From Oscillospiraceae bacterium (GTDB taxonomy: Bacteria > Bacillota > Clostridia > Oscillospirales > CAG-272), in assembly GCA_015063895.1 (NCBI GenBank), contig SVTG01000005.1, forward strand, positions 71,974-112,386: a DNA stretch of 40,413 nt, written 5' to 3'. The notes under the pieces were generated by a model. That model searched no databases. It was not told where the DNA came from and saw nothing but the letters and a program-made list of their open reading frames with translations. The position numbers and the translations under genes are program-made. Each line of letters opens with the position of its first letter. The first letter of the stretch is position 1. Shown piece by piece: positions 1-40,413 of the stretch.

Positions 1-300
1 CAGATGCTTATACTGCCCGACGACGGAAAGCGCCTTTTGCTCGGCATGCTCACGAATGGCACAGGTGTTGACAAGTATGAGGTCAGCCTGCTCGGGAGCA
101 TCGGTGATCTCGTAGCCCATAGATGCGGCCATACCTGCAAGCTTTTCGCTATCCGCTACGTTTTGCTGACACCCGAACGTGAGAACAAAGCAACGCGGTG
201 TCACGGCGCGTGCGGCAGTATAGGCGCGTACAGCGTCAATATAAGGGGCCATATCCATAGCGCCCTTGGTCTGAGGCTGAATTTTCTTTTGACACGGCAT
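1..300 (-). CDS. miaB: MiaB, tRNA ms2i6A37 methylthiotransferase (N-terminal fragment)
   Basis: First 100 residues of a radical-SAM methylthiotransferase; the rest lies beyond the left edge of the window. MiaB adds the methylthio group at C2 of i6A37 in tRNAs reading UNN codons. The fragment shows the UPF0004 N-terminal domain: the stretch [15 protein letters not shown] followed by [14 protein letters not shown], which holds two of the three cysteines that bind the auxiliary 4Fe-4S cluster (in FGCQQN and NTCAI). The start is ATG at 298-300, preceded on the minus strand by AAAGGAGG at a good distance. A sigma-A type promoter lies just upstream. RimO and MtaB are relatives, but the [14 protein letters not shown] signature is the MiaB form. 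The radical-SAM CxxxCxxC motif and TRAM domain are outside the window. Confidence 0.9.
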
Positions 301-338
301 ACGGCCACCTCCTTTAAACAAATATATATAGACAATAT

Positions 339-367
339 ATTATACATTTTTTAAAACCAAAAGTCAA
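339..367 (-). promoter_or_regulatory. Promoter of miaB
   Basis: On the minus strand TTGACT (362-367), a 17-nt spacer and TATAAT (339-344) lie about 40 nt upstream of the miaB start. This is a close match to a sigma-A promoter. Confidence 0.75.
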
Positions 368-399
368 TAGGGGCGCGCAAAAAACAAGGCGAATGTCGG

Positions 400-438
400 C
401 AAAAAAGCAGCGCCACCTCGCGGTGAGGTGGCGCTGCT
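400..438 (-). terminator. Rho-independent terminator after the MATE gene
   Basis: A perfect 14-bp stem (406-419 with 425-438, AGCAGCGCCACCTC and its complement) has a 5-nt loop. Read on the minus strand it is followed by a run of six T. It lies 10 nt past the stop of the MATE gene and closes the uvrBA-methyltransferase-MATE run. Confidence 0.9.
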
Positions 439-448
439 GATAGGCTTT

Positions 449-1798
449 TTAATATTGATAGCGACGACGCTTGAAAAAAATGAAGCCGACCGAAAGCAGT
501 GCAGCCATACCCTCGGCCACGATGATGGAGAACCATACACCGTCAATACCGAAGAGCAGCGGCAGCAGCCACACAGCCGCGGTCTGAAAGACGAGCGTGC
601 GCAAAAAAGAAATAACAGCCGACGTCAGGCCATCGCCAAGGGCAGTAAAAAAGCCTGAGGAGAAGATGGCAAGACCCATGAATAAAAAGGAAATGGCAAA
701 AATGCAAAATCCGCGGACAGTGAGCGAGAGCAATGCATCGTCGTAGCCGACAAATATCAAAGACAACGGGGCTGCAAGCAGCACACCCGCCACCGTCATA
801 GCAAAGGAAGAGATCAACACCAAAAGCAAGCTCTTCCGCAAAAGCCCCTTTAATTCAAAATGATTTTTAGCCCCATAATGGTATCCGAAAAGAGGGGCTG
901 TACCCACCGAATAGCCGATAAAAAGCGCCGCAAACATAAAGCTGACGTACATCATCACGCCGTATGCGGCCACGCCGTTCTCGCCCGCATATTTCAAAAG
1001 CTGAAAATTATAAAGAATGCCTACCAAGGACATGGAAAGATTGCTCATAAACTCGGAGGAGCCGTTGGTGACCGCCTTGAGAATGGCACTACCGTCAAAT
1101 ACGGTTTTACCAAGATGCAAAAGGCTGTTATTCCTAGCAAAAAAGTAGCAAAGCGGCAAAAGTCCCCCGACTGTTTGGCTCATAGCGGTTGCCACGGCGG
1201 CGCCAACCAGCTTATAGGGCGCAGGCAGCAGGGTGACAAGCACAGCGTCAAGCACCATATTCGTGACGCCCGAGGCTACCGTGATGCCGAGCCCCAGCTC
1301 GGGCTTTTCGGCAGTGACGAAAAAGCTTTGAAACTCAAGCTGAAGCACAAAAAACGGCAGCGCCAACAAAATAATGCGCCCATAGGTGATACAGTCTGCA
1401 AGCATTTCACCCGACGCCCCCAGCCATGCCGCAATGCCCGGCAAGAACACGATTCCCAGCACTGCAATCACAAATGCGAGCGCGCCCGACACGTAAACGA
1501 GCAAAGAGAAATAACGGTTTGCGCGCGACGCATCGCCCTCACCCAATGCCTTTGCCACCAACGCGCTGCCACCCGTACCAAACATAAAGCCGACCGTGGA
1601 TAGGATCATCAGAAACGGCATGATGAGATTAACGGCGGCAAAGGGTGTTTTCCCCGCAAGATTTGACACGAAAAAGCCGTCTACTACACCGTAGATCGAA
1701 GTAAAAAGCATCATAGCGACAGACGGCAAGGCAAAGCGCAGAAGACGGCGGTAGGAAAAGTGATCGGATAATTCGATACGCGCCTTATTTTTCGCCAT
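449..1798 (-). CDS. MATE family efflux transporter
   Basis: 449-residue integral membrane protein of the multidrug and toxic compound extrusion family, expected to export cationic compounds in exchange for Na+ or H+. The length and about 12 hydrophobic segments fit the family. Typical stretches are visible: an N-terminal FALPSVAMMLFTSIYGVVDG and, near residue 75, FGTGGSALVAKALGEGD, the usual loop after helix 2. A second half starts around residue 230 with NGSSEFMSNLSMSLVGIL. The start overlaps the end of the upstream methyltransferase gene by 14 nt, so the two are probably translated together. The substrate cannot be read from the sequence. The C-terminus is basic (KRRRYQY). It is the last gene of the minus-strand uvrB cluster and is followed by a strong terminator. 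Confidence 0.9.
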   Translation of the reverse strand: MAKNKARIELSDHFSYRRLLRFALPSVAMMLFTSIYGVVDGFFVSNLAGKTPFAAVNLIMPFLMILSTVGFMFGTGGSALVAKALGEGDASRANRYFSLLVYVSGALAFVIAVLGIVFLPGIAAWLGASGEMLADCITYGRIILLALPFFVLQLEFQSFFVTAEKPELGLGITVASGVTNMVLDAVLVTLLPAPYKLVGAAVATAMSQTVGGLLPLCYFFARNNSLLHLGKTVFDGSAILKAVTNGSSEFMSNLSMSLVGILYNFQLLKYAGENGVAAYGVMMYVSFMFAALFIGYSVGTAPLFGYHYGAKNHFELKGLLRKSLLLVLISSFAMTVAGVLLAAPLSLIFVGYDDALLSLTVRGFCIFAISFLFMGLAIFSSGFFTALGDGLTSAVISFLRTLVFQTAAVWLLPLLFGIDGVWFSIIVAEGMAALLSVGFIFFKRRRYQY

Positions 1799-2942
1799 TT
1801 TTCACACCGTTACGCCCCGTTTTTAAGAATTGGGGTCTGAAATACTGATAAAGATCGCACGGGATCATGCCGTTATAAAGGCGGCGTTTTTTATCGGCAC
1901 GGCGGCCGAAAAAGCGCTCAAACTGCGGATGTGAGGTCAGCACGTACATCTGCCAGGGGTCAAAAGCGGCAAAGGTCTTTCCGATCTCACGGTACAGTGC
2001 CTCCACCTCACGCATTTCCATCATACGCTCACCGTAAGGGGGATTGCAAATCAGCGTGCCGCGGCAATCCGGCTTTTCAATGTTGCGTGCGTCAGCCTTA
2101 AAAAAGCGGATCGCGTCGCCAACGCCTGCTCTTGCCGCATTGTCGCGTGCATATTGCAGCACCTGCTCATCAATATCAGATCCCCAAAGTGCAGGCGTTG
2201 CGTTTTTGAGTATCAGATCTTCTGCCTCCTCGCGTGCGGCGCGCCAGATACGGTGATCAACAAAATCAAAGTCCATAGCGGCGAAATCTCGCCCCATATT
2301 GGGGGCAATTCCCTTTTCAATGAGTGCCGCCTCAATCAAGATCGTACCCGATCCGCAAAAAGGATCCCACAAAAGAATATCCGTGCGCACGCGTGCTGTG
2401 AGTGCCATGGCGGCGCCCAGCGTTTCGCGCAGGGGTGCGGCGCCCGCGGCAGGGCGGTAGCCGCGCTTATGTAGGGCGACACCCGAGGTGTCGATCATCA
2501 GCGTGGCGATATCCTTAAAGATAAAGAACTCGATCTGATATTTCGTTCCCTCCTCGGGCAGAGTCTGCACGCCGTGAGTGGCACGTAAGCGCTCCACCAC
2601 AGCTTTTTTGACAATGCTCTGGCAGTCGGGCACCGAATACAGCGTGCTTTTGATGGCGTGACCCTTAACGGGAAACGCATCGTCAGGGCCTATAAACTCC
2701 TCAAAGGGCAAGCCCCTCACACCATCAAAAAGCTCCGTGAAGCTGCGCGCGGGAAAGCTGCCGACCTTAATATAAATGCGCTCGGCGAGCCGCAGTCGCA
2801 TATTGGCGCGTGCCATATCGGCCACCTCACCGCAAAACGTTACGCGCCCGTCGATGGTTTCAAGGCGCTTGACGCCAAGGGCATCAAGCTCCTCTCCCAG
2901 CTGCTTTTCAAGCCCGAACAGGCAGGTTGCAACAAATTCCAT
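1785..2942 (-). CDS. THUMP-domain class I RNA methyltransferase (RlmL/YpsC-like)
   Basis: 385-residue SAM-dependent methyltransferase, probably acting on guanine N2 of 23S rRNA like the RlmL N-terminal enzyme and B. subtilis YpsC. Order of domains: an N-terminal ferredoxin-like region (residues 1-60), THUMP RNA-binding domain (about 60-160), and a Rossmann methyltransferase domain. In the last, motif I is WDPFCGSGTILIEAALI and motif IV is CNPPYGERM; the NPPY tetrapeptide is typical of N-methyltransferases acting on exocyclic amines. ATG at 2940-2942 shares one base with the uvrA stop (TGATG), and AGAGG precedes it; a GTG one codon upstream is also possible. The exact rRNA position modified is inferred from the family, not shown here. 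No fused RlmK domain is present. Confidence 0.87.
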   Translation of the reverse strand: MEFVATCLFGLEKQLGEELDALGVKRLETIDGRVTFCGEVADMARANMRLRLAERIYIKVGSFPARSFTELFDGVRGLPFEEFIGPDDAFPVKGHAIKSTLYSVPDCQSIVKKAVVERLRATHGVQTLPEEGTKYQIEFFIFKDIATLMIDTSGVALHKRGYRPAAGAAPLRETLGAAMALTARVRTDILLWDPFCGSGTILIEAALIEKGIAPNMGRDFAAMDFDFVDHRIWRAAREEAEDLILKNATPALWGSDIDEQVLQYARDNAARAGVGDAIRFFKADARNIEKPDCRGTLICNPPYGERMMEMREVEALYREIGKTFAAFDPWQMYVLTSHPQFERFFGRRADKKRRLYNGMIPCDLYQYFRPQFLKTGRNGVKNGEK

Positions 2943-5785
2943 CACTTACCTCTTTTTAACCACTTCTTTAAATATTGCCCCGTATAGGACTGCGGCACCT
3001 CAGACAGCGCCTCGGGTGTGCCCGTAGCAACTACGGTGCCGCCTCCCTCGCCGCCCTCGGGACCAAGATCAATAATATAATCGGCAGTCTTAATGACGTC
3101 AAGATTATGCTCGATCACCAAAACGGTGTTCCCTGCCTCAACCAGGCGTTGCAGCATCACGATGAGCTTGGCCACGTCCGCGCTGTGCAGACCCGTTGTA
3201 GGCTCATCTAAAATATAGATCGTCTTACCCGTAGAACGGCGCGAGAGCTGCTCGGCAAGCTTGATACGCTGGGCTTCACCGCCCGAGAGCGTGGTGGAGG
3301 ACTGACCGATCGCAATATATCCAAGACCTACGTCATACATGGCCTGCAGCTTGCGCTTAATAGAGGGAATGCTATCAAAAAAGCTAAGTCCCTCCTCGAC
3401 AGTCATTTCAAGCACGTCGGCAATGCTCTTTCCCTTATAATGCACGTCAAGCGTGTCACGGTTATAGCGCTTGCCGCGGCAAACGTCACATTTTACGTAA
3501 ACGTCGGGCAAAAAGTGCATTTCGATCTTTTTTACACCGTCGCCCTCACAGGCCTCACAGCGTCCACCCTTGACGTTAAAGGAAAAGCGCCCTGCCGTAT
3601 AACCGTGTGCACGCGCATCGGCGGTTTTGGCAAACAGATCGCGGATCTCGTTAAACAGCCCCGTGTAGGTAGCGGGATTAGAGCGCGGCGTGCGCCCGAT
3701 GGGGCTTTGGTCAATGGCAATGACCTTATCGAGATGCTCGGTGCCCGTAATACTGTCGTGCGGACCTGCGTAAGTGACGGCGCGGTTGAGTTTATGGGCA
3801 AGGTGAGGGTAAAGGATCCCGTTGACGAGCGAGGATTTACCCGACCCAGACACACCCGTGACACACACGAAGGTGCCGAGCGGAATATCCACGTCAATAC
3901 CCTTTAAATTGTTTTGTGCGGCACCCCGCACCGACAGCACGTGACCGTTGCCGCTGCGGCGCTTTTCGGGCACGGGGATCTGCGCTCTGCCCGAAAGATA
4001 GGCGCCCGTAAGGGACCGCTCACAGGCTCTGACCTCGTCGGGCGTGCCCGCCACGACGACTTCACCGCCGTGAATGCCTGCCCCCGGGCCGATATCCACG
4101 ATAAAGTCGGCACTTTCCATCGTTTCCTCATCGTGCTCTACCACCAGCACACTATTGCCAAGATCACGCAAGCGCAAAAGCGTTTTGATGAGCTTACCGT
4201 TATCGCGCTGATGCAGACCGATGCTGGGCTCGTCCAGAATATACAAAACGCCCGTCAGCGCCGAGCCGATCTGCGTGGCAAGACGAATGCGCTGCGCTTC
4301 ACCGCCCGACAGCGTTCCTGCTTTACGTGAAAGCGTCAGATATTCAAGTCCCACGCTCTTCAAAAAACCAAGACGGGCCCTGACCTCCTTTAAGATCTCC
4401 TTTGCGATGATCTGCTCGGTATCGGTCAAGGTGAGACCGTTGATAAAATCCAGCGCCTGCACCACCGATTGGGCGCAAAAATCATGAATATTAAGACCGC
4501 CAACAGTAACGGAGAGGACCGTAGGCGACAAGCGCTTGCCACCGCAAACGGGACAGGGTGCGTCCTCAATAAAATCATCGTAATACTCACCGATCACGTT
4601 CATTTTCATACGCTTTTCAATGATCGGCACAATACCCTCAAAAAGTGCCAGCTGCTCGTGAGCCTTGCCGCCAAAATAGCGCACGATATGATAGCGCTCG
4701 GTGCCCGTGCCGTAAAGCAGAATATCCATTTGCTCCTTGGTAAATTCCGAAACGGGCATATCCATCGTAAAGCCGTATTTTTCACCGACGGCGGCGATAA
4801 GCGGCCCGTTCCAGCCATCATCGGCCGTCAGGCTCTTGAAGCCGTTGACGGCGATCGCGCCCTTTGAAAGCGATAAGGTGTTATCGGGTATTAGCTTCCA
4901 GGTTGCCACGCGGCGCATTTCACCAAGCCCCGCACAGTGCGGGCAAGCGCCCTGTGGATTGTTAAAGGAAAACATACGCGGCTCAAGCTCACCAAAGGAA
5001 ATGCCGTGCTCCTCACAGGCGTAGTTTTGCGAAAACGCCAGCTCCTCGGGAGCCTCCTCGCCTTCTCTTGGCACGGGGCTGATCAATAAATTTCCGTCGG
5101 CAAGGCTAAGTGCCGTTTCAACCGAATCACCCAGGCGCGCACGGATATCACCGCGCAGCACAAGACGGTCTACCACGACCTCTACGGTATGCTTTTTATT
5201 TTTATCCAGCTTGATCTCCTCGGCAAGCTCGTACATATTGCCGTCTATACGCACACGCACGTATCCGCCCTTTCTCGCATCGGCCAGCACCTTTTCGTGC
5301 ATGCCCTTTTGCGCACGAACCACGGGCGCCATCACCATAAAGCGCGTACCCTCAGGCAGCGCGAGAATACGGTCAACGATCTGGTCCTTGCTTTGCTGAC
5401 GGATCTCCTTACCGCAAACGGGACAGTGCGGCACGCCGATGCGTGCATACAAAAGGCGCAGATAGTCGTATATCTCGGTGACCGTGCCTACCGTGGAGCG
5501 CGGATTTTTGGAGGTGGTCTTCTGATCGATCGAGATTGCGGGCGAAAGACCCTCAACGGTATCAAGATCGGGCTTATCCAGCTGCCCTAAAAACATACGC
5601 GCGTACGAGGAAAGCGACTCAACAAAGCGGCGATGCCCCTCGGCATAGATGGTATCAAAGGCAAGCGAGGACTTACCCGACCCCGAAAGGCCCGTCAGCA
5701 CCACCAGCTTGTCACGCGGTATGGTGAGATCAATATTTTTGAGGTTGTGCACACGCACACCCTTTAAGATCAGTTCATTTTGCAT
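2942..5785 (-). CDS. uvrA: UvrA, excinuclease ABC subunit A
   Basis: 947-residue DNA damage-recognition ATPase of nucleotide excision repair; it forms UvrA2-UvrB complexes that scan DNA and load UvrB at lesions. Two ABC cassettes are visible. Walker A motifs are GLSGSGKSS (about residues 32-40) and GVSGSGKSS (about 640), with signature motifs [12 protein letters not shown] and [12 protein letters not shown] and Walker B-type [12 protein letters not shown] and [12 protein letters not shown]. Zinc-binding cysteine pairs are present: CPVCGKE near the N-terminus, CPVCGGKR mid-protein, and CEACEGDG...CDVCRGKR in the second cassette. Length is normal for the family. It follows uvrB with a 16-nt gap and overlaps the methyltransferase start by one base, giving a translationally packed operon. 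Confidence 0.98.
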
Positions 5786-5801
5786 ATCGAATCCTTAAAT
5801 A

Positions 5802-7778
5802 TCAAATTTCCTGCTGCTCTCTTAGCTCGCGGATCTTATCACGCAGGAACGCAGCCTGCTCAAATTCAAGTCGCTTAGCGGCATCGCGCATCTCGGCGCT
5901 CAGTGTTTCGATCAGTTTAGCGCGCTCGGTCTTGGTAAGCTTCCGCTTTCCGCTGCCACCTGCCTCCTCGGTGGCTTTACCGATATCAATGATATCGTGC
6001 ACACCCTTGACGATGGTTTTGGGAGTAATGCCGTTTGCCGCATTATACGCGCTTTGAATGGCGCGGCGACGGTTGGTTTCATCAATAGCGGTCCGCATGG
6101 ATCTTGTCACGCTGTCGGCATACATAATAACCTTTCCCTCAGCGTTGCGCGCCGCGCGACCGATGGTTTGTATCAGCGAGGTCTCCGTGCGCAAAAAGCC
6201 CTCCTTGTCGGCATCGAGAATCGCCACCAAGGATACCTCGGGCAGGTCAAGCCCCTCACGCAAAAGGTTGATGCCCACCAGCACGTCAAATTTTCCCACG
6301 CGCAGATCGCGGATAATTTCCATACGTTCAATCGTTTCTACGTTGTGGTGAATATAACGCACGCGAATACCGTTTTCTTCAAAATACGATGTCAGATCCT
6401 CCGCCATATGCGTGGTCAGGGTCGTGACCAGCACACGCTCACCCTTCTTGGCACGCTGACGGATCTCACCCATCAGATCGTCGACCTGCCCCACGATCGG
6501 GCGCACGTCGATCTCGGGATCAAGCAGGCCTGTGGGACGAATGATCTGCTCGACGGTCTTGGCGGAATTTTGCTTTTCAAACTCGGCAGGGGTCGCGCTG
6601 ACCAGAATAGCCTGTCCTACACGCTCCTCAAATTCGTGAAAATAAAGCGGTCGGTTGTCGTAAGCCGAGGGCAGACGGAAGCCAAAATCCACGAGATTTT
6701 TCTTGCGAGCCGTGTCACCGCCGCTCATACCGCGCACCTGCGGCAGCATCACGTGCGATTCATCGACGATCAAAAGATAATCCTCGGGAAAATAATCAAG
6801 CAAGGTATAGGGCGTTGAGCCTGCGGGACGCCCTGCTAAAATACGCGAATAATTCTCTACCCCCGAGCAATAGCCCACCTCGCGCAGCATTTCAATGTCA
6901 TATTTTGTACGCTCCTCGATACGCTGTGCCTCAAGGAGCTTATTTTCACTCTTAAAATACGCCACACGCTCCAGCATCTCAGCACCGATCTCGGCCAACG
7001 CCGCCTCGCGTTTATCAGCAGACACGGCATAGTGCGTGGCGGGAAATACACCGAAATAGCGCAGCTCGCGCAGCACCTCACCCGTGACGGCGCGAAATTC
7101 CACCACGCGGTCGATCTCATCACCAAAAAATTCCACGCGCACAGCATTTTCACCGAACCCCGCAGGATAAATATCCACCACGTCACCGCGCACACGGAAT
7201 TTGTTGCGCTGGAAATTCAGGTCACTGCGCTCGTACTGGATCGACACAAGACGGGCCAGCAGCTCGTCACGGGCCATGGTCATACCCGGGCGCAGAGAGA
7301 TCACAAGACTGCGGTATTCGTCGGGGTCACCGAGCGAATAAATGCAGGAAACGCTGGCGACGATGATCACGTCGCGGCGCTCAAGGAGCGCCGAGGTGGC
7401 GCTGTGACGCAGACGGTCGATCTCATCGTTGATCGAAGCATCCTTTTCAATATACATATCACGCCCCGGGATATAGGCCTCGGGCTGATAGTAGTCGTAA
7501 TAAGATACAAAAAACTCTACCGCCGCATCGGGAAAAAACTCGCGCATCTCGGCACAAAGCTGGGCGGCAAGCGTTTTATTGGGCTCCAAAATCAGTGTGG
7601 GGCGATTGACACGCTCGATCACGTTTGCCATCGTAAAGGTCTTGCCCGAGCCCGTAACGCCAAGCAGTGTTTGGTACCGCATACCCGCATCAAGCCCTGC
7701 CACTAAGGCGTCGATCGCCTGAGGCTGATCGCCGGTAGGCTGAAAGCTGCTTTTTAAATGAAATTTCCCATCGCTCAT
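5802..7778 (-). CDS. uvrB: UvrB, excinuclease ABC subunit B
   Basis: 658-residue helicase-like subunit of nucleotide excision repair that receives the lesion from UvrA and recruits UvrC. Visible motifs: Walker A GVTGSGKT near residue 42, the beta-hairpin strand region [16 protein letters not shown] that inserts between DNA strands, the DExH-type LLIVDESH, helicase motif V/VI region [13 protein letters not shown] and QTIGRAARN, and the C-terminal UVR motif [16 protein letters not shown] that contacts UvrC and UvrA. Start ATG at 7776-7778 is preceded by GGGAGGTG. It is first in the operon, with a promoter about 45 nt upstream. No LexA/DinR-type box was seen in the upstream 80 nt, so SOS control is not supported by the local sequence. 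Confidence 0.98.
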
Positions 7779-7822
7779 ACGGGCACCTCCCTTTACTCTA
7801 TAAAATAGGCATATTCCATATT

Positions 7823-7851
7823 AGTATAACACAGATTTTTTAAAAAGTAAA
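7823..7851 (-). promoter_or_regulatory. Promoter of uvrB operon
   Basis: Minus-strand TTTACT (7846-7851), 17-nt spacer, TATACT (7823-7828), ending about 45 nt from the uvrB start. One mismatch in each hexamer. Confidence 0.65.
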
Positions 7852-7863
7852 GTGCCGCATGCC

Positions 7864-7892
7864 TTGACAGAAAAGAAAATCGGTGTTAAAAT
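7864..7892 (+). promoter_or_regulatory. Promoter of histidine phosphatase gene
   Basis: TTGACA (7864-7869), 17-nt spacer, TAAAAT (7887-7892), with the start codon 26 nt downstream. It is back to back with the uvrB promoter. Confidence 0.7.
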
Positions 7893-7918
7893 GAGAAAAA
7901 TTGACGGAGGTTCCTTTT

Positions 7919-8515
7919 ATGCGCAAATGGATCTATTTTATCAGGCACGGAGAATCCGTGGCCAATGCCAATAACGTATGCTGCGGACAAGGTAATCCGC
8001 CTTTGACCGAAAAAGGAAAAAAGCAGGCGGCCGATGCCCGCGTGCTTCTTGAAAACATCAAATTTGACACCGTGTTTTGCAGCGATCTGACCCGTGCGGT
8101 GCAAACAGAGCAGATCATGCTGAATGCCCACGATTGCCGCTATACCGCCGACGTGCGTGAGATCAATACAGGCTCCATTGAAGGGCAAAAGCGCACCGAT
8201 CTGATGCAAATATACGGTGAGGACTATGCACGTGCACGCACGGTATACGATTTTTCGCTTTGGCAGGGTGAGAGTGCTAAGGAATTTGTCGGCCGTGCGG
8301 AAAAATTTTTACAATTCTTGGAAAAAGAAAACGTAGGAGAGCGCGTAGCCGTTTTCTGCCATGCCGGATTTATCCAGCGCGCGGCACAGCTCATTATGGG
8401 AAACCCCTACGGTGATATCCGCTTTAGCATTGATAATTGCAGTGTAACGATCTTCTCCTGCAAGGACGGAAAATGGCGTGTATATTCCATCAATCGCACC
8501 CCTGAAATGCCGTAA
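7919..8515 (+). CDS. Histidine phosphatase (phosphoglycerate mutase-like) family protein
   Basis: 198-residue member of histidine phosphatase branch 1. The phosphohistidine motif FIRHGES lies at residues 7-13 (His10 is the likely phospho-acceptor). Other catalytic-pocket elements seen are CSDLTRAVQTEQI and, near residue 145, FCHAGFIQR, which supplies the second catalytic histidine. Known relatives dephosphorylate sugar phosphates, alpha-ribazole phosphate or act as broad phosphatases; the substrate here is unknown and no cobalamin genes are nearby. ATG at 7919 is chosen because GGAGG sits 8-10 nt before it; the in-frame TTG at 7901 lies upstream of that ribosome site. The gene has its own promoter and ends at a strong shared terminator. 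Confidence 0.88.
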   Translation: MRKWIYFIRHGESVANANNVCCGQGNPPLTEKGKKQAADARVLLENIKFDTVFCSDLTRAVQTEQIMLNAHDCRYTADVREINTGSIEGQKRTDLMQIYGEDYARARTVYDFSLWQGESAKEFVGRAEKFLQFLEKENVGERVAVFCHAGFIQRAAQLIMGNPYGDIRFSIDNCSVTIFSCKDGKWRVYSINRTPEMP

Positions 8516-8556
8516 AAAAAATACCTGCCGAGCAATTTTGCCCGGCAGGTATTTTT
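8514..8556. terminator. Bidirectional terminator
   Basis: A 10-bp stem (8521-8530 with 8543-8552, ATACCTGCCG and complement), with GC/GC pairing inside, flanked by seven A on the left and six T on the right. It serves both the phosphatase gene and the convergent gene on the minus strand. Confidence 0.9.
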
Positions 8557-8558
8557 TG

Positions 8559-9143
8559 TTAAAACACAGGCCAAAATACAGGATACATCAGCACCCCCGC
8601 CAGAAGCGGCGAAAGAGCGCCCAAAAGATATTCCCGCACCGTGTGGCGCTTCAAATATACCGATGACCAAAAGGAAAGTGCCACCACAAGTGCGCCGCCA
8701 AGGATCGCAGGCAGACCGAAAAAGCACCCAAGAAGCGCGACGGGACCGACGATGCTGCACGCGTGACCGCTGGCGTGCCAAGGGGTGAGAATGTTGATAG
8801 CTGTCAGTATCAGCACAGAGCAAAGGTAAACCGCATCAATATACGCAAGGTTCGGCACGGCGCCGCGCACAAGCGAGATCACAACCGCAGCCGTATACCC
8901 ACAAAACGAGAGCACAAATGCCAGCTTTCTTGCACCGCGCTGCCCTTGCTCACGGAAAGCGGGCAGAATACGCTGTAAGGGATAGGCAAGCACCGGCACC
9001 ACCGCTAAAAATAGCAACGAGAGCCAAAAATCCGCCGCGTTGCCGATCACGTCAGAGCGAAGACACCACAGCAAGATCAACAAAACCGCCACCACGGCAG
9101 GCGGTACCGTAATGCCTCTTATCACCTTTGCAACGCTTTTCAT
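8559..9143 (-). CDS. PAP2-like membrane phosphatase family protein
   Basis: 194-residue membrane protein with about six hydrophobic segments. It resembles type 2 phosphatidic acid phosphatases: SGHACS around residue 127 matches the second PAP2 motif (PSGH, here ASGH) and SSVYLKRHTVREYLLGA near the C-terminus matches the third (SRxxxxxHxxxD), with Glu where Asp is usual. The first motif (KxxxxxxRP) is not clear. Known relatives remove phosphate from lipid phosphates or undecaprenyl pyrophosphate at the outer membrane face. Because one motif is missing and one is altered, activity is uncertain. A GGAGG site precedes the ATG. It is monocistronic between two terminators. Confidence 0.65.
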   Translation of the reverse strand: MKSVAKVIRGITVPPAVVAVLLILLWCLRSDVIGNAADFWLSLLFLAVVPVLAYPLQRILPAFREQGQRGARKLAFVLSFCGYTAAVVISLVRGAVPNLAYIDAVYLCSVLILTAINILTPWHASGHACSIVGPVALLGCFFGLPAILGGALVVALSFWSSVYLKRHTVREYLLGALSPLLAGVLMYPVFWPVF

Positions 9144-9287
9144 ATTTTCGTCCTCCGTTTTTCGTATTTTTATTTGTCGTTTTATGTAGTTTTAAAAACC
9201 ATATATTAAAACATTTGTATTTTATCACGCGTTGTTGAACATTCTATGAATAAAATGTGAATAAAATGTAACATTGCAAAGGCCAAA
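9144..9287. other. AT-rich intergenic region, no gene seen
   Basis: 144 nt between the PAP2-like gene and the next terminator. It is AT-rich with short runs such as two AATAAAATGT copies near 9250-9270. It should hold the PAP2-like gene promoter, but no hexamer pair with good spacing stood out. Confidence 0.5.
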
Positions 9288-9332
9288 ACAAAAAAAGGCA
9301 CTCCCCTGCTTTTTTCACAGCAAGGGAGCGCC
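9288..9332 (-). terminator. Terminator of the 9369-9944 gene
   Basis: Stem GGCaCTCCCcTGC (9297-9309) pairs with 9320-9332; the minus-strand product is followed by TTTTTTTGTTTT. It lies about 40 nt beyond the stop of the membrane-protein gene. Confidence 0.85.
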
Positions 9333-9368
9333 TTTTCTATATCAAAACTATAAATATTTTAAATATTT

Positions 9369-9944
9369 TTACTTAGGACGTCCGTTGTTCTTGACATCTT
9401 TGTTTTTTGGTATTAAAATATTGGTAGCGTGCAGATTATAGTTACCGATGATATACGCGCCGCCCGACACCAGCACGGCAGGCAGCACAATGACAAAATA
9501 CATAAACGCCTTCGTGGAAAGCACCACGCCGCCGATCGGCACGGAAAGCACGCCGAAATACATACCCTCCATCAAAAGTGCGATCGCCGTTGCCACCTGA
9601 CCAAGGCCGCCCGAGATCCCCGCAAGCGAGGAGATGGCAATGAGGAGGGCAAGGAGCAGATTGGGGATATTCGCAAGCGCGCCGATGGCAAAGCCGCGCC
9701 AAAGCCCGCGCGAGGTATGACGTGCCTCGGCAGAAATGCCGTCCTTGGCACCCGTTTCCCACATATGCACGTAAAGCAAAAACAGGTAAAACAAGATAGC
9801 CCCGATGCTGGTGGCAACGCGCAGCGTATCGTTTTGTGCGTAAGCGCTGACAAACGCAAGCCCTACGCCAAACAAAGCAATGGCGATCTGATTGACAAAC
9901 AGCTTGACCACCGCATAAGAATACTTTTTAAAAAACTCTTTCAC
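9369..9944 (-). CDS. Membrane protein of unknown function
   Basis: 191-residue protein not recognised as a known family. It shows about five hydrophobic segments (residues roughly 12-35, 40-60, 88-115, 120-140 and 145-165), a short cytoplasmic-type basic N-terminus (MKEFFKKYS) and a polar, basic C-terminal tail (IPKNKDVKNNGRPK). The loop ETGAKDGISAEARHTSRG after the second segment is charged. The start is a GTG at 9944, with AAAGGGGA upstream on the minus strand; the next in-frame ATG is far inside the protein. It has its own promoter and terminator, so it is a single-gene unit. No neighbour suggests a role. Confidence 0.7.
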   Translation of the reverse strand: MKEFFKKYSYAVVKLFVNQIAIALFGVGLAFVSAYAQNDTLRVATSIGAILFYLFLLYVHMWETGAKDGISAEARHTSRGLWRGFAIGALANIPNLLLALLIAISSLAGISGGLGQVATAIALLMEGMYFGVLSVPIGGVVLSTKAFMYFVIVLPAVLVSGGAYIIGNYNLHATNILIPKNKDVKNNGRPK

Positions 9945-9976
9945 AGGAAGTCCCCTTTTACGTAAATATTACCTTC

Positions 9977-10005
9977 ATTATAACGAAATAACAGCGCTTT
10001 TTCAA
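9977..10005 (-). promoter_or_regulatory. Promoter of the 9369-9944 gene
   Basis: Minus-strand TTGAAA (10000-10005), 17-nt spacer, TATAAT (9977-9982), about 33 nt upstream of the GTG start. Confidence 0.75.
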
Positions 10006-10063
10006 TAGCAAAAGCGAAATATTTTGTATTTCAACAAAAAACCGTCACACAAAGGAGTGCGCC

Positions 10064-11104
10064 ATGAAGCTCTACGCCGTTTCACCTGATGAAATGCCGG
10101 TAGCCGTTCGCGAGTTTGCCGCTTACAAAACAGGTATACAAAACTGCTCGCAAAAAACGGTATCTGAATATCTGCTTGATCTGCGCACCTTTTTGCGCTA
10201 CGTGCTCGCCAGCCGCGAGGGGCTGGATCTTGAGGGTGAAGCCTTTGACACGCTGGATATCAGCCATCTTGATCTCGCCTTTTTAGGCAGCATACGCCCT
10301 ACCGAGATCTACGCCTTTTTGCAGTACACGGGAACCATACGCAAAAATTTATGGGCAGCAAAGGCGCGCAAGCTGGTGGCGATCCGTATGCTTTACCGCT
10401 ATCTGGTCACGAAAACAAAGCAGCTTGACGTCAATCCCGCTGCTGATATCGAATCCCCCAAGCGTGCCCAGAGCTTACCCAAGTTTTTAACGCTTGATGA
10501 ATCGCTTTTGTTGCTCGAAACCATCAAAAACGACAAAAAATCACGCACGGTGGTGCGTGATTATGCCATTGTTACGCTCTTTTTAAACTGCGGTATGCGT
10601 GTATCGGAGCTATGCGGCATTGATCTGACCGACGTGGCACGTGACCTCACCTCCCTGCGCGTGACGGGCAAGGGTGCCAAGGAGCGCATCATTTACTTAA
10701 ACGAGGCTTGCGGCACAGCACTCTCGGAATATCTGCCGCTGCGTCTTTCTGAAAAAAACGGCAAGAGCAGCCGCGAAAAGGCGCTGTTTTTGAGTGGGCA
10801 GCAAAATCGCATCAGCGTCAAGACCGTACAGTGGCTGGTCTATAAGTATCTTGACCTCGCCGGTCTTGGCGACAGGCATCTTTCGGTGCATAAGCTCCGC
10901 CACACAGCGGCAACGCTGATGTATCAGACGGGTATGGTCGACGTGCGCGTTTTAAAGGATATTTTGGGCCACGAGCAGTTGAACACCACGCAGATCTACA
11001 CGCACGTAAGCAGCGTCAGCATGCAGGAGGCCATGGCGCAAAACCCACTTTCGGGCGTAAAACGCAGAAAAAGCACCAAAAAGGAGACAGAATCCGATGA
11101 TTAA
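10064..11104 (+). CDS. Tyrosine recombinase (XerC/XerD-like)
   Basis: 346-residue site-specific recombinase. An N-terminal SAM-like core-binding domain (about residues 12-120) is followed by the catalytic domain (about 140-325). The catalytic residues can be read directly: Arg179 in GMRVSEL, Lys203 in TGKGAKER, His276 and Arg279 in HKLRH, His303 in LGHEQ, and nucleophile Tyr312 in TQIYTHV. Length and motifs match chromosome-dimer resolvases XerC/XerD rather than phage integrases, and there are no phage genes nearby. The N-terminal half is slightly longer than usual (insertion around residues 50-75). ATG at 10064 follows AAAGGAG. The stop overlaps the next gene by 8 nt (ATGATTAA), so the HAD hydrolase is co-translated. 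Confidence 0.92.
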   Translation: MKLYAVSPDEMPVAVREFAAYKTGIQNCSQKTVSEYLLDLRTFLRYVLASREGLDLEGEAFDTLDISHLDLAFLGSIRPTEIYAFLQYTGTIRKNLWAAKARKLVAIRMLYRYLVTKTKQLDVNPAADIESPKRAQSLPKFLTLDESLLLLETIKNDKKSRTVVRDYAIVTLFLNCGMRVSELCGIDLTDVARDLTSLRVTGKGAKERIIYLNEACGTALSEYLPLRLSEKNGKSSREKALFLSGQQNRISVKTVQWLVYKYLDLAGLGDRHLSVHKLRHTAATLMYQTGMVDVRVLKDILGHEQLNTTQIYTHVSSVSMQEAMAQNPLSGVKRRKSTKKETESDD

Positions 11105-11789
11105 GGCCGTTATTTTTGATTTTGACCACACGCTTTACAACCGTGATGCCAGCTACACCAAAATGCTCGCTCCCTTTAAAGAGGAGCTGTTTGATTATCT
11201 GAATCACGACCTTGACGACGGTGAGCTCCTGCGCCGCATGAAGCAGGCAGACAAGGACGGTGCCTATCCCCTTGGCTGGCCCGATGTTTACCGCGAAAAG
11301 ATCAAGCAAGGCATTTTCAAGACCGTGCCGACCTACGAGGTCTATATGAAGTGTATCCGCACGCACCAGCCGCGCTCGATCACGCTTTGGGACGACACGC
11401 TTGATACCCTGACGGCATTACATAACAAGGGCGTGCTGGTTGGCATGCTGACAAACGGCGGCGTGCAAAGCCAGACCGACAAATTAAACAACACCCCACT
11501 TGCGCCCTATTTTGATAAGATCATCATCAGCGGCTCGCTGCCTGAGGGCAAGCCGCACGCATCGGCCTATCACACGATCTGCCGCGAGCTTGGCGTTTTG
11601 CCAAGTGAAGCCATGTACGTAGGCGATCACCCGATCAACGACGTGGAGGGCTCCAAAAAAGCGGGGCTGGTTGCCGTATGGATCCCCTACGTGCACCCCT
11701 ACCCCGCAGACCGACTCCCCCCCGATCATACCATTGAAAAATTAGGTGAGCTCCCCGACCTGGTGGCGCGCATCAACAGCGAGGCATAA
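11097..11789 (+). CDS. HAD-superfamily hydrolase (phosphatase)
   Basis: 230-residue haloacid dehalogenase-like hydrolase. Motif I is FDFDHT at residues 7-12 (nucleophile Asp8 and acid Asp10), motif II is MLTNGG, motif III is the Lys in GKPHASAY, and motif IV is GDHPINDV with the Mg-binding aspartates. A helical cap lies between residues 18 and 90. Relatives dephosphorylate small phosphorylated metabolites; the substrate is not predictable. It overlaps the recombinase stop by 8 nt and is separated from the following FGGY kinase start by one base, so the three genes look like one transcript. A role in removing a phosphorylated product of the kinase is possible but only suggested by position. 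Confidence 0.88.
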   Translation: MIKAVIFDFDHTLYNRDASYTKMLAPFKEELFDYLNHDLDDGELLRRMKQADKDGAYPLGWPDVYREKIKQGIFKTVPTYEVYMKCIRTHQPRSITLWDDTLDTLTALHNKGVLVGMLTNGGVQSQTDKLNNTPLAPYFDKIIISGSLPEGKPHASAYHTICRELGVLPSEAMYVGDHPINDVEGSKKAGLVAVWIPYVHPYPADRLPPDHTIEKLGELPDLVARINSEA

Positions 11790-11790
11790 G

Positions 11791-13281
11791 ATGAGCAAGT
11801 ATTTTTTAGGCATTGACCAAGGCACCACGGGCGTTACCGCCATGCTTTTTGACAAAGGATTTTCCCCCGTGGCACGCGGTTACTGCGAAATTACACAGTA
11901 CTATCCCCAAAACGGCTGGGTGGAGCACGACCCGGAAAACATCTGGCAAGCGCTGTTAACGGCCACAAGAGAGGCCATGGAAAAGGCCACCGCCACACCC
12001 GACGATATCCTTGCCATCGGCATGGATCACGAGGGCGAGAGCGTGGCACTGTGGGACCGCGAAACGGGCAAGCCCGTTTACCCCGCGATCGTCTGGCAGG
12101 ACAAGCGCACCGCGGCACGCGCAAAGGAGCTTGATGCCGCATACGGCGATCTGTTTCGTCAGAAAACCGCCCTCACGCCCGACAGCTATTTCAGCGCCAC
12201 CAAGATCGAGTGGATCCTGCAAAACCTGCCTGTATGCAATGAGCTGCTGGCGCAAAAACGCCTGATCGCGGGAAATATGGACGCCTGGCTTCTTTATAAG
12301 ATGACGGGCGGCAAGGCGCACAAGACCGATGCCTCCACCGCCTCACGCACGATGCTTTATAACATGGAAAGCGGCACGTGGGACGGTGAGCTTTGCGCGC
12401 TGCTGGGTATTGACGTCGCGATCTTACCCGAGGTTGGTGACAGTGCACGTCACTTCGGCACCGCCTGCCCCGATGCCTTTCTCGGTATTCACGCCCCCAT
12501 CGGCGCTATGCTCAACGATCAGCAGGCGGCGCTTTTGGGGCAAGGCTGCATTGAAAAGGGCATGCTGAAGACCACTTACGGTACGGGCTGCTTTATGCTG
12601 ATGAATACAGGCGACACGCCGATCACCTCACAAAACGGGCTTGTCACCACGGTGGCGTGGCAAATAAACGGCAAGCGCACCTATGCTCTTGACGGCGGCA
12701 TTTATATCGCAGGTGCCGCCACACAGTGGCTGCGCGACGGACTTGGTATTATTTCCTCCGCTAAGGAAAGCGCACCGCTTGCCATGTCGATCCCCGACAA
12801 CGGCGGACTTTACTTTGTGCCCGCCTTCAGCGGGCTTGCCGCGCCGCACTGGGACCCTTATGCGCGTGGCATGATGATCGGCCTCACGGGCGGCACCACG
12901 CGTGCGCATATCGTGCGTGCCACGGAGGAGTCGATCGCCTACCAGGTGGCCGACCTTGTGACGGCAATGGAAAGGGACGCGGGAACCCCCATTACCCTCA
13001 TGCGCTGTGACGGCGGTGCCGTACACGACCAATTCTTGATGCAATTCCAATCCGATATGCTGAATATCCCCTTGGAAATTCCCACCTGTGCCGAGGCAAC
13101 CGCACAGGGCGCTGCCTTTGCAGCCGCTGTAGGCATTGGCATGGCCGCTTTTCAGGACGCTAAGGCTCTGTTTGCGGTCAAAACGAGCTACACACCCACG
13201 ATGAATGCAAGCGAGCGCGCACGTCTGCAAAATGGCTGGCACCGCGCCGTAGAACGCGCCAAGGGCTGGCAGACGGATTAA
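11791..13281 (+). CDS. Glycerol kinase-like FGGY carbohydrate kinase
   Basis: 496-residue sugar/polyol kinase, closest by eye to glycerol kinase. N-terminal ATPase-fold motif GIDQGTTGVTAMLFD (residues 7-21); catalytic base Asp243 in LNDQQAALLGQ; C-terminal FGGY-type segments HWDPYARGMMIGLTGGTTRAH and CDGGAVHDQFLMQFQSDML are glycerol-kinase hallmarks. IVWQDKRTA (Trp102) and the Tyr133 of SYFSATK also match. The odd point is GMDHEGES (residues 78-85): glycerol kinases have NQRET here, whose Arg contacts the polyol, while this protein has Gly82 before the conserved Glu83. The substrate may therefore differ from glycerol. ATG at 11791 is one base past the HAD gene stop. No glycerol uptake facilitator or GlpD is nearby. 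Confidence 0.82.
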   Translation: MSKYFLGIDQGTTGVTAMLFDKGFSPVARGYCEITQYYPQNGWVEHDPENIWQALLTATREAMEKATATPDDILAIGMDHEGESVALWDRETGKPVYPAIVWQDKRTAARAKELDAAYGDLFRQKTALTPDSYFSATKIEWILQNLPVCNELLAQKRLIAGNMDAWLLYKMTGGKAHKTDASTASRTMLYNMESGTWDGELCALLGIDVAILPEVGDSARHFGTACPDAFLGIHAPIGAMLNDQQAALLGQGCIEKGMLKTTYGTGCFMLMNTGDTPITSQNGLVTTVAWQINGKRTYALDGGIYIAGAATQWLRDGLGIISSAKESAPLAMSIPDNGGLYFVPAFSGLAAPHWDPYARGMMIGLTGGTTRAHIVRATEESIAYQVADLVTAMERDAGTPITLMRCDGGAVHDQFLMQFQSDMLNIPLEIPTCAEATAQGAAFAAAVGIGMAAFQDAKALFAVKTSYTPTMNASERARLQNGWHRAVERAKGWQTD

Positions 13282-13285
13282 AAAT

Positions 13286-13323
13286 ACAACAAGCGCAAGC
13301 GGAAAACCGCTTGCGCTTGTTGT
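13286..13323. terminator. Bidirectional terminator, 17-bp perfect stem
   Basis: Perfect 17-bp inverted repeat (13286-13302 with 13307-13323) around an AAAA loop. It lies 5 nt after the kinase stop and touches the stop of the convergent lipoprotein gene. T-tracts are weak on both sides, so stem strength must carry termination. Confidence 0.8.
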
Positions 13324-14370
13324 TTATTGTGCCGCATCTGTAGCAGGCTGCGGTATAATGCTGACGTTATGTCCTGTTGATACGTTGATGTCGGCGCCCT
13401 TTTCACCGACACGGTAGGTGTTGCCCTCTTGCACCACGCCTTCAAACAAAACGCTGACCTCGCCGGGATCGTCCTTACTGCCAAAGGAGCTATAAGGCTC
13501 CACTGTCAGTGTAAAGGCCGCCGTTTCGGGCAAATAAAGCTCAACGACGTTCTGATAGGATTCAATATCCATCTTTCTCACGGTCTCGACCTCAGCCGTA
13601 ATCTTACCCGTAGAGTTTTTAAGAGTGAGGCTGTCTGCTTTTTTGCACTTCAGATCAATATCCGCAAAGCTTGAAAGAAGATCGGTGCTGCCGATCTCCT
13701 GCGCTGTCACCTTGACCGCTGCGTGTGAGGTAGAGATCAGCAACGTATCCACCGCGTCAACGGCGGACAGCCGGAAGCTGCAACGCTCGTCGCTGACGGC
13801 CTCCTCCTGGGTGTGACCCGAGATCTGCACCAGCTCGGCGCTATGTATCTTTGCATCGGTTGAGCCGCCGTAGTTTACCACGGAAAGCTTTTCCAGATTG
13901 TTTTCAAAGCCGCTGACGTCAAGATTCACCGCAACGGTGTTGACCGTAAAGCTGAGGTGCATATTGTCGTTTTCAGGCAAAACGATCGTCAAATTCTTTT
14001 CAAGATCGCCAAAATCGTGTCTGCCCGACGAGGCATACTGCACGTAGAGCACGTGCCCATATTCATCGGAGCCCGTATCTACGTAATTCCAATGCAGCTT
14101 AAAATCGGTATCGGTCTCCTGATTGGCGGTCTCGTAAATTTCAATACTCGGATCGGCATGCGTGGTCACCGTAATGGTACCGGACTGCCAGAAAACGTAA
14201 AGCGAATCCACAACGCCCGGCAAAATCTTATCACCGGGCGTGTAGTCCTCGGCATCATTATAAACGGTGGGAACCCTGTCAGCAAGGCTGTCAAGCAAGG
14301 CGCAGCCGCCAAGGGCAAAGGTACAAGTCATTAAGATCAAACACAGCAAAATGCTGCAAATGCGTTTCAT
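13324..14370 (-). CDS. Lipoprotein with DUF4097-like beta-strand repeats
   Basis: 348-residue predicted lipoprotein. Residues 1-22 form a signal peptide (MKRICSILL...) ending in the lipobox LGGC, with Cys about residue 22. The rest is rich in alternating hydrophobic beta strands with recurring patterns such as SGTITVTT, STGKITAEVETV and GADINVSTGHNV, as seen in DUF4097/DUF4098 surface adhesin-like beta-helix domains. Function is unknown; such proteins often lie beside envelope-stress or PspC-like genes, but none is seen here. ATG at 14370 was chosen over an upstream extension because AGGAGG lies 8 nt before it and the signal peptide begins there. Divergent from the SdpR-like regulator. Confidence 0.75.
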   Translation of the reverse strand: MKRICSILLCLILMTCTFALGGCALLDSLADRVPTVYNDAEDYTPGDKILPGVVDSLYVFWQSGTITVTTHADPSIEIYETANQETDTDFKLHWNYVDTGSDEYGHVLYVQYASSGRHDFGDLEKNLTIVLPENDNMHLSFTVNTVAVNLDVSGFENNLEKLSVVNYGGSTDAKIHSAELVQISGHTQEEAVSDERCSFRLSAVDAVDTLLISTSHAAVKVTAQEIGSTDLLSSFADIDLKCKKADSLTLKNSTGKITAEVETVRKMDIESYQNVVELYLPETAAFTLTVEPYSSFGSKDDPGEVSVLFEGVVQEGNTYRVGEKGADINVSTGHNVSIIPQPATDAAQ

Positions 14371-14446
14371 GAAAAATTTCCTCCTGATTACATTCAAGTC
14401 AAGGGCTATACTGTAGGTTGGGAGTAATATGACATAATACAAAGTT

Positions 14447-14475
14447 ATTATATCATATAAAAATTAAAAAAGCAA
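14447..14475 (-). promoter_or_regulatory. Promoter of the DUF4097-like lipoprotein gene
   Basis: Minus-strand TTGCTT (14470-14475), 17-nt spacer, TATAAT (14447-14452), about 76 nt upstream of the start codon. Confidence 0.65.
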
Positions 14476-14538
14476 GAGAAAACAGCACATTTTGTGTCAA
14501 CCCAGGAAAAAATCACAAAATATTCTATGAGTTCCCTC

Positions 14539-14567
14539 TTGACAAGGCAATTTTTTTGTGGTATCCT
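14539..14567 (+). promoter_or_regulatory. Promoter of the SdpR-SdpI-ABC operon
   Basis: TTGACA (14539-14544), 17-nt spacer, TATCCT (14562-14567). A palindromic operator starts 4 nt downstream and would cover the transcription start. Confidence 0.8.
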
Positions 14568-14570
14568 ATA

Positions 14571-14595
14571 TTTAACATTTAACTGAAATGTTAAA
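14571..14595 (+). promoter_or_regulatory. Putative SdpR-like operator
   Basis: Perfect 10-bp inverted repeat TTTAACATTT / AAATGTTAAA separated by 5 nt, placed over the expected +1. This layout fits autorepression by the ArsR-family protein encoded directly downstream; the protein-site link is inferred. Confidence 0.75.
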
Positions 14596-14621
14596 CAACA
14601 AGCCGAAAAGGAGTGTGAAAA

Positions 14622-14897
14622 ATGGGCTTACAGCAAACGATGCGCGCGCTCAGTGACCCTGTGCGACGCGAGATCCTGCAGCTCCTGCGCCGTGGGCGTA
14701 TGGCCGCAGGCGATATTGTGGCACATTTTGAAATTACAGGGGCGGCGATCTCGCGCCATTTATCGGTGTTGAAGGAGGCTGACCTCATTCGCGATACACG
14801 CGAGGGAAAGTTTATTTATTATGAATTGAATGCCTCGGTGCTTGAGGAAATTTTATGGTGGATCGCCAGTCTGAAGGGAGATGAACGGCATGATTAA
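14622..14897 (+). CDS. ArsR/SdpR-family autorepressor
   Basis: 91-residue winged-helix regulator. The ArsR fold is clear: MRALSDPVRREILQLL at the N-terminus, recognition helix region ITGAAISRHLSVLKEADLI (about residues 43-61) and the beta wing DTREGKFIYYEL. There is no Cys-rich metal site (no CxC in the DNA-binding helix), so it is not an obvious metal sensor. It resembles B. subtilis SdpR, which represses the sdpRI operon until SdpI sequesters it at the membrane. AAAGGAG precedes ATG. The stop overlaps the SdpI-like start by 8 nt (ATGATTAA), the same overlap seen at the recombinase-HAD junction. Confidence 0.88.
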   Translation: MGLQQTMRALSDPVRREILQLLRRGRMAAGDIVAHFEITGAAISRHLSVLKEADLIRDTREGKFIYYELNASVLEEILWWIASLKGDERHD

Positions 14898-15966
14898 AGA
14901 AAATAAAATAAAAGCAATCGCATCCTCGGCGCTGATCCTGCTGCCCGCACTGATCGCATTGATATTCTTCGACCGATTGAACGTGCTGGTAGCACAGCGA
15001 CTGCTGGGACAAAGCGCACGCGGCATGCTGCTGATGATGATACTGCTTCCCTGCTTTTTATTGCTGCTGCATTGGGTGATGCTGCTCGTGACCGCGCACG
15101 ATCACCGCAAAAATCCGCAGCACCGCAAGCTGACGGGCATTATCTTTTTTATCATTCCCGTGCTCTCGCTTTTCGTCAGCGGCATCTTTTTTGCCATTAT
15201 GCTCGGTTGGCAGATCAGCATTCAGCTGCTTTGCGGCGTCACGCTTGGCGTTGCTATGCTGATACTGGGCAATTACTTGCCCAAATGCACGCCCAATCAC
15301 ACGATGGGGCCGCGCATGCGCTGGACGCTCACCAACGAGGAAAACTGGCGCGCCACCTGCCGCTTTATGGGCAAGATCATGTTTTTTGACGGTCTTATCT
15401 TTCTATTTACCGTATTTTTGCCCCTGCCCGTCTTTATCCCCGTGATGCTGGTGCTGATCGCTACGCCGGCGATCTTACCCACAGTATTTTCCTACCGCTT
15501 TTATAAAAAGCAGGTAGCGGCAGGCACACGCGAACGGCTTGATTATAAAACGAACAGATCAAGCAAGGTGGCAGCGCTCATTACGGCCGTCACGCTACCG
15601 CTGATCCTTGGCTTTTGTGCCGTTTTGATGCTCACGGGCGATATTACCGTATCGTTCGAGAGCGAGGCGCTTTATATTGAAGCCGATTATCACGAGGATC
15701 TCACCCTGCCCTACACCGATATTGCCGAGGTGCGATACGTTGAGGAAGACCGCGCCACACGCCAATACGGCTTTGGCTCCCTGCGCCTTGATATGGGCGT
15801 ATACCAAAACGAGGCGCTTGGCACGCATACACGCTATGCCTACCACAAGTGTCACGCGGCAGTGGTGATTACTGCCACCGATGGGCAGATCTTAGTCTTG
15901 AACGGCATTGACGAGGACGCCACAAAGGCGCTTTACAGCAGCTTACGGGAAAAGGTAGGTAGTTGA
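14890..15966 (+). CDS. SdpI-family membrane protein with C-terminal PH-like domain
   Basis: 358-residue membrane protein. Residues 1-130 contain a DUF1648-type four-helix region; the SdpI signature follows as GNYLPKCTPNHTMGPRMRW and TLTNEENWRATCRFMGK (about 130-165). Two more helices lead to a soluble C-terminal part (about 240-355) with the pattern of a bacterial PH-like domain (FESEALYIEADYHEDLTLPYTDIAEVRYVEE). SdpI confers immunity to the SdpC toxin and acts as receptor that holds SdpR at the membrane. ATG at 14890 is preferred over 14881 because GGGAG lies at better spacing. No SdpC-like toxin gene was seen nearby, so the signal may be an external one. Confidence 0.82.
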   Translation: MIKENKIKAIASSALILLPALIALIFFDRLNVLVAQRLLGQSARGMLLMMILLPCFLLLLHWVMLLVTAHDHRKNPQHRKLTGIIFFIIPVLSLFVSGIFFAIMLGWQISIQLLCGVTLGVAMLILGNYLPKCTPNHTMGPRMRWTLTNEENWRATCRFMGKIMFFDGLIFLFTVFLPLPVFIPVMLVLIATPAILPTVFSYRFYKKQVAAGTRERLDYKTNRSSKVAALITAVTLPLILGFCAVLMLTGDITVSFESEALYIEADYHEDLTLPYTDIAEVRYVEEDRATRQYGFGSLRLDMGVYQNEALGTHTRYAYHKCHAAVVITATDGQILVLNGIDEDATKALYSSLREKVGS

Positions 15967-15967
15967 T

Positions 15968-16843
15968 ATGTTTGCTATCAAAACCGAGAAATTAACGAAA
16001 TTTTACGGGCAAGCACGCGGCATCGTTGAAGTAGATCTTCAGGTACCGCAGGGGGATTTTTTTGGCTTTATCGGCCCGAACGGGGCGGGTAAATCCACAC
16101 TGATCCGCACGCTGCTCGGCTTGATCGCCCCCACCGGCGGCAAGGCCGAGATCCTGGGGCGCGACTGTATAGCCGATAAGCTTGACAACCTCCGCGACAT
16201 TGGCTATCTCCCCTCCGAAACAGCACTTTATCGCGGCATGCGCGTGCGCGATATCCTTGCGCTTTCGGCTAAGCTCCGCCATCTGGATTGCACCGAGGCG
16301 GCCAGCGACCTTGCCGCGCGCTTAGGGCTTGACATCACGCGCAAAATTGAGGAGCTTTCCTTTGGCAACCGCAAAAAGGTTGGGCTGGTCTGTGCCCTGC
16401 AGCATGACCCAAAATTATACATTCTCGACGAGCCGACAAGCGGCCTTGACCCTTTGGCGCAAAAGGAGTTTTTTGCCATTTTGGAGGAGCGCAACCGCGC
16501 GGGCGCCACGGTATTTCTCTCCTCACACGTGCTGCCCGAGATTGCACGGCACTGCAAGCACGCGGCCGTGATCCGTGAAGGGCGCCTGCTTGTTTGCGAT
16601 AGCGTAAGCAGCCTCGCACACACGGGCGTGAAGCGTGTGATCCTGCGCGGTATTACGGCACCGCCCGTAATCGAACAAGCACGTAATATGCAGTTTAACG
16701 AAAACGCCGCACAGTTCTTATTCAGCGGCACACCGACCGAGCTCCTGCATGCACTTTCTGCGCTGCAATTCAGCGATTTTTCGGTCACCGACCCCGAGCT
16801 TGACGAGATCTTTTTACACTATTACGCAAAGGAGATGCCGTGA
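15968..16843 (+). CDS. ABC transporter ATP-binding protein
   Basis: 291-residue ATPase of the ABC-2 exporter type. Walker A GPNGAGKST (about residues 37-45), signature region LSFGNRKKVGLVCAL (FGNRKK in place of the usual SGGQ), Walker B YILDEPTSGLDP and the H-loop in FLSSHVLPEI. The C-terminal extension of about 80 residues resembles those of NatA/BcrA-like ATPases. It begins one base after the SdpI-like gene stop and is followed one base later by its permease, so all four genes form one operon. The atypical signature motif is common in multidrug/bacteriocin exporters of this class. Likely role: export of, or defence against, a membrane-active compound together with the SdpI-like protein. Confidence 0.9.
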   Translation: MFAIKTEKLTKFYGQARGIVEVDLQVPQGDFFGFIGPNGAGKSTLIRTLLGLIAPTGGKAEILGRDCIADKLDNLRDIGYLPSETALYRGMRVRDILALSAKLRHLDCTEAASDLAARLGLDITRKIEELSFGNRKKVGLVCALQHDPKLYILDEPTSGLDPLAQKEFFAILEERNRAGATVFLSSHVLPEIARHCKHAAVIREGRLLVCDSVSSLAHTGVKRVILRGITAPPVIEQARNMQFNENAAQFLFSGTPTELLHALSALQFSDFSVTDPELDEIFLHYYAKEMP

Positions 16844-16844
16844 T

Positions 16845-17633
16845 ATGACACTGTTTTGGCACGAATTACGTCGCGGCCGCCTGATGCTGGCCGTATTTAC
16901 AGGGGCGATCGCCTTCATGCTTGGCATTTGCGTTCTGATCTATCCCGAAATGACAGGTGAAATGGCCGAGATCAGCAATATGTTTGCCGATATGGGAGCA
17001 TTTTCCGAGGCATTTGGTATGGATCAGCTGAACTTTGGCGAATTTATGGGGTATTTTGGCATCGAATGTGGCAATACGCTGGGGCTTGGCGGCGCTTTGT
17101 TTGCCGCTTTGCTTGGTATTGGCGCACTTGCCAAGGAGGAAAAGGATAAAACTGCTGAGTTTTTACTGACGCACCCCATTTCGCGCACGCGCGTCGTCAC
17201 CGAAAAGCTGCTTGCCGTACTGGCACAGCTTCTTGCCATGAACGTCGGCGTAGTGGCGGTCACGCTGCTTGCGATCCTCGCGGTGGGCGTGGAGGCAAAC
17301 ACAGCTACGGTGCTGCTGCTTTTTCTCGCCAATCTTCTGATGCAGATTGAGATCGCCGCCGTCACCTTTGGCATTTCTGCCTTTTTGCACGGCAACGGGC
17401 TTGGCATCGGGCTTGGACTTGCGTTTGGTCTTTACTTTTTGCAGATTCTTTCCAACCTGATTGATGGAACCAAATTTTTAAAATTCATCACGCCGTTTTC
17501 CTATACCGACGGCTCCTATATCGTGGCACAGGGAAAACTGGAGGTCAAGTACCTTTTTACAGGTCTTGCCCTTGCCCTTGTCGGCGTTGCAGCCGCCCTT
17601 TGGCAATACCGAAAAAAAGATATTGCCTCCTGA
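16845..17633 (+). CDS. ABC-2 type transporter permease
   Basis: 262-residue permease partner of the upstream ATPase. Six hydrophobic segments are visible (about residues 17-37, 72-95, 115-140, 150-172, 180-202 and 230-250). The loop LAKEEKDKTAEFLLTHPISRTRVVTEKLLA (coupling region) is characteristic of ABC-2 permeases, where E+K+ TxExLLxxPISR is a recurring pattern. ATG at 16845 directly follows the ATPase stop (TGATATG). The gene ends at a terminator 12 nt downstream. The transported compound is unknown. Confidence 0.88.
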   Translation: MTLFWHELRRGRLMLAVFTGAIAFMLGICVLIYPEMTGEMAEISNMFADMGAFSEAFGMDQLNFGEFMGYFGIECGNTLGLGGALFAALLGIGALAKEEKDKTAEFLLTHPISRTRVVTEKLLAVLAQLLAMNVGVVAVTLLAILAVGVEANTATVLLLFLANLLMQIEIAAVTFGISAFLHGNGLGIGLGLAFGLYFLQILSNLIDGTKFLKFITPFSYTDGSYIVAQGKLEVKYLFTGLALALVGVAAALWQYRKKDIAS

Positions 17634-17644
17634 AAATATCAAAA

Positions 17645-17670
17645 AAAGACCGCCTAAAGGCGGTCTTTTC
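17645..17670 (+). terminator. Terminator of the SdpR-SdpI-ABC operon
   Basis: AAAGACCGCC / GGCGGTCTTT stem around TAAA, followed by TTTTC, 12 nt after the permease stop. Confidence 0.85.
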
Positions 17671-17710
17671 TGATATATGCGCGTATACGACACAATTCGC
17701 GACAAAAGCA

Positions 17711-17739
17711 TTGATTTTTCACGCACAAGGTGCTACAAT
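17711..17739 (+). promoter_or_regulatory. Promoter of the YwaF-like gene
   Basis: TTGATT (17711-17716), 17-nt spacer, TACAAT (17734-17739), 62 nt upstream of the GTG start. Confidence 0.65.
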
Positions 17740-17801
17740 AAGGCAAGAGAAAATTTAAAAAACGACAGCGCGCCCCCTGCGCGCAAAACACGGAGATCAT
17801 T

Positions 17802-18566
17802 GTGGGAGCTTGGACATTTACACATTTTTATCAGATCGCACCGACGCTGTTGGTGTTAGTTATAGTATCGATCCTTGCCGCAAAAGCACTCGGAAAGCAG
17901 AAACAGAGCAAAAAATATATACCCCTTCAGATCATAGCGGTGCTATTGCTTGTGCTTGAGGTGGCGAAGCAGATCAATGCTATTACCGCCGACGGCGTAT
18001 ATGACCTTTACGCACTTCCCTTTCACTATTGCAGCCTTTTTCTTTATCTGTTGCCGCTGCACGCCTTTTACCGCGGTAAATACAAGCATATCACCGATGC
18101 CGCTACGTTTGGGTGCCTTGCTTCCCTGACGCTGTTGATGCTGCTGATGCCCGCGATCATTTACTCTGAAGAAAGCATCAAAGGATTTTTCATCTCATTT
18201 GGTGATTTTCATACAGTTATCTTCCACCACCTTGTGATACTGTATTTTATGCTCACGGTGGCCCTGAAGCTTTACGAGCTGCGCACCAAGCACGACCTTG
18301 TGGTGATGAGCGTATTTCTTGCCGTATACGTGAGCATTGCGACCGTTCTTTCCTATGCTCTTAAAGTCAACTTTCATAACCTTTACAGATGCAATATTCC
18401 ATTTGTAGAGGAGCTGCGTCTTGCAGTGATCGCCAGGATCGGCACATGGGGATCAGTGCTTTACGTTAGTATTCTTTTCGTTTTGACAATACTATTCGCC
18501 GCCGCCTCGTATTTCCTTGCAAGGCTTGTCATAAAGGCCTTGCACAGGCTTGCGCATACAGCATAA
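17802..18566 (+). CDS. YwaF/TIGR02206-like integral membrane protein
   Basis: 254-residue protein with about seven hydrophobic segments. The motif YALPFHYCSLFLYLLPLHAF around residues 70-90 resembles the LPxHLCxL signature of the YwaF (TIGR02206) family, whose function is unknown. A GTG at 17802 is the likely start, with GGAG 8 nt before it; the N-terminus MGAWTFTHFYQI fits the family. Codon use is somewhat less GC-rich than in the upstream operon. It is a single-gene unit with its own promoter and terminator, so neighbours give no hint of role. Confidence 0.65.
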   Translation: MGAWTFTHFYQIAPTLLVLVIVSILAAKALGKQKQSKKYIPLQIIAVLLLVLEVAKQINAITADGVYDLYALPFHYCSLFLYLLPLHAFYRGKYKHITDAATFGCLASLTLLMLLMPAIIYSEESIKGFFISFGDFHTVIFHHLVILYFMLTVALKLYELRTKHDLVVMSVFLAVYVSIATVLSYALKVNFHNLYRCNIPFVEELRLAVIARIGTWGSVLYVSILFVLTILFAAASYFLARLVIKALHRLAHTA

Positions 18567-18590
18567 AAAAACGCCCGAAGGCGTTTTTTT
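18565..18590 (+). terminator. Terminator of the YwaF-like gene
   Basis: Stem AAAAAACGCC / GGCGTTTTTT around CGAA, followed by further T, immediately at the stop codon. Confidence 0.88.
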
Positions 18591-18703
18591 TATGCTCCGC
18601 GAAGGAGCGACCAAACGGCACGTAAAGTGGAAAAAAGCGACTAAAGGTACTGTTTGACAAATTGAAATGGATCTGACTGCCCTGCTCAGTGGAGCTTAGT
18701 TCT

Positions 18704-19510
18704 TCATTTTGTGCCGCTATGGATATTCTTGGATAACAAATCCTTTAAAGGCTTAAACTCAAAGGAATCGTCAATTTGTTCTTGTAAATATTCTCCGTTT
18801 TCCCAATACGATCTTAAACCGTACGCTTGTATATTGTGATAAGATGCATCACTTGTTATGAATCTGTATTGATCATCAACAATTTCCAGTGCGGCGCAAT
18901 TAGAGACGAGTAACCCGATTTGTTGGCTGGTTTTTAATAAATCCTTGGCATTTTCCAATCTGCCCGGTTTATCGCAATGAGGAACGAACAATCCATCAAC
19001 AAAACCTAAGCATTCCATACCGATCAACGGTTGGTCGTCACCGTATTTGATCTTCAGCGAATCAGATGAGCATTCTTTAAACCAGCAGTTTGCACCCGCA
19101 GAAACTCCACACATTACTTTGCCATCTTCCCACGCTTGTCTTAATATTTTATCAAAGCCGGTGTCTTTCCAAAGCCCTATCATATCGAGCGTATTTCCAC
19201 CGCCCTCATAAATGATATCAGCCCACTTGATTATTTCTTTGACATATTCCGTATCCGTTAATTTATCGCTCTTTAGGTCTTTGCAAGGACAACCGTATAT
19301 TTTGTTGTATATATCGACCATTACTTGAAAATATCCTTCTTGTCTTTCAAGCGGTTGCGAATGCGCGATCAGCAAAAAATTAGGGTGTTCTTTGCCTGTA
19401 AGTCTAATAATTTCTTTATCTTGATTTGCCAGTTCATAAGGGTATCTCGTTCCGTCAGGGCCTGATCTTCCATTTTCTCCGCCACCAATGGCCACTATCT
19501 TTTTGCTCAT
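18704..19510 (-). CDS. Peptidase S51 family (peptidase E / cyanophycinase-like)
   Basis: 268-residue serine hydrolase of the S51 family (alpha-aspartyl dipeptidase-like). The N-terminal KKIVAIGGGENGR fits the family start; YEGGGNTLDMI (about residues 97-107) matches the conserved GGGN loop; the nucleophile elbow is GVSAGANCWF (Ser about 136); and DGLFVPHCDKPGR supplies the histidine region. Family members release N-terminal Asp residues or hydrolyse cyanophycin. Length is somewhat above PepE (229) and in the range of the clostridial YgaJ-like branch. The gene is clearly AT-richer than its neighbours (one sampled 60-nt stretch is about 35% GC against about 60% in the kinase gene), suggesting acquisition by transfer. 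GGAGGG precedes ATG at 19510. Confidence 0.87.
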   Translation of the reverse strand: MSKKIVAIGGGENGRSGPDGTRYPYELANQDKEIIRLTGKEHPNFLLIAHSQPLERQEGYFQVMVDIYNKIYGCPCKDLKSDKLTDTEYVKEIIKWADIIYEGGGNTLDMIGLWKDTGFDKILRQAWEDGKVMCGVSAGANCWFKECSSDSLKIKYGDDQPLIGMECLGFVDGLFVPHCDKPGRLENAKDLLKTSQQIGLLVSNCAALEIVDDQYRFITSDASYHNIQAYGLRSYWENGEYLQEQIDDSFEFKPLKDLLSKNIHSGTK

Positions 19511-19613
19511 ATGAAACCCTCCGACAAATTCAACTTTTCTTCATGATACTGTACTGAACAAACGTAAAAATTGCCACCTGTCAGCTGTTAGACAAATTCT
19601 GTTTATCACTCAA

Positions 19614-19642
19614 ATTATATCACACCCTCAGAGATAAATCAA
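19614..19642 (-). promoter_or_regulatory. Promoter of the S51 peptidase gene
   Basis: Minus-strand TTGATT (19637-19642), 17-nt spacer, TATAAT (19614-19619). The leader would be about 95 nt. The -35 box touches the hairpin array that starts at 19641. Confidence 0.75.
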
Positions 19643-19720
19643 GGCGTAAGCCTTGTATATCATCATAGCAAAAGGAATGCAACCTGCGGCTTTGTTATAC
19701 GCCTGCGGCGATGATATACA
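19641..19720. repeat. Short hairpin array, GATGATATAC spacer
   Basis: Small hairpins AAGGCgtaaGCCTT (19641-19654) and GCCtgcGGC (19701-19709) adjoin a 10-nt spacer, present as GTATATCATC (19655-19664) and inverted as GATGATATAC (19710-19719), with a degenerate TTTGTTATAC at 19691-19700. No open frame is supported. Same architecture as the arrays at 22331-22416 and 27891-28053. Confidence 0.65.
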
Positions 19721-19770
19721 TGACAAGCATAATAATATGCCTTTGCTTTCGCAATGAATAAACAAACAAC

Positions 19771-19834
19771 AAGCACTGCACGCATGCTCCCCCCTCCGTT
19801 ACGGGGTACGCACATACGTACAGTGCTTTTTTAT
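19771..19834. terminator. Hairpin between S51 gene and TIM-MBL fusion gene, probable terminator
   Basis: AAGCACTG (19771-19778) pairs with CAGTGCTT (19821-19828), and pairing continues inward with ACG/CGT and ATG/CAT separated by single mismatches. T-rich on both outer sides (minus strand GTTGTTTGTTT, plus strand TTTTTT). It lies about 40 nt past the stop of the minus-strand fusion gene. Confidence 0.6.
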
Positions 19835-19871
19835 ATGGCATCCTCACACCCTTGGATTAAGGCGCAACGAC

Positions 19872-21485
19872 CTACCGCGAAAGATCAAAGATCTCACCAA
19901 AGCGCGGCACGCGCACAACGGTTTCGGGAGAGCGCTCCCTGATGGCATTTTTCACAACGCAAGCGTGATGCATGGTCCATCTCTTAGTCGCCTCACGATT
20001 GACGTTGAGGTGCGTTAAAAAAATGCTTTTGCGCGACATATGCAGCATAAATTCAGCAAACTCACGGCTTTTCGGAACGTATTTTTCGGGGTCCAGCGCA
20101 TGATCTGTCAGCCATACGTGTGCAAAGCAATGATCGGCATTGAATGCCTCGCTATCCTTGATCACGTAATCGCGCACATCACCCGGAAAGGCGAGCGTGG
20201 GCGCATTGTCGGCCGTGATCAGATAACCAACGGCTTCAGCGCCGCTTTTCGTGCCGGTACGGTAATGTCTGCCCTCCAAGACCTGAATGTTCAGCGGCCC
20301 CGACGTGATCCTGTCTCCCGGATGTACCGATACGATCTTTTCACGTCTGACACCAAAGGATACTACGCTATCCACCATGAAATCCGGCACGATCCAAGAA
20401 ATATTCGTTTGCGAAAGTGCGCGGATGGTTCTTTCCTCTGCATGATCACCGTGGGCGTGTGTCAGCACCATACAATCAATATCGCCAAGATACTCCTTCA
20501 CGCGTGACGGCGTTTCCGCAAGCTGATACAGCGATAAAAAGGAAACGTCCATGGCCCATTTATAGCCATTTGTGGAAAAGAGATATGACGACGTAGAGAT
20601 CATTGTACCGTAGCAGCCCTGCTTTTTATCAAACACCTCAAGAGAACGGCGGAACCAGCCGTCGTAGTTAGCTCTCAGCTCATCATGGTACAAAGCGTGG
20701 GCGGGATAATTTTGGCGCAGCGTATCCGCAGACATGAGATATCCCTGCGTTTCGTCGCAAAGATGCTTAAAGCGCGATGGCGTAAGCTCAATATTATAAA
20801 CACCGAAATACCTGAATCCCAGCGCATCAATATATGCAGAGATCGGCTCACGCCATTCGTCTAACGGAAAATGCGTTCTGCCCTCCGTATAGGCGTGTAT
20901 ATGCGTATGGATCACTCTTGACAAAAATTCCTTCGGCGGAAGCATGTTGGGGGTATCTGTAAAATTGGCCGCATACCATGCAAGATGCCCCATATCAAAG
21001 CAAATGCCCACGTTTTTACGGTTGGCACGCGTAACGGCATCCAAAACGAGCGCCACGCTGTCGCCATTCGTATGGTCGGGCATCAGGCGATTATTTTCAA
21101 GCGCAATGCGAGCGCGCAAACGGTGCTTTTCTATATGATCGGCCAGCCGATTCAGCATCATAACGTTATCGTCTGCAATGGGATGCACTGTGATCACCAG
21201 ATTTCTTTGGCGCAGATCAGGAAGCGTTAAAGAAAGCACGTCAAACACGTCATGCACTGCCGCATTGAGAGAGCGAACCGAGGCGTGCACCGTAATTTGA
21301 AAGCCAAAATCCCACAAAAGGTCGGCAACGCGACGCATATCTGTCGGTGACGTGCCCGCAGGGATTGAGCGCAGCTCGATGCTGCGCACGCCGTGTGACC
21401 AAAGCTTTGGCAAAAGCGTTTCCGGCTTCAGCATGGCGTCATCGGTAGCCAAAAGATTTCTAAAAGAAAGGGACATTCCTATCAT
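19872..21485 (-). CDS. Fusion: xylose isomerase-like TIM barrel plus metallo-beta-lactamase fold
   Basis: 537-residue two-domain protein of unknown function. Residues 1-270 look like an AP-endonuclease-2/sugar isomerase TIM barrel: metal-site candidates are Glu38 (SIELRS), His67 (TVHAS), His101 (VHP), Glu130 (ALENN), Asp164 and His167 (FDMGH), His194/His196 (THIHAY) and Glu233 (NIELTP). Residues about 290-535 form a metallo-beta-lactamase domain with LTHAHGDHAEE (341-351), FPGDV (433-437) and THLN (491-494). Both metal sites look complete, so both domains are probably active. ATG at 21485 has GAGGA 9 nt upstream. A PHP-domain gene lies 33 nt upstream on the same strand and probably shares the transcript. 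The domain assignment is solid; the reaction is unknown. Confidence 0.8.
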   Translation of the reverse strand: MIGMSLSFRNLLATDDAMLKPETLLPKLWSHGVRSIELRSIPAGTSPTDMRRVADLLWDFGFQITVHASVRSLNAAVHDVFDVLSLTLPDLRQRNLVITVHPIADDNVMMLNRLADHIEKHRLRARIALENNRLMPDHTNGDSVALVLDAVTRANRKNVGICFDMGHLAWYAANFTDTPNMLPPKEFLSRVIHTHIHAYTEGRTHFPLDEWREPISAYIDALGFRYFGVYNIELTPSRFKHLCDETQGYLMSADTLRQNYPAHALYHDELRANYDGWFRRSLEVFDKKQGCYGTMISTSSYLFSTNGYKWAMDVSFLSLYQLAETPSRVKEYLGDIDCMVLTHAHGDHAEERTIRALSQTNISWIVPDFMVDSVVSFGVRREKIVSVHPGDRITSGPLNIQVLEGRHYRTGTKSGAEAVGYLITADNAPTLAFPGDVRDYVIKDSEAFNADHCFAHVWLTDHALDPEKYVPKSREFAEFMLHMSRKSIFLTHLNVNREATKRWTMHHACVVKNAIRERSPETVVRVPRFGEIFDLSR

Positions 21486-21518
21486 GTTCGTTTTTCCTCA
21501 TTCTTGTATCAAATAAAT

Positions 21519-22214
21519 TTAGTCAAGCGCCGTAAAAGCAGGATAAAACGGTATCATTTCACCGCTTTTTATCTTTGAAATAAACTCACGCTCATCCGAT
21601 ATCGGTGTTTGGGATTGCATACCGGCAAGCGCTGCTTGCTTTGCCCCAAAATGATTGTCAGAGCCCGCGAACGGAATCAGGCCGTAACGCTTTGCGTAAT
21701 GCAGTGCCATCGCATTTTCAAATTCAGGGCGGCTGGCATTACAGATTTCAACACCGTGCACGTGGCGCGGAAAAAGCCGAATATGATCAATATAGCTTGC
21801 CTCCCTGAACGGATGCGCCTGAACGATAAATGCACCGTGCTCTGCCATTAAGCTCAGCACTTGTGATTTTTTCATGCCTTCGATCTCAGGGTGCTCTAAA
21901 AACCAAGCCTTATCAAGGCCGTAAACAAGAAAATCCGTCCCCTTATAGCTGCACTCCACACCAAGGAAAACGGAAATGCCAATCTCTCTTCCCAGCCGAA
22001 CAGCCTCTTCATAATCCGAAAAATAAAATTCTATCTTTTCCTCATAAGCGGCAGTCTTATCGTAGTTGATATTACCGTCAATAAAGTGATTGGTAATAAA
22101 CACACCCGCATACTCCAGCTGCTTATAAAACTCAAGCATTTCCTTAACGCCTACCTTGGCACATTTGCTGACAGGATACGTGTGCAAGTGCGTTTCATAT
22201 AAATAAGGCTTCAT
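21519..22214 (-). CDS. PHP-domain metal-dependent phosphoesterase
   Basis: 231-residue PHP protein. Metal-binding motifs can be read in order: ETHLHTY (His9, His11), TNHF, GVECSY, VQAHPFRE and GSDNHFGA near the C-terminus. This set matches stand-alone PHP phosphoesterases (TrpH/YciV-like) rather than PolC. Substrates of relatives include nucleoside 3',5'-bisphosphates and short oligonucleotides. ATG at 22214 (MKPYLYETHLH) was chosen because the conserved first motif starts 8 residues in and a GGGGGGGA site precedes it; longer in-frame extension runs through the hairpin array and tRNA and is not coding. It is followed after 33 nt by the TIM-MBL fusion gene. Confidence 0.85.
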   Translation of the reverse strand: MKPYLYETHLHTYPVSKCAKVGVKEMLEFYKQLEYAGVFITNHFIDGNINYDKTAAYEEKIEFYFSDYEEAVRLGREIGISVFLGVECSYKGTDFLVYGLDKAWFLEHPEIEGMKKSQVLSLMAEHGAFIVQAHPFREASYIDHIRLFPRHVHGVEICNASRPEFENAMALHYAKRYGLIPFAGSDNHFGAKQAALAGMQSQTPISDEREFISKIKSGEMIPFYPAFTALD

Positions 22215-22330
22215 ACGATCCCCCCCATCAACGCCCAGTATAACATAGAAGCAACGCTTTAGCAACCGCACGCCATAAAAAAATCGTATAATGCTAAAAA
22301 AAGCAAAAAAAATGCTACACCGCAGAAATG

Positions 22331-22416
22331 CACCTTCGGTGATGCCATACGCGGGCGAGCCGCAATTCCATACAATTTGCTGCGCGAATTGATGCCATAC
22401 CAAGCCTGCGGCTTGG
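22331..22416. repeat. Short hairpin array, ATGCCATAC spacer
   Basis: Four hairpins in 86 nt: CACCttcGGTG (22331-22341), GCGGgcgagCCGC (22351-22363), AATTTGCtgcGCGAATT (22374-22390) and CCAAGCCtgcGGCTTGG (22400-22416). Between them lie spacers ATGCCATAC (22342-22350), ATTCCATAC (22365-22373) and ATGCCATAC (22392-22400). Stems differ in sequence while spacers are conserved. Confidence 0.75.
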
Positions 22417-22423
22417 ATAAAAA

Positions 22424-22451
22424 TAATAAAAGCCGAACCCTTGGTTCGGCT
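22424..22451 (-). terminator. Terminator of tRNA-Ala
   Basis: AGCCGAACC (22431-22439) pairs with GGTTCGGCT (22443-22451); the minus-strand product runs into TTTTATTATTTTT. It starts 12 nt past the tRNA CCA end. Confidence 0.85.
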
Positions 22452-22462
22452 TTCATTGTTTT

Positions 22463-22538
22463 TGGTGGAGCATAGGGGATTCGAACCCCTGACCCCAACA
22501 CTGCCAGTGTTGTGCGCTCCCAACTGCGCTAATGCCCC
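22463..22538 (-). tRNA. tRNA-Ala (anticodon GGC)
   Basis: 76-nt tRNA on the minus strand with encoded CCA. Acceptor GGGGCAT pairs with ATGCTCC and contains the G3:U70 pair that marks alanine tRNAs. The D-arm is GCGC-AGTTGGGA-GCGC; the anticodon stem CAACA/TGTTG encloses loop CTGGCAG, so the anticodon is GGC (codons GCC/GCU). The T-arm contains GGTTCGAATCC. It has its own promoter and terminator, so it is a single-tRNA unit. Confidence 0.97.
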
Positions 22539-22552
22539 GTTTCAACGTTGCT

Positions 22553-22581
22553 ATTATAGCAGAGTGTGGGGTGTTTGTCAA
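22553..22581 (-). promoter_or_regulatory. Promoter of tRNA-Ala
   Basis: Consensus hexamers on the minus strand: TTGACA (22576-22581), 17-nt spacer, TATAAT (22553-22558), 15 nt from the tRNA 5' end. Confidence 0.9.
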
Positions 22582-22651
22582 GTGTTTTTTTTGCTTTCTT
22601 ATAAAAAATTCCACCAAAGGATGTAGGCTATTTCTTTTTATCCGGGAAACC

Positions 22652-22680
22652 TTGCAAGCAAGGTACAAATATGCTATACT
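22652..22680 (+). promoter_or_regulatory. Promoter of the SGNH lipoprotein gene
   Basis: TTGCAA (22652-22657), 17-nt spacer, TATACT (22675-22680); ATG follows 32 nt downstream. Confidence 0.7.
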
Positions 22681-22711
22681 GTGTATGATCACTCAAAAGG
22701 AGCACTTCTAT

Positions 22712-23965
22712 ATGAAAACACGATCAAAATCAGCGCTTAACGTATGCAAGGCCAGCGGCAAGCATCTCCTTCTTTTTATTTTGCTGCTTTGTCTTACATT
22801 TGGCCTGCCTATGGGTCTGATGGCGTGCACGAGCGTAAAATCAACCCCACCCGATGAGCTTGACACCTTTCGTCCCGGCACGGCAGGTGCATACACCTAT
22901 TTTGCCGCACAAAAAAGCAATACCGCGCTGCGTATTCGTTGGCCAAACGATTGGAAGCTGCTTGAAAACGAGGGCGGCTACGAGATCAGCGACGGTGAGG
23001 TAAGTGTAGGCACGGTGACGCTTGGTGCCATCGCGGAAAACGCCGACGGCATGAACGAGGTGGAAAGCACCACCTACAAAGAAACTAACCTGACGGTTCA
23101 CACGGGTATTTACAAGCGTGATGGTCAAAAGGTAGCTGTTTACCGCGTGACCTACACCTACACCGACGATGCAAAAGCCGATCGCACCATATCCCTTGAA
23201 ATAGACGACGCACAAATGGACGCCACCGCCTACAAATGGCTATTAAAACCCGAGGTAATGCCAATCAAGGATCATCACACACCGCCGCACATTTCACTGA
23301 GTGAGGGCAACGGAAAAGCAAGTGTGCTGATCCTTGGCAATAGCTTTGTATATGACGGCTATTCCGGCATTGGACCTACGCTGCGCGACCTGATGGCGGC
23401 AGGCAACAGAGCCTGCAGCGTTACCGTAAAGGGCAACGGCTATGCCTCGGTTTCAGCTTACGCTACCGAAACCGGCAGTAATTATAAATCGTATATTGAC
23501 AATATCAAGGCGGGTCAATACGGCGTAGTATTGATGTGCGGTCTTTACAGCGATGCGGACGTAACTGCCCTTGACACCATTTTGGCAGCCTGCCGCACGG
23601 GTAACGCACAGCTGGTGCTGTTCCCTGCTCACAACGAAAGCGCCGCACGTATTGAAGCTGCCAAGGCGGCATACCCACAGCTCCCCGTACTCAATTGGAA
23701 GGGACAGATCGACGCGCTGATCGACGCCGGACTTGCCAAAGAGGATTTTTGCGTAGACGACCAACACAGCCATAGCAATGCCCTTGCCGGTTACGTCGGT
23801 GCGGCACTGGTCTATGAGGCGCTGTTTGACGAAGCAGCCCCCACGCTGCCGACCAACGCTGCCGTTATCGCGCAGGCAGCCGTAAACGCCAAGCTGAATA
23901 CTGTCAGCGTATCTCCCACGGTGCTGATTCCCGATAAAGATATCCATTATCTTTTTAAAAATTAA
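22712..23965 (+). CDS. Lipoprotein with C-terminal SGNH hydrolase-like domain
   Basis: 417-residue predicted lipoprotein. The signal peptide (residues 1-36) ends in lipobox LMAC. Residues about 50-190 form a beta-rich domain similar to domains that sense or bind at the cell surface. From about residue 205 an SGNH-like hydrolase fold appears: VLILGNSFVYDGY (Ser of GNS as nucleophile, replacing the usual GDS), VKGNGYAS, VLMCGLYSD and VDDQHSHSNALAGYVGA, where the Asp and His of the DxxH catalytic pair can be seen. Substrate unknown; acyl or acetyl esters on surface polysaccharide are plausible by family. ATG at 22712 has AAAGGAG upstream and starts the signal peptide. The next lipoprotein gene begins 10 nt after the stop. 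Confidence 0.72.
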   Translation: MKTRSKSALNVCKASGKHLLLFILLLCLTFGLPMGLMACTSVKSTPPDELDTFRPGTAGAYTYFAAQKSNTALRIRWPNDWKLLENEGGYEISDGEVSVGTVTLGAIAENADGMNEVESTTYKETNLTVHTGIYKRDGQKVAVYRVTYTYTDDAKADRTISLEIDDAQMDATAYKWLLKPEVMPIKDHHTPPHISLSEGNGKASVLILGNSFVYDGYSGIGPTLRDLMAAGNRACSVTVKGNGYASVSAYATETGSNYKSYIDNIKAGQYGVVLMCGLYSDADVTALDTILAACRTGNAQLVLFPAHNESAARIEAAKAAYPQLPVLNWKGQIDALIDAGLAKEDFCVDDQHSHSNALAGYVGAALVYEALFDEAAPTLPTNAAVIAQAAVNAKLNTVSVSPTVLIPDKDIHYLFKN

Positions 23966-23975
23966 AGGAGGGGCT

Positions 23976-24539
23976 ATGAAAAGAATTCTTTTAGCTTTAT
24001 TGGCGCTGCTGCTTTGCTTTTGCACAAGCCTTTGCCTGTTTTCCTGTCAAAAAAAGCTGACCGAGGAGGAATGGCGCGCAGCGTTTGCGTTTGAAAACGT
24101 ACGCGTTGACTGCGTCACCGAGCCTTGGCAGCAAGAACCCTCCTTCAAAACCCCTCTTTACAACGGCTCGCATTTTCTGTTCGACGGCGAGAAGGCGGCC
24201 GTAGCGAACGTATCTGAGCAGCTGATCGGTGAGAGTGAGCCAACCTTTTATGAAAAGCTTTTCCTGGAACGCCGTGAGATACTGAGATTGTTTGATTTTT
24301 CTGACTGCTTTGATGAGTTTACACGACAAAAGGATGGCACGTATTTTTGTGAAAAATCTTCACGCAAAGACGTCGTTTGGCAGAATGACTGTATCAAAAA
24401 CGTATCCGTAACGATTACCGACGGACTTGTCAGCAAGATCAGCTATACCTATTACATCACAGAGATCTCAGCACCAACCATTTATACCTTTACCTTTTCC
24501 GAATACGGGCAGGTCGTGCTACAAGCACCTGCTGAATGA
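23976..24539 (+). CDS. Small predicted lipoprotein, unknown function
   Basis: 187-residue protein with a signal peptide (MKRILLALLALLLCFCTSL) and lipobox LFSC (Cys about residue 25). The mature part is polar with alternating strands and ends in beta-rich TYYITEISAPTIYTFTFSEYG. Not recognised as a named family. AAAGGAGG precedes ATG. It lies 10 nt after the SGNH lipoprotein gene, so the two are probably one transcript and may act together at the cell surface. The signal peptide is similar in style to the one at 32760 (LLCLFSC). Confidence 0.7.
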   Translation: MKRILLALLALLLCFCTSLCLFSCQKKLTEEEWRAAFAFENVRVDCVTEPWQQEPSFKTPLYNGSHFLFDGEKAAVANVSEQLIGESEPTFYEKLFLERREILRLFDFSDCFDEFTRQKDGTYFCEKSSRKDVVWQNDCIKNVSVTITDGLVSKISYTYYITEISAPTIYTFTFSEYGQVVLQAPAE

Positions 24540-24545
24540 TGAAAT

Positions 24546-24582
24546 AAAACCGCGCGACGCCAAACGGCATCGCGCGGTTTTA
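24546..24582. terminator. Bidirectional terminator
   Basis: Stem AAAACCGCGCGAcGCC (24546-24561) pairs with 24566-24581 around AAAC, with A and T tracts on the outer sides. Serves the lipoprotein pair and the convergent xpt gene. Confidence 0.9.
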
Positions 24583-24583
24583 C

Positions 24584-25159
24584 TTAATCTTCAAATATAA
24601 TGCCCTCTTCGGGGCTCATTTCAAGGATCTTGGCAAGCGATTCAAGACGCACACCGCGTGCGCGTACCTCATCACCGCCGCCGCAAAACACCTTCTCTAC
24701 CATCACGCCGCAGCCGACAAGCACAGCGCCCGAGGCATTCACAAGATCGATCAGGGCAAACAGCGTGCTTCCCTGCGCCAGGAAATCATCGATCACCAAA
24801 ACGCGGTCCGCCGGCGACAAATATTCGCGTGGCACCACAAGATCGGCGCTAAGAGTGCTATTAGGGGTCTCCAGCTTTGCGGCGAGTAAATGCTCACCCG
24901 CGCTTCCCTGTCGAGCCCTGGTTGCGTATACCATCGGCACACCCAGCTTAGCGGCGGTCAGAGTTGCCACGGCAATCCCCGCAACCTCTACGGTGACGAC
25001 CTTGGTCACACCCTTACTGACGTACCGTGCGGCAAACTCATCTGCCAGCTTATCCAGCAACACCACGTCGCTTTGCTGCTTTAAAAAATGGTCTACCTGC
25101 AGCACGCCGCTTTCCTTGACCAGACCTGCTTCCAGCAATTTTTGCTTTAATATCTCCAT
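24584..25159 (-). CDS. xpt: Xanthine phosphoribosyltransferase
   Basis: 191-residue purine salvage enzyme that makes XMP from xanthine and PRPP. It aligns by eye along its length with B. subtilis Xpt: MEILKQKLLEAG at the start, TVEVAGIAVATLTAAKLGVPMVYA in the middle, and the PRPP-binding motif VLVIDDFLAQGST at about residues 120-132. Length (191 vs 194) fits. ATG at 25159 follows AGGAGA. It lies downstream of guaB on the same strand, separated by a hairpin. XMP made here or by GuaB feeds GMP synthesis. There is no guanine riboswitch space directly upstream: the gap to guaB is only 50 nt. Confidence 0.94.
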   Translation of the reverse strand: MEILKQKLLEAGLVKESGVLQVDHFLKQQSDVVLLDKLADEFAARYVSKGVTKVVTVEVAGIAVATLTAAKLGVPMVYATRARQGSAGEHLLAAKLETPNSTLSADLVVPREYLSPADRVLVIDDFLAQGSTLFALIDLVNASGAVLVGCGVMVEKVFCGGGDEVRARGVRLESLAKILEMSPEEGIIFED

Positions 25160-25177
25160 AAGATCTCCTGAAAAGGA

Positions 25178-25200
25178 AAACCGAGTAAAAAACTCGGTTT
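25178..25200 (-). terminator. Hairpin between guaB and xpt (weak terminator or attenuator)
   Basis: Perfect 9-bp stem AAACCGAGT / ACTCGGTTT with a loop of A on plus (T on minus). The minus-strand tail is TCCTTTTC, only partly T-rich, and it abuts the xpt ribosome site. It could reduce rather than stop readthrough into xpt. Confidence 0.6.
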
Positions 25201-25209
25201 CCCTTGAAA

Positions 25210-26712
25210 TTATACTTGTTTATTGGCCGTTTTCAGCAGCACGTCGTGTGCGCCGCCCTCTACGATGCTGACGCCCGAAACCAGCGTGAGCTTTGCCTTT
25301 TGCTGCAATTCGGGAATAGAAAGTGCACCGCAGTTGCACATTGTGGAGCGCACCTTGGCAAGGCTGACACCCACGTTATCGGAAAGCTTACCTGCATAAG
25401 GCACGTAGGAGTCAACACCCTCCTCAAACGAAAGCTTTTTGCTGCCGCCGAGATCGTAGCGCTGCCAGTTACGGGCGCGGTTGCTGCCCTCGCCCCAATA
25501 TTCCTTCATCAGGGTGCCGTTGACGTTGACCTTAGCCGTCGGGCTTTCATCAAAGCGTGCAAAGTAGCGCCCCAGCATGATAAAATCAGCACCCATGGCA
25601 AGTGCCAGAGTCATATGATGATCATGTACGATACCGCCGTCAGAGCAAACAGGCACGTAAATACCCGTTTCGGCAAAGTATTCATCGCGTGCACGGCAAA
25701 CGTCGATCAAGGCCGTTGCCTGACCGCGACCAATGCCCTTGGTCTCACGCGTAATACAGATAGAGCCGCCGCCGATACCGACCTTAATGAAGTCAGCGCC
25801 GCAATCGGCAAGGAAACGGAAGCCCTCACCGTCAACCACGTTGCCTGCGCCCACCTTCACGCTGTCACCGTACTTCTCGCGGATCCAGGCAATGGTGCGC
25901 TTCTGCCACTCGGAGTATCCCTCGGAGGAGTCAATGCAGACCACGTCAACGCCAGCCTCCACGAGTGCGGGCACACGCTCGGCATAGTCACGGGTGTTGA
26001 TGCCTGCACCGACGATATAGCGCTTCTGGCTATCAAGGAGCTCCATGGGGTTCTTCTTATGCTGATCATAATCCTTACGGAATACGAAATAGCAAAGCTT
26101 GCCCTCCTTGTTAACGATCGGCAAGGAATTCAATTTGTTATCCCAGATGATATCGTTTGCCTCCTTCAGGGTCGTGCCCTCGGGGGCTGTGATCAGCTTT
26201 TCAAGGGGCGTCATGAAGGTGGAGATCTTGTCAGAGGGATCCATACGGCTGACGCGATAATCGCGACCCGTTACAATGCCAAGAAGGCGACCGTTGGGGG
26301 TGCCGTCCTCTGTGATGGCCACGGTGGAGTGACCGTTTTCCTCCTTCAGTGCCAGCACGTCAGCCAAGGTCTGATCGGGGCGCAGGTTCGAATCGCTGCG
26401 CACAAATCCTGCCTTAAAGCCCTTTACCTTGGCAACCATAGCGGCCTCGTCCTCAATAGACTGCGAGCCGTAAATAAAGGATACGCCGCCTTCCTGCGCC
26501 AACGCCACGGCCAGGCGGTCACCCGATACGGACTGCATGATGGCGGAAACGAGCGGAATATTCATAGAAATGGCAGGCTCTTCACCGCGCTTATAACGAA
26601 CGAGGGGGGTCTTCAAGGATACGTTGGCGGGAATACAATCTGCCGACGAATAACCGGGAACGAGCAAGTATTCGTTAAAGGTATGAGAGCATTCGGGATA
26701 GTAGTATGCCAT
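25210..26712 (-). CDS. guaB: Inosine-5'-monophosphate dehydrogenase
   Basis: 500-residue IMPDH, the NAD-dependent step from IMP to XMP in guanine nucleotide synthesis. The catalytic loop [12 protein letters not shown] (residues 312-323) holds the active-site Cys319; the usual bacterial form is GIGPGSICTTR, so this variant with Gly and Ile is nearer the branch that includes eukaryotic GSGSICITQE forms. A CBS-domain pair lies about residues 105-225, including TGRDYRV and the second [11 protein letters not shown]. The phosphate and monovalent cation loops [21 protein letters not shown] and [12 protein letters not shown] are present. The flap segment [13 protein letters not shown] carries the Arg. 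The leader from promoter to ATG is only about 45 nt. Next gene is xpt. Confidence 0.95.
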
Positions 26713-26761
26713 AAACTTTAAATCTCCTTTATTTTCACTACGGTAAATTTTTATTTAATAT

Positions 26762-26790
26762 ATTATACAACAAAGAAAACATTTTTGCAA
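26762..26790 (-). promoter_or_regulatory. Promoter of guaB-xpt
   Basis: Minus-strand TTGCAA (26785-26790), 17-nt spacer, TATAAT (26762-26767). The leader of about 45 nt leaves no room for a purine riboswitch. Confidence 0.75.
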
Positions 26791-26872
26791 GAGCTATTTT
26801 GATTTTCCGCTATTTTTTGTAATTTTTACAAAGCTTTTCTCGCACAAGAAGCCTTTTTTGAGCACAGTGAAG

Positions 26873-26899
26873 AAAAAAGCCACAAGGCTTTGCTTTTTT
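26873..26899 (+). terminator. Terminator-like hairpin without an assigned gene
   Basis: AAAGCC (26876-26881) pairs with GGCTTT (26886-26891), followed by GCTTTTTT. No plus-strand gene ends upstream. It lies between divergent promoters and may be chance in AT-rich DNA. Confidence 0.35.
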
Positions 26900-26901
26900 A
26901 C

Positions 26902-26930
26902 TTGACTTTTTCAGGACAAGCGACTATAAT
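26902..26930 (+). promoter_or_regulatory. Promoter of the histidinol-phosphatase-like gene
   Basis: TTGACT (26902-26907), 17-nt spacer, TATAAT (26925-26930), 32 nt before the ATG. Confidence 0.8.
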
Positions 26931-26962
26931 AGCATTGACTTTCTACCGTAAGGGAGCACAAC

Positions 26963-27736
26963 ATGAATTACAATTACCACACGCACACCGCGCGCTGCCG
27001 ACACGCCAGCGGTACCGAACGCGGCTATATTGAAAGGGCGCTTTCTGCAGGCATCACCAAGATCGGCTTTTCCGAGCACATTCCGCTTGATTTTGCCGAC
27101 GGGCACGACACCGCACACCGCCTGCCCGTTGCCGAAGAAACACTTTATTTTAACACGCTCCGCGCCCTGCGCGAGGAATATCGCGGCCGCGCTGAGATCT
27201 TCATCGGCTATGAGGTCGAATACTATCCGCTGTACTTTAAAGAGCAGCTTCGCCACGCGCGAGAGCTCGGTGCCGAATACCTGATTTTAGGCCAGCACTA
27301 TATCAGAAACGAGGAATATTTTGAAAAATCGACCTATGCCCCGTCAGACAGCGAGGAAGATTTTATCACCTACACAGACACCGTGATCGAGGCAATGGAA
27401 ACGGGACTTTTCACGTACGTAGCGCACCCCGACGTATTTTCCTTTACGGGCGACTCTTCGCTTTACATACGCGAAATGCGCCGTCTTTGCGAGGCAGGCA
27501 AGCGTCTTGATATTCCCTTTGAGCTGAATTTTCTCGGTATCCGTCAGGGGCGACGCTATCCGAATGAGCGCTTCTGGCAGATCGCAGGCGAGATCGGGGT
27601 ACCCGTAACCTTTGGCTTTGATGCGCATGACGAGGCTGCCGCAGGCGACGTGGCCTCTCTTCCCCGTGCTATGGAAATTGTGGAAAAATACCATCTTAAC
27701 TATATCGGCGAGCCCAAGCTCGTGCTCCTACAATAA
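26963..27736 (+). CDS. Histidinol-phosphatase (HisJ-type) PHP family protein
   Basis: 257-residue PHP-family phosphatase. Metal-binding motifs: YHTHTARC (His6, His8), GFSEHIPLDF, GYEVEYYP, LGQHYIRNEEYF, VAHPDVFSF and FGFDAHDEA at the C-terminal end. The histidinol-phosphatase branch is suggested by ILGQHY, SEHIP and by the length (HisJ/YtvP about 260-270). Its role would be dephosphorylation of L-histidinol phosphate, but no other his genes are in the window, so a different phosphate ester cannot be excluded. GGGAG precedes ATG at 26963. It ends in an inverted repeat shared with the convergent EamA gene. Confidence 0.83.
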   Translation: MNYNYHTHTARCRHASGTERGYIERALSAGITKIGFSEHIPLDFADGHDTAHRLPVAEETLYFNTLRALREEYRGRAEIFIGYEVEYYPLYFKEQLRHARELGAEYLILGQHYIRNEEYFEKSTYAPSDSEEDFITYTDTVIEAMETGLFTYVAHPDVFSFTGDSSLYIREMRRLCEAGKRLDIPFELNFLGIRQGRRYPNERFWQIAGEIGVPVTFGFDAHDEAAAGDVASLPRAMEIVEKYHLNYIGEPKLVLLQ

Positions 27737-27750
27737 AAAATAGCAAGCCG
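27730..27750. repeat. Left arm of 21-bp inverted repeat, AAAAAATAGCAAGCCG core
   Basis: 27730-27750 is the exact reverse complement of 28087-28107. Each arm contains the last codon and stop (CAATAA) of the adjacent convergent gene. Joined directly, the arms would make an ordinary bidirectional terminator with an A/T-tract; here 336 nt separate them. Confidence 0.8.
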
Positions 27751-27815
27751 TGCGGAGCATATTCTTAAGGACAGCTTTTGAAATGTAATAAAGTACGTTA
27801 CCTACCGACAGGAAA

Positions 27816-27855
27816 AGGACGAAGAGTTGTAAAAGCTCCTCGTCCTCTTTTCTTT
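27816..27855 (+). terminator. Terminator downstream of the PHP gene
   Basis: AGGACGA (27816-27822) pairs with TCGTCCT (27840-27846), GAG/CTC pairs inside after one mismatch, followed by CTTTTCTTT on the plus strand. About 80 nt past the PHP gene stop. Confidence 0.75.
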
Positions 27856-27890
27856 GCAAGCACTGCTTTTGTAGCCACAAATGCAAATTT

Positions 27891-28053
27891 AGTGAAGTTT
27901 TCGCTTATGCGAAAGTGAAGTTGCTTTGCAGTGAAGTTCGTGCTATCGCACGAGTGAAGTTAAGTTTGCCCACTTTACCGAAGGCAAAACTTCACGATCC
28001 GCAGGATCACTTCACTTACGAAGTAAACTTCACTTGCCCGCAAGGGCAAACTT
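27891..28053. repeat. Short hairpin array, AGTGAAGTT spacer
   Basis: AGTGAAGTT occurs directly at 27891, 27914, 27930 and 27953, then inverted as AACTTCAC (27988), ACTTCACT (28009), AACTTCACT (28026) and partial AACTT (28049). Between spacers lie small hairpins with unrelated stems: TTCGCttatGCGAA, GCtttGC, CGTGCtatcGCACG, GATCCgcaGGATC, TACgaaGTA and TGCCCgcaaGGGCA. The centre (27962-27991) is an imperfect inverted repeat. Direct and inverted spacers can pair to give one long branched structure. No coding frame is supported. Confidence 0.85.
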
Positions 28054-28056
28054 AGT

Positions 28057-28084
28057 TGCGTAGTGTCCTCGAGGACACTACGCA
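28057..28084. repeat. Perfect 28-nt palindrome
   Basis: 14-nt arms (TGCGTAGTGTCCTC and its complement) with no loop, centred on CTCGAG. It closes the right end of the hairpin array, three nt before the right arm of the outer inverted repeat. Confidence 0.85.
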
Positions 28085-28086
28085 TG

Positions 28087-28107
28087 CGGCTTGCTATTTT
28101 TTATTGT
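28087..28107. repeat. Right arm of 21-bp inverted repeat
   Basis: Exact reverse complement of 27730-27750, with core CGGCTTGCTATTTTTT. It overlaps the stop of the minus-strand EamA gene. Confidence 0.8.
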
Positions 28108-28979
28108 CTTTTAAAATGATATTCGCTGACAAAGGCGGCTCCGAGAATGAGGACCGCACCCACGATACCGAGCACGCCAAGCGGCTCCTTTAAAACAAGG
28201 GCAGACAGCACGACCGCCAAGACGGGGTCGATATAGCTGTAAAGTGCCACGGTACCTGCCGAAAGCTTGGACACGGCACCGAAATACACGGCATAAGCAA
28301 GCCCCGTATGCAAAATGCCGACCACCAACAAAAGCACCACGACCGAGGGCGTAACAAGGCTCACATTCACCTCTTCGGCAAAAAGGATATACGGCAAGAG
28401 CACCGCGACCGACACCGCAAACTGCACCACCGTCTTATCCGTAGCCGAAATACCGATAATTTTTTTGTTAATGAGCACGATACAGGCATACAGCACAGCG
28501 GCAAGGAGTCCCAAAAGAATACCGCGCAGCTCCGTGGCAGACCCCACGCCCGCTTCCATCACGCCCGACACCAACACCATACCAAGAAATGCCATAGCGG
28601 CGCAAATGCCTTTTTTGAGCGTCAGACGCTCACCAAGAAAAATGGGGGCGAGCAAAATAAGCAGGATCGGTGCCATATAATACGACAAGGTAGCAACCGC
28701 CACTGAGGTATACTTATAGGCTTCAAACAGTAAAACCCAGTTGAAGCCGAGAAAGGCGCCCGATAAAAGCAGTGGCAACAGGTTTTTTCGTATGGCGGCA
28801 AGCTGTGGGCGCTGACGCTTCACAAGCATCAAAAAAAGTAAAAAAAGCGCACCGACGGCTGCGCGCATCATAGCGACAACGCCTGACGGCAACGGAATAT
28901 AGCGGCGGAAAATACCGATGGTGCCAAACACGGCCATCGTAGCGATCATCGATATATCGTGACGGTATTTTTTGAACAT
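28101..28979 (-). CDS. EamA (DMT superfamily) transporter
   Basis: 292-residue membrane protein with the ten-helix, two-repeat layout of EamA/RhaT-type drug/metabolite transporters. The first repeat begins with MIATMAVFGTIGIFRRYIPLPSG and includes the ALLFEAYKYTSVAVATLSYYMAPI-type helix after residue 95; the second contains GLAYAVYFGAVSKLSAGTVALYSYIDPVLAV, a typical EamA C-terminal signature. It probably exports a small metabolite or amino acid; substrate unknown. ATG at 28979 is chosen with GAAGGAT before it; longer in-frame reading includes promoter DNA. The C-terminus HFKRQ ends inside the inverted repeat. Back-to-back promoters link it to the divergent beta-CASP gene. Confidence 0.88.
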   Translation of the reverse strand: MFKKYRHDISMIATMAVFGTIGIFRRYIPLPSGVVAMMRAAVGALFLLFLMLVKRQRPQLAAIRKNLLPLLLSGAFLGFNWVLLFEAYKYTSVAVATLSYYMAPILLILLAPIFLGERLTLKKGICAAMAFLGMVLVSGVMEAGVGSATELRGILLGLLAAVLYACIVLINKKIIGISATDKTVVQFAVSVAVLLPYILFAEEVNVSLVTPSVVVLLLVVGILHTGLAYAVYFGAVSKLSAGTVALYSYIDPVLAVVLSALVLKEPLGVLGIVGAVLILGAAFVSEYHFKRQ

Positions 28980-29006
28980 AAGAATAATCCTTCGTTGTTT
29001 TTTCCT

Positions 29007-29035
29007 ATCATAGCATTTTTTAGTAAAAAAGTCAA
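29007..29035 (-). promoter_or_regulatory. Promoter of the EamA gene
   Basis: Minus-strand TTGACT (29030-29035), 17-nt spacer, TATGAT (29007-29012), with its -35 box 7 nt from that of the divergent gene. Confidence 0.65.
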
Positions 29036-29042
29036 TGAAAAG

Positions 29043-29071
29043 TTGAAATTGCAACACATTTGTGGTATACT
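29043..29071 (+). promoter_or_regulatory. Promoter of the beta-CASP gene
   Basis: TTGAAA (29043-29048), 17-nt spacer, TATACT (29066-29071), 41 nt upstream of the ATG. Confidence 0.7.
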
Positions 29072-29111
29072 GAAAAATGAAGAAAGCACACTTTCCCTTG
29101 GGAGGTTCTTT

Positions 29112-30710
29112 ATGAAAATTCAATTTATCGGTGCCGCAGGCGAGGTAACGGGAAGCTGTACTCTGCTTGAGGTCAACGGGCGCTATTATCTCATAGACTG
29201 CGGTATGGAGCAGGGCCTTGACGTTTTACAGAACGTGCCCCTGCCGATCCCTGCCGCCGAGATTGATGCGATCTTTCTCACACACGCGCATATTGACCAC
29301 TCGGGCATGCTGCCCCGTCTTTACAAGGAGGGCTTTCGCGGCATCATCTTTGCCACCGAAGCCACGGTCATGCTGTGTGACATTATGCTGCGTGACAGTG
29401 CGCATATCCAGATGCTTGACGCCGAATGGAAAAATCGTAAGGCGGCACGCGCGGGCGAGCCGACCTTTGAGCCGAGCTACGATCTTGCCGATGCGATCGG
29501 CACACTCAAGCTGATGCGCGGCGTGGCATACGGTCAGACGCTGCCCGTAGCGGCAGGGGTAGATCTCCGCTTTACCGATATCGGACATTTGATGGGGTCG
29601 GCTGCCATTGAGCTCTCCTTAAAGGAGGGAGAGGTCACGCGCAAGATCGTATTCAGCGGTGACGTGGGCAATCTCAATCAACCGCTGATCAACGATCCCC
29701 TACCCGTAAAGACCGCCGATTATCTGGTGCTCGAAGCGACCTACGGCAATCGCACGCACGCCCCCGCCGTTGACACGGTAGAATCACTTGCCGCTTATAT
29801 TGACGACACGCTTGCACGCGGCGGCAACGTGGTGATCCCCGCCTTTGCCGTGGGGCGCACACAGGAGCTTTTGTACGCCATTCGCGAGATCAAGGCGCGG
29901 GGACTTACAAGATTTCCGCACTTCCCCGTTTACGTGGACAGTCCCCTTGCCATTGAGGCCACGCAGATCTTTTCAAAATGTGATATCAGCTGCTTTGACC
30001 GCGAAGCACGGGCGCTGCTTGAGCGCGGCATTGACCCAATCCAATTTGAGGATCTTCATCTCGCCGTTACCGCAGACGAATCGCGTTTTATCAACACCGA
30101 CCCAACGCCAAAGGTCATCATCTCGGCCAGCGGTATGTGCGAGGCGGGGCGTGTACGCCACCATCTCAAGCATAATTTATGGCAGGAAAAGAATCTGATC
30201 CTCTTTGTCGGCTATCAGGGCGTAAACACGCTGGGTCGCGCCATAGCGGACGGTGCGAAGCGCGTGCGGCTCTTCGGAGAGGAGATCGCCGTAAGGGCGC
30301 GTATCAAATCGCTGCGCGGCACCAGCGGTCATGCAGACAAGGAGGGGCTGAAGCGTTGGCTGTTCCAATTTGAGCAAAAGCCTCGCACGGTGTTTTTAAA
30401 CCACGGTGACGAGGAATCGATCGCCGCCTTCAGCGCTGAGCTGCGTGAGCACGGCTATGCCGTGGAAACGCCCTTCAGCGGCACCGAATACGACCTTGCC
30501 AGCGGCGCTATGACCGCTTATACCGAGCGCCGACCGATCGAGCGAAAAGGCAGTGCCGCACGGACACGCCAAAGCACGGTGCATCAGGGCCTGGTGGCGG
30601 CCGCAGAGGCGCTTCTCGCGCTTTGCAAGCGTATCGCCGGGCGCCCGAACAAGGAGCAGGCAAAGCTGACAGCGCAAATAAGGTCGCTCATCGACAAATA
30701 CGACAAATAA
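29112..30710 (+). CDS. Metallo-beta-lactamase/beta-CASP RNA-processing exonuclease-like protein
   Basis: 532-residue protein of the CPSF73-like group of MBL hydrolases. MBL motif 2 THAHIDHSG lies at residues 57-65; DIGHLMGSA and VFSGDVG give motifs 3 and 4. A beta-CASP insert follows, with DYLVLEATYGNR, FAVGRTQELLY, YVDSPLAIEAT, SASGMCEAGRVRHHL and GTSGHADKEGL (motifs A-C and the final histidine). Relatives such as TTHA0252 are endo/exonucleases for RNA, and this is the likely role; it is not RNase J, which has a different C-terminal domain. The last 70 residues form a basic helical tail (KGSAARTRQSTVHQG, RPNKEQAKLTAQI). ATG at 29112 follows GGGAGG. Single gene with own promoter and terminator. 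Confidence 0.87.
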   Translation: MKIQFIGAAGEVTGSCTLLEVNGRYYLIDCGMEQGLDVLQNVPLPIPAAEIDAIFLTHAHIDHSGMLPRLYKEGFRGIIFATEATVMLCDIMLRDSAHIQMLDAEWKNRKAARAGEPTFEPSYDLADAIGTLKLMRGVAYGQTLPVAAGVDLRFTDIGHLMGSAAIELSLKEGEVTRKIVFSGDVGNLNQPLINDPLPVKTADYLVLEATYGNRTHAPAVDTVESLAAYIDDTLARGGNVVIPAFAVGRTQELLYAIREIKARGLTRFPHFPVYVDSPLAIEATQIFSKCDISCFDREARALLERGIDPIQFEDLHLAVTADESRFINTDPTPKVIISASGMCEAGRVRHHLKHNLWQEKNLILFVGYQGVNTLGRAIADGAKRVRLFGEEIAVRARIKSLRGTSGHADKEGLKRWLFQFEQKPRTVFLNHGDEESIAAFSAELREHGYAVETPFSGTEYDLASGAMTAYTERRPIERKGSAARTRQSTVHQGLVAAAEALLALCKRIAGRPNKEQAKLTAQIRSLIDKYDK

Positions 30711-30728
30711 AAAGCTCAAGCTATCGCA

Positions 30729-30767
30729 AACGCAGGACGTATCCCCTTACGGTACGTCCTGCGTTTT
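30729..30767 (+). terminator. Terminator of the beta-CASP gene
   Basis: Perfect 13-bp stem AACGCAGGACGTA (30729-30741) with 30753-30765, followed by TTTTCT. It directly precedes the next promoter. Confidence 0.9.
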
Positions 30768-30770
30768 CTC

Positions 30771-30799
30771 TTGACAAATGGAAAAATTTATGATATACT
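30771..30799 (+). promoter_or_regulatory. Promoter of the YtrA-type operon
   Basis: TTGACA (30771-30776), 17-nt spacer, TATACT (30794-30799). The -10 box overlaps the operator. Confidence 0.85.
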
Positions 30800-30813
30800 T
30801 GTATCATACAAGT
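30797..30813 (+). promoter_or_regulatory. Putative GntR/YtrA operator
   Basis: Perfect palindrome ACTTGTAT-C-ATACAAGT overlapping the -10 box, with an additional half-site AATACAAG at 30814-30821. Position fits repression by the GntR protein encoded next. Confidence 0.8.
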
Positions 30814-30837
30814 AATACAAGAAGGAGGATTCTCGGC

Positions 30838-31200
30838 TTGAACCGGTATTTTAATGGGCAAGGCCCTGTGTTTATGCAATTGACAGCCATGATGCGCACC
30901 GATATTTTATCGGGCAAATACCCACCCGGCACCCAGTTTCCGACCGTGAGAAGCCTGGCCATAGAGGCGGCCATCAACCCCAACACCGTGCAAAAGGCCC
31001 TCTCGGTGCTTGAATCCGAAGGTCTGGTGCTCTCTCGCGGCACATTGGGGCGGTTCGTAACCGACGACCGTGCACTGCTTGAGCAAAAGCGAAACGAGAT
31101 GCAAAGCGCCTATATGCGACGTGCGTGGCAGGAGGCCAATAAGCTGGGCATACCCAAGGAAAAATTTATCGCATTTTTACATGAAAGTGAGGAAGGCTGA
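30838..31200 (+). CDS. GntR-family regulator, YtrA subfamily
   Basis: 120-residue regulator. The winged helix domain spans about residues 10-75 with IYxQ-type start GPVFMQLTAMMRTDILSGKYPPGTQFPTVRSLA and recognition helix INPNTVQKALSVLESEGLV; the short helical tail of about 45 residues is the YtrA type, without a ligand-binding domain. These regulators sit at the head of ABC transporter operons and repress them. TTG at 30838 is the likely start, with AGGAGG 9 nt upstream; upstream in-frame ATGs lie inside the promoter and operator. The stop shares bases with the ATPase start (TGATG). Confidence 0.88.
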   Translation: MNRYFNGQGPVFMQLTAMMRTDILSGKYPPGTQFPTVRSLAIEAAINPNTVQKALSVLESEGLVLSRGTLGRFVTDDRALLEQKRNEMQSAYMRRAWQEANKLGIPKEKFIAFLHESEEG

Positions 31201-31907
31201 TGAACATTCCCGTGTTAAACTGTGAAAATATTTATAAAAGCTATCAATCGGGGCTGCCCGTGCTCAGCGGACTGAATCTCACCCTGCCCGCAGGGCGAAT
31301 TATCGGTCTGCTTGGCCCCAACGGCTGCGGAAAATCCACGCTGATCAAGCTGATCGCGGGGCTGCTGGTGCCCGACCGCGGCAACATTACCGTATGCGGT
31401 CAGCCGCGCTCCGAGTCCACCAACGCGCTGATCTCCTATCTGCCCGAGCGGCCTTATTTTCAAGGCAATATGCGCGTTGTGCAGCTGCTGGATTATTTCA
31501 GCGACTTCTATGCAGATTTTGACAGATCACGTGCCATTGCTATGTTAAGTGACCTCGGTATCGCTCCCGATGCGCGCATGCGTACCCTCTCGAAGGGCAC
31601 TAAGGAAAAGGTGCAGCTGGTGCTGGTCATGTCGCGGCGTGCGAGGCTATATCTGCTTGACGAGCCGATCGCGGGTGTTGACCCTGCGGCAAGAGATTAC
31701 ATTTTAAAAACCATCATCGGCAATTACTCCCCCGATGCGACCGTTGTGCTGACCACGCATCTGATCACCGATATTGAGCCCGTGCTTGACGACTTCGTAT
31801 TTATGGGTCACGGTGGACAGATCTTGCTGGCAGGCAATGCCGACGAGGTGCGTGAGGCGCACCAAAAATCCCTCAATGAGCTTTTCAGGGAGGTATTCAG
31901 ATGCTGA
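31200..31907 (+). CDS. ABC transporter ATP-binding protein
   Basis: 235-residue ATPase. Walker A GPNGCGKST at about residues 37-45, Q-loop near SYLPERPYF, signature TLSKGTKEKVQLVLVMSRRA (SKGT in the LSGGQ place), Walker B YLLDEPIAGVDP and H-loop VVLTTHL. The SKGxKEK signature is typical of the YtrB/EcsA-like partners of YtrA-controlled operons. It overlaps the regulator stop by one base and the permease start by 7 nt. Probably involved in export of or response to a cell-envelope compound; the substrate is unknown. Confidence 0.9.
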   Translation: MNIPVLNCENIYKSYQSGLPVLSGLNLTLPAGRIIGLLGPNGCGKSTLIKLIAGLLVPDRGNITVCGQPRSESTNALISYLPERPYFQGNMRVVQLLDYFSDFYADFDRSRAIAMLSDLGIAPDARMRTLSKGTKEKVQLVLVMSRRARLYLLDEPIAGVDPAARDYILKTIIGNYSPDATVVLTTHLITDIEPVLDDFVFMGHGGQILLAGNADEVREAHQKSLNELFREVFRC

Positions 31908-32746
31908 AAAAATGCTTAAAATACGACCTTTTGTCGTTCTCGCGTCTCTTTTTGCTGCTGGCGGGCACTGTGCTGGGGCTTTCCCCCATTGCAGGACTTT
32001 TATTGCGCATTTTGATCACACGCTGGGAGGAGATGCTGTTCCCTTGGGAGATCCTGTTGGTCATGGCCTACGTCTTCTTGATCGGCATCTTTATTTTAGC
32101 GAGTGCCCTACTGGTCTACATACGCTACTACACGCACTTTTTCAAGGACGAGGGATACCTCACCTTTACCCTGCCCGTCAAGCGCTCTACCCTGCTTTTT
32201 TCTAAGATCTTAAGTGCTGTGATCTATCAGACGGTCGCGATCGCGGTGGTGGCTGTGGCTGTTTGCATCGTGCTTTTGATCACGCCCTACAACGGCGAGC
32301 CCTATCATACGCTTTTCGGAGCCGCCTTCACCCCCCTCTTACGCCGTATCGGCGCTGCCTTCGCCAAAAATTGGTTTGTAGCTCTTTTAAAGGGCGCCGT
32401 TGGCATTTTACTGATCATTCTTATCACGCTTTTCAATCATTTGTTTTATTATCTCACCATGACGATGGGCTCCTCGATCAACCGCAAGCATCCCTTGCTG
32501 TTTTGCGTGCTGCTGATCTATGCCTTCAATACCATACTCTCGTTACTCTCAACCCCTTTACTGATGATGATGACGCTCTGGTTTAGCGCCGTTGACACGC
32601 TCTATCCGTTGGCACTCGTCGGCGCTCGGTCGGAGGCAACCTATCTGATGATAGCCTTTACGGTTGCCGCCATGCTTGCCCTGCTCTGTGCGGCGATCTG
32701 GCAATGGATCCTCCATTTACTGGAGCGGCGCCTGAATCTTGCCTAA
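31901..32746 (+). CDS. ABC transporter permease
   Basis: 281-residue membrane protein with six to seven hydrophobic segments (for example about 15-40, 48-75, 100-130, 165-190, 205-230, 245-270). HFFKDEGYLTFTLPVKRSTLLFSKILSA is a loop seen in related permeases (GYLTFTLPV is common in clostridial ABC permeases of this group). It overlaps the ATPase gene by 7 nt and ends 13 nt before the lipoprotein start. With the ATPase it should form the membrane complex; no ligand can be assigned. Confidence 0.85.
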   Translation: MLKKCLKYDLLSFSRLFLLLAGTVLGLSPIAGLLLRILITRWEEMLFPWEILLVMAYVFLIGIFILASALLVYIRYYTHFFKDEGYLTFTLPVKRSTLLFSKILSAVIYQTVAIAVVAVAVCIVLLITPYNGEPYHTLFGAAFTPLLRRIGAAFAKNWFVALLKGAVGILLIILITLFNHLFYYLTMTMGSSINRKHPLLFCVLLIYAFNTILSLLSTPLLMMMTLWFSAVDTLYPLALVGARSEATYLMIAFTVAAMLALLCAAIWQWILHLLERRLNLA

Positions 32747-32759
32747 GGAGGACGATGCT

Positions 32760-33731
32760 ATGAAAAAGTTTTTTACGCTCCTTTGCTTGCTCCTCTCCCT
32801 TCTTTGCCTGTTTTCCTGCACAGCCGTGGCTGCAAACGAGCCCTTAAACGACGACGGTGATCCCACCGAATTTGTGTTATCCGACGACGAACGCATCCTG
32901 ACGTACGGAGATATTACCTATAAGCTGTTTCGCGGCTATCCGCCGCTGATGATCATGCCCAAGGAAATGTACGTATACAGTCAGCGCATCCACATTGAAG
33001 CGCTTGGCTATCGGGATGCGCTGATCATGCGTAATCTTTATGACCGTAACATTATTATATTTGAGGGCGACGACGGTACACGCCTTTACGTGACACCCAC
33101 GGGCGAGGCGATCATGAATCGCTATCTTTCGCTGGATTTTCCCGTATTCACTACCTATGAATACCCCCGGCGTGCTAACGTTCCTGGGGATCTTGTCTTA
33201 TTTCTTGACGGCAACCAGGCCGATCAGCAGCTGCAGCGCGTTGAGGTCAGCACGCTGCAGGACGCAGAGAAGCACATTATCTACGGCATGGATGAAACCG
33301 GCACCTTCGGGCACGAGCACGGCGCCGTCTACGTGATAAACGACGAATACTGGTATATCAATTACGACGCCCTGGATAACACGTATTTTGACAGCTACGG
33401 CTATTTTTCCTATCGCAGTGGAAAGGTAACGATGAAAAAGGTCGACAAGACCGCCTTTGATGCCGTGCTTGATGCGCGCGAGGAATTTCACATTCAGTAC
33501 ACCTATCAAAGTGACAATACCGAAGAAATGAACGCAGACGGCGCGCGCATCATATTTGCGCTGCTCACCATGCTCTTTTTGATGCTGCCCGTCGCCGCAT
33601 TGTCCCTTGCACTGGTGCTGTATCTGCGCGAGCCTCGCCCAAGACGGCGCCGCTATCTGATCTCCATGCTGCTGGCAAGCGTGTGGCTGCTCTTGCTTTT
33701 GGTCATGCTGATCATCATTATTTCCAGTTAG
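32760..33731 (+). CDS. Lipoprotein with two C-terminal membrane helices, ABC-operon linked
   Basis: 323-residue protein. A signal peptide with lipobox LFSC (Cys about residue 20) is followed by a soluble domain of about 240 residues with many Tyr and acidic residues (YGDITYKLFRGYPP, YRSGKVTMKKVDK), then two hydrophobic segments near the C-terminus (FALLTMLFLMLPVAALSLAL and LLASVWLLLLLVMLIIIIS) separated by a basic loop REPRPRRRRY. Family not recognised. ATG at 32760 has AAGGAGG 10 nt before; in-frame extension into the permease gene is unlikely. It is fourth in the YtrA-type operon, so it may be an accessory or sensing subunit of the transporter. Confidence 0.7.
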   Translation: MKKFFTLLCLLLSLLCLFSCTAVAANEPLNDDGDPTEFVLSDDERILTYGDITYKLFRGYPPLMIMPKEMYVYSQRIHIEALGYRDALIMRNLYDRNIIIFEGDDGTRLYVTPTGEAIMNRYLSLDFPVFTTYEYPRRANVPGDLVLFLDGNQADQQLQRVEVSTLQDAEKHIIYGMDETGTFGHEHGAVYVINDEYWYINYDALDNTYFDSYGYFSYRSGKVTMKKVDKTAFDAVLDAREEFHIQYTYQSDNTEEMNADGARIIFALLTMLFLMLPVAALSLALVLYLREPRPRRRRYLISMLLASVWLLLLLVMLIIIISS

Positions 33732-33918
33732 TATAAACAAATAGAAAAAGAGATAACATTTCGGCTACAAACCGATTTGTTATCTCTTTGTGTCGTTATA
33801 AGGGCTTGGGTTTAGCCCATTTGCGTTTGACTGGTCAAATGCGATGCTCGCACTTAATGGCGTTTTTCAAATTCTCCGCTAAGGACATCGCCCTATTGCG
33901 AAAGGTGGCTTTTTATGC
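33732..33918. other. Intergenic region with hairpins, no gene seen
   Basis: About 190 nt. A terminator-like stem (33747-33758 with 33778-33789) closes the operon. Further on, several small inverted repeats occur (GGGCT/AGCCC near 33803, TTTGACtgGTCAAA near 33826) without a clear spacer repeat. No open frame is supported. Confidence 0.5.
33747..33789 (+). terminator. Terminator-like hairpin of the YtrA-type operon
   Basis: 12-bp stem AAAGAGATAACA / TGTTATCTCTTT, with CGG/CCG pairing inside the loop. It lacks a T-tract after the stem, so efficiency is uncertain. Confidence 0.6.
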
Positions 33919-33948
33919 TTGACAACAGGCAGCGATTGGGAGTATAAT
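33919..33948 (+). promoter_or_regulatory. Promoter of the 33978 gene
   Basis: TTGACA (33919-33924), 18-nt spacer, TATAAT (33943-33948), followed 29 nt later by the ATG. Confidence 0.85.
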
Positions 33949-33977
33949 GAAGAAAAGAACTTTAAAGGAGATCTGAC

Positions 33978-34463
33978 ATGGGTATTTTCTTTTGTGTGGT
34001 GGCGCTGGCCATCGGCGGCATTTTAAGCGGTATTTTTCACGCCTCGGTACCGATCATCATTGCGCTGGTCTACGTGGCGACCTTTATTGTATGGTCTGTT
34101 TCCGACGATCACCCGAAATTCAATGCATTCATCACCTTCGTGGTAGGACTTGTCAACGCGATCGTTTTTATCAGCACGGGCAAGGCGTGGATCTTTTTCC
34201 TGCTGCTCGCGTGGATCGGCTACGTCAAGACCCATCGCGTATGGGGTGAATACGCCTACTATGATTACGTGACCATTGACGAGAAGATCTACGCCTTCTT
34301 TGACGACAGCACCACGACTACGGTGCACGTCATTGCTTCCCTGCTTTCTATTGGCTTTTACTGCGTGCTGGGCTTTGCTGCCCTCTCCTCCCCCGGGCTC
34401 GCCTTCATACCCGTCGTGTGGCTTGCTTACCGCACCGTTCGCGTCTTTATGGCGGCAGAATAA
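33978..34463 (+). CDS. Small membrane protein of unknown function
   Basis: 161-residue protein with four to five hydrophobic segments (about residues 1-20, 25-42, 50-80, 105-130, 135-152) and short polar loops. A charged segment RVWGEYAYYDYVTIDEKIYAFFDDSTTTT lies between segments 3 and 4. No family recognised. AAAGGAG precedes ATG. Single gene with consensus promoter and a terminator shared with glnA. Confidence 0.7.
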   Translation: MGIFFCVVALAIGGILSGIFHASVPIIIALVYVATFIVWSVSDDHPKFNAFITFVVGLVNAIVFISTGKAWIFFLLLAWIGYVKTHRVWGEYAYYDYVTIDEKIYAFFDDSTTTTVHVIASLLSIGFYCVLGFAALSSPGLAFIPVVWLAYRTVRVFMAAE

Positions 34464-34474
34464 AAAAGCAACAC

Positions 34475-34506
34475 AAAAAGCCTCTCGCCGCAGCGAGAGG
34501 CTTTTT
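34475..34506. terminator. Bidirectional terminator
   Basis: Perfect 13-bp stem AAAAAGCCTCTCG (34475-34487) with 34494-34506, providing T-tracts on both strands between the small membrane protein gene and glnA. Confidence 0.9.
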
Positions 34507-34514
34507 GCTTATGA

Positions 34515-35939
34515 TCAAAGATTGTAGTAGCGGTCAAACTCTGCGGGGTGCGGGATCTTGGCAAGATCGGCACACTCGGCGCGCTTGAGCTTAATGATAT
34601 TCTTGAGAAGCTCCTCGGGGAACACACCGCCAACGGTGAGGTAATCGTGATCCTTTTCAAGGGCATCAAGTGCCTCGGGCAAGGAGGTGGGCAGGCCCTG
34701 CAGCTTGGCCTTTTCCTCTTCGGGCAGGTGATAGAGGTTGCAGTCGTAGGGACCCCAGCCGTTTTCGTGGGGATCGATCTTGTTCTTGATACCGTCAAGA
34801 CCTGCCATCAGGATAGCGGCATAGCAGAAGTAGGGGTTGCAGGTCGCATCGGGATTACGAAGCTCAAAGCGACGCTTATCGGGGCTCTTTGCATACGCGG
34901 GAATACGGATAACCGCAGAACGGTTGGAGGTTGCATAACCAACGGTTACGGGAGCCTCAAAGCCGGGCACCAGACGCTTGAAGGAGTTGGTGCTGGGATT
35001 GGTCAGCGCGCAAAGAGAGTGAATGTGCTTGAGAAGACCGCCCATGAAGTAATGTGCCTCACGGGAAAGGTGAGAATAGCCGTTATCATCGGAGAATACG
35101 GGCTGGCCATCCTTCATCAGGAGCATATGCACGTGCATACCGCTGCCTGCCTCGCCGTAAATGGGCTTGGGCATAAAGGTAGCACTCTTGCCGTATTTCA
35201 GGGCGGTGTTATGAATGATATACTTGATCATCATCGTAGCATCGGCCATGTGTACGACCTCGCCGAGCTGGGGCTCGATTTCAAACTGACCGGAAGCCGC
35301 AACCTCGGGGTGATGGTAGTTGATATCAATGCCCATCTCCTTCATCAGCATGCACATTTCGCTGCGGCACTCGTAGGAAATATCAAAGGGCTTGGCGATA
35401 TGATAGTTCTTCTGCTTGGGAACGATAACGCCCTTGCCCTCCACAGCGCTGTTCCAGTAGGACTGCTTTGCATCAACGGAGGCACCGATATAGTTGCCCT
35501 CGACGCCCCAGGTAACGTCGTCAAAGAGATAAAACTCAAACTCAGGCAGAATATACATGGCATCGGCCACGCCCTGTGCCTTCATGTACTCAACGGCAGC
35601 ACGTACGATATTACGGGGATACTGCGGCAGGGGGCGGTTTTCGGGCGAGTCAATGATCATGGCATTACCCGTCATCGAAAGCGTGGGGATCGAGCAGAAG
35701 GGATCGATCACAGCGGTATCGGGATCGGGGATAAACACCATGTCACTCTTTTCAACAACGGCATAGCCATAGTTGGAGGCGTCAAAGCCGATGCCGCTCT
35801 TCATCGTGTCCTCAGAAAAATTTTCAGCGGGAATAGTCACGTGGCGATACTGACCGTTGATATCAACCATTTTGAAATCAACCATTTTAATGTCGTGCTC
35901 TTTGATAAGGTCTAACACCTTTTGTACTTGCTTGTTCAT
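34515..35939 (-). CDS. glnA: Glutamine synthetase, type I
   Basis: 474-residue enzyme that makes glutamine from glutamate, ammonia and ATP; central nitrogen assimilation. Recognisable parts: DINGQYRHVTIPAENF at the N-terminus, the metal-binding LPEFEFYLFDD, EIEPQLGEVV, MPKPIYGEAGSGMHVHMLL (His and Gly loop), NPSTNSFKRLVPGFEAPV and RIPAYAKSPDKRRFELRNPDATCNPYF. The C-terminal NLYHLPEEEK aligns with the adenylylation loop of GSI-beta enzymes (NLYDLPPEE), so a Tyr is present at that site, but no GlnE is seen and control by it is unproven. ATG at 35939 has CGGAG upstream; a longer reading would add four codons from leader DNA. Confidence 0.95.
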   Translation of the reverse strand: MNKQVQKVLDLIKEHDIKMVDFKMVDINGQYRHVTIPAENFSEDTMKSGIGFDASNYGYAVVEKSDMVFIPDPDTAVIDPFCSIPTLSMTGNAMIIDSPENRPLPQYPRNIVRAAVEYMKAQGVADAMYILPEFEFYLFDDVTWGVEGNYIGASVDAKQSYWNSAVEGKGVIVPKQKNYHIAKPFDISYECRSEMCMLMKEMGIDINYHHPEVAASGQFEIEPQLGEVVHMADATMMIKYIIHNTALKYGKSATFMPKPIYGEAGSGMHVHMLLMKDGQPVFSDDNGYSHLSREAHYFMGGLLKHIHSLCALTNPSTNSFKRLVPGFEAPVTVGYATSNRSAVIRIPAYAKSPDKRRFELRNPDATCNPYFCYAAILMAGLDGIKNKIDPHENGWGPYDCNLYHLPEEEKAKLQGLPTSLPEALDALEKDHDYLTVGGVFPEELLKNIIKLKRAECADLAKIPHPAEFDRYYNL

Positions 35940-36015
35940 AAAAGTACTCCGTTTCAAAAAGATTAGGATTATTGTGCCGTCAAGGTCATCTCGCCCAAAC
36001 GGTATTCCACCTTAT

Positions 36016-36043
36016 ATTATACCACTTTTTTCCAACATTTCAA
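36016..36043 (-). promoter_or_regulatory. Promoter of glnA
   Basis: Minus-strand TTGAAA (36038-36043), 16-nt spacer, TATAAT (36016-36021); leader about 70 nt. Confidence 0.7.
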
Positions 36044-36083
36044 CATGAATTTTGAAAAAAATTTACGGGACAGACACTTTTTT

Positions 36084-36133
36084 TATCAAAAAGCCCCCTT
36101 TCCTGCCGTTTATGGCGGGAAAGGGGGCTTTTA
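36084..36133 (-). terminator. Terminator of the FGGY kinase gene
   Basis: Long stem AAAAGCCCCCTTTCC pairs with its complement near 36117-36132 and extends with GCC/GGC inside; minus-strand T-tract TTTTTGATAAAA follows. Confidence 0.88.
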
Positions 36134-36140
36134 TCACGAT

Positions 36141-37607
36141 TTAGTTTGTTTGAAATACGTGCTTCAAGGACTCGTACACGGTCTTGAACAGCGAATAGCC
36201 CTTTTCGTAGACCTTAACGTTTTCGGGCTTTGGCTGATAGGTGCGAATGATCTTCACTCTTGCTGCGGCCTCGTTATAGTCGCGGCAAACGCCAAGACCG
36301 ATCAAAGCGGCATACGCCGTACCGACAGCACCCGCGTGGCGCGTATCGGCAGGCACGTGGACCGTCACGTTCAACACGTCGGCAAGGATCTGCATCCACA
36401 GCGGACTGCAGGCACCGCCGCCAACGGCGTTGATCGATTTCGGGAACGGGGTGCCGGCCTTCACGTGCTTTTCTTCGATCCCCGTCTTTAACTGATAGCA
36501 AACGCCCTCCAGCACCGCACGCGTCATGTGACGGCGGTCGTGCTCGCCGCCAAGATTGATAAAGCAAGCTCTTGATTTATCGTCAAGACGGTCACCGTAA
36601 AACCACGGTGTTGCAAGCACACCCAGGCTGCCTGCGGGTATCTCTGCCACATCGTTATCCACAAAGGCATAGACATCGCCGCCCATAGCCTGCTTTTCAG
36701 CGGCGTAAAAACGGTTCACTGCCCAGTTAAAGGAAAGACCCGTTGCACGGCTGGAATAAAGCTTAATATCGCGCTCCTTATCAAGCGGCGCAATATACAG
36801 CACACCGTTCTCGTGCGGCTCGGTATAGCCGATCCAGCCCGAAGAACCGAAATAAGCGTGCACACCACCCACGTCGGACACACCCGAGCCGACCGTTACG
36901 GCACCGATATCGCTATTACCGCCAAATACGGGAGTACCTGCAACAAGCCCCAGCTGCTCCGCAGCCTCGGGCGTGACGTGCCCGACAAGATCGTGTGCTT
37001 CCACCAGCGGCGGGAACAGATCCTGCGGCACGCCGCAAAATTCAAGGATCTCACGGTAAAACGCATCGCTCTTGGGGTCAAACGAGCGCACCACGCAGTT
37101 ACCGACGTCCATGGCCGCCACACCCGTAGCGCGCCATTTAAGGTAAGAGCACGCATCAAGGATCATCGCGGTCTTTGCCATGATTTCAGGCTCGTGGCGC
37201 TTCATCCACCAAACACGCGGCCAATAATCCGAGGCGCCGAAGCCATCTGTATGAAAATGCTCGTTCAGCAGTGCGGCCTCTTCGCCCGCACGCGAATCCA
37301 TCCAGATCACACTGCGGTGCAGCACCTTGCCCTCCCCGCTCACGGGGATCACGCCCTTCCATTGTGTGCCAAAGGCCATGCCCACCACTGAGTGAGGGTC
37401 TGCACCCGTCATTTCAAGCACCTTTTTGGTGGCAGTACAGACGCCCCGCCAATAATCCTCGGGCTCTTGCTCTGCCCTGTCGGGTGCGGGAAGATAAAGC
37501 GGATATTCAACCGTAAAGGTTTTTTGCACAGCGCCCTCAAGCGACACAAGTGCAGCCTTTACACCGCTGGTACCAAGATCGTAGGAAAATACGTAACGCT
37601 GTTCCAT
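36141..37607 (-). CDS. Xylulokinase-like FGGY carbohydrate kinase
   Basis: 488-residue sugar kinase. The N-terminal phosphate-binding motif is YDLGTSGVKAALVSLEG; the catalytic Asp lies in FGGNSDIGAVTVGSG; the C-terminal FGGY-type segment is NAVGGGACSPLWMQILADVLNVTV with HAGAVGTAYAALIGLG. The pattern is that of xylulokinases and related pentulose kinases. The N-terminal AFGTQWKGVIPV replaces the usual SGQMHGxV of XylB, so the sugar substrate may not be xylulose. There is no isomerase, epimerase or sugar transporter nearby. ATG at 37607 has AGGAGG upstream. A consensus promoter directly precedes it, and a strong terminator follows. Confidence 0.85.
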   Translation of the reverse strand: MEQRYVFSYDLGTSGVKAALVSLEGAVQKTFTVEYPLYLPAPDRAEQEPEDYWRGVCTATKKVLEMTGADPHSVVGMAFGTQWKGVIPVSGEGKVLHRSVIWMDSRAGEEAALLNEHFHTDGFGASDYWPRVWWMKRHEPEIMAKTAMILDACSYLKWRATGVAAMDVGNCVVRSFDPKSDAFYREILEFCGVPQDLFPPLVEAHDLVGHVTPEAAEQLGLVAGTPVFGGNSDIGAVTVGSGVSDVGGVHAYFGSSGWIGYTEPHENGVLYIAPLDKERDIKLYSSRATGLSFNWAVNRFYAAEKQAMGGDVYAFVDNDVAEIPAGSLGVLATPWFYGDRLDDKSRACFINLGGEHDRRHMTRAVLEGVCYQLKTGIEEKHVKAGTPFPKSINAVGGGACSPLWMQILADVLNVTVHVPADTRHAGAVGTAYAALIGLGVCRDYNEAAARVKIIRTYQPKPENVKVYEKGYSLFKTVYESLKHVFQTN

Positions 37608-37639
37608 ACATATCCCTCCTGAACAGTTATATTAGTTTC

Positions 37640-37668
37640 ATTATACACGCGCCTCTTGCGTTTGTCAA
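37640..37668 (-). promoter_or_regulatory. Promoter of the FGGY kinase gene
   Basis: Consensus on the minus strand: TTGACA (37663-37668), 17-nt spacer, TATAAT (37640-37645). Confidence 0.9.
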
Positions 37669-37673
37669 GCAAA

Positions 37674-37701
37674 ATCGGCAGAGGGATATCCCTCTGCCGA
37701 T
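37674..37701 (-). terminator. Perfect 28-nt palindrome, terminator of hpt-azgA
   Basis: 14-nt arms ATCGGCAGAGGGAT, no loop, 22 nt past the azgA stop. The minus-strand product is followed by only TTTT before the kinase -35 box at 37668, while the plus side has TTTTTT. It could also serve as a protein site for the kinase promoter. Confidence 0.7.
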
Positions 37702-37722
37702 CGTTTTTTAATTTTATGATTA

Positions 37723-39168
37723 TCAGTGCGTCAGGAAGAACATAGCGGCGAAAAGCACAGCTACGACCCAGGTGCCGATCTTGATTTCCTTTACCTTGCC
37801 AAGGCAAGCCTTGATGATGATGTGAGAGATCAAACCAAAGGCAATACCGTAGGAAATGTTGTAGGTAAAGGGCATCATAACAATGGTAAGGAAGGAAGGA
37901 AGGGCGATAGCGGGATCAGTCCAATCAATATCCTTCACACAACCGATCATCAGAATACCAACGTAAATGAGAGCTGCCGCATAGGCACAAGCGGGGATCA
38001 GCGCTGCAACGGGCGACAGGAACAGTGCAATAGCAAACATTGCTGCCGTTACCATGGATGCAAGACCCGTACGGCCGCCTGCACCAACACCTGCAGAGGA
38101 CTCTACGTAGGTAGTAACGGTAGAGGTACCGCAAATAGCACCCGTAGCGGTAGCCACAGCATCAGCCAGCATAGCCTTATCCATGTTGGGAACCTCAAGC
38201 TCACCGTTGTCGTTCTTGATCAACAGATCACCGCCGCGGCAAGCACCGTACAGCGTGCCCATGGTATCAAACATATCTACCATGCAGAAAGCAAGTGCAG
38301 TGGTAATGAAGGCGATCACAAGGCCACCAACGGAGTGACCCTCACCTGCAAGATAAACATCAAAGTTGAAGCCCTCGGTAAACACCTTACCTACAGCCTG
38401 CGTGCCGAAGTCGCCAAAAGCCGTGAAGGGATTGAGCGTTTTGCCTGCCCAGAAGTTCTCGTAAAAGCCGGGAACGGTAAAGCCAAGTGCATAGTAAAGC
38501 ACACCCGCACCGAGAACGCCCCACAAAACAGCACCGCGCACGCCCTTTTTGGACATAACGGCAATCGCGATCACAGCAAAAACAGTGATCAGCAAGGGCA
38601 TTACACTGCCCCACGTAGCGTCACCCAGGAGGTTAAAGGTGTTCATCGTTACACCGGTAGAGGTGCTGGGAATAACAAGCTTGGAATTCTGCAGACCGAT
38701 AAACGCGATGAATAAGCCGATACCGGCGGGGATCGCAGCCTTGACAGCAGCAGGAACTGCCTCAAAGATCAAGCGGCGCAGACCGGTTACGGTCAATGCG
38801 ATAAAGAGCAGACCATCGATAAAACAGAAGACCAGGGCATTCGCATAGGTAAAACCAAGCCCTACGCAAACCGTGTAAACGAAGAATGCGTTAAGGCCCA
38901 TGCCCGATGCCTGTGCCAACGGCAGATTGGACAAAAGCCCGATCAAAACCGTGCCGATCACGGCGGAGAGTGCGGTGGCAATGTAGATCGCACCGAAGCT
39001 GACGCCCAGCACGTTGGTGCCGTCACCAAACGGATCGGCAAACATACCGGGGTTCACCATCAGGATGTAAGCCATTGCCATAAAGGTCGTAAGACCGGCA
39101 ATCAGCTCAACACGTACTGTGGTGCCCTTTTCTTCAAGCTTGAAGAACTTACTGAGAAACTTGTTCAT
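37723..39168 (-). CDS. NCS2 purine permease (AzgA/PbuG-like guanine/hypoxanthine)
   Basis: 481-residue membrane protein of the nucleobase-cation symporter 2 family, AzgA-like branch. It starts with KFFKLEEKGTTVRVELIAGLTTFMAMAYILMVNPGMF, a family hallmark, and includes DMFDTMGTLYGACRGGDLL and GTSTVTTYVESSAGVGAGGRTGLAS, the substrate-site motifs. About 12-13 helices fit. Family members import hypoxanthine, guanine or adenine with protons. Start ATG at 39168 lies one base after the hpt stop, and its ribosome site AAGGAAGG lies inside the end of hpt, so the two genes are coupled. Uptake of a base followed by Hpt phosphoribosylation is the likely joint role. Confidence 0.92.
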   Translation of the reverse strand: MNKFLSKFFKLEEKGTTVRVELIAGLTTFMAMAYILMVNPGMFADPFGDGTNVLGVSFGAIYIATALSAVIGTVLIGLLSNLPLAQASGMGLNAFFVYTVCVGLGFTYANALVFCFIDGLLFIALTVTGLRRLIFEAVPAAVKAAIPAGIGLFIAFIGLQNSKLVIPSTSTGVTMNTFNLLGDATWGSVMPLLITVFAVIAIAVMSKKGVRGAVLWGVLGAGVLYYALGFTVPGFYENFWAGKTLNPFTAFGDFGTQAVGKVFTEGFNFDVYLAGEGHSVGGLVIAFITTALAFCMVDMFDTMGTLYGACRGGDLLIKNDNGELEVPNMDKAMLADAVATATGAICGTSTVTTYVESSAGVGAGGRTGLASMVTAAMFAIALFLSPVAALIPACAYAAALIYVGILMIGCVKDIDWTDPAIALPSFLTIVMMPFTYNISYGIAFGLISHIIIKACLGKVKEIKIGTWVVAVLFAAMFFLTH

Positions 39169-39169
39169 G

Positions 39170-39733
39170 TCAATTTCCTTCCTTTTCGTTGTATTCTGCT
39201 ATATACGGCAGATTGCGGAAATACTCGCCGCAATCGAGCCCATAACCGATCACAAAGTGATCGGGAATGGTAAAGAGTGACAGATCGGCCTTGAAATCGA
39301 CCAAACGTCTTGAGGGCTTGTCAAGCAGCGTGACAACGCGCAAGGAGAGCGGATTGCGCCCCTTTAGAAGCTTGACAATATCGTTCAAGGTGCGGCCCGT
39401 GTCAATGATATCCTCTACGATCACCACGTGATAGCCGCTGATGTCACGGTCAAGATCCATCGTGATCTGCACGACACCCGAGGAGACCGTGCCCTCGTAA
39501 TAGCTTTTGGCGCACATAAAGCCGATCTCACACGGCGCGCTGACCGCACGGCACAGATCGGCCATAAAAACAAACGCACCCTTTAAAATGCTGACAAGCA
39601 AAATAGGGCGACCGTCGTAGATCTTGTCGATCTCCTTGCCCGCCTTATCAATAGCTGCGGCAATCTCCTCTTTGGTGATGAGAATACGCTTGATTCTGCT
39701 GTTATATTCCTCTTGAGAATAAATGGGCTTCAT
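39170..39733 (-). CDS. hpt: Hypoxanthine phosphoribosyltransferase
   Basis: 187-residue HPRT that makes IMP (and GMP) from the base and PRPP. The PRPP motif is VIVEDIIDTGRTL (about residues 104-116); PILLVSILKGAFVFMADL gives the dimer/flexible-loop region, SYYEGTVSSG the catalytic loop, and LLDKPSRRLVDFKADLSLFTIPDHFVIGYGLD the C-terminal base-binding strand. Length is normal. ATG at 39733 has AAAGGAT upstream. It is transcribed with the AzgA-like permease from a promoter about 35 nt upstream. Confidence 0.95.
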   Translation of the reverse strand: MKPIYSQEEYNSRIKRILITKEEIAAAIDKAGKEIDKIYDGRPILLVSILKGAFVFMADLCRAVSAPCEIGFMCAKSYYEGTVSSGVVQITMDLDRDISGYHVVIVEDIIDTGRTLNDIVKLLKGRNPLSLRVVTLLDKPSRRLVDFKADLSLFTIPDHFVIGYGLDCGEYFRNLPYIAEYNEKEGN

Positions 39734-39757
39734 AGATCTATCCTTTTTGAACTATTA

Positions 39758-39776
39758 TGATATGAGAATTATATCA
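39758..39776. promoter_or_regulatory. Inverted repeat over the hpt -10 box
   Basis: TGATAT (39758-39763) and ATATCA (39771-39776) separated by 7 nt flank the hpt -10 region. It could be an operator, but it is AT-rich and may be chance. Confidence 0.35.
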
Positions 39777-39796
39777 CAAATTCAGCTGTTTTTCAA
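39768..39796 (-). promoter_or_regulatory. Promoter of hpt-azgA
   Basis: Minus-strand TTGAAA (39791-39796), 17-nt spacer, TATAAT (39768-39773). The leader of about 28 nt excludes a purine riboswitch. Confidence 0.75.
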
Positions 39797-39885
39797 TCTT
39801 TTTTAACATGTTTTTCAAATAATTTTCAAAAATTTGTGTCAAAAATCGTTTTTTTTCCATTTAGCCGCGCCTGTATCGGGCCGTG

Positions 39886-39968
39886 AGCATCTTCCACAGG
39901 GTTTCTTCAAAGCCCCTCGGATCCGCCAACGCAAAAAAAAGAGCCGCCTTTGCGGCTCTTTGCGTTGG
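39886..39968. repeat. tmRNA-3'-flank module, copy A
   Basis: About 80 nt almost identical to 40124-40203: AGCATCTTCCACAGG, an 11-nt variable stretch, CCCCTCGGATCC (inverted copy of the tmRNA acceptor end), then CCAACGC and a GAGCCGC/GCGGCTC hairpin and GCGTTGG. It contains a terminator-like hairpin (39941-39958) with a T-tract on the minus strand. Confidence 0.75.
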
Positions 39969-40002
39969 GTGCGGCGCAATATTCAAGAACAAAGAGATTC
40001 TT

Positions 40003-40063
40003 CTCGGGGGAATCGAACCCCACAGGCTCGCGCGTCTTGTCGCGCGAGGCTGCTTGAAGATGC
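40003..40063 (-). pseudogene. tRNA/tmRNA T-arm-like relic
   Basis: Minus strand: GCATCTTC, a hairpin CTCGCGCG/CGCGCGAG (40027-40034 with 40041-40048), then GGGGTTCGATTCCCC (40007-40021), which matches a T-arm. No CCA, D-arm or anticodon arm is present, so it is at most the 3' half of a tRNA or tmRNA. Could also be part of a larger structured RNA with copy A. Confidence 0.45.
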
Positions 40064-40123
40064 ATTTCTATTTAGTTGACTTTTTCATAATAATTTACAT
40101 AATGCGTTTATGTATACGGATTT

Positions 40124-40203
40124 AGCATCTTCCACAGGACTTCTCGCGCCCCTCAGATCCGCCAACGCAAAAAAAGAGCCGCGTTTGCGGCTCTTTGCGT
40201 TGG
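40124..40203. repeat. tmRNA-3'-flank module, copy B
   Basis: Copy of 39886-39968 abutting tmRNA: AGCATCTTCCACAGG, CCCCTCAGATCC, CCAACGC, GAGCCGC-gttt-GCGGCTC, GCGTTGG. The last three bases (TGG, 40201-40203) are the complement of the tmRNA CCA end, so this end pairs with CCAACGC at 40162-40168. Confidence 0.75.
40162..40200 (-). terminator. Terminator of tmRNA
   Basis: GAGCCGC (40076 offset within copy B, 40176-40182) pairs with GCGGCTC (40187-40193); on the minus strand TTTTTTT follows. It begins 8 nt after the tmRNA CCA end. Confidence 0.85.
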
Positions 40204-40413
40204 TGGATCCGAGGGGAATCGAACCCCTGTCCGAAAACTCATTCACAGGACTTTCTTCGTGGGTAGTCTGTGGTTTAAAATTCCCTTTGTGCGTCGGTCA
40301 CAGACAATCTACGCCCGCGGGTAGCCCTTTTTTGCATGATCGGTACAAGTGCGAACTCCCGATGCATGTTCACCACTCAATGACGCTCAGCCCGTGGTCG
40401 TGGTCCTCCTCGG
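40201..40413 (-). ncRNA. ssrA: tmRNA (ssrA), 3' portion
   Basis: The minus strand ends with GTTTTCGGACAGGGGTTCGATTCCCCTCGGATCCACCA-type sequence: T-arm, acceptor strand GGATCC and encoded CCA, preceded by the TTTCGGAC stretch found before the T-arm of tmRNAs. Upstream, pairs GTCTGTG/CACAGAC and GCATCGG/CCGAT..ATGC fit the pseudoknot domain. The 5' tRNA half and the tag reading frame are beyond the right edge, so the tag peptide cannot be given. tmRNA with SmpB rescues stalled ribosomes. Confidence 0.85.

What the first reader, a model, noticed from the sequence alone, without database searches (positions are those of the whole stretch)
27891..28084. Branched hairpin array with a 9-nt AGTGAAGTT spacer in direct then inverted copies
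Four direct and three to four inverted copies of one 9-nt word alternate with hairpins whose stems are all different but whose folding is kept. That looks like selection for shape, not sequence. Direct and inverted spacers can pair to form a long stem with small hairpin side arms, capped next to a perfect 28-nt palindrome. It matches no IS end, CRISPR (no equal-length unique spacers), riboswitch or REP element I can name. It may be a mobile non-coding element or a structured RNA made from convergent transcripts.
Basis: partly seen in the sequence, partly recalled or inferred. Interest (0 to 1): 0.75.

Follow-up and report, generated by a model that had tools for sequence, protein, structure and literature searches.

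The report
Terminator-loop element with DNA mini-hairpins
A 336-base DNA element sits inside the loop of a transcription terminator between two genes and carries a row of tiny hairpins whose loops mostly match those of unusually stable DNA hairpins; relatives with other spacer words lie in other terminators of the same and related gut bacteria, so it is likely a mobile element that is predicted to work by folding as single-stranded DNA rather than RNA.

Summary
The array is the body of a 336-bp element (27751-28086) inside a perfect 20-bp terminator stem (27731-27750 / 28087-28106) between convergent genes. At least 14 more arrays lie in the same genome; nine spacer words occur, each direct in one half and inverted in the other. 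The same ends also flank passenger genes; no transposase was recognised among 16 proteins scanned. At one well-conserved locus 17 of 18 relatives have a terminator without the element, so these are insertions into terminator loops. Rfam knows half of the array as Gut-1 "RNA". Three results favour DNA structure: loops are C(GNA)G or C(GNNA)G in 116 of 175 hairpins on one predicted strand and 0 of 175 on the other (control hairpins 6%); the third base of GNNA loops has no purine bias; stem changes are nearly all two-sided. Best reading: a non-autonomous, terminator-targeted mobile element whose array folds as single-stranded DNA mini-hairpins. Movement itself, the enzyme and any benefit are unshown. 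In other families of the order, arrays lie directly after terminators, often behind tRNA genes, and an enclosing stem was not found.

The parts
27731..27750 (.). left arm of the host terminator stem (CAATAAAAAATAGCAAGCCG); the stop codon of the + strand PHP-like gene 26963-27736 lies in it
   Evidence: perfect complement of 28087-28106; gene coordinates; stem statistics; plain terminator in relative L051
27751..28086 (.). the inserted element (336 bp); exact insertion point within the loop uncertain by a few bases
27751..27774 (+). left end, ending in TTCTTAAGGACAG; related ends in other copies and genomes
27812..27852 (.). internal terminator-like hairpin (AGGACGAAGAG / CTCCTCGTCCT with A- and T-rich flanks)
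   Evidence: sequence; same place in other copies
27865..27884 (.). hairpin h0
   Evidence: sequence; two-sided changes between copies visible
27891..27961 (+). left half: direct words w1-w4 (27891, 27914, 27930, 27953) with hairpins h1 (27900-27913), h2 (27923-27929), h3 (27939-27952)
27962..27971 (+). arm A* (AAGTTTGCCC), pairs with 28044-28053 in the Gut-1 fold
   Evidence: same arrangement in 50 of 64 arrays
27974..28055 (+). right half: hairpins h4 (27974-27988), h5 (27996-28008), h6 (28016-28026), h7 (28034-28049) with inverted words at 27988-27996, 28008-28016, 28026-28034 and partial 28049-28055; read by eye the four loops are GAA, GCA, GAA, GCAA (the script scored h6 otherwise, by a tie, and missed h4)
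27984..28058 (-). match to Rfam RF01706 Gut-1 (58.1 bits)
28057..28084 (.). right-end perfect palindrome
   Evidence: same kind of end in other copies
28087..28106 (.). right arm of the host terminator stem; the stop codon of the minus strand EamA-like gene 28101-29123 lies in it

Best explanation
This is one copy of a family of short DNA elements with related ends that sit inside the loop of transcription-terminator stems; it is likely moved by an enzyme supplied from elsewhere, and its row of hairpins is predicted to work as folded single-stranded DNA. Shown by the sequence: the ends, the terminator stem around the copies, terminators without an insertion at matching places in relatives, spacer words that differ between elements but agree within one (direct in one half, inverted in the other), and loops of the C(GNA)G / C(GNNA)G type on one strand of each half. 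Inferred: when the element becomes single-stranded or strongly underwound, small extra-stable hairpins form on the strand whose 3' end lies at each end of the element; the words, complementary between the halves, zip the halves together and bring the two ends side by side. That folded form would be what the enzyme handles, or what protects the 3' ends. The terminator loop would be a landing site chosen by structure that breaks no gene. Untested: movement, the enzyme, and folding in the cell.
For: Copies with near-identical bodies in different stems. 35 elements: outer flanks pair with their own partner at -27.5 against -14.4 kcal/mol for swapped partners, 27 of 35 first; 27 array elements with the ends trimmed off: -23.4 against -11.6, 21 of 27 first, lowest of 10000 permutations -15.1. 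8 elements found by their end sequence alone: own flank ranks first in 6 of 8. ACP-amidase locus: element in G000, terminator without it in 17 of 18 relatives that keep ACP there; window locus: plain terminator in the one of 13 relatives shown that has both neighbours. Loops: 116 of 175 on the predicted strand, 0 of 175 on the other; control hairpins 32 of 524; unique hairpins 62 of 111 and 0; the half outside the Rfam model in order-wide loci 18 of 35 against 1. GNRA is 17 of 34 GNNA loops; G-T and A-C stem mismatches are 6 and 6. GNA and GNNA mini-hairpins of DNA are extra stable, nuclease resistant and protect 3' ends (PMC4686876, passages); phage N4 promoter hairpins with a 3-base loop and a sheared G:A pair extrude at low supercoiling and SSB keeps one strand's hairpin (PMC4496689, passages).
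Against: No transposase or recombinase was recognised in 16 passenger proteins scanned, so the enzyme is unknown and movement is only inferred. No target-site duplication was established. L098 and L110 and L259 lack a good outer stem. In 30 order-wide loci no enclosing stem was found; arrays there lie after terminators (24 of 30). Half of the left-half loops (31 of 62) and a quarter of the right-half loops (28 of 113) do not fit the GN(N)A rule, and the window's own left half fits in only one of three hairpins. Rfam's authors rate Gut-1 as certainly RNA (PMC2864571). Mismatch numbers are small and the arrays are related to each other.
Confidence: 0.6

Rival explanations
1. The array is a structured non-coding RNA (Gut-1), perhaps a switch between the Gut-1 multiloop and hairpin h7, carried by a mobile element.
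For: Rfam RF01706 matches; compensatory changes; the closing arm shared with h7 in 50 of 64 arrays; strong RNA fold.
Against: Most fitting loops are GNA triloops or GNNA loops without purine bias at the third base, which RNA does not specially favour (recalled); the loop strand flips between halves, so one transcript would carry the motif in one half only; few one-sided (wobble) changes and G-T no commoner than A-C; half-arrays in both directions match Gut-1.
Confidence: 0.16
2. The array is kept because its transcript folds compactly and brings the two split arms of the terminator together, or because it ends transcription by itself; it is selected for harmlessness, not for movement.
For: Predicted RNA closes the terminator stem over the folded element; an internal terminator-like hairpin is present; all 35 right flanks have a T-run.
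Against: Does not explain the DNA-type loops on alternating strands or the arrays placed after intact terminators; elements with genes sit in the same loops without an array.
Confidence: 0.15
3. A REP/BIME-like repeat moved by a RAYT or IS200/IS605-type Y1 transposase.
For: Hairpins in direct and inverted order; such enzymes act on single-stranded hairpins (PMC3733652, passages); G000 has one distant Y1_Tnp gene (25.3 bits).
Against: That gene lies beside der in the three loci read and is followed in G000 by its own GTAGGGG repeats; G002, G003, G006, G008, G013 and G019 have element ends but no PF01797 match, though several of these genomes are incomplete; no fixed GTAG foot is seen in the arrays.
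Confidence: 0.05

Closest known systems
Gut-1 RNA, Rfam RF01706 (PMC2864571, passages read)
   Same: one half of the array matches its covariance model over the cut-off
   Different: here part of a larger two-half element with ends, in or beside terminators, with DNA-type loops; the paper lists it as human gut only, here it is in 146 of 394 genomes of an order
MITEs and mobile insertion cassettes (listings only; details recalled)
   Same: short repeat-ended elements without a recognised transposase; versions with passenger genes between the same ends
   Different: no parent element found, no target duplication established, terminator-loop sites, and a hairpin array with element-specific words
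REP / BIME repeats (PMC3733652, passages)
   Same: palindromes in both orientations between genes, variable stems
   Different: no conserved tetranucleotide foot; words differ per element; loops and low wobble point to DNA, whereas GTAG repeats often show G-T pairing according to that paper
Phage N4 virion RNA polymerase promoters (PMC4496689, passages)
   Same: strand-specific DNA mini-hairpins with a 3-base loop and a sheared G:A pair
   Different: single hairpins that are promoters; here rows of them in a repeat-ended element
Group IIC introns (recalled)
   Same: site choice by terminator hairpins
   Different: they insert after the stem and encode a reverse transcriptase; the window element is inside the loop and has no such gene

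Membership tests
Gut-1 RNA (RF01706) | covariance model match over the gathering score | tested here: met
   58.1 bits against 50 for the right half, minus strand; the left half scores 37.5, below the cut-off
Gut-1 RNA (RF01706) | acts as a transcribed RNA | not testable with these tools
   no expression data; loop and wobble counts speak against it
MITE | related inverted ends | tested here: met
   8 inward pairs of an end pattern within 2.4 kb among the places listed; in the window the two ends match only in part
MITE | no transposase of its own | tested here: met
   window element has no gene; no transposase family among 16 passenger proteins
MITE | target-site duplication | tested here: inconclusive
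   matching places differ too much in sequence to show one
MITE | parent element with a transposase and the same ends | tested here: inconclusive
   none seen in the loci read; no exhaustive search
REP/BIME | conserved tetranucleotide foot and linked RAYT gene | tested here: not met
   words differ per element; RAYT in G000 has other repeats
CRISPR | direct repeats with unique spacers of equal length | tested here: not met
   segments between words are self-complementary and of unequal length, and half of the words are inverted
Extra-stable DNA mini-hairpins | GNA or GNNA loop closed by C-G pairs | tested here: met
   116 of 175 array hairpins
Extra-stable DNA mini-hairpins | hairpin formed in DNA | not testable with these tools
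   needs probing of supercoiled or single-stranded DNA

The most novel reading that the evidence does not exclude
A widespread class of mobile DNA whose working part is a strand-directed row of single-stranded-DNA mini-hairpins joined by zipper words that each element rewrites as a set; it lands by structure in or beside transcription terminators, and Rfam's Gut-1 'RNA' is a misread fragment of it.
Probability: 0.45. Interest if true: 0.88.

Novelty: new variant of a known kind. Interest (0 to 1): 0.76.

Why it matters
If right, a family filed as RNA is DNA, gut bacteria hold many natural arrays of nuclease-resistant DNA hairpins, and terminator loops become a recognised safe landing site for mobile elements that also carry passenger genes. 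It also gives a system for studying how several copies of a spacer stay alike within one element while differing between elements.

Tried and rejected
Chance repeat: rejected. Outer stem as part of the element: rejected, because near-identical elements (L002, L003, L010, L015) lie in different stems. RAYT/REP origin: not supported. Enclosing stem in 30 order-wide loci: negative; instead the arrays follow terminators. A lax form of that test gave 27 of 30 but also 163 of 600 random positions, so the strict form is used (24 of 30 against 242 of 13588 positions). L005 locus as a matching place: inconclusive (one plain terminator, L198, other sequences in L196, L197 and L199, downstream gene not checked). 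Transposase among passenger ORFs: none recognised. The first literature query on Gut-1 returned unrelated papers. The recurrent sigma-like passenger protein is one of a large family (2124 hits, only 7995 candidates scored) and gave no hint of an enzyme.

Choices that bear on counts. Array regions and words were set by eye; 16 regions of G000, 15 with a direct-then-inverted word; L044 failed and L020 was reached by 1 of 40 shuffles. One search used the 35 elements for which I had both ends; copies cut by contig ends, copies with no right end found, L111 (same as L095) and the G000 arrays L029, L031, L033 and L044 were left out. Eight of the 35 (L075, L083, L096, L114, L119, L121, L130, L134) were found by stem matching; L115 and L128, kept in the 27, were also first seen that way. 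The loop controls include a few loci that hold elements, which makes them conservative. One search used 64 arrays (L119 left out) and simple letter shuffles. The 30 order-wide loci are the best match of 30 genomes, and many share one arm sequence. The 17 plain terminators were read by eye; L177 and L179 have longer loops or stems.

Full report
Observation. The four direct AGTGAAGTT words and one exact inverted copy are present, with two 8-of-9 inverted copies and one partial copy readable. The feature extends beyond 27891-28084. A perfect 20-bp stem, 27731-27750 with 28087-28106, A-rich on one side and T-rich on the other, encloses 336 bases; both neighbouring convergent genes end inside its arms. 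RNA and DNA folds close this stem and pair direct with inverted words. Rfam lists half of the array as Gut-1, RF01706, on the minus strand, rated in PMC2864571 as certainly RNA and human gut only (passages). A search for RF01706, 'Gut-1 motif' or 'Gut-1 RNA' found only that paper in the library.

Copies. The genome (1.86 Mb, 36 contigs) has 22 DNA matches to the element, some of them parts of one copy, and 26 Gut-1 matches at E up to 1, of which 8 exceed the cut-off (at that loose threshold 4 of 14 control genomes also show a match, none over the cut-off). Of 16 array regions tested, the window included, 15 have a word that is direct in the first half and inverted in the second. The words differ between elements: GTGAAGTT, GTGAAAT, TCGATAT, GCGATAT, TGAAT, TGAAATC, GTGATATT, GTGATGTT and GTATGG. 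An exact scan of genome contigs with a 26-base core gave 39 stretches, all titled as Clostridia or Oscillospiraceae MAGs; 34 of the titles name a ruminant gut sample.

Insertion in terminator loops. Near-identical elements lie in different stems. For 35 elements the outer flanks pair better with their own partner than with others: -27.5 against -14.4 kcal/mol, 27 of 35 first. Eight of these were found through stem matching. Without them, and with about ten bases of the element ends trimmed off, 27 elements give -23.4 against -11.6, 21 of 27 first, with the lowest of 10000 permutations at -15.1. A set found only through an exact end pattern in 246 family genomes (56 with a match) gave 8 inward pairs within 2.4 kb; the own flank ranks first in 6 of 8. 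Matching places: the amidase gene is in 21 of 21 genus genomes; ACP stands before it in G000 and 18 relatives. G000 has an array element inside the terminator loop between them; 17 of the 18 relatives have a terminator without it; G008 has a solo palindrome like an element end in the loop. At the window's own locus, one of 13 relatives shown has both neighbours, and there the terminator is plain.

Passenger genes. The same left end leads into genes instead of, or before, an array in several loci. Pfam names among 16 proteins scanned: sigma-70 regions, TnpV, YpsA, DNA_processg_A, DeoR, HTH_3, Peptidase_S51, SHOCT and DUF4429; four have no match at E up to 0.01, and one has only a match below its cut-off. 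For several of these only the left end was seen. No transposase family was hit; TnpV is a transposon-encoded protein that is not known to be a transposase (recalled).

DNA or RNA. In 35 arrays, 175 perfect hairpins were collected. On the strand whose 3' end lies at the element end, 85 of 113 right-half and 31 of 62 left-half loops are C(GNA)G or C(GNNA)G; none of the 175 has this type on the other strand. Control hairpins with stems of 6 or more: 32 of 524 on either strand, against 57 of 87 in arrays; terminator-like hairpins 3 of 56, all on the opposite strand. Among 111 unique hairpins 62 fit and 0 are opposite; GNRA makes 17 of 34 GNNA loops; stem mismatches are 6 G-T, 6 A-C and 6 other. 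In 30 order-wide loci the half outside the Rfam model has 18 of 35 on the expected strand and 1 on the other; the matched half has 28 of 41 and 0. Such loops make extra-stable, nuclease-resistant DNA hairpins that protect 3' ends (PMC4686876, passages), and N4 promoter hairpins with a similar loop extrude at low supercoiling, one strand's hairpin being kept by SSB (PMC4496689, passages). An alignment of 17 arrays has 39 consensus pairs, 25 with two-sided change; adding up its table I get 116 two-sided, 10 one-sided and 39 broken or gapped of 663 cells. Cells count sequences, which are related, so this is suggestive only.

Switch arm. In 50 of 64 arrays the closing arm and the first arm of h7 share one partner, against 2 of 320 shuffles, with 20 different arms. 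The two folds exclude each other; the design is conserved and its use unknown.

Spread. RF01706 is found at E up to 1e-6 in 146 of 394 genomes of the order, 128 over the cut-off, 74 of 168 genera, and 0 of 14 controls. In 30 such loci no enclosing stem was found beyond the control level, but 24 of 30 arrays start directly after a strict terminator (242 of 13588 positions in the same loci), and 17 of 30 have a tRNA gene within 250 bases upstream. Some of these terminators are identical between genomes, so they may travel with the array; this was not resolved.

Mechanism. Mobility is inferred from copies and matching places without the element; the acting enzyme is unknown. I favour folding at the DNA level, with words that zip the halves. 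Because the words change as a set between elements, one protein reading one word seems unlikely and mutual pairing seems the simpler constraint (inference). Literature listings on elements in terminator loops (titles and abstract starts only) showed none like this; that is not proof of absence.

Noticed in passing
L075, L262, L263 (and the start of L089): A passenger protein of 516-574 aa with sigma-70 regions 2 and 4 and a long unassigned C-terminal part recurs in about 2-kb elements; it belongs to a large family (2124 hits).
   Followed up: partly
L183 (G008), terminator between ACP and amidase: A solo palindrome resembling an element end sits in the terminator loop: an excision remnant or a minimal mobile unit.
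   Followed up: partly
L220-L249, e.g. L241, L243, L245; L032 in G000: Arrays directly after tRNA-gene terminators; one terminator sequence is identical behind different tRNA genes in several genomes.
   Followed up: partly
L119, L134, L259, L162: A small passenger protein with the motif ECCCDECDYF, in L119 after a hairpin-rich leader; no Pfam match for the L259 copy.
   Followed up: no
L003 1215-1390 (G000): A second array with the word GTATGG behind a tRNA gene and terminator, just beside a full element.
   Followed up: no
L256 (G000), L255, L257: A distant Y1_Tnp (RAYT-like) gene beside der in all three loci read; GTAGGGG-type repeats follow it in G000.
   Followed up: partly
L114, L119, L130: Genes or other repeats inserted between the left module and the array, with CTTAATTAAAG-like boundaries: elements nested in elements.
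   Followed up: no
L011 and L012 (G000): A different repeat (GTGTCATCCTGAGCG) joined to element pieces.
   Followed up: no
window 22466-22538 and 40201-40413: A tRNA and a partial tmRNA.
   Followed up: no
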